Assembly (NCBI RefSeq): GCF_006546655.1
Contig: NZ_VIAQ01000015.1
Coordinates: 372,001 to 436,000 of the forward strand
Length of the DNA stretch: 64,000 nt
Source of the DNA: Methanolobus vulcani
Lineage (GTDB): Archaea > Halobacteriota > Methanosarcinia > Methanosarcinales > Methanosarcinaceae
Reading direction: 5' to 3'
The notes under the pieces are model-generated. The model did no database searches and was not told where the DNA came from. It was given only the letters and a program-made list of their open reading frames with translations. Of the stretch, positions 1 through 64,000 are shown one piece after another. Position numbers and translations under genes: made by a program. Each line of letters opens with the position of its first letter. Position 1 is the stretch's first letter.

Positions 1-495
1 TCCGGCATCACTCCTGAAGTTTCTGACCTTCAGGCAGGTCTTGACTTTGTTCTCACCGAGCTGGCAAAGATGATAGCAGTTGATGGTGAAGGTGCTACCA
101 AGCTCATTGAATCTAAGGTAACTGGTGCAGCAACAGAAGAGGATGCATGTCTTGTAACCAAAGCAATTGTTCGCTCTCCACTTGTAAAAACCGCAATATT
201 CGGTCAGGATCCAAACTGGGGACGCATTGTAGTTGCAGCAGGCTATTCGGGTGCTGATATTATACCTGAGAAGATCTCCCTTTCATTCTCAGCAGGAACC
301 GAGGTTGTGGAACTTGTAAAGGACGGTGAGGTTGTCAGGAACGATGACGAAACCCTTTCCAAATTAAAAGAGATCATGGCAGAGGATGAAATTTACATCA
401 TCACCGACCTTGGCATGGGTGATAAGAGTGCAACTGCGTGGGGTTGTGACCTGACCTACGATTATGTCAGGATAAATGCAGAGTATACAACCTGA
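1..495 (+). CDS. argJ: ArgJ, bifunctional ornithine acetyltransferase/N-acetylglutamate synthase (C-terminal part)
   Basis: The reading frame is open from the first base and ends in TGA, so the 5' part lies outside the window; 164 residues are visible. They include the conserved ArgJ stretch ending DPNWGRI and the usual C-terminal INAEYTT-like end. ArgJ moves the acetyl group from N-acetylornithine to glutamate and closes the cyclic arginine pathway in the cytoplasm. The precursor normally cleaves itself before an internal Thr; that site is upstream of the window. The gene sits directly ahead of argC, consistent with an arginine operon. Confidence 0.95.
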   Translation, partial: SGITPEVSDLQAGLDFVLTELAKMIAVDGEGATKLIESKVTGAATEEDACLVTKAIVRSPLVKTAIFGQDPNWGRIVVAAGYSGADIIPEKISLSFSAGTEVVELVKDGEVVRNDDETLSKLKEIMAEDEIYIITDLGMGDKSATAWGCDLTYDYVRINAEYTT

Positions 496-548
496 CCATA
501 TTACCTGATTACTAATTTAATTGACAATTATTGATTTCGAGGAAGATA

Positions 549-1490
549 ATGTACAAGATATATGTGGACGGTCAACACGGAACGACCGGCTTACTGGTAA
601 ACGAGCGTCTGGCAAAGCACCCGGAAGTAGAGATACTGGAGATTCCATACGAAGAGCGTCATAACAGGGAGCTGAGAACCAAGCTGCTCAATGAGGCAGA
701 TCTGGTGTTCCTGTGTCTGCCGGATGAAGCTGTTGCAGACACTGTAGGTCTGGTAACAAATCCTGATACAAGGATCATTGATGCATCCACAGCAAACCGT
801 ACAAACGATTCATGGGCTTATGGGTTGCCTGAACTCTCTGCCAAACACAGGGGAAATGTAGCCGGAGCAAGCAGGGTTTCAAATCCTGGTTGTCACGCAA
901 GCGCATCCGTAGTTGCACTTTATCCTCTTGTGGAAGAAGGTATCATTTCAAAGGACACAGCAGTTCCGTTGTTCTCAATCACCGGATACACCGGTGGTGG
1001 AAAAAAGATGATCGAAACATACGAGACTACAGAAGAACAAGCTTACAAAGCTCCAAGGCAGTATGCACTTGGTCTGACACATAAACATGTGCCAGAGGTC
1101 AGAGTACGCTGCGGTCTTAATGTAAATCCGATTCTCATGCCTGTTGTTTCTAATTTCCCAAGGGGATTGGCAGTTACATTACCTCTATCAGTGAAAGATC
1201 TGGAAAAAACTGTAACAAAGCAGGACTTGTATGAGATCTACCAGAAATATTTCGGAGATTCAATATTCATCCGCGTTCACGTAGTAGACGACGCTGATGA
1301 CCTTGTAGACAATGCTTTTGATGTTCAGGGAAGCAACGACACCAATTATTCTGATATTTATATCTACGGCAACGATGAACAGATTCAGATAATCTCACGT
1401 CTGGACAACCTTGGCAAAGGTGCATCAGGTGCTGCAATACAGAACATGAACATCATGCTTGGCATGGATGAAACGACCGGTCTCCTTTGA
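549..1490 (+). CDS. argC: N-acetyl-gamma-glutamyl-phosphate reductase
   Basis: A protein of 313 residues that reduces N-acetylglutamyl phosphate to the semialdehyde with NADPH, the third arginine step. The N-terminal nucleotide-binding motif GQHGTTG lies at residues 9-15, and the catalytic Cys is about residue 115 in SNPGCHAS. Its length and start fit the shorter (type 2) ArgC family. I chose ATG 549 over the in-frame TTG at 531 because GAGGAAG sits at the right distance and homologues start MYKIYVDG. It follows argJ by about 50 bp and ends in a stop-containing hairpin. Confidence 0.95.
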   Translation: MYKIYVDGQHGTTGLLVNERLAKHPEVEILEIPYEERHNRELRTKLLNEADLVFLCLPDEAVADTVGLVTNPDTRIIDASTANRTNDSWAYGLPELSAKHRGNVAGASRVSNPGCHASASVVALYPLVEEGIISKDTAVPLFSITGYTGGGKKMIETYETTEEQAYKAPRQYALGLTHKHVPEVRVRCGLNVNPILMPVVSNFPRGLAVTLPLSVKDLEKTVTKQDLYEIYQKYFGDSIFIRVHVVDDADDLVDNAFDVQGSNDTNYSDIYIYGNDEQIQIISRLDNLGKGASGAAIQNMNIMLGMDETTGLL

Positions 1491-1497
1491 GATCGGT
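1476..1497 (+). terminator. Hairpin terminator overlapping the argC stop codon
   Basis: The arms ACCGGTCTC and GAGATCGGT pair over 9 bp (one G-U) with a 4-nt loop, and the argC TGA stop lies at the loop/3' arm junction. T-rich sequence follows within about 25 bases. A U-tract is the known archaeal termination signal; the role of the hairpin is inferred. Confidence 0.6.
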
Positions 1498-1608
1498 TAA
1501 TTAATTCTTTAAATCGCATTTTTTATTTCTTCTTCATTTTTCCACAATTTTCTCTCATCCATTGCGTATAAATACTCTCTAAACAATTAATATCAATTGG
1601 GTGAAATA

Positions 1609-3096
1609 ATGGAGATTGAGGAATGGGAAAAACGTTACGTTGAAGCCGTTTCCACTGTAAAGGGCGAGCTTTCAAACGTACAGGGCGTGTTCGTGGCTTA
1701 TAACAGCAACGTTGATGCCATGAAGCATGTGCGCAAGGATGACATCAAAAAGCTCACAAGTATCATTGGTTATGAGCAAGTGAGGGAAAGAATAATCGCT
1801 TATCCTCGTGAGATCAACGAACCGGCTGATTTTCTGGCAAGACTTATAATCGCAATGCGAGACGGTAAAGCTGCCGAGGTTCCAACTTATACATCTGACC
1901 TTCATGAATGGCTCATGGACAACATGGTCTTTGACTCTGCACGCATGGGCGGTCAGGCAGGAATAATCTCAAACTTACTTGCAAACCTTGGTGTGAAGAA
2001 TGTAATTACTTATGTTCCCTGGCTATCAAAAGATCAGGCGGATTATTTTGTCGATTCTCCAAACCTGAAACATCCTGTTATAGAGAACGGCAAGCTATAT
2101 CTTAAGCATCCAAAGGAAGCATACGATCCCGATCAAAAGTCTAAGATCAATTGGATACTTGAATTCTCCAAAGGTATGCGTTTCAGATGTTCAGGTGAAG
2201 AGTTTGTGGTTCCAAGAGACAATCGACTTATAGTTTCATCAAGACCAAAATGGCTGCGCATTGACATGAGTCCTGAAATGTACGAGCAGCTTTCTGATAT
2301 CAGGGAAGACATAGACGGTGCAATACTTTCAGGTTACCAGATGATCAAGGAAGAGTATGATGATGGCACCACATACAAGGATTATGTGGAGCGTGCTGTT
2401 AATGTAATAGAACGCCTGAAAGGCTGTAATCCTCAGATGCGACTGCATGTGGAATTTACATCCATACAGAACAAGGTGATTCGTAAGGCATTACTCACAG
2501 AGATTGTCAAAAAGCATGTAACTTCTCTTGGTCTTGACACCGTGGAAGTTGCAAACGCCCTCAATGTCCTTGGTTATGAGGAACTGGCATATTCTGTTAT
2601 CAACAAAGGCGAGAACAGCATAGTTTCACTTTATGAAGGCGCTGTAATGTTACTCAAGGAACTGGAGCTTCAGAGAGTGCATATCCACTCACTTGGGTTC
2701 TACATTTGCGTTGTCTCAAAGGACCATCCACTTGATGCAGATGCACATCGTCAGGCACTACTTTTCGCATCAGCCGTGGCAGCTACACAGGCTGCGACAG
2801 GTAATATTACAAGTATCGATGACACGGATATTGGCCTTGGTGTACCGGTTTATGATGAGGGTTACAAGGACCTTATAGAACTTGAGAAGCACCTGGTCAG
2901 GAACAATATCTGTTCGGCTGAAGATTTCGAGGACGGATGCATAAGCGCGCCGGATCACAATCTTATAATTGTCCCGTCCAAGGTTGTAAAAGACCCTGTT
3001 GCAACGGTTGGAATTGGTGATGCTATCTCAGCAGGTGCTTTTGTTGCTTTACTGGCAAAAATGCCAAAAATAAACGTATGCAGAATAACGGAGTAA
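1609..3096 (+). CDS. pfkC: ADP-dependent phosphofructokinase/glucokinase
   Basis: A 495-residue member of the ADP-dependent sugar kinase family (ribokinase-like fold), which uses ADP rather than ATP to phosphorylate fructose 6-phosphate and/or glucose in the archaeal modified Embden-Meyerhof pathway. Visible marks are NSNVDA near the N-terminus, the ARMGGQAG substrate segment, and GIGDAISAG near the C-terminus with the catalytic Asp at about residue 471. ATG 1609 is preferred over TTG 1597 because GGTGA lies 6-7 bases upstream. Substrate preference cannot be read from the sequence. A diverged paralogue follows 3 bp downstream. Confidence 0.9.
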   Translation: MEIEEWEKRYVEAVSTVKGELSNVQGVFVAYNSNVDAMKHVRKDDIKKLTSIIGYEQVRERIIAYPREINEPADFLARLIIAMRDGKAAEVPTYTSDLHEWLMDNMVFDSARMGGQAGIISNLLANLGVKNVITYVPWLSKDQADYFVDSPNLKHPVIENGKLYLKHPKEAYDPDQKSKINWILEFSKGMRFRCSGEEFVVPRDNRLIVSSRPKWLRIDMSPEMYEQLSDIREDIDGAILSGYQMIKEEYDDGTTYKDYVERAVNVIERLKGCNPQMRLHVEFTSIQNKVIRKALLTEIVKKHVTSLGLDTVEVANALNVLGYEELAYSVINKGENSIVSLYEGAVMLLKELELQRVHIHSLGFYICVVSKDHPLDADAHRQALLFASAVAATQAATGNITSIDDTDIGLGVPVYDEGYKDLIELEKHLVRNNICSAEDFEDGCISAPDHNLIIVPSKVVKDPVATVGIGDAISAGAFVALLAKMPKINVCRITE

Positions 3097-3099
3097 CTG

Positions 3100-4503
3100 A
3101 TGAATATTCTCTGTGCTTATAATGCCAATATCGATTCAATTTACCATATAGGTGGCAGTGAACTGTCTAATATAATCACAGAATTTGAGGTCGAAGATTC
3201 TGCATTTTCAGATACACTCCAAAAAAAACTCGCTTATCCTCCCGGTTCAATTTCTTCAAAATCTGATTTTCTTGCAGGTCTTCTCACCTGTATGCGCGAA
3301 GGTTCAGGCGCAGAGTGGATGATAAAAGACTCAGCTGTGTTTGAATGGATTAAGAAGACCTTCATTGATGGCTCTTTTATGAGGATGGGCGGTAATATGG
3401 GAATAATGTCCAACGTCCTTTCAGAACTTGGAGCTTCCAGGGTTGTCCCTAATGTAGCAAGTCTATCGAAGTTGCAGCTTTCTTTTTTTTCCAATAAGGC
3501 GATTTATCTTCCATTTGAAGGCAAACTCTACAAAAGCTCAGAACTGCAAAAAATACTTCCGGTAAATACCAATAAACCAGAGCTCATACATTTTGTTTTT
3601 GATTTCAGTAAAGGCGATGTAGTGTCCTTTTCAGGACATGAGTTCACTATTCCAAGGGAAAACAGGTTCATAGCAACCTACGACCCGTTGAATTTTGAAC
3701 TTCATATGGATGAAGAATTCAGGAAATATTCATTGGCTCATATTGTAGAAATTGATGGAGCTATAATTTCCGGTTATCATATGCTTCAGGAGAATGAGAA
3801 TGATTCATCTCATAATAATTCTTCAAATATTTCTCCAGACTATAAGGAAAAACTGGATTCATCCTTGAAGCAACTTCAAAGCTGGAAAAATATTCGCAAG
3901 GATTTGTACATCCATGTTGAATTCGGTCATTTTTCATCAGATGACATTGCATTATATGCTTTCTCTAAATTATCAACCGTCGTCGATAGAATAGGGATGA
4001 ATGAAGATGAACTTGCCATGCTTGCAGGATTAAATGGCATGGATCCAAAACCAATTCTTGAAATGGATTCGGTGGGAATTGCAGGTGCTGCAATTTCTTT
4101 ATGCAAGGATTCGGGACTTTGCAGGATGCTTGTTCATACAAGGGAACTCGTCCTTTCCGTATCATGCGTTAATAACGATGACCCTGAAATTATAATCGAG
4201 GCAATGAATTTCGGAGCCTCATGCGCTGCGGCTTTTGCATGTTCCGGTAAACTTGCCGACAGAAATACATTGCTTGAAATTGCATCTAAGATTCCGGAAA
4301 GTGAATTTGGCAAAAAGGAAACTGCAAAAATGGCACAAAACATTGAGGATAAATGGCAGTGCAGTACTGTATGTGGAATACATAATTCATATCAGGTAGC
4401 TATTGTTCCGACACGTATCTGTGACGAGCCAGTTTCAACCGTGGGGCTTGGTGACACCATATCAGCCGCTATTTTTTTAAGGGAGCTTGAACTCAGTTCC
4501 TGA
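3100..4503 (+). CDS. Second ADP-dependent sugar kinase paralogue
   Basis: A 467-residue protein of the same family as the gene just upstream (NANIDS near the start, MRMGGNMG in the middle, GLGDTISAA near the C-terminus with the putative catalytic Asp452). GGAG lies 7 bases before the ATG, and the 3-bp gap implies co-transcription. Compared with its neighbour it is shorter, carries a Ser/Asn-rich insertion around residues 230-245, and is more diverged. All the main family motifs survive, so it is probably active. It could be the glucokinase of a PFK/GK pair or have another sugar as substrate; I cannot tell which. Confidence 0.8.
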   Translation: MNILCAYNANIDSIYHIGGSELSNIITEFEVEDSAFSDTLQKKLAYPPGSISSKSDFLAGLLTCMREGSGAEWMIKDSAVFEWIKKTFIDGSFMRMGGNMGIMSNVLSELGASRVVPNVASLSKLQLSFFSNKAIYLPFEGKLYKSSELQKILPVNTNKPELIHFVFDFSKGDVVSFSGHEFTIPRENRFIATYDPLNFELHMDEEFRKYSLAHIVEIDGAIISGYHMLQENENDSSHNNSSNISPDYKEKLDSSLKQLQSWKNIRKDLYIHVEFGHFSSDDIALYAFSKLSTVVDRIGMNEDELAMLAGLNGMDPKPILEMDSVGIAGAAISLCKDSGLCRMLVHTRELVLSVSCVNNDDPEIIIEAMNFGASCAAAFACSGKLADRNTLLEIASKIPESEFGKKETAKMAQNIEDKWQCSTVCGIHNSYQVAIVPTRICDEPVSTVGLGDTISAAIFLRELELSS

Positions 4504-4504
4504 C

Positions 4505-5341
4505 ATGTACACTCTTTTCTCAGAGAATTTCAATCTGGATTATACTCTTGATTGCGGGCAGGTCTTTCGCTGGGATCTTGTTGATGGCTGGTGGACAGGG
4601 GTTGTGAATGGTCACGTCGCAAGGTTACAGCAGGATAAGGGCAATGGTGAGGTTCTGGTGGACTGTTCTTTGCCTAAAGAATTCTTTGAGAATTACTTCC
4701 GCTTTGATGATGACCTTGATTCCATTCTTCAGGAAGTGAATAAGGATGAATTCATGGATGAAGCCATAAACAAATACATGGGGCTACATCTTATCAGGCA
4801 GGATCCATGGGAGTGTCTGATATCATACATGCTTGCAACTGCATGGAGTATTCCTAACATCAAGCGTGCAATATCCCTGATGTGTGAGAACTACGGGAAG
4901 GAAATTGAAGACGGTTACTTCAGTTTTCCTGAACCGCATGCACTTGTTCATGCATGTGATGAAGATCTGCGGGCCTGCAAACTTGGTTTTAGGGGTGGCC
5001 GTGTGATAAAAGCTGCAAAGCATGTTGAGGATGGCACTCTAATTCTTGATGACATTTTTAAGGTGGACTACGAGGAAGCCAAACAGCGACTTATGTTCCT
5101 TGAGGGTATCGGGGAAAAAGTTGCTGATTGTATTCTTCTTTTTGCATTTGAGAAAATGGAGGCATTTCCTGTGGACACTCATGTTGAAAAGGTTGTGAAA
5201 ACAGTTTACGGTCACCATGAATATTTCAATGGGAATGCCACAAAAAGCAAGATTGGAAACTGGGGAAGAATGTATTTTGGCAGATACTGTGGCTACGCAC
5301 AGCAGTATTTCTTCTACCAGAAAAGGCTTGAAGGACTCTGA
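4505..5341 (+). CDS. ogg: 8-oxoguanine DNA glycosylase, OGG1 type
   Basis: A base-excision repair glycosylase/AP lyase of about 278 residues that removes oxidised guanine. The N-terminal domain contains the OGG1 signature LDCGQVFRW. The helix-hairpin-helix region GIGEKVADC carries the catalytic Lys205, and PVDTHV carries Asp224. The spacing of 19 residues equals that of Lys249/Asp268 in human OGG1. The upstream gene's stop at 4501-4503 almost abuts ATG 4505. An in-frame TTG at 4487 would overlap that gene, and neither start has an ideally spaced ribosome binding site. Confidence 0.9.
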   Translation: MYTLFSENFNLDYTLDCGQVFRWDLVDGWWTGVVNGHVARLQQDKGNGEVLVDCSLPKEFFENYFRFDDDLDSILQEVNKDEFMDEAINKYMGLHLIRQDPWECLISYMLATAWSIPNIKRAISLMCENYGKEIEDGYFSFPEPHALVHACDEDLRACKLGFRGGRVIKAAKHVEDGTLILDDIFKVDYEEAKQRLMFLEGIGEKVADCILLFAFEKMEAFPVDTHVEKVVKTVYGHHEYFNGNATKSKIGNWGRMYFGRYCGYAQQYFFYQKRLEGL

Positions 5342-5385
5342 AATCTACATTTGCAGGTCAGGCTAACAATAAACTGAAAGGTAAT

Positions 5386-6732
5386 TTATCTTCCCTGTTC
5401 CCATTTTCGGAGAAATTTTCTGAAATTGGGATCATTGACCTTGGCAATATCTGTATTTTCAAGTATGGTGAATCCTGATTCTACTGTTTTACAAAGATGT
5501 TTTCCCAGAGAACATTGCTGTAGCTTTCCTTCAAGCAGCTCTTTTGCTGTAGTGAATTTGCGTCTGATATCAGCAATATAGAATCCATCCTCTATGTAGA
5601 GGGAGAATAATTCATCTGAACCTACGTATTTGTCTTTGAATCCTTTTGCATGTGCATAGGACCAGACCGGAGGTCCTCTGTGTTTCTTGACAAATGGGAG
5701 TTGGGATGTGGTAAGTTCTATTAGTATTATTGCTTCTTCATTTGCCCAGTATCCTGAATTTATCACATGAAATTCATACTCTTCAAAGAGTGCACGGATA
5801 GCTTGTTCCATTTTGTCCAGCTGGGGATATAATATATCATCCACCAGATCGGGGGGATTGAAATATATAGCAACGAACGCACTTCTCCTTGAGTTTATCA
5901 TTTTGATTATCTCGTCATCTGACATTGGTTCTTTGCATTTAGGGAAGAAGTACTCTTCAGAAGGTTCATCATAATAAGATCTGCAGGCATCTATGAACCT
6001 TGCAAATTGGTTAAGCGAAAGTGCTGCTGCTACATTTCTTTTTGGATCAGTGGGATCAACGACAACCAGAGGGTCTTCGTGTTTTAATGTTCCGTGCTCC
6101 AGCATGTCTATTACAAGTCCCGGTTTCCAGTTGCATGCACTGATGATCAGGTTGCGGAATGAACCATAGTGGACTATGAGAAGTTCAGTTAAGTAACCTG
6201 AAAATCCCTGAGTTCGAAGTTCTGAACCATAGGTGCCGGTACCTTTCATGAACTGTTTCATTATGAGAACATCATCCTCTCTGCCGGTGATGCTCATTTT
6301 GATGAATTCATTGTGGAATGGTGTCCTGTCGACTGCGGATTTTATCTCTGCTGCGGACTCAACAGCAAAACAGGGTACAAGATCAACATCGAAACCTTTG
6401 TAATGTATATTAAGGTATGGGTGCTCTGCATATCGTTCTTCAACGTTTGTTCCATTTTCTGCAACTTCTCTTGCAATCAGGAGTCCGTTTTCTTCCAGTT
6501 CTTCACGACTCGCACTTTCAGGAAATGATATGAAAACATCAAGGTCGTGTGTGCCTGATATCCATGTGTTTCTGGCTGCAGAACCCACGAGTTTTGGGAC
6601 TATGCCCTCTATTCCATTTATTCTCGCAACGGTGCTGACTCTAGCAAGTAGTTCAGAAGCAACTTCCTGTAATTTCTCTTTTTCAGCAGGACTGGGTTTA
6701 ATCCTTTCAAGTACTTGTTCTTCTAGTGTCAT
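5386..6732 (-). CDS. cca: CCA-adding enzyme (archaeal class I tRNA nucleotidyltransferase)
   Basis: A 448-residue enzyme that adds or repairs the 3'-CCA of tRNA. The nucleotidyltransferase core is visible as GSAARNTW followed by HDLDVF, giving the two metal-binding Asp residues at about 63 and 65. Length and overall pattern fit the archaeal class I family. It faces the ogg gene tail to tail. The ATG is preceded by a weak AGGA and by an unusual tRNA T-arm-like hairpin (listed separately). At least tRNA-Ser(GGA) in this window does not encode CCA, so the enzyme is needed for maturation as well as repair. Confidence 0.95.
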   Translation of the reverse strand: MTLEEQVLERIKPSPAEKEKLQEVASELLARVSTVARINGIEGIVPKLVGSAARNTWISGTHDLDVFISFPESASREELEENGLLIAREVAENGTNVEERYAEHPYLNIHYKGFDVDLVPCFAVESAAEIKSAVDRTPFHNEFIKMSITGREDDVLIMKQFMKGTGTYGSELRTQGFSGYLTELLIVHYGSFRNLIISACNWKPGLVIDMLEHGTLKHEDPLVVVDPTDPKRNVAAALSLNQFARFIDACRSYYDEPSEEYFFPKCKEPMSDDEIIKMINSRRSAFVAIYFNPPDLVDDILYPQLDKMEQAIRALFEEYEFHVINSGYWANEEAIILIELTTSQLPFVKKHRGPPVWSYAHAKGFKDKYVGSDELFSLYIEDGFYIADIRRKFTTAKELLEGKLQQCSLGKHLCKTVESGFTILENTDIAKVNDPNFRKFLRKWEQGR

Positions 6733-6742
6733 TTTTGATCCT

Positions 6743-6777
6743 GGGATTTGAACCCTTATAACGAGGGCCAGTTATAA
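6743..6777 (-). promoter_or_regulatory. tRNA T-arm/B-box-like hairpin plus second stem-loop in the cca leader
   Basis: Read on the cca strand, a perfect 7-bp stem-loop (TTATAAC, 8-nt loop, GTTATAA) is followed at once by GGGTTCAAATCCC. This contains an exact match to the tRNA T-loop/B-box consensus GGTTCRAATCC. AGGA and the cca start codon follow about 10 bases later. No complete tRNA can be folded here: the T stem is only 3 bp and I see no D arm or acceptor partner. It is either a tRNA remnant or a tRNA-mimicking control element. Confidence 0.5.
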
Positions 6778-6839
6778 AAAAGTAATGAAATTTTTATAAA
6801 AAAAGTTAGCCACAACTTTAGTAGCTGGCAATAGACATC

Positions 6840-7964
6840 TTAGCAGATGCCTGTATTTTCTTTCTTGATCACATGATTATAGTTCTTGTAACCAAGAATT
6901 TCAGCTATCATATCTGTGTGCTGGCCTTTAACTTGTTCCAGTTCTTCTGAGGAATAATCCGTTATGCCTTTTGCAAAGACTTTGCCTTCACAGATAATCT
7001 CAACAATTTCTCCTCTGTCAAATTCTCCGTTTACCTTTGTAACTCCGGAAGGCAGGAGGCTCATGCTGTTGAGTATTGCTTCCTTTGCACCTGTATCTAC
7101 TTCGATAGAACCACATGCTTTTGAAAGCAGTATCCAGCGTATCCTGTTTTTGTAAACTTCCTGATTGGCAAGGAATAGTGTTCCAATTTCTTCTCCCGAA
7201 AGCACTTTTGTAACCACATTCTCAGTAGCACTGTTTGCAATTATCAGGTAGCAGCCTGACATATAGCAAATCTTGGCGGCCTCGATTTTTGTCCTCATGC
7301 CGCCAACACCTTTCATACTGGTAGGGCTGCCTCCAAAGCTTTCGATTTCAGGAGTTATTTCCTCCACAAGGTTCAGGAGTTTTGCATCGTCGTTGCGTTT
7401 TGGGTTTTTATCGTATAAACCGTCAATGTCAGAAAGGATAATAAGGAGGTCAGCCTCCATTTTACTAGCAAGCATTGCAGAAAGCTTGTCATTATCACCG
7501 AATGTTGCCTCAATCTCATGAACTGAAGTACTGTCGTTCTCGTTGATGATTGGTATGACTCCATAGCTTAGCAGGGTTGATATGCTGTTCCTGAGGTTAA
7601 GATAGGTGAGCCTGTTTGAGAAAGAGTCGTATGTCAGGAGTATCTGGGCTACTTTCAGGTTGTGTTTTGCAAAGGAGCTGCACCACTGCTGCATGAGCAC
7701 GCTTTGACCAACGGCAGCACATGCCTGTCTTACCGGTATCTCTTTGGGACGACTGTCAAAATCAAGAATGTCAATACCTATTCCGATGGCTCCGGAACTT
7801 ACAAGTATGACCTTCTTTCCCATTTCATGGAGTTCGGCAACCTGGGCGGCCATATTCTCCATGAACAGCTGGTTGAGCTTTCCGTCTTCTGTATTGATGG
7901 ATGACGTTCCTATTTTAACAACAATCTTGTTTACATCTTTGAAGAGCTCTTTCCTGTCGTGCAA
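6840..7964 (-). CDS. proB: Glutamate 5-kinase
   Basis: A 374-residue kinase making gamma-glutamyl phosphate, the first committed step of proline synthesis. The amino-acid kinase domain shows VVKIGTSS near residues 15-22 and VSSGAIGIG near residues 55-63. The length implies a C-terminal PUA domain. The start is TTG 7964 with GGAG seven bases upstream. It lies 34 bp after proA and is probably co-transcribed with it. The last codons overlap a weak 5-bp hairpin, then a run of T residues (cca side, about 6790). Confidence 0.93.
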   Translation of the reverse strand: MHDRKELFKDVNKIVVKIGTSSINTEDGKLNQLFMENMAAQVAELHEMGKKVILVSSGAIGIGIDILDFDSRPKEIPVRQACAAVGQSVLMQQWCSSFAKHNLKVAQILLTYDSFSNRLTYLNLRNSISTLLSYGVIPIINENDSTSVHEIEATFGDNDKLSAMLASKMEADLLIILSDIDGLYDKNPKRNDDAKLLNLVEEITPEIESFGGSPTSMKGVGGMRTKIEAAKICYMSGCYLIIANSATENVVTKVLSGEEIGTLFLANQEVYKNRIRWILLSKACGSIEVDTGAKEAILNSMSLLPSGVTKVNGEFDRGEIVEIICEGKVFAKGITDYSSEELEQVKGQHTDMIAEILGYKNYNHVIKKENTGIC

Positions 7965-7998
7965 AAGTGATGCTCCTGCGTGTTTATGTTAACCTGTT

Positions 7999-9354
7999 TT
8001 ATTTTCTGGAAACTGCATCACCGACTTTCTTGTTGAGCGTGCGGTGTGTGTATTTCTTTGCTTCAGGACCGACGTAGTCAGCAACTTTGTCGCCATTGCC
8101 TACGAGTATGTACTTGTAGATGAGAAGTCCTTCCATTCCAACAGGACCACGTGCATGTATCTTGTTTGTGCTGATTCCGACTTCTGCTCCTTTTCCATAA
8201 CGGAATCCGTCTGCGAATCTGGTTGATGCGTTAAGCATTACACTTGACGAATCGATGAGGTCAGTGAATTTCTTCTTCTTGTGGTCATTCTCTGTGATTA
8301 TGCCGTCAGTGTGGTGTGAGCCATAGTGGTTGATGTGCTCGATGGCTTCATCCATTGATTCAACTATCTTGATGGAGAGTGTGAGGTCGTTGTATTCGGT
8401 TCTCCAGTCGTCCTCAACGGCTCGGACTATGCTTTTAAGGAAGTCTATTTGCCCGAGCATCTCAAAGGATGCTTCGTCACAGCGCATCTGGACACCTGCT
8501 TCATCATACATTCTTGCCATCTTTGGCAGGAATTTGTCAGCAATTTTTGCATTTACAAGCAGTGTCTCCATTGCGTTACAGACGGCAGGGTACTGCACTT
8601 TAGAGTCAAAACAGACTTCGTATGCTTTTGAAAGGTCTGCTTCATCGTCAACATAAACATGGCAGATTCCGTCTGCGTGTCCGAGAACTGGAATCTTTGT
8701 GTTGTCCTGCATGTATTTGACAAATGCATTTGATCCTCTTGGAATGAGCAGGTCGATGTATGCATCCATACTAAGGATGTCGTTGACCTCTTCCCTTGTT
8801 TCCATGAGCTGGAACGCACCGGTTGGCATTCCTTTTGTGGTTTCTGCAGCTTCATTTAATAAGTCGAAAATTACACGGTTGGAATTGAGGGCCTCGCTTC
8901 CACCTTTGAATATGGTTGCATTGCCACTTTTAAGACATAAGGACATGACCTGTGGAACTACATCCGGACGTGCTTCAAATATTACTCCTATAAGTCCGAT
9001 CGGGCAGCTTACCTGGTAAAGTTCAAGTCCCTGATCAAGTTCGAGTGCATCAATAGTTTTGCCTACCGGATCTTCGAGTTTGATTACATCACGGATTCCC
9101 TCTATCATTCCGCTGATCTTGCTGTCGTTGACCTTGAGCCTGTCCACGAGAGCCTGGGAAAGTTCGCCTTTCCTTTTGAGTTTCTCTGCTGCTTCAATGT
9201 CTTTCTGGTTTGCTTCGAGTATCTTATCGCGATTATCGTCAAGTGCCTGTGCCATTGCTTCAAGAGCTTCATTCTTTGTGTCTGTACTGACACTTGCAAG
9301 AATGATGGACGCCTTCTTTGCCTCAATGACCTTTTCTTCAATTTCAAGAACCAT
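7999..9354 (-). CDS. proA: Gamma-glutamyl phosphate reductase
   Basis: A 451-residue NADPH-dependent reductase of the aldehyde dehydrogenase superfamily that turns gamma-glutamyl phosphate into glutamate semialdehyde. Recognisable segments are IGVIFEARPD, FKGGSEA and PAVCNAMET, the last holding the catalytic Cys. It is first in the proA-proB operon; no proC is present in the window. The ATG at 9354 has GGTGG about 8 bases upstream. A palindromic operator-like cluster lies some 90 bases upstream at 9425-9460. Confidence 0.95.
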   Translation of the reverse strand: MVLEIEEKVIEAKKASIILASVSTDTKNEALEAMAQALDDNRDKILEANQKDIEAAEKLKRKGELSQALVDRLKVNDSKISGMIEGIRDVIKLEDPVGKTIDALELDQGLELYQVSCPIGLIGVIFEARPDVVPQVMSLCLKSGNATIFKGGSEALNSNRVIFDLLNEAAETTKGMPTGAFQLMETREEVNDILSMDAYIDLLIPRGSNAFVKYMQDNTKIPVLGHADGICHVYVDDEADLSKAYEVCFDSKVQYPAVCNAMETLLVNAKIADKFLPKMARMYDEAGVQMRCDEASFEMLGQIDFLKSIVRAVEDDWRTEYNDLTLSIKIVESMDEAIEHINHYGSHHTDGIITENDHKKKKFTDLIDSSSVMLNASTRFADGFRYGKGAEVGISTNKIHARGPVGMEGLLIYKYILVGNGDKVADYVGPEAKKYTHRTLNKKVGDAVSRK

Positions 9355-9424
9355 GAATAAACCACCCTGGGTTTGTTAAAAGAGTGCTGTCAGACTATAT
9401 TGATTATTACTCTACTATAGATAA

Positions 9425-9460
9425 ACTAGTAGACATTTTTACAAGTATACTTGTAGACAT
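9425..9460. promoter_or_regulatory. Operator-like palindrome with flanking direct repeats
   Basis: A perfect 14-bp palindrome ACAAGTATACTTGT occupies 9441-9454. It overlaps two direct copies of ACTAGTAGACAT / ACTTGTAGACAT (11 of 12 identical) at 9425-9436 and 9449-9460, 24 bp apart. The cluster lies in the 298-bp AT-rich gap between proA and the divergent gene at 9653. It looks like a binding site for a dimeric regulator; the target promoter and the regulator are unknown. Confidence 0.5.
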
Positions 9461-9652
9461 TGCACATAGTTCTTTGGTTTTATATTTGTCGATTATGATT
9501 GTATTATAATTACTGGCAATTGAAAAGTGGATACATACATTTATTTAAAATCCACAGATTTATTTTTGATGGCATTATGTAGGATAAAATTTTATGGGAA
9601 GAAAGCTCTTACGATGTATTAATTATTTTTTCATCATAACAAGGGGTATTGT

Positions 9653-10450
9653 ATGGTAGTTACGGGAGAAGTAATTGGCTATATTATTGGTCTTTTTGGG
9701 GTCGTTTTAGCTTTATATTCGATAATAAAGCAGAAAAAACTTGAAGAAAGGCTCAAAGAAAAGGAAAAGCTCAAATTATTCTCTACAAAAATAAAAGATG
9801 AGTTGTTTTTTAGAATTGATTGTTTTTCTGAAATAACGAATCCCCATGATGATGAAGATACTTATTATCAACTTGACTCTTTAGGAAGAGATGTTATCGC
9901 AACATCCTACGAAAACAAACAGTCTGATGTGATAGTTGAAACTTCTACTGAAATTCGTCTAAAAGCCTCTTGTGAAACTGAATCTCAAAAGGAAAAAGAA
10001 CTGTCAGCTGAAAATAAGGATTTTATATTTACTTCTTTAGTAGAAGGTAAATGTAATAATATGAGTTTGTGGTGCTCAACAAATAGTAGTTCTGGTTTAG
10101 TTTATGATATGGATGGTCTATTTATTAGAAATCTTCTTAGTGCTTTAGATGAATTGGATAAATTAGAACATGAGTTCAGACACGTTATTCAGGAGTTTAA
10201 ACCTGAGTTATTTTTGAATTTAAGAACATGTATTCAAAATATATTCCATGAGATTGTGGAATCTGCGTCCTATTACAAGGAAATTGTTGTTCATATAACT
10301 GATTTTGATAAAGCTGATGATATTGGATTATGGATTTACAATCTCTACTTAGGAATGGATAAAGTGCTTCCTCTAATAGAGGAGCTAAAAGAAATAGAAG
10401 AAAATCTGGATAAGTTTAGAGAGAAATTGGTTCTTACAAGTTATACATAA
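9653..10450 (+). CDS. Hypothetical membrane-anchored protein
   Basis: A 265-residue protein I do not recognise. One N-terminal membrane segment (about residues 5-25) is followed by a Lys/Glu-rich, probably coiled-coil stretch (residues 27-45). A cytoplasmic acidic domain follows, with further helical Glu/Leu-rich segments at the C-terminus. Composition is clearly more AT-rich than neighbouring genes, which suggests recent acquisition. The start ATG follows AAGGGG. No operon partner is visible: proA diverges upstream and the next gene converges. Confidence 0.6.
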   Translation: MVVTGEVIGYIIGLFGVVLALYSIIKQKKLEERLKEKEKLKLFSTKIKDELFFRIDCFSEITNPHDDEDTYYQLDSLGRDVIATSYENKQSDVIVETSTEIRLKASCETESQKEKELSAENKDFIFTSLVEGKCNNMSLWCSTNSSSGLVYDMDGLFIRNLLSALDELDKLEHEFRHVIQEFKPELFLNLRTCIQNIFHEIVESASYYKEIVVHITDFDKADDIGLWIYNLYLGMDKVLPLIEELKEIEENLDKFREKLVLTSYT

Positions 10451-10467
10451 GTTTTCTCACTTCACCA

Positions 10468-11529
10468 TTACACAATCCACTCCACCACAGCCATTACAAT
10501 CTCAATAGCTATCAGCACAATAACTATCCATTCCAGATAATTGGAGTGCTGGATTCTGACCTCATCGGAGAGCATCGCATAATTGTCTCTTATAACATCG
10601 ATTTTATGATTTACGCTCTCAGTCCACTGGTCGCTTCTTAGTGTTTTCAGTACGGTTGAATAGACTTTTGCATAATATACATCTTCAGTGACCTTGATCA
10701 GATTGTTTACCTTCTCGGTGACTTCAGAAAGGGCAGCGTTATCCTGCATGAGTTGTGTCATTATTGTCCTGTATTGCTGCCTTCTTTTGAAGAACGGAAG
10801 TTTATCTGCAAGAGTAATGTCATCGTACATTTTTTCCATACGCCTGCTCAGTTCCCTGTCATAGTAACGCAGCTCAAATACCTGCACATTTGCAAACTCA
10901 ATAAGATCAAAAAGGTCAGTAGGATTATCAGGGTCACAGATCAAGGCGGAGTCCCAGGAAAATATAGCACGGTCATTTTTAGTATAACTATGTGTGGATT
11001 TGAGAATTTCTTCTCTCATCTGCGGTGAAAAATCTATATTTTCACCCGCAAGCAGAGGAATTGGGTCGATAGACTCATCAATCCAGTCCATGTGGTATGT
11101 GGTATAGTCCTCAAAGAAATCCGGGCTGAGTGAAAACCCTTTGATATGCGGTTTGAGTATATCTGCCAGAGTATTGAGGTGTGAAAGGAACAAATCCTCA
11201 AGTCCTTCCTGCTCAGAGAACAACAGTGCCGTGTCCTCAAGGAATTCAAAGTTTGCATCTTCTTTCTCATAAGCAAAACACAGGCTGATAGCACCAACAC
11301 GGAAAATACGTGCGAAAACAGAGAACCTAAAGTTCTCTCCTTCCTTCTCCACACTGCACTCTCCGAGTCGGATAGACAATGGTGGAACATCCATAATAAT
11401 AGATGTTGGTCTGACACGCACAAAACTCGCTCTTTTTGTGGTGAAACTGCTGGCAAGTTCTTTTTCAAGCCAGTCAAGGTCAATATCCAGTCCAATGTCA
11501 TAGATCCTGTAAAAACGAATCGTTATCAT
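10468..11529 (-). CDS. RMD1/YagE (DUF155)-like membrane protein
   Basis: A 353-residue protein whose C-terminal third resembles the RMD1/RMND1 (DUF155) family: a helical region with VIRDNYAMLSDE, then HSNYLEWIVIVLIAIEI leading into one membrane helix at the very C-terminus. Mitochondrial RMND1 supports translation; the archaeal role is not known. The N-terminal domain (residues 1-150) is a beta-rich region with no catalytic motif I can see. It is divergent from iorA and convergent with the hypothetical gene upstream. The family call rests on the C-terminal pattern. Confidence 0.6.
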   Translation of the reverse strand: MITIRFYRIYDIGLDIDLDWLEKELASSFTTKRASFVRVRPTSIIMDVPPLSIRLGECSVEKEGENFRFSVFARIFRVGAISLCFAYEKEDANFEFLEDTALLFSEQEGLEDLFLSHLNTLADILKPHIKGFSLSPDFFEDYTTYHMDWIDESIDPIPLLAGENIDFSPQMREEILKSTHSYTKNDRAIFSWDSALICDPDNPTDLFDLIEFANVQVFELRYYDRELSRRMEKMYDDITLADKLPFFKRRQQYRTIMTQLMQDNAALSEVTEKVNNLIKVTEDVYYAKVYSTVLKTLRSDQWTESVNHKIDVIRDNYAMLSDEVRIQHSNYLEWIVIVLIAIEIVMAVVEWIV

Positions 11530-11726
11530 GGATTTTTGTCTTCCTGTGGAGAACTATACTTGATATTGCACGGTGTAAGCTTATAAAGCTTTACAGGAAG
11601 CTGATGATTTTGATATCTCTCGTTCAGCTATTAGTAAATCACTATGGGCTGATATGTGTTAACATGTCACATTCTTCCAGATATCTTTATCAATAATCAT
11701 TTTGTATGACTTGGCAGGAGATTAAC

Positions 11727-13556
11727 ATGAGCACACGCGAGTACATGCTGGGAAACGTTGCAATTGCACGCGGTATCGTGGAAGGAGGCGGACAGGTCAT
11801 ATCCGGTTATCCCGGAACACCGTCCTCTGAGATCATCGGTACACTGGCAGGGATGAAGGAAAGAGACTTTTACGTAGAGTGGTCGGTCAATGAGAAAGTT
11901 GCCCTTGAAGTAGCAGCAGGTGCTGCAATGGCTGGCGTGCGTTCAGTAGTAACCATGAAACACGTCGGATTAAATGTAGCTGCTGATCCATTACTCACCC
12001 TTGCTTACATGGGTGTCAAAGGCAGCATGATAATAATCGTTGCAGACGATCCTTCATGCCATTCATCACAAAATGAGCAGGACACCCGCAGATACTCACA
12101 ATTCTCACTCATACCATGTCTTGACCCTTCCACACCACAGGAAGCCAAGGACATGATTCCATACGCATTCGAATTCTCAAACAAGGTCCAGATGCCTGTT
12201 ATCTTCAGGCCGACAACCCGTATTTCCCACGGGAAATCAGATATTGAGCTTGGACCTGTGGAAGAAACAAGACCTGCAGCAGAGTTCGTAAAGGACCTTG
12301 AAAGATGGGTTATGGTTCCAAAGAATGCAAGGGTACAGCATGTTCATCTGCTTGAGATTCAGAAAACCATGCAGGAAGAGTTGGAAAACTCTCCATGGAA
12401 CTCATTGGAACTTGTTGACGGCGCAAAGGTAGGAGTCATAGCATCAGGTATTGCTTCAGTTTATGCAAAGGAAGCTATTATTAAACAGGGTATCAAAGCA
12501 TCATTCCTCAAGATCGGAACCTATCCTGTTCCTGAGAACAAGATACGCACTCTCCTTGAGAATACGGAGAAAGTAATCATTTTCGAGGAAATGGAGCCAA
12601 TAGTTGAGGAACAGGTCAGAATAATTGCACAGCAGACAGGTTCTACTGTAGATATCGTCGGCAAGATGCCAGGGCCGGTTCCAAGAGTATACGAACTGAA
12701 CACCGATATCTGTGCAGACGTTCTTGCAGAGGTTCTTGAACTTGAAAGACCGGATGTTCCTGCAGAAGTCTCAGAGGACTCCGATTATGACCGTTGCAGG
12801 ATTGACCTGCCAATGCGTCCTCCTGTCATGTGTCCGGGATGTTCCCACAGGGCAAGTTTCCATGTCATGAAAAAAGTCTACGGCAAGGATGCGATTTTCC
12901 CAAGTGATATTGGATGTTACACACTGGGTATCCAGAGCGGCACAGTTGACACAACACTCTGTATGGGTGGAAGCATAACCGTAGCAAGCGGAATGTATCA
13001 TGCAGGAGAGAAAAAACCGATATGCTGTTCAATTGGAGATTCAACATTCTTCCACACTGGAATGAATGGCCTGCTCAATGCTATCTATAATAAAGCAGAC
13101 ATCACAGTAACTATAGTGGATAACCGCATCACTGCAATGACCGGTCATCAGCCAAATCCTGGGATGGGTAAGCTTGTAACAGGTGAGCCAACAATTGAAG
13201 TTTCTCTTGAGGAATTGTGTAAGGGTATGGGTGCCGGTTTTGTGGAAACGGTTGATCCCTATGACCTTGAGAAATGTGAAGAGGTCTTCAAAAGGGCAAA
13301 AGAATACAAGGGTACATCGGTTGTCATTACAAGACAGTATTGTGTTATTGATGCAAAGCGTTCCGGTATTCGCAGGAAACCATTTACTATCGATGCTGAG
13401 AAATGTGTCGGCTGCAAACTCTGTGTAAACCTCGGCTGTCCTGCAATTGAGTTTGACACTACTACAAAGAAAGCATCTATCAATGCAATGTGTACCGGCT
13501 GTGGAGTATGTGCAGCCCTGTGTAAATTTGATGCTATCACGGAGGTGAAGAAATGA
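11727..13556 (+). CDS. iorA: Indolepyruvate:ferredoxin oxidoreductase, alpha subunit
   Basis: A 609-residue subunit of the thiamine-diphosphate enzyme that oxidatively decarboxylates aryl pyruvates to aryl-acetyl-CoA (or runs in reverse for aromatic amino-acid synthesis), using ferredoxin. The pyrimidine domain starts YPGTPSSEI. The TPP domain shows CPGCSHR and GDSTFFHTG. The C-terminal ferredoxin domain carries CVGCKLCVNLGCP and CTGCGVCAALC, ligands for two Fe-S clusters. I chose ATG 11727 over ATG 11706 because AGGAG lies 6-7 bases upstream of it. It overlaps iorB by 4 bp (ATGA). Confidence 0.95.
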   Translation: MSTREYMLGNVAIARGIVEGGGQVISGYPGTPSSEIIGTLAGMKERDFYVEWSVNEKVALEVAAGAAMAGVRSVVTMKHVGLNVAADPLLTLAYMGVKGSMIIIVADDPSCHSSQNEQDTRRYSQFSLIPCLDPSTPQEAKDMIPYAFEFSNKVQMPVIFRPTTRISHGKSDIELGPVEETRPAAEFVKDLERWVMVPKNARVQHVHLLEIQKTMQEELENSPWNSLELVDGAKVGVIASGIASVYAKEAIIKQGIKASFLKIGTYPVPENKIRTLLENTEKVIIFEEMEPIVEEQVRIIAQQTGSTVDIVGKMPGPVPRVYELNTDICADVLAEVLELERPDVPAEVSEDSDYDRCRIDLPMRPPVMCPGCSHRASFHVMKKVYGKDAIFPSDIGCYTLGIQSGTVDTTLCMGGSITVASGMYHAGEKKPICCSIGDSTFFHTGMNGLLNAIYNKADITVTIVDNRITAMTGHQPNPGMGKLVTGEPTIEVSLEELCKGMGAGFVETVDPYDLEKCEEVFKRAKEYKGTSVVITRQYCVIDAKRSGIRRKPFTIDAEKCVGCKLCVNLGCPAIEFDTTTKKASINAMCTGCGVCAALCKFDAITEVKK

Positions 13557-14149
13557 GTGCTGAAGGAATATCTAAATTTGATCTTGTCATCGCCGGTGTG
13601 GGTGGACAGGGTACTGTCCTTGCATCAGACATAATCGGTAAGGCTGCTGTAAAGGAAAACATGTCCGTACGTGCAGCAGAAACACATGGAATGGCACAGC
13701 GTGGCGGATCTGTTGTAAATCACATCAGGCTTGGCTGTGAACTTGGTTCCATGATCCCGATGAAAGGAGCTGACGTTCTGCTTGCACTTGAACCAAGTGA
13801 GGCACTCAGGTATCTTGAATTCCTTTCTGATGATGGTACTATAATAGTAAACACCGACCCCATACATCCGGTAACAGTGACTTCAGGACAGTGTACCTAT
13901 CCTGATGTCGATGCAATCATTGCAAAGCTGGAAGAAACCCACAAGGTCAAAGCTTTCAATGCAACTGAGCTTGCAAAGGAGGCAGGTCATCCACAGTCCA
14001 TGAACGTTGCCATGGTTGGTGCAGTCTCAAGCTATCTTCCTGTTTCTATTGATACTCTGGTTGAATGTGTCAGGGAACTTGTTCCTCAGAAGAGCATTGA
14101 TATCAACGTTAAGGCTTTTGAGATGGGCCGGGATATAACTCAAGGATGA
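13553..14149 (+). CDS. iorB: Indolepyruvate:ferredoxin oxidoreductase, beta subunit
   Basis: The 198-residue gamma/beta-type subunit of the same oxidoreductase. It contains the glycine-rich GVGGQGT motif near residue 17 and the ETHGMAQRGG segment typical of the family. It is translationally coupled to iorA by the ATGA overlap, and the two make the functional heteromer. The stop codon lies inside a perfect 8-bp hairpin that probably ends the transcript. Confidence 0.95.
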   Translation: MSAEGISKFDLVIAGVGGQGTVLASDIIGKAAVKENMSVRAAETHGMAQRGGSVVNHIRLGCELGSMIPMKGADVLLALEPSEALRYLEFLSDDGTIIVNTDPIHPVTVTSGQCTYPDVDAIIAKLEETHKVKAFNATELAKEAGHPQSMNVAMVGAVSSYLPVSIDTLVECVRELVPQKSIDINVKAFEMGRDITQG

Positions 14150-14161
14150 TCTTATCATCCT
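14143..14161 (+). terminator. Hairpin terminator containing the iorB stop
   Basis: AGGATGAT and ATCATCCT form a perfect 8-bp stem around a CTT loop; the iorB TGA is within the 5' arm. A T-rich run (TCTTTTATTTTTC) follows directly. Confidence 0.7.
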
Positions 14162-14343
14162 GTTAATCTTTTATTTTTCTTTGTTTGACTTTGATTTATT
14201 TTCATTTTTGAATATTTCTTAGGCATGCGTAGCTATATACAATCTCAACTTTTAATATTATATTCATCTTCTTATTTTACGTAAAGTCTTTAAACAATAT
14301 TGACCTATATTTACTTGTATCATATATTGCGGGAGAATTAAAT

Positions 14344-14952
14344 ATGGCATCAGTTGGACAAAAATTGTTAGATGTTCCATTTGGGGACATGATAAAAGAG
14401 ATGGCCTTTGCCATCGCAGAAGGGCAGACTGCACTTGATATGAATTCTATCAATGTCGCACAGGCCCTTGCAGAGACAGAACTAGAGGCTGGAAGTGTAA
14501 TTCTCTATATAGAGGAAACAGTGGATGAGGATAATAACGTCACTGCAACTGATGTGGTAACGAACGATCAACCAATGTCACTGTTGACCTATGGTCTGGA
14601 GCCACGTTTCTATGAATTCACTGAATCTATCATTGAGGTAAAGATGACAATCTCAATGAAGAGGGAGTATTCTACAGAAAGGAAATATGGCCGGGAATTC
14701 AAGTTCACCAATGAATCAAAGATTAAAGGTAGCTACCAGTCCGGTGGGCTTGCAGGTCTTCTCTTCGGTAAGGCCAAGGTAAGTGCTGAGAATACCACTA
14801 ATGTTGCATACACATCTACTTACGATGCAACATACAAGTCCAAGTATACTTTCAATGAATCGGGCACCAGTCTTCTGAGAACTACCCTTAAGCCAGTACC
14901 TCCTCCAGAAAGAGCTGTTCCTACGGTTCGTGTGAAAGAGGCTACTGAGTAA
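14344..14952 (+). CDS. Unrecognised protein, DUF2589-like organisation (cassette gene 1)
   Basis: A 202-residue protein with no signal peptide or membrane segment. An N-terminal helix (residues 12-36, IKEMAFAIAEGQTALDMNSI region) is followed by a proline-containing linker and a beta-strand module with EVKMTISM at residues 98-105. A Ser/Thr/Tyr-rich, beta-type C-terminal half comes next, then a Pro-rich tail. This plan recalls DUF2589 proteins, but that is a likeness from memory. GGGAG precedes the ATG. It heads a four-gene set ending at 16766; gene 2 is a shorter relative sharing both motifs. Confidence 0.65.
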   Translation: MASVGQKLLDVPFGDMIKEMAFAIAEGQTALDMNSINVAQALAETELEAGSVILYIEETVDEDNNVTATDVVTNDQPMSLLTYGLEPRFYEFTESIIEVKMTISMKREYSTERKYGREFKFTNESKIKGSYQSGGLAGLLFGKAKVSAENTTNVAYTSTYDATYKSKYTFNESGTSLLRTTLKPVPPPERAVPTVRVKEATE

Positions 14953-15023
14953 TAAAGGTCTTATCAATGCAGTCATAGTCTGCATTGGCCATTTATTTTT
15001 ACGATGATCGAGGGGGTAGTATA

Positions 15024-15431
15024 TTGCCATCCAGTAGTAACGTGAATATTGAAGAGGTACTTGTCAGCCCTCTTTCTACAATATTAAGTGAGATGGGTAA
15101 ATCTATTGCTCAGACTCAAAAAGCAATGGATAAAAACTCAATTGACACTCAGATAGAGTTATCCAGTGATGAAGTTCTTAAAGATTACAATCTGGAAGCT
15201 ACATGGTATCATCTTCCTGAAGTGGATATTGAACTCAAGATGACTCTTTCTATGTCATATGAAGAAGAAAAAGATTCCAAAGGCCTTGTTCGCGGATACA
15301 AACGTATTCTGAAGGCAGCGCCATTAAATGCATCATATAAATCACTAAATTCTTATGATGTAGAGGGTTCAAGTGTCCTGAAAGCCAAGATTGTATCAGT
15401 ACCACCATCTTACCGTGTAACGGAAGAGTGA
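15024..15431 (+). CDS. Short paralogue of cassette gene 1
   Basis: A 135-residue protein that matches the upstream protein in two places: ILSEMGKSIAQTQKAMDKNSI near residues 20-40 (compare MIKEM..IAEGQTALDMNSI) and ELKMTLSM at residues 70-77 (compare EVKMTISM). It lacks the long Ser/Thr-rich segment and ends in a similar PPS/PP tail. The start is taken as TTG 15024 because GAGGGGG lies 7 bases upstream; the longer frame from 14985 has no ribosome binding site. No membrane or secretion signal is present. Function is unknown. Confidence 0.65.
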   Translation: MPSSSNVNIEEVLVSPLSTILSEMGKSIAQTQKAMDKNSIDTQIELSSDEVLKDYNLEATWYHLPEVDIELKMTLSMSYEEEKDSKGLVRGYKRILKAAPLNASYKSLNSYDVEGSSVLKAKIVSVPPSYRVTEE

Positions 15432-15447
15432 GCGCAGGAGGGTTGGA

Positions 15448-16515
15448 ATGGTTGATATTACTGATCTCAGGAAAAATCTTGAAAGTCTTAACAAAGCAAC
15501 TACGGCTGCAGCAAAAAGAAAAAGTTATCTTCTTGCTGAAAGAACTATTGCAGCTATGGAGTCTGAATATGAAAGTATCAATAACGACCTTATCTCTAAA
15601 ACAGCTACACTTGAAGATCTTCAGAAAGAAAATCTTGCTTTAAAACAGGAATATTTGATATTGGATAGTCGTGTAAAGGATATCATCAATGAGAAGCTGG
15701 AACTTGAGAAAAAGTTGGAACAAATATCACGTACTAGGCCAGAACTTTCATCGGAAAACCTGGTAAAAGCATTTAGTGATTCGCTTCAGAGTATGGAATC
15801 CTCTCTTATAGGGAGTTCTTCACGGGTAAATTATAGTGTTAGTTCTATGAATATCAAACTCAAGACAAATATTGCTATGAGTGGCAATGATCTTCGTTTC
15901 CAGTTACCTAAAGCAGATGATCTTATTCCTGCGAGTAACTTGAGTGAGGTTGAATTCACTATTAGTTCATCATCAAAGACTCCCGACTTCAACAGCTATG
16001 AAGATGTACCTGATGTTGTAGGTCTGGAACTTGATGCTGCACTTACTATTATCAAAGAAGCAGGTTTTGTGCAGGGAGAAATTATTGAAAAGGAAAGTGA
16101 TTTTGTACAGGGTACTGTACTTTCACAGATGCCTTCTGGCAATTCTGTTGCAAAGCCCGGTGATACTGTTGATCTGGTAATTTCAAAGATTACATCTGTG
16201 GAGGTTCCTGATCTGACAGGTAATACTCTCGCAGTTGTCAGGAAATCATTGGAAGAGCGTGGTCTGTCCCTGGGCAAGGTGACTGAGCAGGTGAATTCCT
16301 TGAAAGCTGGCACGGTTATAGGTCAGTCTGTTGAAGCAGGCATTTATGCAGATATTGGAACTGCCATAGATCTTGTTGTTGCAAGTTCAAATATAGAGTT
16401 TGCTGCAGTTTCCGGAAGTACTGCTGTAAGGCCCGTATCAACGTCGGTTGCTAGATCACCAGTAAGTGTGGGTGCAAGGATTAGTTCCACAAGAAAATCT
16501 GTTCTTCGGAAGTAG
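15448..16515 (+). CDS. Coiled-coil protein with two PASTA domains (cassette gene 3)
   Basis: A 355-residue protein. Residues about 1-95 form a long Glu/Lys/Leu-rich coiled coil. Residues 128-175 hold a beta module with NIKLKTNIAMSG that echoes the KMTxSM strand of the two upstream proteins. Residues 187-247 (VPDVVGLELDAA start) and 252-313 (VPDLTGNTLAVV start) are two PASTA repeats. The tail is Ser/Arg-rich. PASTA domains usually sit outside the cell on penicillin-binding proteins and Ser/Thr kinases, but here there is no membrane segment or kinase. GGAGGG precedes the ATG, and the gene ends in TAG. Confidence 0.75.
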   Translation: MVDITDLRKNLESLNKATTAAAKRKSYLLAERTIAAMESEYESINNDLISKTATLEDLQKENLALKQEYLILDSRVKDIINEKLELEKKLEQISRTRPELSSENLVKAFSDSLQSMESSLIGSSSRVNYSVSSMNIKLKTNIAMSGNDLRFQLPKADDLIPASNLSEVEFTISSSSKTPDFNSYEDVPDVVGLELDAALTIIKEAGFVQGEIIEKESDFVQGTVLSQMPSGNSVAKPGDTVDLVISKITSVEVPDLTGNTLAVVRKSLEERGLSLGKVTEQVNSLKAGTVIGQSVEAGIYADIGTAIDLVVASSNIEFAAVSGSTAVRPVSTSVARSPVSVGARISSTRKSVLRK

Positions 16516-16520
16516 CAGTA

Positions 16521-16766
16521 ATGCCTGTTGAAACTCATCTTGTGAGGGTTGCAGACAATGCAACCCCTTCCCAGATAGAAGGAATACTGAAAGCTTTAGT
16601 AAGTATAGGTGGCAGAGTTGATGTTATTGCAAATAAAAGTATAATTGCTACTTTTGATGGTGACTATTCCGAGGTCATCAAACGCAAACCTGGTGTTCTC
16701 CTTGTCGGAGGGGTTAATTTCAGGGGTCGAACAGTGAGAAAAGTTATCAAACGGAACCCACAATGA
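16521..16766 (+). CDS. Small protein with peptidase-inhibitor I9-like pattern (cassette gene 4)
   Basis: An 81-residue protein 5 bp behind the PASTA gene. The predicted order beta-alpha-beta-beta-alpha-beta, with GGRVDVI in the middle and KPGVLLVGGV near the end, resembles the inhibitor I9/subtilisin prodomain fold (compare the PGVxxVE ending of that family). The C-terminus is basic (RTVRKVIKR). No protease is encoded nearby, so an inhibitor role is speculative; it could be a stand-alone ferredoxin-like-fold adaptor. The tight spacing makes it part of the cassette transcript. Confidence 0.6.
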   Translation: MPVETHLVRVADNATPSQIEGILKALVSIGGRVDVIANKSIIATFDGDYSEVIKRKPGVLLVGGVNFRGRTVRKVIKRNPQ

Positions 16767-16862
16767 TTAGAATATTGTGGACTCAGGTTCTTATTCCCTA
16801 CATATTATAGTGCGAAGATTAGTTTCGCAGTATTTGGTAGCAAGAGCTTCTCTAAAAAATAA

Positions 16863-17726
16863 TCACAGGTTAATGCCTGCAATATGTTCTTTTATTTGTT
16901 CTCTCATCTCTTCTTTATTAAGGGCAAAGTCAATTACGGCTTTGACATATTCTACTTTGTCACCGGTGTCATATCTTTTTCCCATGAACTTGTAAGCATA
17001 GACTTTTTGTTCTTCATTTAAAAGGCGTATTCCGTCAGTTAACTGAATCTCATTGCCTACTCCTTTGTCTGTCTGCATGATGCAGTCCAGTATTTCGGGT
17101 GTGAATACGTATCTTCCGATTGCACCGATGTTTGAAGGTGCTTCTTGTGGGGATGGCTTCTCTATAATATCTTCCAGGATGTAAAGTGAATCTTCCACTG
17201 GTTGGCCTTTGATTATTCCATAACTCCCGGTTTTTTCGATTGGAACTTCTTCTACTGCAATTGTCGAGCGACCATATTTCATGAAATTATCGATGAGTTG
17301 TTTTGTGCATGGTTTCTTATTTACTATAATGTCATCACCAAGGAGGACTGCAAAAGGTTCGTCATTAATATGCTTTTTAGCAGTAAGGATGGCATCTCCA
17401 AGTCCATTAGGCTCTTTCTGGCGGATGTAGTGTATATCTACCATGGAAGATATGTCCTGTACGATTTTCAGGAGCTTTTCATTATTCTTTTGACGAAGGT
17501 GATTCTCAAGTTCGGGGGAATCGTCAAAATAATCTTCAATTGAACGTTTACTTCTGCCTGTTACAAATATTATATCATCAATGCCGGATGCTATGGCTTC
17601 TTCTACCACATAATGGATTACCGGAATATCAATTATAGGTAACATCTCTTTGGGCATGGATTTTGTGGCAGGCAGGAATCTGGTTCCCATTCCTGCAACA
17701 GGTATCACTGCTTTTTTAATTTCCAC
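16863..17726 (-). CDS. galU: UTP-glucose-1-phosphate uridylyltransferase
   Basis: A 287-residue nucleotidyltransferase making UDP-glucose from glucose 1-phosphate and UTP for surface glycans. The N-terminus shows IPVAGMGTRFLPATK with the nucleotide-binding GxGTR and catalytic Lys region; KEMLPI and the GLGDAI segment follow. It converges on the unrecognised cassette and has its promoter in the long AT-rich gap upstream (17727-18000), where two perfect inverted repeats lie. Confidence 0.93.
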   Translation of the reverse strand: MEIKKAVIPVAGMGTRFLPATKSMPKEMLPIIDIPVIHYVVEEAIASGIDDIIFVTGRSKRSIEDYFDDSPELENHLRQKNNEKLLKIVQDISSMVDIHYIRQKEPNGLGDAILTAKKHINDEPFAVLLGDDIIVNKKPCTKQLIDNFMKYGRSTIAVEEVPIEKTGSYGIIKGQPVEDSLYILEDIIEKPSPQEAPSNIGAIGRYVFTPEILDCIMQTDKGVGNEIQLTDGIRLLNEEQKVYAYKFMGKRYDTGDKVEYVKAVIDFALNKEEMREQIKEHIAGINL

Positions 17727-17792
17727 TTTTTAACTCCTGATTTTCTGGTGTAGGCTATGTCCTGTAATATATCTTGTTTCTCTGATGAACTT

Positions 17793-17867
17793 TATGTATA
17801 TATAATCTATACATATAGTATTATTCTGATATTTTTAAATCATCCTTATCTGTAAATATGATTTACA
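17793..17867. promoter_or_regulatory. Two perfect inverted repeats upstream of galU
   Basis: TATGTATA and TATACATA (17793-17800 and 17808-17815) flank 7 bases. TGTAAAT and ATTTACA (17851-17857 and 17861-17867) flank ATG. Both lie in an AT-rich, gene-free stretch 70-140 bases upstream of galU on its strand. They may be TATA/operator elements for galU. Nothing else recognisable is seen in 17727-18000. Confidence 0.35.
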
Positions 17868-18008
17868 TTTTCCGGGATTATTGGATTAATTAATCTATTG
17901 CTTATGCGCAGTGTTCATATCGGATCAGGAGTATTTTACCACTGAAAAATTATTTGTTTAGTATAAATTGTGCCCATTTGTATTTCAGTCTATTTTTCTT
18001 GCAAAGGG

Positions 18009-18025
18009 TTTATATATTATATATT
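18009..18025 (+). promoter_or_regulatory. TATA box for the rpl3 ribosomal operon
   Basis: A TTTATATATTATATATT stretch is preceded by AAAGGG (possible BRE side). It lies about 25 bases before GGCGCAGCG, where GC-richer, structured sequence begins. A start near 18034 would give a leader of about 375 nt before rpl3. Confidence 0.55.
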
Positions 18026-18033
18026 CCTTTAAT

Positions 18034-18400
18034 GGCGCAGCGTAGATTACGTAGGAATATGTAATTCTACATGTATTAAGATTACAGTGCGAAAAAGTCG
18101 GATTTAACATGAAGTATAATTGGGCCTCTTCAGGAATGCCCGCTTACACATAAGGTGTTAAAATACTGGGATGTTTAAATCTTTTCGAGATGACCCCTCA
18201 GTAGTTCCTTTGGGCTACGAAGGTCTGGTGATGACTGGAATATTGTACAGATTCGGCGTTGAATGCGTATCATGTGAATACGTGGAGTCCGCCTTATCTA
18301 GTCTTCTTCCTGATTGTTTCCGGTTCCTGCCTGACTTTCTCGCGTAAATTGGCCTATGCAAAATTGCATAGACCTGCCAAGAAGAAAATGTGTAAATTAG
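18034..18400 (+). ncRNA. Long structured leader (or separate RNA) upstream of rpl3
   Basis: There is no convincing reading frame. Several hairpins can be drawn. At 18042-18070, GTAGATTAC pairs with GTAATTCTAC with one bulge. At 18122-18141 GGGC pairs with GCCC. At 18255-18293 a nested element has outer GGCG/CGCC and inner CGTAT/ATACG. At 18354-18371 CTATGCAA pairs with TTGCATAG just ahead of the rpl3 ribosome binding site. It may be the 5' untranslated region that controls the operon, or hold an independent RNA. It does not match SRP RNA or RNase P RNA signatures that I know. Confidence 0.5.
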
Positions 18401-18410
18401 GAGAATAATA

Positions 18411-19424
18411 ATGGCAAAAGGACATAGACCAAAACGAGGATCACTCGCTTTCAGTCCACGCGTAAGAGCAAAAAGCCACGTACCAAGGTTTAACTCATGG
18501 CCAGAAGCAGCTGGGGAACCAAAGCTCCAGGACTTTGCAGGCTATAAGGTAGGTATGACCCATGTGGTAATGGTAGATGACACAAAGAACAGCCTCACAG
18601 AAGGTATGGAGATCTCAGTTCCTGTAACTGTTGTAGAAACTCCGGTTGTTCGTGTTGCTGCAATTCGTGCTTATGGAAAATCCACACACGGTGAGAAGGC
18701 ACTTTCTGAAGCATGGGCAGCTGATCTTGATGAGGGCCTGGGCAAGACTATTGCACTTCCAAAAGAGTCAAACACTGAAGAGGCTCTTGGTAAACTCGAA
18801 AGTCTGGTTGATGAAGGTAAGGTTACAGACGTAAAAGTCATCACATATACTTTACCAAAGAAGCTTACAGGTGTTCCAAAGAAGAATGCTGACATTATGG
18901 AAACTGCAGTAAGCGGTTCTGATGTTAAGGCAAAACTCGAGTACGCAAAATCCGTACTTGGAGCCGAGATTAAAATTACCGACGTTTTTAATGAAGGTGC
19001 ATTTGTTGACGTGGCAGCTATCACAACCGGTAAGGGTACCCAGGGTCCTGTAAAGAGATGGGGTATCAACCTGCAGAAGAACAAGCACTCACGTCAGGGA
19101 AGTCTCAGGCAGATAGGTACACTTGGTCCTTTCCGTCCTGCTATTGTAAGGTGGACAGTACCTGCGATGGGTCAGATGGGTTATCATCAGAGGACTGAAT
19201 ACAACAAGCGTATTCTTAAGGTAGGCGAAAATGGAGAAGAGATTACTCCTGCCGGCGGTTTCCTTAACTACGGTCTTGTGCGTGGCGAATACATCCTCAT
19301 CAAGGGAAGCATTCCAGGTCCTTCTAAGAGACTTGTAAGACTTAGAGATCCTATGAGGTCAAAGGTGCCTGCTATGGGTGAACCTGAAATTGTTCACGTA
19401 AGCACACAGTCCAAGCAGGGGTGA
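18411..19424 (+). CDS. rpl3: 50S ribosomal protein uL3
   Basis: A 337-residue large-subunit protein near the peptidyl-transferase centre, with the archaeal/eukaryotic long form. The N-terminus is basic ([11 protein letters not shown]) and the conserved central segment [10 protein letters not shown] is present, as is [28 protein letters not shown] precedes the ATG. It is the first gene of a superoperon running to rpl15 and is preceded by an unusually long structured leader. Confidence 0.97.
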
Positions 19425-19429
19425 ACTGA

Positions 19430-20191
19430 ATGGTTACAGCAAATATTATAGATTTATCAGGAAACACAAAGGGTGAAGTTGAACTTCCTGTTGTGTTCGA
19501 TGAAGTATACAGACCAGACCTTATTAAAAGAGCAGTTCTTGCAGCTCAGGGTAACAGGTACCAGCCATATGGTCCAAGAATGTACTCCGGTATGGATACA
19601 TCTGCACGCTCCTGGGGTTCAGGAAGAGGTGTAGCCCAGCTCCCAAGGATTGCAAATGGCAGCCGTGCAGCAAGAATACCTCAGGCAGTAGGCGGTAGGA
19701 GGGCACACCCACCAAAGCCAGAAGCAGACAGGACTGAAAAGGTCAACAAGAAGGAAAGACGTATGGCTATTCGCTCAGCAATTGCTGCAACATCAGATGC
19801 AGAACTTGTAAAGGCACGTGGTCACAGGTTCGAAGCCCAGCTTCCTTTTGTAGCTGCAGATGAATTTGAGAATGTTGAAAAGACCAAGGATGTAGTAAGC
19901 TTCCTCCAGAATGCAGGTCTTTACGATGATGTACTCCGTGCAAAGGACGGAAGGAACATTCGTGCAGGAAAGGGTAAGCTCAGAGGAAGGAGATTCAAGA
20001 ACAAGAAGAGTGTTCTTATCGTTGCAACATGTGACAGTCCAATCATGAAGTCTGCAAGGAATCTTGCAGGTGTGGATGTAGTTTCAGTCGATTCACTGAA
20101 CGCTGAGGTTCTCGCACCAGGTACTCATGCAGGTAGGCTGACAGTCTGGACAGAGTCTGCAATCTCTACTCTTGGAGGGATGTTCGAATGA
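19430..20191 (+). CDS. rpl4: 50S ribosomal protein uL4
   Basis: A 253-residue protein of the archaeal uL4 family that lines the exit tunnel. Its extended loop is visible as [21 protein letters not shown], and GGRRAHPPK follows. Five bases separate it from rpl3, and its last four bases overlap the rpl23 start. In E. coli L4 represses its own operon by binding the leader. Whether that holds here is unknown, but the long leader makes it worth noting. Confidence 0.97.
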
Positions 20192-20436
20192 ACGTCATCA
20201 AATATCCGTTTATTACTGAAAAAGCAATGATGCTGCTGGATGATAACAAACTTCAGTTTATTGTTGACTCCCGCGCAAACAAGAAGCAGATCAAGGCCGA
20301 TGTAATGAAGATGTACGGATTCCCTGTAACATCTGTCTGCACAATGAGCACAATGAAGGGTCTTAAGAAAGCTATCGTTACTTTCGAAGGATCTGATGCA
20401 GCTCATGAAATTGCAACCCGTATTGGCCTGATGTGA
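20188..20436 (+). CDS. rpl23: 50S ribosomal protein uL23
   Basis: An 82-residue protein at the tunnel exit, a docking site for SRP and the Sec channel. It begins [14 protein letters not shown], the standard uL23 opening, and is of usual archaeal length. It overlaps rpl4 by ATGA, implying translational coupling. Confidence 0.97.
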
Positions 20437-20447
20437 GGTGGACGTAA

Positions 20448-21161
20448 ATGACAAAGAGAATCATATCACAGAACAGGGGTCGCGGAACTCCTACATACAG
20501 GGCTCCATCACACAAGTACAAAGCTGCACTTAAACACCCACGTGTCGATGAAGAAGACACATTGTACGGTACAGTTATTGAGATTACACATGATCCGGCT
20601 CGTTCAGCACCAATCGTCAAAGTTTCTTTTGAAAATGGTGAAGAGCGCCTGGTTCTTGCTCCTGAAGGTATCGCAGTTGGTGAGAAGATCGCCTGCGGAA
20701 TTTCAGCTGAGATTAAACCTGGTAACATCCTGCCTCTTGCAGAGATCCCGGAAGGTATTCCAGTCTGTAATATTGAGTCCAAGCCAAATGACGGCGGACA
20801 CTTCGCACGCGCATCAGGTGCTTATGCAACAGTTGTTTCCCACGACCGCGGAAAGACTGTTGTCCAGATGCCATCAGGTGAGATGAAGTGGTTAAATCCT
20901 AAATGCCGTGCAACAATCGGTATTGTTGCTGGTGGTGGAAGGGTAGACAGGCCATTCCTTAAGGCAGGTAAGAAGTACCACAAGATGAAGACAAGAGCTG
21001 CAAAGTATCCTCGTGTATCAGGTGTTGCTATGAATACCATTGACCACCCATTTGGTGGAGGTAACCGCAAGCACCCTGGTAAGCCAACAACAGTTGGAAG
21101 GAACGCACCTCCTGGACGTAAGGTAGGTCAGATAGCAGCACGCAGGACCGGAAAGCGTTAA
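20448..21161 (+). CDS. rpl2: 50S ribosomal protein uL2
   Basis: A 237-residue core large-subunit protein needed for subunit joining and peptidyl transfer. The N-terminus is [18 protein letters not shown], and the C-terminal region [14 protein letters not shown] contains the conserved His-rich loop. Spacing to rpl23 is 11 bases, with GAGGTGG ahead of the ATG. Confidence 0.97.
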
Positions 21162-21175
21162 CCGGAGGCTAATAT

Positions 21176-21589
21176 ATGGCAAGAAAATCATCATCAAGAT
21201 TACCAAAACGAAAAGGTGAATATACCTACCGTGGAAAGACGGTAGCAGAACTCGTGGCTCTGGACACAGATGAGTTCATCGGCATGCTTCCTGCACGTGA
21301 ACGCCGCACTCTTAAGAGGGGCTACACAGAGGGTAGGAAGGATGTCGTCCAGAAGCTCAAAGATGGTAAAGACAACTTGAAGACTCATTACAGGGATATT
21401 ATTATCTTCCCTGATATGGTCGGCAAGAATGTAGAAGTATACAACGGCAAGTCATTTGTGGCATTTGAGATACAGCCGGAAATGATCGGACACAGGTTCG
21501 GAGAATTCGCACCAACCAGACCAAAGGTTTCCCATGGTAGTGCTGGTGTAGGAGCAACTCGTTCAAGCAAGTTCGTGCCACTTAAGTAA
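21176..21589 (+). CDS. rps19: 30S ribosomal protein uS19
   Basis: A 137-residue archaeal uS19 that sits in the head of the small subunit. YRGKTVAEL, the central [10 protein letters not shown] and the conserved C-terminal segment [16 protein letters not shown] are visible. It has the longer N-terminus typical of archaea/eukaryotes. Confidence 0.96.
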
Positions 21590-21599
21590 GGTGAGATAA

Positions 21600-22055
21600 A
21601 TGGCAAGAATTGGATATTCAATTGAAATGGACTCTGCTGTAAGTTCAAAGGCAATGGGTTCTGAGCTTCACATCTCCCCGAAAAAGTCACGTGAACTCTG
21701 TAAAGCGATCAAAGGCATGCGTTCCAGTGTTGCCCAGAAGTACCTTGAAGATGTAGTGATTCTGAAGCAGGCAGTACCTTTCAAGAGACACTGCGATGGT
21801 TCAGGTCACAGAAAAGGTCCAATGGCAACTGGTAGGTACCCTGTAAAGGTTGCCGAGGCATTCCTTAAGATTCTGGAAAATGCAAAGAGCAATGCTGAAT
21901 ACAAGGGACTTGACCCTGAGCACATGTATATTGCACATGCTGCTGCAAAACGCGGACGTGTGATTCATGGTATGAGACCAAGAGCACGCGGACGTGGCAG
22001 TCCAAGTAACACAGAGACTGTGAACGTTGAGATTATTTTGAATGAGGTGCGCTAA
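21600..22055 (+). CDS. rpl22: 50S ribosomal protein uL22
   Basis: A 151-residue exit-tunnel protein. The opening [10 protein letters not shown] and the loop segment [16 protein letters not shown] match archaeal uL22. Its stop and the rps3 start share a base (TAATG), so the two are likely translationally coupled. Confidence 0.96.
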
Positions 22056-22981
22056 TGGCAATAGAGAAGAAATTCGTTCAGGAAGGATACGTAAAAGCTT
22101 CAATGAACGAATATTTCGCAAAACAGCTCAGCAAAGCAGGTTACGGTGGGATGGAGATCAACCGTACTCCTATGGGAACTCAGATCACTGTATATGCTGA
22201 GAAGCCAGGCATGGTCATTGGTAAAGCTGGTAAGGTCATCCGTAAGCTGACACGTGATATCGATAGGATGTACGACATTGACAATCCACAAATCGATGCA
22301 CAGGAAGTCAGAAAGCCGGAACTTAATGCTCAGATGATGGCAAGCCGCCTTGCTTCTTCCATTGAAAGAGGCTGGTATTTCAGAAAAGCCGGTCATAATA
22401 CCCTCAGGGCTATTATGAACTCCGGTGCACTGGGCTGTGAGATAGTTATTTCAGGTAAATTGACAGGTGCTAGGTCAAGGGTTGAAAAACTCGTTGACGG
22501 ATACATCAAGCACGCTGGAAAACCTGCTGAAGATATGGTTGATGAGGGATTCGCAGTAGCTGTCAAGAAGCTGGGAACCCTTGGATGTAAAGTAAGAATC
22601 ATTTCTCCAGGTGTTGTACTTCCTGATGCATTTGATATCAGAACCGATGTTGTGGACGAGGTCGTAGAAGCAGCTTCACCAGAAGTTGCAAAGGCTGATG
22701 TCACAGAACTTGTTGGTAAAGAGTCAGAAGGCGAGGTTGCAGACGAAGAGGAGACAGTGGAAGTTGCCGAAGAGGCTGCAGAAGCAGGAGTCGCAGAAGA
22801 AGCTTCAGCTGAGGAAGTTGAGGAAGAATCCTGTGCAGAAGAGGTATCTGAATCTGATGATTCAATTCCGGTAGAGGATCTCGGAGATGAACAGCGCAGA
22901 CTGGTTGATGGTGTATGGCAGCACAAGCACGAAGGCTATGACTATTGGCACCCGGTTGCACGTGTTCACAAGGAGGGATAA
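22055..22981 (+). CDS. rps3: 30S ribosomal protein uS3 with acidic C-terminal extension
   Basis: A 308-residue protein at the mRNA entry site. It has a KH-type domain with [12 protein letters not shown] around residues 51-62 and a second conserved domain to about residue 200. After this comes an extension rich in Glu/Ala/Val (about residues 208-275) and a basic-aromatic end with [12 protein letters not shown]. The core family is about 210-230 residues, so the tail is additional; acidic tails on S3 occur in some halophilic or halotolerant archaea. It is placed normally between rpl22 and rpl29. Confidence 0.96.
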
Positions 22982-22984
22982 GCA

Positions 22985-23188
22985 ATGGCAATTCTTCGCA
23001 TGAACGAGATCAGGGATATGTCCCCGGAAGAAAGAATGGACGAGCTTGAAAAGATGAGAGATGAGCTTATTCGTGAACGCGCTCTTTCATCTGCAGGTGG
23101 TGCTCCTGACAACCCTGGTAGGATTGGGGAACTCAGGAGGACTGTTGCAAGGGTAAAGACAGTCCAGAAGGAAATGAAGGAGATCTGA
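22985..23188 (+). CDS. rpl29: 50S ribosomal protein uL29
   Basis: A 67-residue helical protein at the tunnel exit; [19 protein letters not shown] and the [14 protein letters not shown] segment are characteristic. It lies 3 bp behind rps3 and 1 bp before the next gene. Confidence 0.95.
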
Positions 23189-23189
23189 C

Positions 23190-23501
23190 TTGGAGATCAC
23201 TCCTTCAAATCTGGTTTTCCATGAACTAATCGGATTACAGGTGAAAATTGCAGAGTCAGGTAATCCTGCACTGGAAACAATAAGTGGAAAAGTGGTCGAT
23301 GAAACAAGGAATATGCTGATAATTCAGACAAAGGAAGGAATTGAAAAAATGGTTCAAAAAAACGGTACAACCTTTGTGTTTCAGATACCTGCCCACCTGT
23401 CCGGTAAACATGCTGAGAGGTATGTCAAAGTAAATGGAAACCTTCTGCTCTCACAACCTGAGAACAGGACAAAGAACATAAGAAAAATACACATGAGGTA
23501 A
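23190..23501 (+). CDS. rnp1: Ribonuclease P protein component 1 (Rpp29/Pop4)
   Basis: A 103-residue protein subunit of archaeal RNase P, which removes tRNA 5' leaders. The Sm-like beta barrel pattern is seen in [26 protein letters not shown] and GTTFVFQIP. The start is TTG, supported by AAGGAGA nine bases upstream inside the end of rpl29. It lies between rpl29 and rps17, the usual archaeal position; the sui1 gene sometimes found here is absent. Confidence 0.92.
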
Positions 23502-23506
23502 TAATC

Positions 23507-23836
23507 ATGGTTAAAGATATTGGATTGGATGTCCCTACTCCTGAAGAGGAGTGCGATGATGTCAATTGTCCTTTCCACGGAGAACTTCCGGTTCGCGGAC
23601 AGGTCCTTGTAGGGACTGTAGTTAGCGATAAAATGGACAAGACAGTGGTCATCCAGCGTAAACATGAAGTGCTGATCAAAAAGTATCAGAGATATGAGAA
23701 GAGGCAATCCAAGATCCACGCACACAATCCTCCATGCATTGATGCAAAGGTTGGAGATGTTGTGACAGTGGCAGAATGCAGGCCTCTTAGTAAGACAAAA
23801 TCATATGTAGTCATCAAGGCGGAGGCACAGGAATGA
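23507..23836 (+). CDS. rps17: 30S ribosomal protein uS17
   Basis: A 109-residue OB-fold rRNA-binding protein. [17 protein letters not shown] and [20 protein letters not shown] are typical. An archaeal N-terminal extension of about 30 residues contains a [10 protein letters not shown] segment. It overlaps rpl14 by ATGA. Confidence 0.96.
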
Positions 23837-24231
23837 GGGGAATTAGATCCACCGTTCCACGTGCACTCAACGCAGGTGCTAAAATCGACTGTATCGATAA
23901 TACAGGTGCACGTGTAGTTGAGATTATTTCTGTAAAAGGCTACAGAGGTGTTAAGAACAGACACCCAAGGGCTGGTATAGGCAATATGTGCGTTGTTTCC
24001 GTAAAGAAAGGAACTCCGGAGATGCGCAAACAGATTCTCCTTGCAGTGGTTGTACGCCAGAAGCAGGAGTTTCGCCGTCCAGACGGTCTGAGGGTTTCCT
24101 TTGAAGACAATGCAGTAGTTATTGTTGACAAGGATGGAATTCCAAAGGGAACTGACTTTAAAGGACCTGTTGCAAGAGAAGCTGCAGAAAGGTTCCCAAA
24201 GATCGGTACAACCGCATCTATTGTAGTGTGA
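23833..24231 (+). CDS. rpl14: 50S ribosomal protein uL14
   Basis: A 132-residue protein at the subunit interface. [19 protein letters not shown] and the C-terminal [15 protein letters not shown] are diagnostic. It is coupled to rps17 by a 4-bp overlap. Confidence 0.97.
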
Positions 24232-24241
24232 GGTGTGAATA

Positions 24242-24595
24242 ATGGTATCAAATCAGCCAAGAAAACAGAGGAAGGCAAGATTTACTGCTCCTCTGCACAT
24301 CAAGCAGAAATACATGGGTGCTTCTCTTTCCAAGGATCTCCGTGACAAATATGGCCGCCGCAGTGCAAATGTTATCGTCGGAGATACTGTGAAGGTAATG
24401 CGTGGGGATCATGCAGGAACTACCGGTAAGGTAGAGGCAATTTCCCTGAAGCATGGAACCATTGTCGTTGAAGGAGTTACAGTTTCCAAGGCAGATGGAA
24501 CTGAGGTTGCAAGACCTGTCTACCCTTCAAATGTGATGATCACAACCCTCGATATGAAAGATAAACGCAGAGAAGAAGTAATCAATAACAGGTGA
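24242..24595 (+). CDS. rpl24: 50S ribosomal protein uL24
   Basis: A 117-residue KOW-domain protein ([18 protein letters not shown] at about residues 49-66) that initiates large-subunit assembly. The N-terminal part [13 protein letters not shown] is typical of archaeal uL24. GAGGTGTGAATA precedes the ATG. Confidence 0.96.
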
Positions 24596-24599
24596 TTTT

Positions 24600-25310
24600 G
24601 TGGGCAAACATCAGAAAAGAATATCTGTCCCTAACAGCTGGCAGATATCAAAGAAATCCAATAAATGGATCACAGCAACAAGACCTGGTCCACATAACAA
24701 GCAGCAGAGTATTCCTCTTGGTGTAGTCCTCAGGGATATGCTAGGTATTGTAGACACCCGGGCAGAGGCAAAACGCGTTCTTTCAGAAGGCAGTGTACTC
24801 GTAGATGGTGTCGTCAGGAAGGATCTCAGGTTCCCTGTAGGTCTTTTGGATGTAATTACAATTCCTCTGGAGAATGTTGCATATCGTGTGCTGCTGGACC
24901 GCAAGGGAAGACTTGAAGTTCATAAGCTGGCAGATATGAATGCAAACAAGCTTTGCAGGATTAACGGTAAGACTATAATTAAAGGTGGAGCAGTACAGCT
25001 TAACCTCAATGACGGTACAAACCTCATTGGTTCTAACGATTATAAACCAAAGGATTCACTCATCCTTTCAATGCCTGGCAAGGAAATTGTCAAGCACATC
25101 AAGTATGAGGTAGGTAACCTTGCAATGATCGTTGGTGGAAGGCACACTGGCGAGATCGGAACTATCACGGAAATCAACACCGTAAAAAGTTCCAGGCACA
25201 ACACTGTTTCAGTTTCAGGTGAATATGATTTTGAGACCATCGAAGACTTCGTTGTTGTCATTGGTGAGAATGAACCTGAGATCAAACTAGGTGGTGAGGT
25301 AGTTGAGTAA
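24600..25310 (+). CDS. rps4e: 30S ribosomal protein eS4
   Basis: A 236-residue archaeal/eukaryotic protein, unrelated to bacterial S4. An S4-like RNA-binding region ([19 protein letters not shown]) is followed by a central domain and a C-terminal KOW motif ([12 protein letters not shown]). The start is GTG 24600 with AGGTGA six bases upstream. It overlaps the rpl5 start by 8 bp. Confidence 0.95.
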
Positions 25311-25812
25311 TCTAATGAGAACACCTGTAGTTGAAAAGGTCGTTGTTCACATGGGTGTCGGCGAAAGTGGTCAGCACCTTGTAGATGCAGAGGGAATTCT
25401 TAGTGGGATTACCGGCCAGACCGTTGTAAGAACTTATTCAAAGAGAACTCTTCCAGCATTCGGTATCAAGAAAAATGAACCAATTGGATGCAAGGTCACA
25501 CTCAGGTCTGACCAGGCAGAAGAGTTCCTTAAGACAGCACTTAATATTGTAGAGAGCAAGCTCAGATCATCCCAGTTCGACAAATACGGAAACGTTGCTT
25601 TCGGTATTGAAGAACATACTGACTTCCCTGGAATGAGGTATGATCCACAAATAGGTATCTTTGGAATGGATATCAATGTCGTTGTAAATCGTCCAGGTTA
25701 CAGGATCAGCAAAAGAAGGATAGTCAAGAGGAAGATCCCATCATCTCACAGAATTACAAAAGAGGATACAATTGCTTTCTTCAAAGACACATATTCCGTG
25801 GAGGTAATTTAA
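25303..25812 (+). CDS. rpl5: 50S ribosomal protein uL5
   Basis: A 169-residue 5S-rRNA-binding protein. [14 protein letters not shown] and the [11 protein letters not shown] segment identify it. TTG 25303 (MSNLMRTP) is chosen because homologues carry a few residues before the MRTP motif. ATG 25315 is the alternative; the ribosome binding site does not decide between them. Confidence 0.95.
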
Positions 25813-25965
25813 ATGGTACAAACCACAAAGAGCTTTGGAAGAGGAGCAAGCGAATGCAAGAGATGTGGAAGAAAACAGGGTCTTGTAAGGAAATATGGAA
25901 TTTACCTTTGCAGGCACTGCTTCCGTGAAGTTGCCCACGATATGGGATTTGAAAAGTATACGTGA
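25813..25965 (+). CDS. rps14: 30S ribosomal protein uS14 (zinc-binding)
   Basis: A short gene of 50 residues. The zinc ligands are plain: CKRC at residues 15-18 and CRHC at residues 33-36. The basic segment [11 protein letters not shown] lies between them. It starts directly after rpl5 and ends 10 bases before rps8, with GAGGTGA overlapping its stop as the rps8 ribosome binding site. Confidence 0.95.
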
Positions 25966-25975
25966 GGTGAAAGAA

Positions 25976-26368
25976 ATGGTATTATTAGATCCGCTTGCTG
26001 ATGCTTTGTCTACAATTAAAAACGCAGAGGCAATTGGTAAGGATTCCTGTATCATTAAACCCGCATCTAAACTCATAGGCACTGTACTTAATGTAATGCA
26101 GGACCGTGGCTATGTAGGTGAATTCGAATTTGTCGAAGACGGTAAAGCGGGTGTTTACAAGGTAGAACTCATTGGTAGGATCAACAAGTGTGGTGCTATC
26201 AAACCACGTTATTCAGTAGGTGCAGCAGACTTTGAAAGATGGGAAAAACAGTTCCTTCCTGCAAAGAACTTCGGAACACTGATACTGACTACATCTAATG
26301 GTGTAATGTCACAGTACGAGGCCCGTGAGAATAACATTGGTGGACAGTTACTTGCATATGTGTACTGA
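25976..26368 (+). CDS. rps8: 30S ribosomal protein uS8
   Basis: A 130-residue rRNA-binding protein. [14 protein letters not shown] at the N-terminus and [29 protein letters not shown] at the C-terminal end are characteristic (quoted only to show both ends). The start is ATG 25976 after GAGGTGA; the same frame is open further upstream into rps14 but that part is not coding. Confidence 0.96.
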
Positions 26369-26383
26369 TGGAAGTGATGTCGC

Positions 26384-26917
26384 ATGGCAAAAGAAATAAA
26401 GAAAACAATCGAGATCCCTGAAGGTGTGACCGTTACAATGCAGGGTAATCTCCTGTCAGTCACAGGTCCTAAAGGCAAGATTGAAAGGGACTTCTGGTAT
26501 CCAGGTATTAGGATTGAGGTTGCAGGTTCTGAGGTCATTGTAGATTCAACAGTCTTAAAGAAGACTCAGAAAGCAATGGTCGGTACCTTTGCATCCCATA
26601 TCACTAACATGGTAAAGGGTGTCACCGAGGGATTCGAATATCGCATGAAGGTCGTTTACTCTCACTTCCCTATGCAGCTTAAGGTGGAAGGGGACAGGTT
26701 GACGATCGGCAACTTCCTTGGAGAGAAGAAACCAAGATCTGCAAAGATCCTTGGAGATACCAAGGTAAAGGCATCAGGTGACGAGGTTATTGTCACAGGT
26801 TACAATAAGGAAGATGTCGGACAGACAGCTGCCAACATTGAGCAGACAACAAGGATCAAGAGATTCGACCCTCGTGTATTCCAGGATGGAATATACACTG
26901 TGGAGAAGATAGTGTAG
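26384..26917 (+). CDS. rpl6: 50S ribosomal protein uL6
   Basis: A 177-residue protein near the factor-binding site, made of two duplicated alpha-beta domains. [23 protein letters not shown] and the later [16 protein letters not shown] segment are typical. It ends in TAG, an uncommon stop in this window. Confidence 0.96.
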
Positions 26918-26926
26918 GTGATTTGA

Positions 26927-27316
26927 ATGGATGATAAAACTAAACGCCTTTTTAAGGTAAGGAAAATCCAGAAGCACAAAAAGCCTGTGTTCAGAAGAAC
27001 TGATGGTCACAAGTACAAGCGTCTGGATGAAAACTGGAGGCGTCCAAGAGGTATTCAGGGCAAGCAGCGCAGGCACTACAAAGGAAAGGGTGCTATTGCG
27101 CAGGTAGGCTACGGAAGCCCTGCCGCTGTAAAGGGTTTACACCCATCCGGATATGCAGAAGTTCTTGTATGCACAGTCTCACAGCTTGACGATGTCAATG
27201 CAGAGGTAGAGGCTGTCAGGATCGCTGCAAAGGTCGGCGGAAGAAAGAAGGCACTCATAGAGGCAAAAGCTGCAGAGCTTTCCATAAAGGTCCTCAACCC
27301 AACCAGAGGTGAGTAA
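26927..27316 (+). CDS. rpl32e: 50S ribosomal protein eL32
   Basis: A 129-residue archaeal/eukaryotic protein. [25 protein letters not shown] is the family core, and [16 protein letters not shown] follows. GTAGGTGATTTGA leads into the ATG. The stop is 1 base from the rpl19e start. Confidence 0.96.
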
Positions 27317-27317
27317 G

Positions 27318-27776
27318 ATGACCGATCTGTCAAATCAGAAGAGGATTGCTGCAGCGGTTTTGGGCTGTGGTGTCAACAGAGTATGGCTTGACCCGGAAGC
27401 CGCAGAGGATATTGCAGTAGCTATCACCAGAGCTGACATCCGTGAGCTCATTGAAGCAGGTAGTATTAAGGCAGTCCAAGCAAAAGGTGTAAGCCGTGGA
27501 CGTGCAAGAGTAAGAGATGCAAAGCGCAAGTACGGTCACCGTAAAGGACACGGTAAGAGGAAAGGTAAGAAGGGCGCACGTAATCCTCGCAAAGAGCAGT
27601 GGATGAAGAAGATCCGTGCTCTGAGAAAGGAACTTAAACAGATGCGTGAAGATGGCTCACTTGACAGGTCAACCTATTGTAAGGTTTACCGCAAGGCAAA
27701 GGGTGGAGAATACCGCAGTGTAGCTCACCTTAAAGCACACCTTGAGTCAGCTAAGCTCATAAAGCACGAGGAATAA
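27318..27776 (+). CDS. rpl19e: 50S ribosomal protein eL19
   Basis: A 152-residue, very basic protein. It opens [18 protein letters not shown], the usual archaeal eL19 start, which fixes ATG 27318 over GTG 27309. [14 protein letters not shown] forms the central basic stretch. GGTGA lies about 8 bases upstream inside the rpl32e end. Confidence 0.96.
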
Positions 27777-27778
27777 TC

Positions 27779-28300
27779 ATGGCAACAGGACCCAAATATA
27801 AAGTCGCATTCAGACGACGAAGAGAAGGGCGTACTGATTATCACCAGAGACTTAGATTACTCCTTTCAAAGGAGGATCGTGTGGTGGTACGCAAGAGTTC
27901 AAAGCACATGCAGGTCCAGCTTGTAGCTCCAACACCTGAAGGAGACAAGACTCTTTCAGCTGCAATTTCAACAGAACTTAAGAAATATGGATATGATGCA
28001 TCTACCGGAAACACAACAGCTGCGTATCTTACCGGTCTGTTATTCGGTTACAGAGCACTGAGCAAAGGATATGACTACGGCGTTCTTGATATAGGACTCC
28101 AGGCATCGTCTTCCGGCTCACGTGTATACGCAACCTTGAAAGGTATCGTAGATGCAGGATTCGAGATTCCTCATGACTCATCTGTTCTTCCTTCAGATGA
28201 GAGAGTAAGAGGAGAACACGTAGCAGAGTACATGGAAGACTCAAATCTGCCTGAACTGTTTGATGCAGTAAAGGAAAAGATCTCTGCAGAGTTCAATTAG
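27779..28300 (+). CDS. rpl18: 50S ribosomal protein uL18
   Basis: A 173-residue 5S-rRNA-binding protein of the archaeal/eukaryotic type. [18 protein letters not shown] and the [20 protein letters not shown] stretch identify it. It lies 2 bases from rpl19e and ends in TAG. Confidence 0.96.
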
Positions 28301-28308
28301 GTGATTAC

Positions 28309-28944
28309 ATGGCATACGAATATGAAGACGAATGGGTTCCACAAACCAGACTTGGAAAACTCGTTCAAGAAGGGCAGATCACTTCCATGGACGAGGTAAT
28401 CGATTCAGGTCTCCCTGTAAGGGAATCCCAGATTATCGATATCCTCTTACCTGACCTTGAGGATGAGGTGCTGGATATCAACATGGTCCAGAGAATGACT
28501 GACTCCGGACGTCGTGTAAAGTTCAGAGCAACTGTTATTGTTGGTAATGGAAACGGCTTTGTCGGTCTTGGACAGGCAAAGGATGTTCAGGTAGGTCCTG
28601 CTATCAGGAAAGCTATCAGCAATGCAAAGATCAACATTATCAAGGTAAAGCGTGGATGCGGCTCATGGGAATGCGCATGCGGTCTTGAGCACACAGTTCC
28701 TTCACAGGTACGTGGAAAGGCAGGCAGTGTTCTTGTAGAGCTTAAACCAGCTCCACGTGGACTTGGTCTTGCTGCAGGAGATACTGCAAGGAAAGTTCTT
28801 GAGAAGGCAGGTATTAAAGATGTCTGGACAAGGACTGAAGGTACTACAAGGACAACCCTGAACTTCGCAAAGGCCACATTTAACGCACTTGAAAATACAT
28901 GTGTTGTAAGAATGCCTGCAAACCATGGCAAGAAGGAGGCTTAA
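28309..28944 (+). CDS. rps5: 30S ribosomal protein uS5
   Basis: A 211-residue protein involved in decoding fidelity. The archaeal N-terminus ([14 protein letters not shown]) precedes the S5 double-stranded RNA-binding domain with [25 protein letters not shown] marks the second domain. TTAGGTGATTAC precedes the ATG. Confidence 0.96.
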
Positions 28945-28945
28945 A

Positions 28946-29407
28946 ATGTACGCTTTGATCAGGGTACGTGGTGACGTAAATGTCAGGGGCAATATTAAGG
29001 ACACTCTTAAAATGCTCCGTTTACATAAGGTAAACCACTGTGTTCTCCTTGCTGATAATCCTCATAATGCAGGAATGGTCCAGAAGGTAAAGGACTATGT
29101 TGCATATGGTGTGGTCAGTGCAGATGCTCTTGCAGAAGTACTTGCAAACCGTGGAAGACTTGAAGGCGACGTTAGACTTACCGATGAGTATGTAGCAGAA
29201 AACACTGACTATGACTCAATCAAGTCATTTGCACAGGCGGTTTGTGATGGTAATGCAACTCTTAAGGACGTTCCAAAGCTTAAACCTGTATTCAGGCTTC
29301 ATCCACCAAGGAAAGGCCATGCAGGTATCAAGAGAACAGTTCAGCAGGGTGGTGTACTAGGTAACCACGGCGAAGATATCAACAAATTGTTGAAGAAAAT
29401 GAGGTAA
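28946..29407 (+). CDS. rpl30: 50S ribosomal protein uL30
   Basis: A 153-residue archaeal long form. [21 protein letters not shown] is the family opening, and [10 protein letters not shown] is near the C-terminus. ATG 28946 is chosen because AAGGAGG sits 7 bases upstream; an upstream in-frame ATG at 28925 lies within rps5. Confidence 0.96.
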
Positions 29408-29411
29408 TCCC

Positions 29412-29855
29412 ATGACATCAAAGAAAACCAACACAAAGAAGTTCAGGGGTTCACGCACATGTGGTGGCGGAACAACCAAGAACAGACGTGGTGCAGGTAA
29501 CCGTGGTGGAAGAGGCAGATGTGGTGAGAACAAGCACCATTTTTCCCGTGCAGTATTGCTCGGATATATCCGTGGACACCAGAAAGGATTCACTCGTCCA
29601 CTGAAGGTATTGAACGATACTTCCATTGTGAATGTCGGTGAACTTGATGAACTTGCAGATCAGCTTGTTGAAGATGGCTTTGCAGAACTTCAGGATGGCA
29701 CATATACCATTGACCTTGCAGTTCTCGATATCGACAAGGTACTCGGATCTGGCAAGGTCTCAAAGAAGCTTGCAATCACAGCAGCTGAATTCTCAGCCAG
29801 TGCTAAAGAAAAGATAGAAAGTGCAGGTGGATCTTGCACTGAGATAGAAGAGTAA
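29412..29855 (+). CDS. rpl15: 50S ribosomal protein uL15
   Basis: A 147-residue protein. The glycine/arginine-rich N-terminus ([21 protein letters not shown]) is diagnostic. It is the last gene of the operon. Its TAA stop begins a perfect hairpin followed by a T-rich run, and secY after it has its own promoter-like sequence. Confidence 0.96.
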
Positions 29856-29870
29856 TGCCATCTGGCATTA
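29853..29870 (+). terminator. Hairpin terminator starting at the rpl15 stop
   Basis: TAATGCC and GGCATTA pair perfectly (7 bp) around ATCT; the first three bases are the rpl15 TAA. CCTATTTTATTTTA follows. It probably ends or attenuates the ribosomal operon before secY. Confidence 0.65.
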
Positions 29871-29904
29871 CCTATTTTATTTTACAAAATGCAAATTAAA
29901 GGGT

Positions 29905-29925
29905 GCATATTTATTAATATGTAAA
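29905..29925 (+). promoter_or_regulatory. Possible TATA element for the secY operon
   Basis: The 129-bp gap between rpl15 and secY contains CATATTTATTAATATG, a TATA-like run about 75 bases before the secY ATG, downstream of the terminator hairpin. It is the only candidate promoter for the secY-adk-cbf5 group. Confidence 0.4.
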
Positions 29926-29984
29926 TCTATTAAGGTGTACTTTACCTAAATTTGCATGGATTTTTCCATTCAAGGGTGGAATTA

Positions 29985-31463
29985 ATGAGTCTTAAGGATA
30001 GTTTGGAACCAATTTTTAATAAATTGCCTGCGGTTGCAAGTCCAGAGGGGCATGTCCATTTCAAAAATAAATTAATGTGGACACTTGGCATTCTTGTGCT
30101 CTATTTTGCGCTTGCTAATGTACCGCTGTTTGGATTGTCAGCGGATTCGATTGATCTTTTCGAATCCTATAGAGCGTTTTTTGCCGGAGCTTCGGGTTCC
30201 CTGATGCTTCTGGGTATCGGTCCTATTGTTACCGCATCCATCGTCCTTCAACTTTTGGTTGGTGCAGATGTCATTAAACTTGACATGTCCAATCCATCTG
30301 ACCAGGCATTCTTCCAGGGTGCGCAGAAGTTTATGGTCTTTGTTATGATAATACTTGAGGCATTACCACAGATTGCCGGCGGTTACATACAGCCCGATCA
30401 AGCACTTGCATCTACTCTGGGAGTAAATGTAGGAGTAATTACATTTATCATATTCATACAGATCTGTATTGGAGGTCTCCTTGTACTCTTCATGGATGAA
30501 GTAGTATCTAAATGGGGTATCGGTTCAGGTGTCGGTCTTTTCATCGTAGCAGGGGTTTCCCAGCAGATAGTAACCGGTCTTTTCAACTGGACATCAGATT
30601 CCTCTGGTCTGCCAACAGGTTTCTTCCCTAAGTGGATATACATTCTGCAGAATGTGGAAGCAGACTACCTCTTCTCAGGTGACGGTATAACCTTTATGTT
30701 GGTAAGGGGCGGAATTCTCGCATTGATAAGTACAGTGATGATTTTCCTGTTTGTAGTCTATGTTGAAAGTACCCGTATTGAAATCCCGCTGGCACACAGT
30801 GCAGTAAGGGGTGCAAGAGGTAAGTTCCCTGTCAAACTGATTTATGCTTCAGTCTTGCCGATGATTCTTGTAAGGGCATTGCAGGCAAACATCCAGATGA
30901 TAGGTCTTTTGCTTAGCAGTAAGGGTATTACTTTCCTTGGTGAGTTCAGTGGCTCTAAGCCTATTAATGGTCTTATGTACTATCTGGCGCCAATCCACAG
31001 CCCATACGACTGGATTCCTTCTCTGGTAAGAGAAACATTCACAAGTTATGGTGCTCCTGTGCCTGCTATGTGGCAAGTTGCATTGCACGTGCTGGTTGAT
31101 GCTACATTCCTTATTGTAGGTGGTATCATCTTTGCTCTGTTCTGGATTGAAACGACAGGAATGGGTGCAAAACCAACAGCCAAGAAAATATTTAACTCCG
31201 GTATGCAGATTCCAGGTTTCAGAAGGAATATTGGTAGTATTGAGAAAGTTATGATCAGGTACATTCCAAAAGTAACCGTTATCGGTGGTGCTTTCATAGG
31301 TATACTTACACTTGTTGCAAGTTTGCTAGGTACACTTGGTAGTACAAGCGGTACTGGTCTTCTTCTTGCAGTAAGCATTGTATATCGTCTGTATGAAGAC
31401 ATAGCATCCGAACAGATGATGGAAATGCATCCGATGGTGAGATCCTTCTTCGGACAGGAATAA
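29985..31463 (+). CDS. secY: Preprotein translocase subunit SecY
   Basis: A 492-residue channel subunit of the Sec translocon with the expected ten membrane segments. It opens MSLKDSLEPIFNKLPAV. The plug/first-loop region and the conserved ESTRIEIPLAHS segment between central helices are visible. ATG 29985 follows AAGGGTGGA; a longer frame from 29952 is not supported. It is the first gene of a run with adk, DUF106, cmk and cbf5. Confidence 0.96.
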   Translation: MSLKDSLEPIFNKLPAVASPEGHVHFKNKLMWTLGILVLYFALANVPLFGLSADSIDLFESYRAFFAGASGSLMLLGIGPIVTASIVLQLLVGADVIKLDMSNPSDQAFFQGAQKFMVFVMIILEALPQIAGGYIQPDQALASTLGVNVGVITFIIFIQICIGGLLVLFMDEVVSKWGIGSGVGLFIVAGVSQQIVTGLFNWTSDSSGLPTGFFPKWIYILQNVEADYLFSGDGITFMLVRGGILALISTVMIFLFVVYVESTRIEIPLAHSAVRGARGKFPVKLIYASVLPMILVRALQANIQMIGLLLSSKGITFLGEFSGSKPINGLMYYLAPIHSPYDWIPSLVRETFTSYGAPVPAMWQVALHVLVDATFLIVGGIIFALFWIETTGMGAKPTAKKIFNSGMQIPGFRRNIGSIEKVMIRYIPKVTVIGGAFIGILTLVASLLGTLGSTSGTGLLLAVSIVYRLYEDIASEQMMEMHPMVRSFFGQE

Positions 31464-31478
31464 AATCAGGTGTTAATT

Positions 31479-32126
31479 ATGAATATTGCATTATTTGGGC
31501 CACCGGGTGCTGGTAAAGGCACCCAGGCAAAAGAATTATCAAAACAGTACAGTATCCCTCACATCTCTACAGGTGATATTTTAAGAGCAAATGTCCGTGA
31601 TGGGACTGAACTTGGATTAAAAGCAAAACAGTATATGGATAAAGGTGAACTTGTTCCTGATGAGGTTCTTATAGGTCTTATCAGGAACAGGTTAAGCGAG
31701 TCTGATTGCGACACGGGTTATCTTCTTGATGGATATCCACGTACAATTCCACAGGCTGACGCACTGACTGATATTCTCAAAGAGATCAGCAAACCTCTTG
31801 ATGCGGTAATTAATATTGAAGTAAGCGATGATGCGCTTGTAAAAAGATTAAGTGGTCGTCGCAGCTGCACATGTGGTGAAAGCTATCATGTAATGTTCAA
31901 TCCTCCTGAAAAAGAAGGAATTTGTAATGCATGCGGTGCTGAGCTCTATCAGAGGGATGATGACAAAGAAGACGTCATACGCCAGAGACTTGCTGTCTAT
32001 AATGAAAAGACAAAGCCTCTTATCGACTATTATGATAAAGCTGGCATCCTTGTCAACATAGATGGTACTGGTGCAGTAGATGCTGTATTTGCAGATATTT
32101 GCAAAATAATGGATCAATTCAAATAA
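31479..32126 (+). CDS. adk: Adenylate kinase with zinc-binding lid
   Basis: A 215-residue enzyme interconverting AMP + ATP and 2 ADP. The P-loop GPPGAGKGTQA is at residues 7-17, and DGYPRTIPQA is present. The long lid carries four Cys (CTCG and CNACG), a zinc site known from Gram-positive enzymes. This is the bacterial-type Adk, not the short archaeal trimeric AdkA. ATG 31479 follows AGGTG. Confidence 0.95.
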   Translation: MNIALFGPPGAGKGTQAKELSKQYSIPHISTGDILRANVRDGTELGLKAKQYMDKGELVPDEVLIGLIRNRLSESDCDTGYLLDGYPRTIPQADALTDILKEISKPLDAVINIEVSDDALVKRLSGRRSCTCGESYHVMFNPPEKEGICNACGAELYQRDDDKEDVIRQRLAVYNEKTKPLIDYYDKAGILVNIDGTGAVDAVFADICKIMDQFK

Positions 32127-32148
32127 ACAAGTAAAGAGAGGTTATCCC

Positions 32149-32769
32149 TTGGTTACAGAACAATTCAAGAAAAAGCTGGATCAGTTTCTCCTGGCTTTTG
32201 GAATTTCCCTTATGCTGGGAATCATGATTCTGGGTCAGGATTTCAGGGACTCCCTTGGAACAGCAATGAGTGTTATTATGGACCCTGTAGTGGGAATTAT
32301 CGGGGCTGATAACCTCCACATTGTTCTGTTCATAATGGCATCCATAACTGCTCTTTATGCATCTCTCATCCAGAAATACACAATTAACTGGGATCTCATG
32401 CGTAACACCCAGGAAAAAATGAAGGTATTTCAGAAAGAGTTCAGGGAAGCACAGCTTTCCAATAACACTGCTCTTATGAAGAAGATGGAAGAAGAGCGAA
32501 AGGTGATGATGGAAGATCAGATGGAGATGTCCAAGCAGCAGTTTAAGCCAATGGCATACATCAGTGTAATTTCTCTTCCACTGTTCATGTGGGCTTACCA
32601 TTACATAAAAGGTCTTGAGGTTGCCACACTTGTTTTCCCTTTCTGGGGAGAGCAGGCACTTACCACTCCTGCAGTTGGTCCTTTCCAGCATTGGATCTTC
32701 TGGTATTTCATTGTCTCTATGGGCGTGAGTCAGTTGATAAGAAAGGCTCTGGATGTCGGTGGAGTCTGA
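32149..32769 (+). CDS. Oxa1/EMC3-like membrane insertase (DUF106)
   Basis: A 206-residue membrane protein of the archaeal DUF106 family, related to YidC/Oxa1/EMC3. Three to four membrane segments are seen (about 12-33, 62-80, 130-155, 180-200). A long charged coiled-coil hairpin at about 85-125 (MKVFQKEFREAQ, EEERKVMMEDQMEM) is typical of the family. The start is TTG 32149 with GAGAGGT 6 bases upstream. Its place after secY and adk fits a role in membrane protein insertion. Confidence 0.85.
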   Translation: MVTEQFKKKLDQFLLAFGISLMLGIMILGQDFRDSLGTAMSVIMDPVVGIIGADNLHIVLFIMASITALYASLIQKYTINWDLMRNTQEKMKVFQKEFREAQLSNNTALMKKMEEERKVMMEDQMEMSKQQFKPMAYISVISLPLFMWAYHYIKGLEVATLVFPFWGEQALTTPAVGPFQHWIFWYFIVSMGVSQLIRKALDVGGV

Positions 32770-32770
32770 A

Positions 32771-33298
32771 GTGTTATTGACTATCAGCGGCCTTCCGGGA
32801 AGCGGTACTACTACCGTATCCCGTTTAATTTCTGAAAAATATGGTCTTGAAATGATTTCAGCGGGTGAGGTTTTTCGATCTCTTGCAAAAGAGTATGGAA
32901 TGACTCTTGCTGAGTTCGGTGCTCTTGCTGAATCTGATGACAGCATCGATCTGGAAATTGATGAGAGGCAGAAGGAGATTGCCAACACTCGTGACAATAT
33001 TATTCTTGAAGGACGCCTTGCAGGACATATGGCTGAAAAAGCATTAAAAGTCTGGATCAAAGCTCCAGTGGATATACGTGTGGAAAGGATTGTCAGCAGA
33101 GAAGGCAGTTCTTTCGATGATAAACTAGCTGAAACAATTGAACGTGAAGCATCAGAGGCTATAAGGTATAATTCTATCTATAATATAAATATCAACGACC
33201 TTTCAGTTTATGATCTTGTGATCGATTCTCAGAAATGGGACCAGTTCCAGATAGCAAGTATTATTTCAGTTGCAATTGATAATTATTCAGATATTTGA
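32771..33298 (+). CDS. cmk: Cytidylate kinase (archaeal type)
   Basis: A 175-residue kinase phosphorylating CMP/dCMP. The P-loop GLPGSGTTTVS is at residues 7-17, and SAGEVFR and ARM-like segments follow. GTG 32771 is chosen: GGTGGAG lies 6 bases upstream and the product then starts MLLTISGLPG as in homologues. A longer start at 32753 would overlap the previous gene. The usual order adk-DUF106-cmk-cbf5 is kept. Confidence 0.9.
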   Translation: MLLTISGLPGSGTTTVSRLISEKYGLEMISAGEVFRSLAKEYGMTLAEFGALAESDDSIDLEIDERQKEIANTRDNIILEGRLAGHMAEKALKVWIKAPVDIRVERIVSREGSSFDDKLAETIEREASEAIRYNSIYNININDLSVYDLVIDSQKWDQFQIASIISVAIDNYSDI

Positions 33299-33318
33299 TC
33301 GGCTAACGGCGATTTGCT

Positions 33319-34329
33319 ATGAATAAATATATTCTTCCTTCTGAACAAAAGCGTGAATTACTTCACAAAGCAGAGGCTACAACCAGTCCTCTTTTCGGTT
33401 GTTCCCCACATGATCGCCCGATAAGAAAATACATTGAGATGGGTGTTGTAAACCTTGACAAACCCGTAGGTCCCACAAGTCATGAGGTTACTGCCTGGGT
33501 AAAAGACATCCTGGAGTTAAACAAGGCGGGACACTCCGGTTCACTCGACCCAATTGTAACGGGTGTGCTTCCTATCATGCTTGGCAAAGCAACTAAAACA
33601 GTTGCAGCTTTGCGTCTTTCAGGGAAGGAGTATATCTGTCTGATGACATTACACGAGTCAGTCCCTGAAAAAAAGGTGCGCAAGGCATGTGGTCAGTTCA
33701 CAGGACAAATTTTCCAGATGCCTCCTATAATTTCCGCAGTAAAACGTGCTGTGCGTGTAAGAAATATCTATTATCTGGAAGTGCTTGATGTAAAAGAGAA
33801 ATCAGTTCTCATGCGTGTTGGCTGTGAGGCAGGAACATATATGCGTAAACTCTGCCATGATATTGGTGTGGCATTGGGTTGCGGTGCTCACATGCAGGAG
33901 CTTCGCAGAACAAAGACCGGTCCTTTCAGAGAGGATACTCTTGTAACATTTCAGGATTTGAAAGATGCATATGTTTTCTGGCAGGAGGACGGTGACGAAT
34001 CATTCCTGCGTAAAGTGGTCAGGCCTATGGAAGAAGGGCTGTCGCATCTGCCACGTATCATCATTCGCGACAGTGCCATTGAGGCTATCTGCTGTGGTGC
34101 GGCAATTGCAGTTCCTGGAATTTTAAGCTTTGACAGTGATATTAAAAAAGGTGATGATATTTGCCTCTTTAGTTTAAAAGGAGAGGCTGTGGCTTTGTGC
34201 AAATCTCTTATGGATTCTGATGAAATGCTTCAAAACGAGCACGGAATCGCAGCAACGACCGAAAGAGTAATAATGGATGCTGGCACTTATGCGCAAGGCT
34301 GGCACAGCAAGTCAGCAAAAACACAATGA
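33319..34329 (+). CDS. cbf5: Cbf5/TruB-type RNA pseudouridine synthase
   Basis: A 336-residue catalytic subunit of H/ACA ribonucleoproteins, which also makes Psi55 in tRNA. The catalytic Asp is in GHSGSLDPIVTG at about residues 71-82, and GTYMRKLCHDIG lies mid-protein. The C-terminal third, with GAAIAVPGIL, is a PUA domain. No strong ribosome binding site precedes ATG 33319. A tRNA-Ser gene begins 10 bases after the stop. Confidence 0.95.
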   Translation: MNKYILPSEQKRELLHKAEATTSPLFGCSPHDRPIRKYIEMGVVNLDKPVGPTSHEVTAWVKDILELNKAGHSGSLDPIVTGVLPIMLGKATKTVAALRLSGKEYICLMTLHESVPEKKVRKACGQFTGQIFQMPPIISAVKRAVRVRNIYYLEVLDVKEKSVLMRVGCEAGTYMRKLCHDIGVALGCGAHMQELRRTKTGPFREDTLVTFQDLKDAYVFWQEDGDESFLRKVVRPMEEGLSHLPRIIIRDSAIEAICCGAAIAVPGILSFDSDIKKGDDICLFSLKGEAVALCKSLMDSDEMLQNEHGIAATTERVIMDAGTYAQGWHSKSAKTQ

Positions 34330-34338
34330 AACTCGTGT

Positions 34339-34422
34339 GCCGAGATAGTCTAGCGGTAGGGCGCAAGCCTGGAAAGCTTGTGGGGCATCCGCCCCTCGGG
34401 AGTTCGAATCCCCCTCTCGGCG
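34339..34422 (+). tRNA. tRNA-Ser (anticodon GGA)
   Basis: The acceptor stem GCCGAGA/TCTCGGC closes a full cloverleaf with discriminator G. The anticodon arm CAAGC-CTGGAAA-GCTTG gives GGA. The long variable arm is typical of tRNA-Ser, and GAGTTCGAATCCCC is the T arm. CCA is not encoded. It lies 10 bases behind cbf5. Confidence 0.95.
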
Positions 34423-34538
34423 CTTCTTATTCTTTTCTAAATTGACATCTTGATTGTAGTTCACTTTACTATCGGTGCTAGTGCTAATGTATATAATATT
34501 GAATTATACTGTTAGAAAAACAAATAAAAGGTATAATT

Positions 34539-34826
34539 ATGTCTGATGTTAATGTATTCCACATAAAAGAAAATATGGATGTCGATGATGATGGCAATAT
34601 TATTGTTACATGTCCGGAATGTGAGAATGAAATAAGTATGCCATTCTCTAATATATTGGATGATAGCATGGCACTTGTAGAATATACAGATTGTCCTGTC
34701 TGTCATAAAACTCTGGATCAGGTACATCCTTCGGAAAGCTTGAATAAAAAGATTGCAGACCATGTGGCAAAAGAATTGTTAAATGGGCTTGAACTCGATT
34801 TAGGGAAGTTATTGTCTAAAAGATGA
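34539..34826 (+). CDS. Small zinc-ribbon protein
   Basis: A 95-residue protein I do not recognise. Two Cys pairs, CPEC (residues 27-30) and CPVC (residues 54-57), suggest one zinc site. The N-terminus is acidic and the C-terminus is a Leu/Lys-rich helix. It is a lone gene between tRNA-Ser and the rps13 operon and is AT-rich. AAAGGTATAATT precedes the ATG. A DNA- or protein-binding role is possible but not shown. Confidence 0.6.
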   Translation: MSDVNVFHIKENMDVDDDGNIIVTCPECENEISMPFSNILDDSMALVEYTDCPVCHKTLDQVHPSESLNKKIADHVAKELLNGLELDLGKLLSKR

Positions 34827-34920
34827 TCTATGTAGAAATCACAAGTTATGCAGTGATCATGAGTTTATGCTTCTTTTCTGATTATGTATTCTAAAGCAGT
34901 AAGTTCATCCTACAGGAAAG

Positions 34921-34933
34921 TATTTATATAATC
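34921..34933 (+). promoter_or_regulatory. TATA box for the rps13 operon
   Basis: TATTTATATAATC lies about 185 bases before the rps13 ATG in a gene-free stretch. Transcription from about 34950 would include the three leader hairpins at 35044-35101. Confidence 0.5.
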
Positions 34934-35043
34934 AACTTGTAGATCGTGCTCACCTGTTTCACTATTTCTGTAACATGAATAATGTTAAATATGAACAATG
35001 GTATAAACAGGCAAGTTATTCTATTAATCTTTAGAATTGCCTG

Positions 35044-35101
35044 CTCCGTAATGTCGGAGTGTGTCGAAACTTATGTTTCGGGGCTACAGGACCATGTGTC
35101 C
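35044..35101 (+). promoter_or_regulatory. Three consecutive leader hairpins ahead of rps13
   Basis: CTCCG/CGGAG (35044-35059, 6-nt loop), CGAAAC/GTTTCG (35065-35080, TTAT loop) and GGAC/GTCC (35089-35101, 5-nt loop) are stacked in the leader. The last ends 3 bases before the AAGGAGG ribosome binding site of rps13. The arrangement suggests translational or autogenous control of the operon. Confidence 0.5.
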
Positions 35102-35118
35102 CTAAGGAGGAACAACTA

Positions 35119-35565
35119 ATGGCAGATGAAGAAATAAGACACTTAGTCCGTATCATGAATACTGACCTTCAGGGTAGTCAGCCTGTAATGTACGCGCTGA
35201 CAGGTATTCGCGGTATTGGACTCAGAACATCACGAATTATCGTTGACAGCACGGGTATTAACCCAAAAGAAACAATCGGTTACCTTTCCGATGAAGATAT
35301 TGCAAAGCTCGATGATGCTATTGCTAGCTTTGAGAGCAATATCCCAACCTGGATGCTTAACAGATGTGAAGACCCATTAACTGGAGATGACAAGCATCTC
35401 CTTGGCCAGGATATCATCATGACCCTCAGGGAAGACCTGAACAACCTCAAGAAGGTAAGGGCATATCGTGGTATGAGGCATGAGAGAGGTCTTAAGGTCA
35501 GAGGTCAGAGAACAAAGTCCACAGGAAGGCGTGGCTCAACCATTGGCGTAAGCAAGAAGAAGTAA
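35119..35565 (+). CDS. rps13: 30S ribosomal protein uS13
   Basis: A 148-residue protein of the small-subunit head that contacts tRNAs. [26 protein letters not shown], with its helix-two-turn-helix, and the basic tail [14 protein letters not shown] are typical. ATG 35119 follows AAGGAGG at ideal spacing; an upstream in-frame start at 35059 lies in the leader hairpins. Confidence 0.96.
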
Positions 35566-35578
35566 TTCAGGTGATTTT

Positions 35579-36527
<949 letters not shown>

Positions 36528-36552
36528 TACTAAATAATATGGATATGAACTC

Positions 36553-37350
36553 ATGACAATGGAAGTAGACATACTTGAACTGTCTGAGAGGTCTGCAAAG
36601 TTCATATTATCCAATGCAAGTGCGGCATTTGCCAATGGTGTCAGAAGAGCATCGCTCTCTGACGTACCAACTCTTGCTATTGATGATGTGAACATCTATA
36701 ACAATACATCAGTCCTCTTTGACGAGCAGTTAGCGTTAAGGCTTGGCCTTATCCCTTTGACAACAGACATTGAGGAGTTCGTACCAGTAGAAGAGTGCAC
36801 CTGTGGCGGCGCAGAATGTCCTGCATGTAAGGTTTCTCTTACACTCAGTGCTGAGGGTCCGAGAATGGTATATTCAGGTGACCTTGTATCATCTGACGAA
36901 AGAGTGCAGGCAGCCGATCAGAACGTTCCTATCATTGACTTGAAGGAAGGCCAGAAGGTTGTGCTTGAGGCCATTGCTCATATGAATTATGGTCATAAGC
37001 ATGCAAAATGGCAGGCTGGTGTGGCATGCGGCTACAAGAATATGCCAATAGTCACTTTTGAGAACTGTGACGAATGTGGTGCATGTGTGAATGAATGTCC
37101 AAAAAACATTATTCACATTGGTCCGAACGGTGCAGAAATATCCGGTGACGATATTCTTAAATGTATTCTCTGCAAGCTTTGTGCATCTGTCTGTGAGATA
37201 GATGCAGTAACTGTATCTGAAGATGAAAAATCTTTCATTTTCACTATGGAATCTGATGGTTCATACACGGTTCAACAGTTAATTATAAATGCAGGAACAA
37301 CTATTAAGGAGAAAGCCAGCCGGTTAGGAGAGATTTTAGAGTCCCTCTGA
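36553..37350 (+). CDS. rpo3: RNA polymerase subunit Rpo3 (D) with ferredoxin-like domain
   Basis: A 265-residue assembly-platform subunit (alpha/Rpb3 homologue). Residues about 158-220 form an inserted ferredoxin-like domain with two full four-Cys sets, CDECGACVNECP and CILCKLCASVC, so two [4Fe-4S] clusters can bind, as known in Methanosarcina. The N-terminal dimerisation part shows FANGVRRASLSDVPT. A second ATG at 36559 is possible. The transcript ends in a hairpin at 37358-37378. Confidence 0.95.
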   Translation: MTMEVDILELSERSAKFILSNASAAFANGVRRASLSDVPTLAIDDVNIYNNTSVLFDEQLALRLGLIPLTTDIEEFVPVEECTCGGAECPACKVSLTLSAEGPRMVYSGDLVSSDERVQAADQNVPIIDLKEGQKVVLEAIAHMNYGHKHAKWQAGVACGYKNMPIVTFENCDECGACVNECPKNIIHIGPNGAEISGDDILKCILCKLCASVCEIDAVTVSEDEKSFIFTMESDGSYTVQQLIINAGTTIKEKASRLGEILESL

Positions 37351-37357
37351 CACGGTT

Positions 37358-37378
37358 TTAGGAGATTTACTCTCCTAA
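37358..37378 (+). terminator. Hairpin terminator of the rps13 operon
   Basis: TTAGGAGA and TCTCCTAA pair perfectly (8 bp) around TTTAC, 7 bases after the rpo3 stop. TAATTTATATTTAAATATAG follows and also serves as the likely TATA region for the first tRNA-Leu gene. Confidence 0.65.
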
Positions 37379-37413
37379 TAATTTATATTTAAATATAGGA
37401 AATCTTACTTGAT

Positions 37414-37501
37414 GCGGGGGTTGCCCAGCCAGGCCAAAGGCGCTAGGTTGAGGGCCTAGTCTCGTAGGAGTTCGTGAGTTCGAATCTCACCTCCCGCACC
37501 A
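37414..37501 (+). tRNA. tRNA-Leu (anticodon GAG), copy 1
   Basis: A cloverleaf with acceptor GCGGGGG/CTCCCGC, anticodon arm CTAGG-TTGAGGG-CCTAG (GAG), long variable arm and T arm GAGTTCGAATCTC. The 3'-CCA is encoded (37499-37501). A TATA-like run lies 20-35 bases upstream. Confidence 0.96.
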
Positions 37502-37571
37502 AATTCTTCTTAAAAAAGAATAAGGTCAATAGCAAATTTCCTGTAAATTACCTTTCAACTGCATATCTTGT

Positions 37572-37659
37572 GCGGGGGTTGCCCAGCCAGGCCAAAGGCG
37601 CTAGGTTGAGGGCCTAGTCTCGTAGGAGTTCGTGAGTTCGAATCTCACCTCCCGCACCA
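37572..37659 (+). tRNA. tRNA-Leu (anticodon GAG), copy 2
   Basis: Identical over all 88 bases to copy 1, including the encoded CCA, 70 bases downstream of it. The intervening sequence is not repeated, so this is a gene duplication with unique spacers. Confidence 0.96.
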
Positions 37660-37792
37660 AACATCTTTTTCTAAAACATGATTTTGTTTTATACCTTTGT
37701 CTTTTTGAGTATCTTATGCAAATAGATCATATTCAAAGAAATATGGTTTAAATTAAAAAAGACTCAAGAGTTGAGATTCTCACTCAGTAGAT

Positions 37793-38674
37793 CTAATTGT
37801 AATCTTTAGAATGGTGGCGTACTTCTGCAATCTCTGCTTTTCCAAGTGCCTTTAGGAAATGTGCTGCACGTATGGTTGTATGCTGGTTCTTTTCTCTCAT
37901 ACGGGCCTGATATATGCGGATAGAACGAAGAAAATCGATCTTACGGAACTCTGGCCAGAATGGAGCGCAGAAGTAAGCAGCACATTCATTCCCATTGGCT
38001 TGCCATGGGAGAAAATTGGATATTCTTTCATCTCCTCCTGTACGGATAATCAGGTCTACATCAGGCAGAGCGGAATCGCCTGAAGGATAAAGATGACTGG
38101 AAATCGTATTTTCATTAATGTCATCTGGCTGTATCTCGCCTGCTTCAACCTTGCTGGCTATTTCTTTAACTGCCTGGACTATTTCCTGTCTGCCTCCATA
38201 TGCAATGGCGACATTGAGGACAAAATTATCATATTCCGATGTTACAAGTTCCACGTTTTTAATTGATTTTTTCAGTGGCTCCGGTAATTTATCAATATCG
38301 CCAATGGCGTGAACACGCATCTTTCTTTCGTGTGTTCTTTTGTCCACTACAATATCATCAAATTTTACCCTTATAAGATCAAAGAGTTTATCTTTCTCAT
38401 CATGGGTTCTGTTAAAATTCTCGGTAGAAAATGCATAAATTGTAAGGTATTCAATGCCCAGGTTACAGGCCCATTCCATTACATTTTCAGTTACATCTGC
38501 TCCCCTGGCATGTCCATAGGAAGTAATCTGCCCGAGTTTACGTGCATATCTCCGGTTCCCATCCATTATAATGGCTACGTGCCGGGGAACTTTCTCACTC
38601 TTAACCTCCTGTGTGAGAAGACGTTCATATCCTTTGTAAACTATTCCGGGTATGCTTTTTAGTATATTTGACAC
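37793..38674 (-). CDS. uppS: Cis-prenyltransferase (UppS-like)
   Basis: A 293-residue enzyme that elongates farnesyl/geranylgeranyl diphosphate to long cis-polyprenyl diphosphates, the lipid carriers for N-glycosylation and surface polymers. IMDGNRRYARKLG with the catalytic Asp is at about residues 36-48, and YAFSTENFNR and RTGGDERISNFLPWQ follow. It is a monocistronic minus-strand gene next to the tRNA-Leu pair. Confidence 0.95.
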   Translation of the reverse strand: MSNILKSIPGIVYKGYERLLTQEVKSEKVPRHVAIIMDGNRRYARKLGQITSYGHARGADVTENVMEWACNLGIEYLTIYAFSTENFNRTHDEKDKLFDLIRVKFDDIVVDKRTHERKMRVHAIGDIDKLPEPLKKSIKNVELVTSEYDNFVLNVAIAYGGRQEIVQAVKEIASKVEAGEIQPDDINENTISSHLYPSGDSALPDVDLIIRTGGDERISNFLPWQANGNECAAYFCAPFWPEFRKIDFLRSIRIYQARMREKNQHTTIRAAHFLKALGKAEIAEVRHHSKDYN

Positions 38675-38751
38675 TCCCGTACATTAGGTAAAAGTAACTT
38701 TCATTGGTTGGATTTCTATTTGAAACTAATCAAACAAAAAAGAAGATGGAA

Positions 38752-39075
38752 TTAGTAGTTGTCAAGTACATTCCTGACAATATCTCTGTAATCTTCCTTA
38801 AGCAGGTAAATATTGTGGTCACCGGTAACATCAATGCTTAGAATTCCAAGTCTTGTATTCATGAGACCCACCATTGCGGAAACGCCTCTGTAACTCACAT
38901 CAAAATCCGTATCATGAAGATGCTCGTACACGTCTCCTGTAGTGAATTTACCACCATTAAGGAACAGTTTCAGTACTACTTTACGTATACCTGTATCATC
39001 GCGACTAAGATATTTTATAAGTCTCTCTCTTACTCGCTCTTCAATTGTTTCCAGTACAAACACCTCTTTCATCAA
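38752..39075 (-). CDS. Small archaeal protein, DUF2551-like
   Basis: A 107-residue protein with a predicted winged-helix look: LIKYLSRDDTGIRKVVLKLFLNGGKFTTGDVYEHL, then a hydrophobic strand and YLLKEDYRDIVRNVL. I associate it with DUF2551, known mainly from methanogens, but this is from memory. It may bind DNA; no partner is adjacent (uppS and the radical SAM gene flank it on the same strand). Confidence 0.6.
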   Translation of the reverse strand: MMKEVFVLETIEERVRERLIKYLSRDDTGIRKVVLKLFLNGGKFTTGDVYEHLHDTDFDVSYRGVSAMVGLMNTRLGILSIDVTGDHNIYLLKEDYRDIVRNVLDNY

Positions 39076-39182
39076 TATGTTATTTTATCTTATAAAACTA
39101 TTTATGTGCAATAGCTTTAAAACCTGCATTGGATATGAAAATTGTACCATCTATATCATTCTAACATATATATTTTGGCCTT

Positions 39183-40235
39183 TCATAGGGGTATTTTCTC
39201 AACAATTAACCCATCTTCAAAAGGATATCTTTCTATAATGTACAATTTTCTTCCAGACTTCTTTATAAATTCTTCAATATCTTCAAGTATCCACCAAGCA
39301 AGATCAATTCCCGTGGATTTTGTTTCCATCATTTCTGCCGGAACTTCCATATGTATCAGCTCTTCATAAACAGAATCCCGGTCATTCTCAGCGCATTCAA
39401 TATGCCCATAATAAATCGTTCCTTCCTCACCGATATCATCAAAAGGTCTTGCCGTATTTTCTGCAATTCGTATGAGCCTTTTACGAAGCTGTACTGCATC
39501 CTTATAGCTTGATGAGCAGAAATGCATTTTTTTACAATCATTTGCTACTTCACAGGCATATCTTTCAGAACCCGCCACTGCATTTGATACATCATCAATA
39601 AGAGAGTATCCCAGCTTTTTCAGAGCTTCGGAGTTAGTATCTGAAAATTCCAGTTCATTGAGGTTCAGGAAACACTCCACGCTGTTTACAAAATGTCCTA
39701 CGTATTCCACACCAGCAATGGATGGAATTTCTATGCCAGTTTCTATTCCCAATTCCTTGGCAAATTTTATAGAATCCGCATAGCCAGTTTCCTCAAGTTC
39801 ATTCCATGCTTTTTCAGGTGGATGAAACCTTATCTCATCCAGACCTGCTTCTGCCAGTTCTTTCAAAGTATTGAAGTCAGGTGCTGTGGATGTGTACATG
39901 TGTATGTGATGCTGCTGTCCGAAATTATCTTTCAGGAGTCTGATATAATGAATAACCCTCTCTTTTTTCAGGAGCGGCTCACCACCGGTAATTCCTGTCC
40001 CAAGAGCATCCATCTGTAATGCCTCATCGATAACATCCTGGTCAGAAAGAACTTTTCTTTCGTTAGCATAAGTCATATCTGTGCGTCTTTCTTCAGATAC
40101 AGGACAGTAGAAACAATCCTTTTTACAGATGCCTGTAACAAATAGAACCATTTTTGCTCCCTGCTGGCAGAGTTTACAACCATCTGAAAGAAAAGAATAG
40201 AATGAACCAGCTTCTCCCTGTATGACCTTACTCAT
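39183..40235 (-). CDS. Radical SAM protein of unknown substrate
   Basis: A 350-residue enzyme with the radical-SAM cluster motif CKKDCFYC (Cys37, 41, 44) and the GGEPLLKKERV segment. Two more Cys lie near the N-terminus (CKLC, residues 20-23), and CKKMHFCSS further on could hold an additional cluster. It resembles the archaeal COG2108 group, whose reaction is unknown. A two-cluster ferredoxin gene diverges 85 bases away and could supply electrons. Confidence 0.8.
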   Translation of the reverse strand: MSKVIQGEAGSFYSFLSDGCKLCQQGAKMVLFVTGICKKDCFYCPVSEERRTDMTYANERKVLSDQDVIDEALQMDALGTGITGGEPLLKKERVIHYIRLLKDNFGQQHHIHMYTSTAPDFNTLKELAEAGLDEIRFHPPEKAWNELEETGYADSIKFAKELGIETGIEIPSIAGVEYVGHFVNSVECFLNLNELEFSDTNSEALKKLGYSLIDDVSNAVAGSERYACEVANDCKKMHFCSSSYKDAVQLRKRLIRIAENTARPFDDIGEEGTIYYGHIECAENDRDSVYEELIHMEVPAEMMETKSTGIDLAWWILEDIEEFIKKSGRKLYIIERYPFEDGLIVEKIPL

Positions 40236-40320
40236 CAGGCTATTCTATAGCCTGCAGGTATTTAAGACTATTTTAATGCGGGGTTAAGACTTATCTAAGA
40301 TTCAAGCGTAATCTGCTTAG

Positions 40321-40506
40321 ATGGAAGAGCGAGATGGTTTTATTGTCTCAATAGGTTGCCGCAAATGCGGTAGATGTGAGAATGTTTGTCCTAACGGGGC
40401 TCTTTACAGGATCAACGGCTTTGTTAATGTTGATCATCAAAAATGCAACCTCTGTATGAAATGCGTGAAAATATGTCCTAATAAGGCTCTGGTTTACATG
40501 GAATAA
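40321..40506 (+). CDS. 2[4Fe-4S] ferredoxin-like protein
   Basis: A 61-residue protein with two cluster motifs, CRKCGRCENVCP (from residue 13) and CNLCMKCVKICP (from residue 42). It is divergent from the radical SAM gene. The stop lies in the loop of a 6-bp hairpin. It is a plausible electron carrier for the neighbour, though that is inference. Confidence 0.85.
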   Translation: MEERDGFIVSIGCRKCGRCENVCPNGALYRINGFVNVDHQKCNLCMKCVKICPNKALVYME

Positions 40507-40514
40507 TATCCATG
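40497..40514. terminator. Hairpin around the ferredoxin stop codon
   Basis: CATGGA and TCCATG pair around ATAATA, which contains the TAA stop; outer CTGG/CCAG can extend it. There is no T-run directly after, so termination here is less certain. Confidence 0.4.
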
Positions 40515-40540
40515 ATCCAGAACCTCGGCATTGATCAATT

Positions 40541-41113
40541 CTATTTCTCAATACCTTCCAATCCAATGGAAAATGCTTTACCCAGAAAATCACCAAGTCC
40601 GTGATAACTTCTCTCGGGTGAATAAATAATAGGTCTTATCTTCTCTATCTCTGGATTTCCTTTTTCATCCAGTACAGATTCATCTGCTTTAACATCCATT
40701 ATCTCGCCGATAAATTGAGTATGAAGTCCAAGCTCAAAGCTCTGTACCAGCTTGCATTCAAGGATTACAGGGAATTCTTCAACATATGGTGCATACACCA
40801 CGTCACTCTTAACAGGCGTAAGTCCCATTTTTTCAAACTTGTCCTCATCCCTGCCACTTGCGATCCCAAAATAATCAACCTCTTTAACATAATCTTCTGA
40901 TGGGATGCTAATGGTGAAAGCTTCCTTTTCCATGATATTGGCGTAACTATATGTCGCTTTTCTCAGGGATACGCTAATGCACGGAGGATCCGAGCAGCAT
41001 ATTCCTGCCCAGGCAGCAGTCATTGCATTTGCTTTTCCAAACATATCATAGGTTCCCACCAGCCATGCGGGAGCAGGGTATGCCAGCGTCTTTGCACCGA
41101 TTGATTTTTTCAT
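40541..41113 (-). CDS. Flavin reductase-like FMN-binding protein
   Basis: A 190-residue split-barrel flavoprotein of the flavin reductase-like family common in methanogens. [21 protein letters not shown] and [14 protein letters not shown] form the flavin-binding core. It may reduce flavin or protein substrates. It converges with the ferredoxin gene and has AGAGGTGC just before its start on the minus strand. Confidence 0.85.
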
Positions 41114-41233
41114 AAGAGCACCTCTATAATAACAGTCTTAAAATAGCTTTAATCTTACGGCAGTTGAGATATGAGTTAAGATATGATATTTATCTATCTC
41201 ATCTTAATTCTTATTTTTACTAATTCTGCGTAC

Positions 41234-43201
41234 TCATATCATTCCCCTGAAAATGACCCTTGAGAAAATGGTCGATACTGTAAAGACAATAATCGTCACA
41301 GGAAGTATCTGTCCTATCTCGTATCTCAATTGTGCCCTGTCACCTCCGTACTCAATGGTTCCTGAGAATCGTATCAGTATCACGGTTATCAGTATGATGT
41401 ATATACCAATAGCAAACATGAAAAGGTCAGAGGGGATTGACTGGTTTAAATTCTCAGGCGATATCTGTGCTGGCCCCGGAAGCGAATTCTCAGGCAGTCT
41501 CCTGATACTGTCGGATATATTCTCAAGGATCTTTGCTATGACTTCCGAGAGTGCAATGGTAACACCAGCTATAAGTGGCGCGAATACTGCCGCAGTAGAA
41601 CGCATGGTGGATGTCATATCATACAATGACTGTTTGATATTAAGCTCTACATCCTGAAGCTCTTTCAGGTGGTCTGCAAGTTTCACGATTGCAACTCCTG
41701 CTATCGCATGGCTCTTGTGAGTACTTTCCACAAGCAGTTTCATTGTAGTCTTAATCCTTTCAGAATAAATGTCTTTGAAAGCCCCGAAATCCTCATCAAA
41801 AATTGCGGAGTAAACATCCGTTCTCATATTCATGAGGTTAAGCGATATCCTTTCAAACGCAGGTGCAATGTCTGATCCGTTCATGGTGGTTGCTGTGTGT
41901 ATGAAAGCTTCTTCTGCGGACCTTCCTTCGGATATTCTTCTGCCGAGAATGAAAAGAGCATCTGAGAACTCACTTTCCATCTTATGAATTTTGTCCCTTA
42001 TTTTCTTGTAAGGGGCATAACTGATGTTCAGGTAGATTGCCACGGCAAAGACTATACCCCATATGACAAAGAGAGTAGGAGGGATTATTCCTTCAAGTGT
42101 ATTGGTGGAAACTATATTCCACGGATTTCCTTTGAGAACTAATATGTATCCAAGAGAGGAGATTACAAGACCTATGACAATGGACAGTATCAAAGATTCC
42201 TGTTTTCTTTTCCTTATACCTTTAAGTTCAGGATGGCTGTCAGGAATATCCTGTGGAATGAATGCCGCCGGACGCTTCATGAGTATGTATTCTGCGTAGG
42301 CAAATGTGAAGAGCGGCAGGATAACGTCATACACTATTACAAGTGTGCCTATTCCAAACCTGATACCTACAACTGTGATAGCAGGCATGAGTGCCACAAG
42401 TGCCAGAGGTATCAGGATGAATACTGAGTAAAGAACATAAGTGGGTGTTTTCAGTTTAGACGCGAAGCTGTCCATGAGATTTTTTGTACTTTCGAGTACC
42501 AGGTCAAGGGACCTGTTCAATGTGATCACTCTCTGTGCTTCGTCAGGTTCGCTGGTTGAGCTTTTAATAAGGTGAAGTGCTCTTTTGAAATACTCGCTGT
42601 CTTTGCCCCATATATTTGAAAATTCAAGTATCGCGTCATCAATTCCACGATATTCCCTTACATGCAGGTTCCATATCATCTTCTTCAGGTCTTTTGCAAG
42701 TGGCCTGCCAGAATTCCCTGCAGCAAAACGGATGGCTACCTCCATATTCGGCACAAGTTTCATAGACATTACCAGATAGCTCACTATCTCCGGCATATCT
42801 CCAAGTGAGCTTACCTTCATCCATTTCGCATGTAGTTTGATATATTCACTTGTGTAAAGCAGCACAGCCAGCGGGAATAACAGGCTTAACACGATAACTG
42901 CATGCAGGGTCGAGTTTTCAAAGCTTGTTATCCTGAACAGAAAATAATCAAATATCAATATACTTACAAGCGCACAGGCGGCTGCAACATAGGAAAAAAG
43001 CACAGTCTCATAAGGTTCAAGTCCCATGCCAGTGTAGACCATTGCATTACGGTATTCTTCGCTGATTGCATTGTCAGCTTTTAGCCTGAATGTCTCAAGG
43101 TCTTTTAACAGCCAGTTGAAGTTTTCAGATGTGAATTTACATCCATAATAATACCAGTTTTCACTGTACAGTCTGACCACCTTCTGTGAGGTAATCTTCA
43201 T
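41234..43201 (-). CDS. Type II/IV secretion membrane protein (TadC/FlaJ-like)
   Basis: A 655-residue polytopic protein with two T2SSF (GspF-type) modules. Helices cluster at about residues 65-120, 255-310, 340-400 and 560-655, with helical cytoplasmic domains between. Such proteins form the membrane platform of archaeal type IV pili or related machines. Its start overlaps the 3' end of the ATPase gene by 41 bp. No pilin or prepilin-peptidase gene is nearby. Confidence 0.85.
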   Translation of the reverse strand: MKITSQKVVRLYSENWYYYGCKFTSENFNWLLKDLETFRLKADNAISEEYRNAMVYTGMGLEPYETVLFSYVAAACALVSILIFDYFLFRITSFENSTLHAVIVLSLLFPLAVLLYTSEYIKLHAKWMKVSSLGDMPEIVSYLVMSMKLVPNMEVAIRFAAGNSGRPLAKDLKKMIWNLHVREYRGIDDAILEFSNIWGKDSEYFKRALHLIKSSTSEPDEAQRVITLNRSLDLVLESTKNLMDSFASKLKTPTYVLYSVFILIPLALVALMPAITVVGIRFGIGTLVIVYDVILPLFTFAYAEYILMKRPAAFIPQDIPDSHPELKGIRKRKQESLILSIVIGLVISSLGYILVLKGNPWNIVSTNTLEGIIPPTLFVIWGIVFAVAIYLNISYAPYKKIRDKIHKMESEFSDALFILGRRISEGRSAEEAFIHTATTMNGSDIAPAFERISLNLMNMRTDVYSAIFDEDFGAFKDIYSERIKTTMKLLVESTHKSHAIAGVAIVKLADHLKELQDVELNIKQSLYDMTSTMRSTAAVFAPLIAGVTIALSEVIAKILENISDSIRRLPENSLPGPAQISPENLNQSIPSDLFMFAIGIYIILITVILIRFSGTIEYGGDRAQLRYEIGQILPVTIIVFTVSTIFSRVIFRGMI

Positions 43202-45845
43202 TTGTGATCATGTCACATGGCTCGTCAGGGATGAGCTCATCAAAAGCGAGTTCAGTTAATTTATCCAGAGGTTCATTATCTTCACATCCATTATCATCTA
43301 CATTTGTTTTGTCTGAGTTCTCTTCGTTCTCATTTTCTCTTCCTGCAAAGGAACAGAACCATTCAAACCATCTGTCATAGACTCTCTGATAATTGATCCC
43401 ATCTGGTTCAGTAACTTCTTTGTCCATGAGCATCCAGAACATATTGTTAGCCCTTGCCACATTCTTCGCCTCAAGCAGTTGAGGCTGCTCCAGTCCAAAT
43501 TCTGCAATCTTTCCTTTGATCCTGGCTCTCATGCGGATATTCAAAGAGGCTTCATCCATGGATATACCCCATTTGTCTGCTATTTTCCCGATGAGCACAG
43601 ACTGTCCTCTGTCCATGAGGTCTGATGGTAGTAGTCTGTCTGTTGAAGCATCGTAACTGAGTATATCGGAAAAAACCTTTCCTGAATTTTCATCCCATTT
43701 ATCGTTGACCTCTGCAATCTGCATAACGCGACGTTTCATTGTCATGCTACCTGAAAGTCGCGTATTTGCACAGACTATCACAGCATCAGTAGCTTTGAAT
43801 GAGGCAGGAGGGACTTCCAGGGTGTTAACTATCCTCTCATACACTGCATCTGTAGAAGATCCGTGGATTGTACCGATAACTGAGTTTCCAGCCGCACCGA
43901 CCTGCATAGCTTCATACAGCACTGCTACTTCAGGCCCCCTGACCTCTCCCATTATGAGTGAGGAACTTCCAAGTCTCAGGGAAGCTCGTAGTGCAATGGA
44001 TGGTTCAATTTCAACTCCATATTTCATAATAGCGGACTGAGAATTAAGGCCCTGTACTTTCCATCCCATTTCCTGAAGTTCTTCAATGGGAATCTCAGGT
44101 GTGTCCTCTATTGTTATCATGCGGTACTTCTGTGGCATTTCCAGTAACAATGCACACATAAGTGAGGTTTTCCCGGCTCCGACTCCGCCGGCAACCAGGA
44201 CAGATGCCTGTCCATCCATAATGAAGCTCATAAGGCCTGCCGTAAGTGGTGAGATAGAACCTTTATTGATGAGTTTTGGCAGGGTCCATGGATCTTTTGC
44301 ATGCTTCCTGAAAGCATAGGCTATACCTTTTGCACTGAAAGGGTCACCGATTACCGAAACTCTCACTCCATACTCTCTGAGAAACATTTCTAGAACCGGA
44401 GTCGCTTCGCCAAAAGGTCTTCCACTTATCGAACGCATTCTCGATACCATGGATTCCATATCTTCCTGGGATAGATAGATATTTGAAATGCATTCTTCGC
44501 CGTCAAGCACTACATGAACGGGGTTCTGATCCGCAGGTGCGTTCACATAGACGTCAGTGATTCTTTCATCTGAAAGCAGATCTTCAAGAATGCCAAGCCC
44601 GGTCGTATATTTTGTGAGCAGGTCACAGCAGAGTTTCACCTTTGCAGGATTGGAGATAATATCTTCCGCTTCTTTTTCTTCCTGGAGGAAATGTTTGCTG
44701 AGTCTGTGGAAATATTCTCTTGAACTTCCCGGGTCTGCAAACTGCAGGTCTGCAGGCCGATGAGCTATCATTTTCTTCCTAATTCTTTCTATTAGCTTCA
44801 GTTCCTTTTCCTCAAGGGAATACTCTACAGGATTGATGATGTACATCTTCTCCGGGCGGTCCGTCAACTGGTATATATTAACCGGAAGGCGTCTCTCATC
44901 CTGATAGCCGATGTCGTAGCATTCAAGGAACAGTGTATTGTCCGGTGGTTCTGTGTATATCCTGGATGTTGAAAAGGGAGGCCTGACGTAGGAACGAAGC
45001 TGGCTTTCGTAATCTATGGCATAGTTTTTCCCAGAAGTGCTGTCCGCCTCTGTATAACAGATAGTGGAATTTCCAGTTCCTGTTCTGACATTACAGGCAA
45101 TTCGTTCGGATATTGCTTTCATTTCCAGCAAAGTGCTGAGAAATCTCTGCCTGCAGAGTGAACATTCATTGCGTATATTATCGAAGCTATCTTTTGTTTC
45201 ATTATACTTTACCAGTTTTTCAATTGTATTACAAGCCTTCAATGGATCAATTCCGGAAGTTGATACAATTGAATCCATAATCCTTGTGTATTCTTTTTTG
45301 CAAAAGGTTGAGTTGTTACAGTTATCAGTTGTGAATCTGGAACTTTTGTAAGGAATAAGTTTGTCCTGCAAGCCTGCCATGAGATAAATTGAAGCCAGTG
45401 ACCTTCCTTCATAATCCCTTTCGTAGAGGTTTGCAAGTGTAAGTCTGTCAACAGCAGGCTCTTTTCTTAGTATCTCAAAGATGTTTTTCCTGCAATGCTC
45501 ACTTTCCAGGCTGGATTCGTGTTCACATTCACTGCAATCTATTGTAATGTTCCTGCTATTTCTGGAAACTTTCAGTCTGTAAGGGCAGAGTTCATTCTGT
45601 TCTGCTTTTTTACCAGTCAGAATGCTGAACCTGGAAGCTATTTTGTCAACCACGCTTTTGGTTTTAACTCTCCCAAAGTCGTTTGCGGGAACAATGCCTG
45701 CAAGTATCATCTCTTCTTCAGGCAGGATCATTTGCATTTGCGAATGATCGATGATGTCTGTTATCACTTCTGAATTATCATTTATGTCACTATCAGCTAT
45801 GCTGGTCGTTTTTCTATTTTTGAATAACACGTTTTTACCATCCAT
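43161..45845 (-). CDS. Type II/IV secretion system ATPase (GspE/TadA-like)
   Basis: An 894-residue motor ATPase. Walker A is GGVGAGKTS, followed by ITIEDTPEIP (Asp box), GEVRGPE (Walker B region) and GTIHGSS (His box). The N-terminal region holds Cys-rich segments (CPYRLK, CSECEHE, later CNNSTFCKK and CSLCRQR), perhaps metal sites. The C-terminus has an acidic Asn/Glu-rich linker and tail. It is larger than FlaI/PilT (about 550 residues). It should power the adjacent membrane platform protein in assembling surface filaments. Confidence 0.88.
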   Translation of the reverse strand: MDGKNVLFKNRKTTSIADSDINDNSEVITDIIDHSQMQMILPEEEMILAGIVPANDFGRVKTKSVVDKIASRFSILTGKKAEQNELCPYRLKVSRNSRNITIDCSECEHESSLESEHCRKNIFEILRKEPAVDRLTLANLYERDYEGRSLASIYLMAGLQDKLIPYKSSRFTTDNCNNSTFCKKEYTRIMDSIVSTSGIDPLKACNTIEKLVKYNETKDSFDNIRNECSLCRQRFLSTLLEMKAISERIACNVRTGTGNSTICYTEADSTSGKNYAIDYESQLRSYVRPPFSTSRIYTEPPDNTLFLECYDIGYQDERRLPVNIYQLTDRPEKMYIINPVEYSLEEKELKLIERIRKKMIAHRPADLQFADPGSSREYFHRLSKHFLQEEKEAEDIISNPAKVKLCCDLLTKYTTGLGILEDLLSDERITDVYVNAPADQNPVHVVLDGEECISNIYLSQEDMESMVSRMRSISGRPFGEATPVLEMFLREYGVRVSVIGDPFSAKGIAYAFRKHAKDPWTLPKLINKGSISPLTAGLMSFIMDGQASVLVAGGVGAGKTSLMCALLLEMPQKYRMITIEDTPEIPIEELQEMGWKVQGLNSQSAIMKYGVEIEPSIALRASLRLGSSSLIMGEVRGPEVAVLYEAMQVGAAGNSVIGTIHGSSTDAVYERIVNTLEVPPASFKATDAVIVCANTRLSGSMTMKRRVMQIAEVNDKWDENSGKVFSDILSYDASTDRLLPSDLMDRGQSVLIGKIADKWGISMDEASLNIRMRARIKGKIAEFGLEQPQLLEAKNVARANNMFWMLMDKEVTEPDGINYQRVYDRWFEWFCSFAGRENENEENSDKTNVDDNGCEDNEPLDKLTELAFDELIPDEPCDMITNEDYLTEGGQTVQ

Positions 45846-46013
45846 GAAGTTTTTTCAAATGAAAAACGAACATATTAAAAGTTTTCTAAATTAAATTCTA
45901 AGTATTTACTTATTTACAAACTTATTTTTTACATGAGGATGCTATCTGGTGGGTAGGGGGTAAATATCAGCAACAAGCGTTAATACAATACTTTCACATT
46001 ACTTCCCACTGGG

Positions 46014-46020
46014 TTTTATA
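46014..46020 (+). promoter_or_regulatory. TATA box for xseA-xseB
   Basis: TTTTATA lies about 40 bases ahead of the xseA ATG in a gap of 213 bp (45846-46058). CCGGAGA is the ribosome binding site. Confidence 0.45.
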
Positions 46021-46058
46021 CTCAAGTTGCATTCTATTATTAAAGGCCGGAGATCTGC

Positions 46059-47288
46059 ATGGGTATATACACCGTATCACAGCTAAACGAGCACATAAAA
46101 AAGGTTCTTACAAACGACCCGCAACTATCACAGGTGTGGGTGCGTGGTGAAATATCGAACCTGACCAAACATAGCTCCGGTCATTATTATTTCACGCTGA
46201 AGGATGGGAACGCGCAGATAAGCTGCGTGAGTTTCAGGATGACCAACAGAACCCTGAAATTTGAACCGGAATCTTCAATGAAGGTTCTGGTGTTTGGAAC
46301 TGTTGATGTGTACACAGTTCGTGGCCAGTATCAGCTCAGGGTTCTTGACATGCGTCCTGATGGTATCGGTGAGCTTTACAAAGCATATGAACAGCTCAGG
46401 AACAGGTTACAGGAGGAAGGTCTGTTCGATGTTGTTCACAAGAAGAAGATTCCTCTTTATCCAACTAGGATAGGTGTTATTACGTCACCTACAGGAGCCG
46501 CAATTCATGACATTCTACACGTACTCAGGCGCAGGTTTCCTGTGGATGTCCTTCTCAGTCCTGCAATAGTCCAGGGTGAGAACTCTGCAGAGAGCATTGT
46601 AAAAGCCCTTGAATATCTAAACCGGACAGATGTAGATGTGATAATTCTGGGAAGAGGTGGCGGTTCTCTGGAAGACCTGTGGTCATTTAATGAAGAGGTT
46701 GTTGCAAGGGCCATATTTGATTCAAAGATTCCTGTTATATCGGCTGTGGGTCATGAAACCGATTATACGATTTCAGATTTTGTGGCGGACGTGAGGGCTC
46801 CAACGCCATCTGCAGCAGCCGAAATTGCTGTTCCTGAAAAAACCGGCCTGATAAAGCATCTTGAATCAATGTTATCGCGTATGCAGCAGGCTGCAATACA
46901 TATCATTGCAGACCGGCGGCATCATATTGAATATCTTTATTCCCGTATCGAGCCGGAAAGATTCGCAGAGATCGTGCGGCGTGATATGCAGAGGGTTGAT
47001 GAGCTGAGTTCCCGAATGGAAATGGCTTTTGGAAGAACAATGGAATCCAGACAGGCGTCACTTAGCGGACTTGCAGGCAGGCTTAATGCAGTAAGTCCTT
47101 TAAACACTCTTGAGCGAGGTTACAGTATTGCCCTTAAAAGTGAGGATCATGCTGTAATCAGAAGTGTTGATAATGTAAAAACCGATGATTCTGTTGATAT
47201 AAGGTTAATAGATGGTACTCTTGAGTGCAAAGTAATGGGTACAAGATTAGATATTATAAATAAAGCTGAAAAGAGGAGTAGGAGCTGA
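46059..47288 (+). CDS. xseA: Exonuclease VII large subunit
   Basis: A 409-residue nuclease subunit that digests single-stranded DNA from both ends. The OB-fold domain shows VWVRGEISNLTKHSSGHYYF near residues 23-45. The catalytic domain contains GVITSPTGAA and GRGGGSLEDLW with SAVGHETDYT. The protein is slightly shorter than the bacterial form. The family is mainly bacterial, and presence in Methanosarcinaceae implies transfer. xseB follows at 6 bp. Confidence 0.95.
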   Translation: MGIYTVSQLNEHIKKVLTNDPQLSQVWVRGEISNLTKHSSGHYYFTLKDGNAQISCVSFRMTNRTLKFEPESSMKVLVFGTVDVYTVRGQYQLRVLDMRPDGIGELYKAYEQLRNRLQEEGLFDVVHKKKIPLYPTRIGVITSPTGAAIHDILHVLRRRFPVDVLLSPAIVQGENSAESIVKALEYLNRTDVDVIILGRGGGSLEDLWSFNEEVVARAIFDSKIPVISAVGHETDYTISDFVADVRAPTPSAAAEIAVPEKTGLIKHLESMLSRMQQAAIHIIADRRHHIEYLYSRIEPERFAEIVRRDMQRVDELSSRMEMAFGRTMESRQASLSGLAGRLNAVSPLNTLERGYSIALKSEDHAVIRSVDNVKTDDSVDIRLIDGTLECKVMGTRLDIINKAEKRSRS

Positions 47289-47293
47289 AGTTT

Positions 47294-47599
47294 ATGGCAA
47301 GAGCAAGAAAAGGTTCTGATGAAAGCACAGATGTTGGTAAGCGTCAGATGAGTGATCTTATGAGTGCATCGGATGATTCTGAAGCTATAAGTTTTGAAGA
47401 GTCTCTTGAAGAACTTGAATCTCTGGTTGAGAAGCTTGAAAGAGGACAACTGACCTTGGATGAGAGTCTGGGACTGTTCGAGCGTGGCATGAAACTTGCC
47501 AGGATCTGCAACCAGAAACTTTCAAAGGCTGAAAGGAAAATCGAAATCCTGATCGAAGAGAATGGCAATCTGAAAACTGAAACCTTTATTGAAGAATAA
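47294..47599 (+). CDS. xseB: Exonuclease VII small subunit
   Basis: A 101-residue helical partner of XseA. The conserved core FEESLEELESLVEKLERGQLTLDESL followed by FERGMKLAR is clear from about residue 34. The N-terminus is about 30 residues longer than usual and rich in Ser/Lys. A 7-bp hairpin begins at the stop codon. Confidence 0.94.
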   Translation: MARARKGSDESTDVGKRQMSDLMSASDDSEAISFEESLEELESLVEKLERGQLTLDESLGLFERGMKLARICNQKLSKAERKIEILIEENGNLKTETFIEE

Positions 47600-47615
47600 T
47601 TAAAGGCGCTTTAAT
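47599..47615. terminator. Hairpin at the xseB stop
   Basis: ATTAAAG and CTTTAAT pair perfectly around GCG, starting at the last base of the xseB stop. No T-run follows immediately; a weak terminator at best. Confidence 0.35.
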
Positions 47616-47692
47616 GCATGCAATAAAAAAGTAGAATGACAAATGCTGTGGTAGCAATTGTCCGGATTATTATTTAGTTTTCAATTTTTAAT

Positions 47693-48754
47693 TTAGTTAT
47701 CTTCCAGGTATCTCTTACCAAGAAGGAATATGCTGCTTCCTGTAAGAATTACAAGGAAAATAGCAATGATCATTCCTTCTGTTGTGAAATCCTGCCATGA
47801 GTGCACAGAAGCCCAGATACCACTTCTTGTAACAAAGGTTGCGAATATCACAAGTATGAAAGATGCAATTGCAAGCAGTGGACCCAGGAAATCATATTCC
47901 CCATATCTTGAACGCGATTGTGCGTGAAGATATGCTGTTGCAGTTATCCATGGTATCAGTGAAGATGTTTCCACAGGGTCCCATGTCCAGTACCATGCTC
48001 CCCATCCAAGCACTTCATATGCCCAGAATCCTCCAAGGCCTATTCCAAGCGTGAGGAACAGCCATGCGATTCTCATCCAGTCCCTTGATATTTGTGTCCA
48101 ACGGCTGTCCTTTGTGATGAGATTAGCAACAGCAGCAGCAAAAGGAATGGTGAACGCTGCATACCCAAGGAATAACATTGGCGGGTGGACTGCCATCCAT
48201 GGGTTTCTCAGGAGAGGGTTCATTCCCTGACCATAGGGCACATCATAGAGTGTGGCAAACGGGTTCCAGTTAGTTGGTTCTATGGAGCCTGAGGGCAGAA
48301 CCCTGAAAGCTGAAAACGGGTTGTCTATTACAAGCAGTATCAGGAATACGGATACAATTGCCATGGTTAACATTGTGGTAATGTCCATCAACTTTGATTC
48401 TGTCATTTCTTTTGTATGACCTGTGTAACGCACGAACATAAGCATCACAAGGATTGCCCATACCCAGAGCAGTAGGGAACCTTCCTGTCCTGCCCAGAAT
48501 GCAGATATGCGGTAGAACCATGAGAGGTCGGTGCTGGAATGATTATAAACGTATTCGTAGGATGCGTTCACACCCAGCAGGTGTATAATGAGAATCATGG
48601 ACGAGAGCGTGACTGCAAGCGTACAGACAATTTCCAGTTTCTTTGTAAGTATTCCTGATCTCTGGTCAGAATTTGTATAATATGTAACGGAAGCAAATGT
48701 GGCTCCAAGTCCGCAGATGAAGGATATCCATATAAGTATCATTCCAAAATTCAA
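47693..48754 (-). CDS. ccmF: Cytochrome c maturation protein CcmF, N-terminal half
   Basis: A 353-residue membrane protein with about nine helices. It carries the WWD haem-handling motif (WGAWYWTWDPVETSSLIPW at about residues 254-272) and conserved His in NPWMAVHPPMLFLG. It matches the first half of bacterial CcmF, which attaches haem to apocytochrome c outside the membrane. It starts with TTG and GGTGA, 4 bases after the end of the gene encoding the second half. Confidence 0.88.
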   Translation of the reverse strand: MNFGMILIWISFICGLGATFASVTYYTNSDQRSGILTKKLEIVCTLAVTLSSMILIIHLLGVNASYEYVYNHSSTDLSWFYRISAFWAGQEGSLLLWVWAILVMLMFVRYTGHTKEMTESKLMDITTMLTMAIVSVFLILLVIDNPFSAFRVLPSGSIEPTNWNPFATLYDVPYGQGMNPLLRNPWMAVHPPMLFLGYAAFTIPFAAAVANLITKDSRWTQISRDWMRIAWLFLTLGIGLGGFWAYEVLGWGAWYWTWDPVETSSLIPWITATAYLHAQSRSRYGEYDFLGPLLAIASFILVIFATFVTRSGIWASVHSWQDFTTEGMIIAIFLVILTGSSIFLLGKRYLEDN

Positions 48755-48758
48755 ATCA

Positions 48759-49817
48759 TCACCTCTTTCCTTTCATCCTCTTTGCTTTACGCTTCTCAAT
48801 TTCCTGCTGAAGCATGCGGTCGTATTTGTCTTCAGTGTCTGAGGTAATTGAACTGGTTTTTGCTGATGTGTCATTGGTGGGATCAATTGCTTTCTCTTTG
48901 TTTCCGCGGTCAGTTAGAAGAAGGGCAATGATACCTATTACCATGAGGTAGATGCCTCCCCAGAGGCAGTTGATGACCGGGACAGTTCTCATGTAAAGGT
49001 CGATCTCACCGGCAGATTCGTCAATGGCTCTTGGAGCTATGAAAAGTTCCTCGGTGAGTCCGCGGTTTATGTAGGTGGTTGTGTATGTCTGTCCCCACTT
49101 GAAATCGGTGATGTAGTTCACTTTTCCGCTCTTAAAATAGCTGCCATCTTTGTAGATGTCAAAAATTACTTCTGTGGTGTATGATGATGCAGGATAGTTC
49201 CTGAAAGCTTCTCCGCTGTAGTATGAGTTCATACTGCTCATTTTAAGCTGGTAATGCTGGCCATTGAAACTTACAATTTCACTGGAACCTGAACTAAGGA
49301 CTGCGGAACTTTCCATTTTCATATTGGAACTGAGTACTATTCCAAGCAGGATCATCAGTATTCCCGCGTGAATGATGTGTGCACTTATTTTCCTGATCTT
49401 ATCTTTCGTTGCAGCATTCTGTTTACTTGATGTCATTCTGTATATGCGGTAGAATGTTGCCAGAAGAGCTACTATCAGTATCGGCAGGGAAATATCGATT
49501 GGAGTGTTTCCAAAAGGGGAGATCACTGCAAAAATTCCCGAAATCAATGCTGAACCTGCTACTACGGGAATGATGTATTTTTTATCCGCATATCCGATGA
49601 GCATGCATGTGCTTAAAAGCAATACCAATGCAGCAACAGGGATTGCGGATCTGGTGTTATAATATGCAGGGTCAAGACTCAGGTCCACGCCGTTTGCAAG
49701 TTTTGCTATAAGTGGAGTTAGCATTCCCATTGTGATGATAGTTGCCAGTATAAGAAAAGTGACAACAGTCGCAAGCATTGTATTGCTTGTTGTCAGGTTC
49801 GGTATTTTGTTTTTCAT
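48759..49817 (-). CDS. Cytochrome c maturation protein CcmF, C-terminal half
   Basis: A 352-residue membrane protein. Five to six helices (residues 15-150) precede an extracytoplasmic beta-rich domain (about 170-285), then a last helix with VINCLWGGIYLMVIG and a Lys/Arg-rich tail. It corresponds to the second half of CcmF, including an ISAHIIHAGILMILLG segment. It is transcribed before the N-terminal half, so the two halves are in inverted order. The two proteins sum to 705 residues against about 650 for intact CcmF. Confidence 0.8.
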   Translation of the reverse strand: MKNKIPNLTTSNTMLATVVTFLILATIITMGMLTPLIAKLANGVDLSLDPAYYNTRSAIPVAALVLLLSTCMLIGYADKKYIIPVVAGSALISGIFAVISPFGNTPIDISLPILIVALLATFYRIYRMTSSKQNAATKDKIRKISAHIIHAGILMILLGIVLSSNMKMESSAVLSSGSSEIVSFNGQHYQLKMSSMNSYYSGEAFRNYPASSYTTEVIFDIYKDGSYFKSGKVNYITDFKWGQTYTTTYINRGLTEELFIAPRAIDESAGEIDLYMRTVPVINCLWGGIYLMVIGIIALLLTDRGNKEKAIDPTNDTSAKTSSITSDTEDKYDRMLQQEIEKRKAKRMKGKR

Positions 49818-49945
49818 CTCGCGGGAAATTTTATGTGTACAATGTATTTATAGTTAGAGCTATTTTATCCGTTGTACTCTGGTATATTAAACAAAGGAAT
49901 TGCAAACGTAAATTGCAAAAATGAGTTTTCAAAGAGGTTTGTTAT

Positions 49946-50503
49946 TTGATAGAGATAATCATCACTGCTGTCTGGCTGATGCTTCCTGCTTACCTTCCAA
50001 ACTCCATGGCTGCTGTTTTTGGCGGTGGTCGTCCAATAGATGGCGGCAGAACGATGTCTGACGGGCGTCGCATGCTTGGAGATGGAAAGACCTGGCGCGG
50101 TCTTATTGCAGGTACTATATGCGGAATGTTACTGGGCTTGTTGCAGATGTATTATCTTAGCAAAAGCAGCAGCATATTTGGTGTTGACCTGCCCTCCTTC
50201 GGTGAAGGTATGGGTGCTCTGCTTGTGATATTCACTCTTGCATTCGGTTCGCTTCTTGGTGATATGTCCATGAGTTATTTCAAACGCAGGATGGGATACA
50301 AGAGAGGTGCTGCCTTACCGGGTGTTGACCAGCTCGATTTTGTTATGGGTGCATGGTTGTTGACGTTGATAACATCACCTGCATGGTTTTTGGACAATTT
50401 TACTTCCGGTATTATCCTTACTTTGCTCATCATAACCCCTCTGCTGCATTTTGTGACCAATGTTATTGGTTACCACATCGGGGTAAAGAACGAACCCTGG
50501 TAA
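49946..50503 (+). CDS. carS: CDP-archaeol synthase
   Basis: A 185-residue membrane enzyme that activates unsaturated archaetidic acid with CTP, a step unique to archaeal lipids. LPNSMAAVFGGGRPIDGG and LGDGKTWRGL, with the later GDMSMSYFKRRMGYKRG and PGVDQLDFV, match the family; five helices are expected. The start is TTG 49946 after AGAGGTT. Confidence 0.93.
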   Translation: MIEIIITAVWLMLPAYLPNSMAAVFGGGRPIDGGRTMSDGRRMLGDGKTWRGLIAGTICGMLLGLLQMYYLSKSSSIFGVDLPSFGEGMGALLVIFTLAFGSLLGDMSMSYFKRRMGYKRGAALPGVDQLDFVMGAWLLTLITSPAWFLDNFTSGIILTLLIITPLLHFVTNVIGYHIGVKNEPW

Positions 50504-50595
50504 TTAACAGAGTTTAACAATTATCAAACAAATAATCTATTTAGCAATTAATTATTAGCAATTATTAGTAATTATTAACAATAATCGGTGATCTT

Positions 50596-51129
50596 ATGTC
50601 TGAAGGGAATGGCAAACGTACATTAATTGATGCATTAAAGGCATGCGGGGCAGTCAAATTTGGAGACTTCACACTTGCTTCAGGAAAGAAGAGTAGTTAT
50701 TATATAGATATCAAAAAAGCAAGTACAGATCCTAAGACCTTAAAGGTTATAGCAAAGGAAGCAGGAAAGGTCATAAAATGTCTGGACATCGATGCTGTCG
50801 GCGGTGTTGTGCTTGGTGGTGTTCCACTTGCAACTGCAGTTTCAATGGAGACTGAGCTTCCTCTTATCCTGATTCGTAAATCCGAGAAAGAGTACGGTAC
50901 CGGTGGACGCTTTGTAGGTGATTTCCAGGAAGGTTCAAAGATACTGCTTCTTGAGGATGTGACCACCAGCGGTGGTTCAGTGATGGATGCTATTGTGGCA
51001 ATTCGTGAAGCAGGTGCTGTTGTTGACAGGGTCATCACTGTTGTTGACCGTGAGTCCGGGGCGGAAAAGAGCCTGAGTGATATTGGTGTGAAACTTGTTC
51101 CTCTTGTAAGGGCAAGTGATCTTATCTGA
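50596..51129 (+). CDS. pyrE: Orotate phosphoribosyltransferase
   Basis: A 177-residue enzyme joining orotate and PRPP to OMP in pyrimidine synthesis. The PRPP-binding motif LLLEDVTTSGGS and the N-terminal FTLASGKKSSYYID are diagnostic. It is short, as usual in archaea. It has its own AT-rich upstream region after carS. Confidence 0.95.
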   Translation: MSEGNGKRTLIDALKACGAVKFGDFTLASGKKSSYYIDIKKASTDPKTLKVIAKEAGKVIKCLDIDAVGGVVLGGVPLATAVSMETELPLILIRKSEKEYGTGGRFVGDFQEGSKILLLEDVTTSGGSVMDAIVAIREAGAVVDRVITVVDRESGAEKSLSDIGVKLVPLVRASDLI

Positions 51130-51319
51130 TATTCTATTTTTTCTCATTTGAACATCCGAATAAAAGACAAGTTATTTATTTCAGGAATTAGAACTCTTTG
51201 GTATTCTAATTTCTACTTTATATTACAATTACAAACAAAAATATCTCGAATCAATCGAAATCCAATATACTATATTTGATAAGATTTTTCTGATAAATTC
51301 TGATAATGAGGTTTCATAA

Positions 51320-52624
51320 ATGAATATACTAGTAGTTGGTGGCGGCGGAAGAGAGCATGCTATCGTGGCAGCAATTGAACGTAGCAGACAAGACCCGTCC
51401 ATCTATGCGGTGATGTCAAAGAAGAACCCGGGCATTGCTGCTCTTTGTGAAGATTATCTCCTTGAGAAGGAGACAAACGTTGAGAAAGTTGTCGAGTATG
51501 CTGTTTCTAAGAACATCGAGCTTGTTGTGATTGGTCCGGAAGCTCCTCTTTCAGTAGGCATTGCAGATGCCCTTGAAGCAGAAGGTATCAGCGTTGCAAG
51601 TCCTAAGAAGAAGGTTGCACAGCTTGAGTTCGATAAGGCATGGGCACGCAATTTTATGAGGAACAATAATATTGCAGGCTGCCCTGTTTTCGATGTTTTC
51701 ACAGATAAAGCTGCAATGGATGCTTTCATTGATGAACTTGGAAATGTTGCTATCAAACCTTCAGGTCTTACAGGCGGAAAAGGTGTCAAGGTAATGGGTG
51801 ACCAGTTACCTGATGTTGAAGCTGCAAAAGAGTATGCTGCAAGTCTTCTTGACATGGGAAGCGTTGTTGTCGAGGAGAACCTCGTTGGTGAGGAGTTCAC
51901 GCTTCAGGCTTTTGTTGACGGTAAGAACCTTGCTTTCATGCCAACAGTTCAGGATCATAAGAGGGCATTTGAGAACGACCTCGGACCAAACACCGGTGGT
52001 ATGGGTTCATACAACGCAGCAGGTGAGATTCTTCCGTTCCTGACCGCTGAGGATGTTGAAAGTTCAAAGCAGATTATGAAGGACACCATCAAGGCACTCT
52101 ACAAGGAGACCGGACAGGAGTACAAGGGAACACTCTACGGTCAGTTCATGATCACAAAGGACGGTCCAAAGGTCATTGAGTTCAATGCACGTTTCGGTGA
52201 CCCGGAAGCAATGAACGTATTGCCTCTGCTTGAGTCCGATTATGTTGATGTGCTGGCTGCAATGGCAAGCGGTACACTAGATAAAGTTGATGTGAAGTTC
52301 AGCAGCAAGGCAACAGTGTGTAAGTATGCAGTTCCTGCAGGTTACCCTGATGATCCTACAAAGGACAGGGAAGTCACTGTTGGTGACATTGGCGATGCAA
52401 TTCTTTTCTATTCAAGTGTTTATGAGAAGGATGGAAAGGTTTACACCACAGGCTCAAGAGCTGTTGCTGTTGTGGGCGTTGCTGATTCAATTGAGAAGGC
52501 AGAAGAAATTGCCCAGAATGCTCTGGAGAATCTTTCCGGTGACCTTCATTACAGAAGTGATATCGGTAAGGAATTCCTTATCCAGAGGCGTATTGATCAT
52601 ATGAATGAAATACGTGGGAAGTAG
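51320..52624 (+). CDS. purD: Phosphoribosylamine-glycine ligase
   Basis: A 434-residue ATP-grasp enzyme of purine synthesis. It starts [13 protein letters not shown], and the ATP-grasp region includes [11 protein letters not shown] and [12 protein letters not shown]. Length is normal. It ends in TAG; argF follows after 29 bases with its own GAGGG site. Confidence 0.96.
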
Positions 52625-52653
52625 TTTTATTAGTTATATATGAGGGTTTAAGT

Positions 52654-53559
52654 ATGATGCACCTGATTTCAATGGCAGACCTGACTCATGATGAGATTAA
52701 TGAGATACTCGATATGGCGGAGGACCTTAAGGAGAAACGCCTGAGGGGTAAGGTCACAGACCTGCTAAAGAATAAGAGTCTCGGCATGATCTTTGAAAAG
52801 TCATCTACACGTACCCGTGTTTCTTTTGAGGTTGCTATGTGTGACCTTGGGGGGCATGGTCTCTATCTTAACGCCAGGGATATGCAGCTTGGCAGAGGTG
52901 AGACTGTAGGGGACACTTCTGAGGTTCTTTCCAGATACCTCTATGGTATTATTGCAAGGGTCTATAGCCATGAAACAGTGAAGCAGCTGGCAGAGCATTC
53001 TTCTATTCCGGTTATCAATGCGCTTTCGGATAAGGAACACCCATGCCAGATTCTTGCCGATCTTCTCACTATCCGTGAGTATAAAAGCGGGCTTGCCGGC
53101 CTGAAGTATGCCTGGGTTGGCGACGGAAACAATGTGTGTAATTCAGCTATTATTGGCTGTGCTCTGATGGAAATGGAGATGGCAGTTGCATGTCCTCCGG
53201 GATATGAGCCTGATGAGGACATTGTTGAGCTTGCCAGAGAACTTGGCGGAAACATTACTATCACCAATGACCCGAATGAAGCTGTAAAGGATGCAGATAT
53301 CCTTTATGCAGATGTATGGGTTTCTATGGGCGACGAGGATGAACGTGAACAGCGTTTGAAGGACCTTGCACCATACCAGATCAATACTGAACTGGTGGAG
53401 CAGGCTAAACCTGATGTCATTGTTATGCACTGTCTCCCTGCACACCGTGGTGAAGAGATCAGCGCAGAGGTTATGGACGGCCCGCATTCAGTTGTCTTCG
53501 ACCAGGCAGAGAACCGCCTGCACGCACAGAAAGCTCTCCTGCTGAAACTGATGGCATAA
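52654..53559 (+). CDS. argF: Ornithine carbamoyltransferase
   Basis: A 301-residue enzyme making citrulline from ornithine and carbamoyl phosphate. The carbamoyl-phosphate motif [11 protein letters not shown] is at about residues 49-59, and [11 protein letters not shown], with its catalytic Cys, is near the C-terminus. It supplies the arginine pathway with argJ and argC, which lie about 50 kb away in this window. Its stop is the loop of a hairpin. Confidence 0.96.
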
Positions 53560-53566
53560 TGCCATC
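53550..53566 (+). terminator. Hairpin terminator with the argF stop as loop
   Basis: GATGGCA and TGCCATC pair perfectly; the 3-nt loop is the argF TAA itself. GTTTTC and, further on, CTTTTT follow. Confidence 0.6.
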
Positions 53567-53642
53567 GTTTTCACCAAACCCTTTTTAACTCACCAAACAC
53601 AAAGTTTAACTAGAAAAAGCGCTACTAACCAACGTTCACATT

Positions 53643-53730
53643 GCGGGAGTTGCCCAGCCTGGCCAAAGGCGCTAGGTTCAGAGCCTAGTCTCGTAGGAGT
53701 TCATGCGTTCGAATCGCATCTCCCGCACCA
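53643..53730 (+). tRNA. tRNA-Leu (anticodon CAG)
   Basis: Acceptor GCGGGAG/CTCCCGC, anticodon arm CTAGG-TTCAGAG-CCTAG (CAG), long variable arm and encoded CCA. It is closely related to the two GAG isoacceptors at 37.4-37.7 kb. An AT-rich, lineage-variable stretch begins right after it. Confidence 0.96.
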
Positions 53731-53809
53731 AGATTCTCTGTTTTTGATTTATATTAATTTAGACTATATGAATCATTACGTTTGAGATATTATTTTTCAT
53801 AAAATTTAT

Positions 53810-54730
53810 TCATTCATCAAACTCTATGAAAAAGTCTAAATCTATTTTTTTGAGATTATATGTTTTGTAAGTGTTTACTCCAATATCGTTGTCTATCATC
53901 AATTGAACTAGTTCTGTTCCTTCTATTAATCTGATGGTTTTAGTTGATTTTATTGCAGTTTCTCTGGCATTCGGTGTGAATTTAGAGGTAGTTATGAAAA
54001 CTCCTTTTGTAACTCCTTTCAAATCTAAAGCACCAATGAAATCTCTTATAGTAGAGGAGCTAACCGTATTACCATCAGAATATCTTTTTGCTTGAAAAAT
54101 GATGGTTTCCAATCCAAGTTTATCTTGGTGAATAATTCCGTCTATTCCATTATCTCCAGATTTTCCGGTTACTTTTCCTTCACCATAACCCATTGATTCC
54201 AACAATATCAAAATGGCATTTTCAAAAAAATGTGGTGAATTATCTATTAAACGAGATAACAAGTCTTGTGCAAGGTTTTTTCTGATGCGAGAAAAACCTT
54301 CTTCCAATAATTCATCAGGTGTTTTTTCATCAACTATTTCTTCTTCAGATGATGGAATTTCAATAACAGTTTCTTCTGTTTCCTTATTAGGATATTTAAA
54401 ATCCATAAATTCCGAATATCTTTTGAGGAAATCTACGTCAATTCGATTGATATTTGATCTTAGAGCTTCTAGTCCTCGGTTTGTAATTACTAAATATCCT
54501 CTTTCAGGATCATCAACCAAGCAGGCTTTTTTTAGATAGGTTCTTGCCCATCTCACTCGGTTTCTAAATATATTGTCATTTCCACTTTCAAATTTCATCT
54601 GCTTTTCTTCATCAGTGAGATTGAATTCATCAGACAATATCTCAATCAATTCACTTATTTTGTAGGTCTTTTTATCTTCTAAAACTCTTAACAATGGAAG
54701 CATTATTGTTTGATAATCTGGAATCGACAT
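53810..54730 (-). CDS. Mrr-type restriction endonuclease
   Basis: A 306-residue protein. The N-terminal domain (residues 1-95) is the Mrr_N winged helix, and an acidic linker follows. The C-terminal domain (about 150-285) is a PD-(D/E)xK nuclease with GDNGIDGII and FQAKRY, the QxK form typical of Mrr. Such enzymes cut modified DNA (type IV restriction). No methylase is adjacent. Base composition is more AT-rich than the housekeeping genes, and it lies just downstream of a tRNA gene, consistent with acquisition. Confidence 0.88.
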   Translation of the reverse strand: MSIPDYQTIMLPLLRVLEDKKTYKISELIEILSDEFNLTDEEKQMKFESGNDNIFRNRVRWARTYLKKACLVDDPERGYLVITNRGLEALRSNINRIDVDFLKRYSEFMDFKYPNKETEETVIEIPSSEEEIVDEKTPDELLEEGFSRIRKNLAQDLLSRLIDNSPHFFENAILILLESMGYGEGKVTGKSGDNGIDGIIHQDKLGLETIIFQAKRYSDGNTVSSSTIRDFIGALDLKGVTKGVFITTSKFTPNARETAIKSTKTIRLIEGTELVQLMIDNDIGVNTYKTYNLKKIDLDFFIEFDE

Positions 54731-54910
54731 GTATGATAAATTGAAAATATGATATAATTAATTTACTAAATTATTCTTGTATATACCTAAAATATTTGTT
54801 TGCAACATCTCCTTCCTTTTAATCCCGTTTCACTTGTTACCAATAATTCACATTACATACTTTTTTCTCGATTTGACCTACACCACCAACTCACAAAAAT
54901 AGGACCCACC

Positions 54911-55038
54911 ATGAAAGTAGTCGGAATAAACGGGAGTCCACGCAAAGAAGAAAACACAGTAATCATGCTGAAGAACATGAGTTCCGAGTAACTACGGAAT
55001 AAATGAAAATAGATACCGAAGTTGCAATTCTAAAATAA
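54911..55038 (+). pseudogene. Remnant of an NADPH-dependent FMN reductase/iron-sulfur flavoprotein gene
   Basis: An ATG opens the typical flavoprotein start MKVVGINGSPRKEENTVIM but stops after 26 codons (54989-54991). A short run in another frame (IDTEVAILK, about 55009-55035) resembles the next conserved strand of the same family. Most of the gene (normally about 190-250 residues) is missing. It is probably a decayed copy. Confidence 0.6.
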
Positions 55039-55048
55039 GGGATTAAGC

Positions 55049-55864
55049 CTATGGCTTAAATTCCTTCAACTTAACTTCATCATCGATAATTTCGATGTAT
55101 TCAAGGTCTTTTTTATCTCCGAATCCCCAGCTTCCGGTATTTGCTACTTTGTTCTTATTATCAACATAGGCCAGGTGGGTGTGACCGTATACAAGGTACT
55201 GGTCAGGACGAACATTTAACAGGAAATGTCTTGTCTTTGCAGCAGCAAGTTTCATTATTGGCTCAACGACATTGTGTCTGTTGTATTTACCAATTCTTTT
55301 CTCCGGTGGTTCCATCATTGACCTGAGAGCGGATTTCGGTTCACTGGGGAACCTCTTCAGCGTATCCCAGAACGAGCGTTTGGACTGGATTTCTTCCCAC
55401 ACCATCTCAGCGGCATTGCCTGCATCATCACCTGCAAGACACATGTGCTCACTGAAAGCCTCGTAAGTTGTCATGGATTTGTAATACGGGTTGCACAGCA
55501 CCTCTAGCTGGTATCCGTGGAAGAAGAAAAACTCCTGATTCTTGCTTTTAATAACCTCATGCTTCTTCACTTTGAACGGGAAGTTCTCCTCAAGAACCTG
55601 ACTCATGCGAAGAAGATAGAAATCGTGGTTACCAACAATATAATGAACTTCAGTTTCATCCAGTATGTCGTTCAGCATGGTCAGGGATTCGGAACATTCC
55701 ATCACAGCTTTTGTAAAATCCCTTCTCCATATGTCGATTATATCTCCAAGGAGAACAAGGTGCTCCACATCCCTGTCCCTTAAATCCTTAATAAATTTAA
55801 CAAACTCTTTCTCCTTTGCCCCATTCATTCCCAGGTGTACATCCGAAACGGCTACTATTGACAT
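55049..55864 (-). CDS. Calcineurin-like metallophosphoesterase
   Basis: A 271-residue phosphoesterase with all metal motifs: SDVHLG (residues 7-12), GDIIDIW, GNHDFY and GHTH. The size and the insertion with a long helical region resemble LpxH-type enzymes, but lipid A is not made by archaea, so the substrate is unknown. It is a lone minus-strand gene; its own promoter faces the repeat-rich gap upstream of thrC. Confidence 0.85.
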   Translation of the reverse strand: MSIVAVSDVHLGMNGAKEKEFVKFIKDLRDRDVEHLVLLGDIIDIWRRDFTKAVMECSESLTMLNDILDETEVHYIVGNHDFYLLRMSQVLEENFPFKVKKHEVIKSKNQEFFFFHGYQLEVLCNPYYKSMTTYEAFSEHMCLAGDDAGNAAEMVWEEIQSKRSFWDTLKRFPSEPKSALRSMMEPPEKRIGKYNRHNVVEPIMKLAAAKTRHFLLNVRPDQYLVYGHTHLAYVDNKNKVANTGSWGFGDKKDLEYIEIIDDEVKLKEFKP

Positions 55865-56020
55865 TGACTACCTACCTCTTCTATATTTCACAATATTTTT
55901 CACCATATTTTGCCGCAAGATTATCCCAACTCTCCGGATTCTCAAAAAACTCTTGCTGAAAAATGCATCATTATAATATATTGCTGATATACTATTTTTA
56001 CATGATGAATTAATAAATAA

Positions 56021-56163
56021 GAACATTGTTCCGAAACTAAGCTACAAAACAATGTTACTAATCTATATTTCAAAATAATGTTACAAAACAAAAATAAGAA
56101 ACTATAATTCAGAACTATATTCCAGAATAAAAATACGAAACAATGTTTCAGAACAATGTTTTC
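56021..56163. repeat. Array of AACAATGTT-type repeats upstream of thrC
   Basis: The 446-bp gap 55865-56310 holds no gene. Within it, copies of AACAATGTT or near versions lie at 56022-56030 (AACATTGTT), 56048-56056, 56074-56082 (AATAATGTT), 56139-56147 and 56152-56160. One is the palindrome GAAAC-AAT-GTTTC (56137-56149). GAAACTA and CAGAA strings recur between them. It may be a cluster of regulator sites for thrC or for the divergent phosphoesterase. Confidence 0.55.
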
Positions 56164-56310
56164 ATTAACATCCCATAAACCAGATCGTTAAGAAATCTGC
56201 AGTTCATAACCGGCAGGCTAATGGCAAGGTATTCATAGTTATTTATCCTTTAAAGGCATTACATTGTTTATAGTTCTACTAATCAACATCAACTTGAATT
56301 CCTGATTACA

Positions 56311-57654
56311 ATGAAACTCTACAGCACAAATCTTAACGCACCGGAAGTAAGCTTTCAGGAAGCTCTCATAACCGGACTTGCACCGGACCGTGGGCTTTAC
56401 ATGCCAAGGAGCATGCCTACCTTTTCAAAGGAAGAGATTGACTCCTTCAAAGATGCTCCGTATCCTGAGATTGCATACAGGGTACTGAGCAAGGTACTTG
56501 AAGGCGAGGTCGACGATGAGTCGCTCAAAGCAATCACCTATGACGCTTACAATTACGATGTACCTCTTGAACAGGTGGACGAGCAGACCTACATCATGAG
56601 ACTTGACAGGGGACCAACTGCATCCTTCAAGGACTTTGCAGCCCGCATGATGGCAAGACTCATGCAGTATTATCTCAACAAAGAGAACAGAAGCCTGACA
56701 ATTCTCACTGCAACATCAGGTGACACAGGCAGCGCAGTTGCCGATGCATTCTATGGTCTTGACAACATAAAGGTCATTGTACTCTTCCCAACAGACGAGG
56801 TATCCGACCGCCAGCGCAAACAGATGACCACACTTGGCAAGAACATCACCGCCATTTCAGTTGACGGTAAATTCGATGACTGTCAGGCAATGGTAAAACA
56901 GGCATTTGCAGACGATGATCTCAAACACCTGAATCTCTCATCAGCAAACTCAATTAACATCGGTCGTCTTGTTCCTCAGTCCATCTACTACATCTACGCT
57001 TACGCAAAACTCAGAAACTATCCCGAGGATATAATTTACTCCATTCCATCCGGTAACTTCGGTAACATGATGGGCTGTGTCCTGGCAAGGACCATGGGAG
57101 TTCCTATAAAGAAGATAATTACCTCAGTTAATGAAAACGATGAGGTTCCAACTTTCCTGAGTACAGGCAAGTATGAAAAGATTGTACCTTCAAAGAACTG
57201 TCTCTCTAATGCAATGAACGTTGGTCATCCAAGCAACCTTGCAAGGCTCATCGCTATTTATGGCGGAGTAATGGATGAGCAGGGTAACATCAGCAAAGAG
57301 CCTGACATGGATAAGCTCAGAAATGATATCTATTCCAGTTCTGTAACAGATTCTGAAACAAAGGAAACCATCAAGGAGATTTTCGAGAAATATAACATCC
57401 TTATCGAGCCACATGGTGCAGTCGGAATAAAAGGACTTCTTGACTTCAGGACAGAGTCAGGCGATAGCACACTTGCAGTAACCCTTGAAACCGCAGATCC
57501 TGCCAAGTTCCCAGAACATGTCAAAGCCCAGACGGGTGTTGAACCTGAACTTCCGCAGAGCCTGAAAAAAGTAGAATCTAAGGATGAGTTCATGGATTAT
57601 CTTGGAACAGAGTACTCTGCTTTCAAGAAATATCTTCAGGAAAAGCTTGAATAA
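56311..57654 (+). CDS. thrC: Threonine synthase
   Basis: A 447-residue PLP enzyme turning O-phosphohomoserine into threonine. The PLP lysine is in TASFKDFAARMM near residue 110, and TSGDTGSAVADA and SGNFGNMMG follow. It begins YSTNLNAPEVSFQEALITGL, the fungal/bacterial-type ThrC start. ATG 56311 has no strong ribosome binding site, suggesting a short or leaderless transcript. The stop lies in a hairpin loop. Confidence 0.95.
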   Translation: MKLYSTNLNAPEVSFQEALITGLAPDRGLYMPRSMPTFSKEEIDSFKDAPYPEIAYRVLSKVLEGEVDDESLKAITYDAYNYDVPLEQVDEQTYIMRLDRGPTASFKDFAARMMARLMQYYLNKENRSLTILTATSGDTGSAVADAFYGLDNIKVIVLFPTDEVSDRQRKQMTTLGKNITAISVDGKFDDCQAMVKQAFADDDLKHLNLSSANSINIGRLVPQSIYYIYAYAKLRNYPEDIIYSIPSGNFGNMMGCVLARTMGVPIKKIITSVNENDEVPTFLSTGKYEKIVPSKNCLSNAMNVGHPSNLARLIAIYGGVMDEQGNISKEPDMDKLRNDIYSSSVTDSETKETIKEIFEKYNILIEPHGAVGIKGLLDFRTESGDSTLAVTLETADPAKFPEHVKAQTGVEPELPQSLKKVESKDEFMDYLGTEYSAFKKYLQEKLE

Positions 57655-57660
57655 GCTTTT
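57641..57660 (+). terminator. Hairpin terminator around the thrC stop
   Basis: AAAAGCTT and AAGCTTTT form a perfect 8-bp stem with loop GAAT; the TAA stop (57652-57654) runs from the loop into the 3' arm. CTTTACTTTCATTTTTT follows, a good U-tract. Confidence 0.7.
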
Positions 57661-57739
57661 CTTTACTTTCATTTTTTAATTGGTTATAATATCAACATTG
57701 ATATTTCAGTTTGTCAACTCTTCAATAGTAGGTGATTCA

Positions 57740-57979
57740 TTGACAGATGATGATTCATGCATTACGGGAAAACGTGGCAAGTATTTTGGAATCTGCACTT
57801 CCTATCACCATTCAAAAGGTTGTAATTGCCCAAAATGTCCTTCTTATCCAGAGAAAGGAAAGTTCATGTTTTGCTCCAAAGGTGCCTATCCCGGAGTAGA
57901 GAAGAAAGGATGTTTGTGTCAGGAATGTATAATCCACAATAAATTCGATCTTGAAGGCGAGTATTTTTGTTTGGAGTAA
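57740..57979 (+). CDS. Cysteine-rich small protein, DUF2769-like
   Basis: A 79-residue protein with about nine Cys, including CNCPKCPSYP, FCSKG and CLCQECI, arranged for metal or Fe-S binding. It resembles the archaeal DUF2769 family (from memory), whose role is unknown. TTG 57740 is chosen because AGGTGA lies 4-5 bases upstream; the frame is open earlier but has no such signal. Confidence 0.65.
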   Translation: MTDDDSCITGKRGKYFGICTSYHHSKGCNCPKCPSYPEKGKFMFCSKGAYPGVEKKGCLCQECIIHNKFDLEGEYFCLE

Positions 57980-58136
57980 TTTCTTATTTGTTTTTTAGGC
58001 ACGACTACAAATCACCTCATCATTATCATGCTCATTATATATTATAATATACATATATTTATATATCAGTAAAATATACTATGAATTGTGGCAAGAACTG
58101 CCTGTCAGGAATTGCCAGACGAAATGTATCATATAG

Positions 58137-58289
58137 ATGTACGATATGGACTTCATCCCAACAAACTCCGTAAAAAACGGAATTGGATTGCATGGAAATG
58201 CGGGCACGATCCTCCCCTCTGTATTTAAAAACGAAATAATGCCTGCATTTCATCCTATTGGGAATGAAGTGGAGTATGAGCGGTCATAA
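58137..58289 (+). other. Short open reading frame with protein-like composition, possibly a gene remnant
   Basis: A 50-codon frame from ATG 58137 to TAA 58289 reads like real coding sequence (NGIGLHGNAGTILPSVF). Upstream the same frame is open for at least 23 more codons (VRNCQTKC region) except for one TAG at 58134-58136. I recognise no family. It may be a remnant, a small protein, or chance; an inverted repeat (58195-58206/58240-58251) lies inside it. Confidence 0.35.
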
Positions 58290-58385
58290 GGGGAACAGGT
58301 GGGGGCACCTGAGTGGGGAATTGGAGTATGGGCGAAAGGGGCGCCATTTCGGTTTGATCGAAGTGGCGCGGTTATTGTCTATTTT
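58252..58385 (+). ncRNA. Candidate structured small RNA
   Basis: A GC-rich island sits in the AT-rich 568-bp gap 57980-58547. TATTTAAAA at 58222-58230 could be its TATA box. Hairpin 1, CAGGTG/CACCTG with a GGGG loop, is at 58296-58311. Hairpin 2, an 11-bp stem (one G-U) GCGCCATTTCG/CGAAGTGGCGC with a 7-nt loop, is at 58341-58369. TGGAGTATGRGCG occurs twice, at 58270-58282 and 58322-58334. T-rich sequence follows. No known RNA family is recognised. Confidence 0.5.
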
Positions 58386-58547
58386 GATATTCCTCCTCTA
58401 ATCACATTTTAATATCATTTTAGCTGGTGTTTAATCTATTGCTTATTATTCAGCTTGATATCAATGCTTTTAGACGTTTTGTATTCTCTAATTATTTATC
58501 ATTTCAGATTAATTTAAATATAATAATATGCTTTCAGCAAAGACTTT

Positions 58548-59522
58548 ATGAAAAGCATTAAAATTACTAATTACTCCTATTTAGAGCTTATAATCTCATG
58601 TACTATCTTTGGAGCTAGTGGAATCTTTCTAAAACATATATATTTCATGCAAACAGTATCTGTTATATTTTATAGGCTTATTTTCGGATTTATTCTTTTA
58701 TTGGCATATTGTATACTATCTAAAAAGTCACATGTCCTCTTTATTAAGAAAAAAAGACGTTATATCTTGTTAATTGCAATATTCAACGTTTTAACTCTCT
58801 ATACATACTTTAGTTCCATCAAATACTCAGGAATTTCAATTGCAGTCCTTTTACTGTATACTGCTCCGGTATACGTTACACTCCTATCTCCATTATTGCT
58901 TAAAGAAAAAATTACAAAACGTGGAATGTTCTCATTAGTTATCTCTGTATGTGGAATACTTCTCGTAGTCCTGCCGGAAAGTAACACTTCTGCCAATACA
59001 AAGCTTTTCACAGGAATAATATTGGGTATACTTTCCGGTCTGTCTTATAGTGGAACTATAATGACAGTAAGTTACCTGAAAGATGAATATTCCGGTTTTA
59101 CACAGCTTTTCTGGTCAACTTTTATTAGCTTATTAATCCTTTTGCCATTTGGAAGCAAGGTTCCAGTAGATATTCTGATACCCAATCTGCCTGTCCTCTT
59201 CCTTTTTGGTTTAATTACAACAGCATTTGCTTCTGTTCTCTATCTGAACAGTGCTGCAAAGATTAGGGCACAGACCGTCAGTGTACTTGCATTACTTGAG
59301 CCTGTAAGTGGCATTATCTTCGGCTTCTTATTCCTTCACGAGCCCATATTCCTGAATACTGTCCAGGGGTGTTTCTTCATACTACTTGGTGCATCAATAC
59401 TTGTATTGGAACCCAGGAAGTTGAACCTGCAGGGAAAAGCTTATGGCAAAATATCCATCATGAGAAAGGTCTACCCTGCTTTCAGCTATTTGACGGGATC
59501 ATCGCGTTTAAGAAAATGGTAA
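58548..59522 (+). CDS. DMT-superfamily (EamA) transporter
   Basis: A 324-residue membrane protein with ten predicted helices in two EamA repeats (about residues 12-140 and 150-290). The repeats end in TAPVYVTLLSPLLLKEKIT and LEPVSGIIFGFLFLHEP, the usual EamA pattern. It likely exports or imports a small metabolite such as an amino acid; the substrate is unknown. The gene is AT-rich and stands alone downstream of the RNA candidate. The C-terminal 30 residues are basic. Confidence 0.88.
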   Translation: MKSIKITNYSYLELIISCTIFGASGIFLKHIYFMQTVSVIFYRLIFGFILLLAYCILSKKSHVLFIKKKRRYILLIAIFNVLTLYTYFSSIKYSGISIAVLLLYTAPVYVTLLSPLLLKEKITKRGMFSLVISVCGILLVVLPESNTSANTKLFTGIILGILSGLSYSGTIMTVSYLKDEYSGFTQLFWSTFISLLILLPFGSKVPVDILIPNLPVLFLFGLITTAFASVLYLNSAAKIRAQTVSVLALLEPVSGIIFGFLFLHEPIFLNTVQGCFFILLGASILVLEPRKLNLQGKAYGKISIMRKVYPAFSYLTGSSRLRKW

Positions 59523-59526
59523 TTAG

Positions 59527-59543
59527 GGAAGTATTTTACTTCC
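59527..59543. terminator. Bidirectional hairpin between convergent genes
   Basis: GGAAGTA and TACTTCC pair perfectly around TTT. It lies 5 bases after the transporter stop and contains the stop of the convergent PEF-CTERM gene, so it can serve both. Confidence 0.55.
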
Positions 59544-59913
59544 TGCTGAATAACATGGCTATTCCTGTTACTACAATCAATGGAATCACCAGGTTTGGGA
59601 ATTCAGGGACTTCTTCGCTGCCTTTGTTATCATTATTTCCAGATGATTCGCCACTGGTACCTGATGCGGGGACATTTCCTCCACTCACAGTGCTGCGCCC
59701 TACATGTTTCCACCATCCTTTTTCCTCGCTTAAGTCATTATCCGGGGTGGACATAAGTGGACCCTGATCCGCTGGCTGACTCATGTTGGTGAAATTATCT
59801 GTAAAGTTATCATCATTTATGGCAGGGTAATTGTTTTCATGAGGATAAAATATTCCTATCAGGAAAAGCAGCATCATTAAGCCAATAAAAACATGATATC
59901 TGGTAATCTTCAC
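59536..59913 (-). CDS. Small PEF-CTERM surface protein
   Basis: A 125-residue protein. It has an N-terminal signal/anchor (residues 7-23), then an Asn/Asp/Ser/Gly-rich middle with sequons NFTD and NMS. The C-terminus reads VPEFPNLVIPLIVVTG followed by a hydrophobic stretch and SRK. This is the PEF-CTERM sorting signal recognised by archaeosortase C: PEF motif, membrane helix, basic end. It should be cut and lipid-anchored at the surface; no archaeosortase is in the window. Confidence 0.8.
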   Translation of the reverse strand: MKITRYHVFIGLMMLLFLIGIFYPHENNYPAINDDNFTDNFTNMSQPADQGPLMSTPDNDLSEEKGWWKHVGRSTVSGGNVPASGTSGESSGNNDNKGSEEVPEFPNLVIPLIVVTGIAMLFSRK

Positions 59914-60107
59914 TTAAATTCCTCACATGGATCGGGTTGTTGTCGCTTAGTCTTCTTTATATGGATATACTAAATATATCTTTTCCCGTATACTATTTAC
60001 TTAATTATGCCGCAAGACAGAAACTGCTTTATGGCGGAATATGTAAATATATTATAATATTCCTATCGGTAGCACACTATATGCAGACCAAGCGTGGAGG
60101 TCATGTT

Positions 60108-60548
60108 TTGCTCATCAAATACATAAACAGATTCCAGACATTCATAATTAAAATAATAATGGTCATGATGGTGCTTGTCATCTTAAGCGCCATGCTGGAA
60201 ATTGTCTGGATACTTGTTACTGACTTTTTAACCCCGCCTTATCTGTTGATAGGTGTGGATCAGATTCTGGATATATTTGCTCTCTTTTTCCTGGTAATCA
60301 TAGGAATAGAGTTACTTGAAACAGTAAAGATGATTATCATTGAATCATCCATGAATGTTGATGTCATAATTCTGGTAGGCATCACTGCAATCGTCAGGAA
60401 AATATTGATAGTCGATCTGAAAAATACTGATCCTTTATTTTTAGTAGGAATGGGAATTCTCATTATCGCTCTTGCAGGAACATATTATCTTGTTGTGAAT
60501 TCTGAAAAAGATTTCAAATGCCAACTTAATGAAAATGATGAGCATTAA
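60108..60548 (+). CDS. PsiE-family membrane protein
   Basis: A 146-residue protein with four membrane helices, resembling the phosphate-starvation-inducible PsiE family (FLVIIGIELLETVKMII and IVDLKNTDPLFLVGMG are typical). Function is unknown. TTG 60108 is chosen because GGAGGT lies 6 bases upstream; the in-frame ATG 60081 and the longer frame from 59937 lack such a site. Confidence 0.75.
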   Translation: MLIKYINRFQTFIIKIIMVMMVLVILSAMLEIVWILVTDFLTPPYLLIGVDQILDIFALFFLVIIGIELLETVKMIIIESSMNVDVIILVGITAIVRKILIVDLKNTDPLFLVGMGILIIALAGTYYLVVNSEKDFKCQLNENDEH

Positions 60549-60591
60549 TTGCAGAAATAGACAAAGATTTGTTCATGAGAATAAATAAAGA

Positions 60592-60613
60592 GAAGGGATT
60601 ATTCTATCCCTTC
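60592..60613 (-). terminator. Hairpin terminator containing the chemoreceptor stop
   Basis: On the minus strand GAAGGGAT and ATCCCTTC form a perfect 8-bp stem with a 6-nt loop; the TAA stop spans loop and 3' arm. TCTCTTTATTTATTC follows. Confidence 0.65.
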
Positions 60614-62659
60614 AAATTCCTTTTTGAATCTGAATTTTTCCAGTTTTATTTTGAGAGCGTCTGAAAATTCAGTTAGTTCTCGTGCTGCATCAGTAAGTTC
60701 TGTCATGGAAGCAGTTTGTTCCTCTACTGCTGCCGACACTTCCTGCGTTCCCGCGGCGGATGTTTCTGAGATACTGGAAATCTCTTCAATAGATGCAGTA
60801 ACTTCCTCGATGGATGCAGATTGTTCCTCTGCGGAAGCTGCGATGTTCTGTGCCATTCCTGCTATCTGTGCGCTACTTTCAACTATCAGTTTAACAGCCT
60901 CAACCGTGTCATGAAGTGATTCAGCTCCGCTGGCAACATTGCCTGTGCCTTTTTCTACCGAAATGACAGCATCTTCGGTTCCTTTCTGGATCTCCTGGAT
61001 GAGTTCAGATATCTGTTGTGCAGCATGTCCTGAGTCCTCGGCAAGCTTGCGAACTTCATCTGCCACAACTGCAAAACCTCTTCCATGCTCTCCTGCTCTT
61101 GCAGCTTCAATAGCTGCATTCAGTGCAAGGAGATTAGTCTGGTCTGCAATATTTGTTATAAGATCAACAATTTCACCAATCTTTCTGGATTTAACATCCA
61201 GTTCACGAATTGCATTTGCAGAATCACCGGCAGAACTCTGAATATTGTTCATCTGTCGGAGTAGTTCCTCGGATCTTTTTCCAAGCTCCTGTATAAGTTC
61301 ACTTGCAGATGTTGCATTTTCTGCAGCTACCTGTGCATTGGATGCAATTTCCTGTACGTTATAGGTCATGTCATTCATGGCATTTGATGTTTCATCTGTT
61401 TTCATAGACTGACTCTGCGCTCCGGTAGCTATTTCAGAAATAGTAAGAGCTATCTGGTTAGCAACAGATTCCATTTCAACAGAAGAGGTAAGCATATGGT
61501 TCGAGTTGTTAGTGACCTTGTTGACGTTTAGGTCTATTTCCTGCACCAGTTCTCTCAAACCACCTGCCATCCGGTCAATAGCGGTTGACAGACGTCCTAT
61601 CTCATCTCCTGCATCGCTTTCCATGTTCACTGTCAGGTCACCTTCTGCAATACGACCTGCAGCATCCATCATCTTATCAAGCGGGTCTGTTATTGATCTG
61701 GAAAATTTCCATGCTGCAACTGAACCCATAATAATCAGTATAAGAACAGCTGCTAACATTGTATTCCTGATGGCTTTTGTTCCTTCGGTAAATTCATCAA
61801 GATAACTGCCGGAGACAATGATCCATTCTCTTGGCTCATAATATGTGTAAGCCATCACTTTCTCGCGTCCATCCAACTTGTAATTGATGTAACCTTCCTG
61901 ATTTTCAATAATTTCTTTTGCAAAATCATATTCATAGATACTTTCACCCTCATCCTCAGGATGCATTATCAGGGTGCCATCTGTATCCATTATGTAGACA
62001 TAACCAGTTTTTCCAACAGTTATGGAACTCATCTGTTCTTTCATCTGTTCAAGGAACGGGTCTTCAAGTACTCCTACATAGAGGATTCCTATGGTATTAC
62101 CGGAACTGTCCAGTATAGGTTCATAGGCAGTCAGGTACCATGCGTTAACAACCCATGCTCTTCCGTAGAATGTTTCTCCCTGTGTTACAACAGCATCATA
62201 AACGGGCTGGGATACTGTGGTTCCAACAGCTCTGGTTCCATCATCTTTAATTACATTGGTAGATATCCTAACTGCCTGTCCATTCTCTACCTGGAAAATT
62301 GTGGCAGTTCCTCCAACCATATCTTTTATTTCATCCACAATCTCATAATCATTATTGACGACATAATTATCATTCAGAACCATCTCTCCGTCTATGATGG
62401 AAGGGTTCCCTTTAGAGTAAAAGAATGAACTTGCAACTCTAAGATTACTATTGACTTTTTCCTGTGCAAATGTCAGGGTGGATTCTACATAATTTTTCTC
62501 GATCTGTACTTGTTCTTCGAGGGTTACTTGTATTTCATCGGTTATGCTTGTTTTAGCTTGTTCATATGCATAACTGCCAACAAGCAGAACAGGTATAATA
62601 CTGGCTATCAGTGCAAACGCTATCAATTTCTTTCCGATGGGAATATCTTGATATCTCAT
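60599..62659 (-). CDS. Methyl-accepting chemotaxis protein
   Basis: A 686-residue receptor. Membrane helix 1 (about 11-33) and helix 2 (about 295-317) flank a Cache-type sensor with [19 protein letters not shown] and [21 protein letters not shown] domain follows (about 318-370). The long coiled-coil signalling domain holds the hairpin tip [31 protein letters not shown] 62659 is supported by GGGAGA; the longer frame upstream is not. No che genes are nearby. Confidence 0.93.
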
Positions 62660-62877
62660 ATTTATTCTCCCGTGTATTATTTTTGTGTCTACAACACCTG
62701 TCAAGTTTCTATAGATATACAAAAGAAGCATTAATATATAAATAAATCTATAAATATCTGTGATTTTGAGTATCAATAGCAGTATTTGCACAGATTATAA
62801 TATATTTTCATATTTTGTCATCGCGACTGTTTGCAAAAAGGTTTAAACCCGTAAGTTCCATTCGGGGTGGAGTCATC

Positions 62878-63585
62878 ATGAAGATACATTGTCTTGTACA
62901 TCTGGAATTCGAAACCCTGGGGAACATCAGGGATTGGGTATGTGAAAAAGAGCATTCCATAACTGTTACCATGCCTTCTGAAAACCAACTATATCCTGAG
63001 CCGGATGATATTGATTTACTTATCATCATGGGAGGGCTCATGAGTGTCTATCAGGAAGATGAATACCCATGGATGAAACAGGAAAAAGAGTTCGTAAAGT
63101 CTATTATATCCTGTGGAAAAGCGGTCTATGGAATATGTTTTGGTGCCCAGATGCTATCAGAGATACTGGGCGGGCAGGTAAGTCGCAATCAACATCGGGA
63201 GATTGGATGGCACAAAATCACAAGCCTCGATGAATTTGACAGGGATTCTCAGTTTTTTAATATACCGAATGAGCTTACTGTTTTCCAATGGCATGGCGAT
63301 ACATTCAGCCTTCCTGCGGGATGCAGGAGGCTTTTTGAAAGCGAAGCATGTCCTGAACAGGGTTTTATTTATGAGGACAAAGTGCTGGCTTTACAATTCC
63401 ATCCGGAAGTTGATGCAGGTTGTGTGGAAAGTCTGCTTGAGAATTGTGGCTCTGACCTGACAGAAGAAGGGAAGTATGTATCATCTGAGGACGAAATAAG
63501 GGGTCGTGATGATTTGCTGGAAGCTTCAGCAAATCTAATGTACTCAATACTTGACTGGTTTGAGAAAATGATAGAAAACACTTAA
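62878..63585 (+). CDS. Class I glutamine amidotransferase (GMP synthase-like)
   Basis: A 235-residue GATase1 domain protein. The nucleophile Cys87 is in YGICFGAQML and the His-Glu pair in QFHPEVD, so the triad is complete. It resembles the stand-alone GuaA-like amidotransferases of unknown substrate rather than the archaeal GuaA small subunit (about 190 residues). ATG 62878 follows GGGGTGGAG. Confidence 0.88.
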   Translation: MKIHCLVHLEFETLGNIRDWVCEKEHSITVTMPSENQLYPEPDDIDLLIIMGGLMSVYQEDEYPWMKQEKEFVKSIISCGKAVYGICFGAQMLSEILGGQVSRNQHREIGWHKITSLDEFDRDSQFFNIPNELTVFQWHGDTFSLPAGCRRLFESEACPEQGFIYEDKVLALQFHPEVDAGCVESLLENCGSDLTEEGKYVSSEDEIRGRDDLLEASANLMYSILDWFEKMIENT

Positions 63586-63611
63586 CATTAACACTGGTAG
63601 TAGGTTGTATT

Positions 63612-64000
63612 ATGCAGGAAAACATCGAGCATATGAGGCAGTTATGTAAAACACGTCCTCTTCGCTACTCTGACCTTGATTATCTGAAAAAAGGGTCAAC
63701 GGCATTTCTTCATGAAAAAGGATATTCAAATGCCAGTATTGCAGAAGCTCTTGATCTGGATGAAAGAGATGTTGAGAACAATCTGAAAGGAACAGGTTTT
63801 GCACTGGATCTCAAAAAAATAGTTCCTTTTGAAAACAAAATCCCCTCTAATATGGGAGACACTGTTGTAATATGTGTTCCATCATGGGGTAATGAAACTC
63901 AGGATTATACTATAAAGGCAATTGTACTCCATTGCGTACCCAGAGGCAACAGCTGTGGCTTATCGGTGTCTCTTCTTGAGGATGCAGATTTTGAGATACC
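63612..64000 (+). CDS. Unidentified gene, 5' part
   Basis: The frame is open from ATG 63612 to the window end (129 codons seen). The N-terminal 60 residues look helix-turn-helix-like (GYSNASIAEALDLDERDVENNL). A beta-rich part with VVICVPSWGNETQDYTIKAIVLH follows. The 26-base gap after the amidotransferase suggests co-transcription. I recognise no family from this part. Confidence 0.6.
   Translation, partial: MQENIEHMRQLCKTRPLRYSDLDYLKKGSTAFLHEKGYSNASIAEALDLDERDVENNLKGTGFALDLKKIVPFENKIPSNMGDTVVICVPSWGNETQDYTIKAIVLHCVPRGNSCGLSVSLLEDADFEI

Follow-up and report, generated by a model that had tools for sequence, protein, structure and literature searches.

The stretch of Methanolobus vulcani DNA analysed here, referred to as the window, comprises 64,000 nucleotides of a 2.92 Mb genome. 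Within it, four genes, A, B, C and D, lie on the same (+) strand at 14344-16766 between iorAB (11706-14149) and a galU-like gene (16863-17726) that converges on them. They encode proteins of 202, 135, 355 and 81 aa, respectively, and are separated by gaps of 71 nt (A-B), 16 nt (B-C) and 5 nt (C-D). Genes were called with a simple longest-ORF script; for B, translation most likely starts at the TTG codon at 15024 (135 aa), and the start at 14985 of the longer, mechanically called ORF looks spurious. Purine-rich Shine-Dalgarno-like sequences are clear upstream of A (gggag), B (gaggggg) and C (aggaggg). None of the four proteins has a transmembrane-like stretch, the mean hydropathy over a 19-residue window being at most 1.41 throughout, and Pfam and profile searches found no kinase domain in any of them. 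These results agree with a preliminary description of the locus as four tightly spaced, co-directional genes with strong ribosome binding sites and without a membrane segment or kinase domain. Rfam gave no match in the interval 13000-18500. The features of the cassette are the following:

14331..14335, + strand: Shine-Dalgarno-like gggag 5' of A, read from the sequence
14344..14952, + strand: gene A, 202 aa, predicted long N-terminal helix and extended beta strands (ORF, predicted fold, DUF2589 profile similarity, dN)
14964..14988, + strand: stem-loop TCAATGCAG-loop-CTGCATTGG in the A-B gap (alignment of loci, pairing, pattern scan of the genome)
14992..15000, + strand: T-rich tract 3' of the stem-loop, terminator-like (sequence; enrichment modest relative to composition)
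15024..15431, + strand: gene B, 135 aa, TTG start, predicted 32-residue helix and beta hairpin (homology to A, predicted fold)
15448..16515, + strand: gene C, 355 aa, with predicted coiled coil, beta domain, two PASTA domains and basic tail (ORF, Pfam, heptad analysis)
15454..15735, + strand: predicted N-terminal coiled-coil region of C (heptad period, weak SMC-like matches)
15736..15990, + strand: beta domain of C (Cbeta), common to the C-type proteins of nearly all cassettes
16006..16188, + strand: PASTA domain 1 of C (Pfam PF03793)
16198..16383, + strand: PASTA domain 2 of C (Pfam PF03793)
16521..16766, + strand: gene D, 81 aa, basic, with remote similarity to Inhibitor I9/subtilisin propeptides (profile comparison)

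Between A and B, a 9-bp stem-loop precedes the T-rich tract, an arrangement that is terminator-like in form. This stem-loop is present in 16/16 aligned loci, 15 from the genus Methanolobus and one from a related genus, and pairing is kept in 99.3% of cells as compared to 19-52% in slid controls. Covariation is scant, with one compensatory pair, because the stem hardly varies. The exact pattern occurs as a single copy in the genome. In other genera, the A-B gap is 33-185 nt long and often T-rich, and this stem is missing or different; B and C, like C and D, mostly overlap or lie a short distance apart. T-tract enrichment in A-B gaps was significant relative to shuffles in only 5/29 cases, and we do not count it as strong evidence. 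The simplest role for the hairpin would be partial termination or protection of an mRNA end, resulting in more A than B, C and D.

Conservation of the cassette and evolutionary rates

We compared 68 A-containing loci that extend more than 3.2 kb downstream of A, with some genomes counted twice. A is followed by B in all 68, Cbeta and PASTA domains are each found in 67, and D is found in 63. Methanolobus shares the order A-B-C-D with other families of the Methanosarcinales sampled, including MAGs named ANME-2, Methanoperedenaceae, Argoarchaeum and Syntrophoarchaeum, and outside the genus the flanks are unrelated. Because it is kept in many genomes, the arrangement is not a matter of chance. A is present in 32 of 60 near relatives and, by profile search, in 47 of 200 sampled genomes of the class, and this patchy presence shows that the cassette is dispensable. 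In eight Methanolobus genomes without A, all four genes are missing and iorB is directly followed by galU (six genomes) or rpl3 (two genomes). Thus, the four genes, whose co-occurrence the preliminary description had proposed to check, are kept and lost together as a conserved all-or-none unit.

Several further arrangements were observed around this site. In two cassette-less Methanolobus (L206 and L212), the adjoining galU-like gene is also missing and iorB runs to rpl3. Short partial A frames in Methanosarcinaceae (G032:C85, G188:C1:3307044-3307286 and G263:C9:117165-117371) are possibly decaying cassettes. In three Methanolobus loci (L036:10649-11845, L041:7095-8285 and L042:5567-6763), a gene between iorB and A encodes a 396-398 aa protein with an N-terminal hydrophobic stretch and a VWA-like motif.

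The four proteins evolve at different rates. Median dN values across Methanolobus rise from A (0.050) through D (0.105) and B (0.115) to C (0.290), with reference values of 0.063 for rpl3 (L3), 0.063 for L4, 0.059 for iorB and about 0.06 for iorAB. In other words, A is under constraint at the level of ribosomal proteins and is the most constrained member of the cassette despite a high dS (1.2-1.5 for A-D versus 0.67 for rpl3), and C evolves about six times faster than A. The contrast between a slow A and a fast C would fit a main structural subunit accompanied by a flexible accessory protein, while the high dS argues against constitutive expression at very high levels.

Protein families, predicted folds and relatives

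A and B are homologous (hhalign probability 99.5%, E 7e-23; hhalign probabilities are from pairwise comparisons of shallow profiles), as expected from the preliminary description, which had recognised them as related and also called them DUF2589-like. The latter label holds for A at the level of remote similarity: in profile-profile comparison, a profile of 65 A-type sequences matches DUF2589 with 96.1% probability (E 3e-9) over 170 collinear columns, while B alone reaches only 38% and unrelated profile pairs used as negative controls 0.2%. By contrast, the Pfam DUF2589 model (PF11655) matches neither A nor B members nor anything else in the M. vulcani genome. We therefore rejected PF11655 as a direct family label for A and B and keep it as a remote relative of A.

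In the AF2 model of A (mean pLDDT 59), residues 11-80 reach about 76-84 and residues 103-172 stay below 50. The predicted N-terminal part resembles B, and two strands of more than 20 residues each form a long distal hairpin, unreliable in the model, around the glycine/leucine-rich loop SGGLAGLLFGK. Such low confidence for a single chain would be consistent with an obligate oligomer and is no proof of one. In the predicted model of B (mean pLDDT 77), a 32-residue helix leads into a long hairpin and one more strand, and B-type genes in the neighbourhoods of relatives carry the signature TWYxxPE. No significant solved structure in the PDB was found for A, all Foldseek E-values being above 0.7; for B, neither Foldseek (E<=0.001) nor VIA-align (Z>=2) returned a PDB match.

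The long hairpin of A raises the alternative that the cassette is a membrane-active or defensive system, in which an amphipathic hairpin forms a pore or disrupts membranes upon activation. Its glycine/leucine-rich loop, a two-residue alternation in its second strand (p=0.024), the many pore-forming toxin hairpins among the weak, non-significant Foldseek matches and the patchy distribution of the cassette are all in line with this idea. However, the tip of the hairpin has a pLDDT below 50 and, with E-values above 0.7, we read the toxin hairpins as generic matches to a long hairpin. As for defence, the only PADLOC matches better than E 1e-3 are those of PASTA to PD-T4-6 models, and the weak matches to JetC (E 0.003) and LmuB (E 0.06) fall mainly on the coiled-coil region. 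Moreover, A is constrained like a ribosomal protein and unlike fast-evolving defence effectors, and the conserved neighbourhood showed no defence genes, its flanks being mostly housekeeping genes. We consider a membrane-active or defensive system improbable, and the defence complex entertained in the preliminary description is not supported for M. vulcani.

C matches PASTA (PF03793) with E 4.6e-24 and 84.6 bits, relative to a gathering cut-off of 23.2, in two domains that score E 9.9e-13 and 5.0e-12 individually. The PASTA assignment made at the outset persists in profile searches and is firm, whereas the coiled coil proposed alongside it is moderately supported by a heptad signal (period 3.5, p=0.045, residues 30-95) and weak SMC-like matches. 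Across cassettes, C-type proteins carry 2-4 PASTA copies. Methanosarcina-type genomes encode, directly upstream of A, another C-like protein (1324-1526 aa) that has at least 12 PASTA domains (L045:10550-14524; L073:2932-7509).

PASTA domains are usually regarded as extracellular wall sensors, and with matches so clearly above the curated cut-off, C might be part of a cell-envelope sensor as in PASTA kinases and penicillin-binding proteins. However, C is without a kinase domain, a transpeptidase domain or a transmembrane-like stretch; a PASTA-kinase model aligns to the PASTA part alone (74 bits versus a cut-off of 450); and some cassettes lack PASTA altogether. Also, to our knowledge, Methanosarcinales have no murein. 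An envelope sensor is, thus, most improbable.

In profile comparison, D aligns remotely with Inhibitor I9/subtilisin propeptides (80.7%, E 1.3e-5, collinear over 58 columns; negative controls 0.2%), while the Pfam I9 model has no match in the M. vulcani genome. D also differs from these propeptides in that it is a stand-alone protein of 81 aa with a basic C-terminus, and no subtilase or other protease is encoded in the cassette or was seen in the conserved neighbourhood.

In 84,980 genomes scanned with profile guidance, 131 relatives were detected and 80 of them kept. They include loci from Bathyarchaeota, Halorubrum, Aquificales, Alphaproteobacteria, myxobacteria, clostridia and cyanobacteria. 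In plasmid, phage and viral collections, the sole match is a cassette on a Sphaerotilus plasmid, which consists of five genes labelled "hypothetical" and has the same plan without PASTA. A is 52-58% identical to homologues in Bathyarchaeota, Elioraea, Persephonella/Aquificales and Methanocalculus and about 30-44% identical to most others; 52-58% identity would be typical of densely contacted structural subunits. What stays constant among the relatives is a core of A-type genes (one to four), a B-type gene and a gene for a Cbeta-bearing coiled-coil protein; a small D-like gene often accompanies it. By contrast, the position of PASTA varies: PASTA and HhH/DUF4332 modules are on C in Methanosarcinales, Bathyarchaeota and Halorubrum and on B in Methanimicrococcus, Pelotalea and clostridia, and PASTA is missing from some cassettes. 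Because these modules move between B and C and PASTA is sometimes absent, PASTA is an optional accessory arm, and the conserved heart of the cassette is A.

Larger bacterial cassettes add TPR, disordered and L7/L12-like proteins. Two of them are headed by genes for proteins with a domain similar to the C-terminal domain of ribosomal L7/L12 (L136:3678-4820, E 2e-7; L137:3194-4312, E 1e-3). A cyanobacterial cassette is followed by two genes with VWA-like motifs recognised by eye, one of which ends in an OmpA domain (L125:3831-7129). In Pleionea, endolysin and holin genes next to the cassette are possibly a lysis-release module, and no other prophage genes were seen in the flanks.

A related layout is found in DUF2589 cassettes from genomes that are presumably Archaeoglobus-like. 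These Archaeoglobus-type cassettes have two DUF2589-type genes and then a third, small gene, the end of which matches Cbeta (89.5%, E 2e-6); unlike those of Methanolobus, they showed neither PASTA nor a coiled-coil arm nor a D gene. Because Cbeta matches this third gene, the A-B-C ground plan appears to be older than the recruitment of PASTA. Such cassettes were observed at L147-L165 (e.g. L149:495-2049) and likely have the same ground plan as A-B-C. Cbeta could not be established as a further copy of the A/B fold: it scores 0.2% against A, 1.3% against a shallow B profile and 36% against a deep B profile. The third gene of the Archaeoglobus-type cassettes scores 67% against B. Stretches of 32 nt in B (15223-15254) and Cbeta (15848-15879) are 75% identical (DIELKMTLSM/NIKLKTNIAM), which may reflect old homology or chance.

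These relatives also bear on the alternative that the cassette forms a cytoplasmic client platform that organises a metabolic or stress enzyme complex and uses PASTA, helix-hairpin-helix and TPR modules as adapters for its clients. The swapping of interaction modules (PASTA, DUF4332/HhH, TPR, L7/L12-like) among cassettes would fit such a platform, as would the reported up-regulation on lactate of the Archaeoglobus fulgidus DUF2589 genes AF0414-AF0417 (PMC3949148), which probably belong to the Archaeoglobus-type cassettes. However, no enzyme is consistently linked to the cassette and the flanks differ from genus to genus. A client platform, therefore, appears somewhat unlikely.

A possible intracellular assembly

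We tentatively suggest that the cassette makes a cytoplasmic, self-assembling hetero-oligomeric scaffold or fibre and acts as one functional unit, which we regard as quite possible and not yet as probable. In the model that we infer, down to its cytoplasmic location, the role of each protein and its biological purpose, A, probably made in excess, would be the principal subunit and would polymerise or co-assemble with its homologous partner B via the helix and the long strands. C would dimerise by its coiled coil, dock via Cbeta, cross-link the assembly and expose PASTA domains, variable in number, as arms for interaction, and D, small and I9-like, would chaperone, cap or regulate the assembly. 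An assembly would explain the observations most economically because one subunit is extremely conserved, has a homologous partner and a coiled-coil companion with variable PASTA, and because the genes are absent as a block. The preliminary description had likewise proposed an assembly, with the PASTA protein as scaffold; of this, the assembly is retained as a proposal and the central place of PASTA, which is optional, passes to A. The compartment that it mentioned as another option found no specific support.

The same proteins could instead belong to a phage-tail-like or virus-derived particle, with A and B as tube or baseplate proteins and release by lysis. Three observations point in this direction. 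On one metagenome contig, a D-like gene and A, B and C are immediately preceded by a T4 gp19-type tail-tube gene (L099:510-941; PF06841, E 3e-36); in Pleionea (L137:13156-14096, genome G327), a GH108 endolysin gene starts 16 nt after the last cassette gene and overlaps a GTA-type holin gene; and one viral model resembles the B fold (E 3.6e-3, TM 0.56). By contrast, a tblastn search of B in phages, run after this resemblance was seen, gave no match, and neither did 50,697 phage records, IMG/VR (pattern scan) or PHROGs. The gp19 and endolysin/holin links are single cases each among 80 loci, and while M. vulcani has the cassette and no gp19 (PF06841) match, another Methanolobus has gp19 and no cassette. 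For M. vulcani, we reject a gp19-based tail on the lack of a PF06841 match in the genome, and a phage-tail origin is not supported; overall, we give a virus-derived particle little probability.

Returning to the self-assembling scaffold or fibre, the cassette is compact, about 2.4 kb, with related cassettes in bacteria, and a conserved unit found across methanogens, haloarchaea and many bacterial phyla with a central protein constrained at the ribosomal level represents a sizeable blind spot. The cassettes may together encode an undescribed, widespread intracellular structure (a filament, fibre or lattice) of archaea and bacteria, built from DUF2589-like subunits, coiled-coil cross-linkers and variable PASTA/HhH arms; we hold this to be possible, though less likely than not. 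Such a polymer, if it exists, would represent a new cytoskeletal or compartment element of prokaryotes and would explain the presence of PASTA domains inside cells without murein.

In the libraries and the non-subscription literature searched, no described kind of system matched; DUF2589 came up in a single paper (PMC3949148), and none links DUF2589, PF11655 or DUF4332 with PASTA. Purely as an analogy, gas vesicle-type clusters also combine a near-invariant structural subunit with fast-evolving repeat or coiled-coil accessory proteins. PASTA kinases and penicillin-binding proteins have tandem PASTA domains in common with C; in C, however, these domains accompany no kinase or transpeptidase domain, are joined to a predicted coiled coil and are optional.
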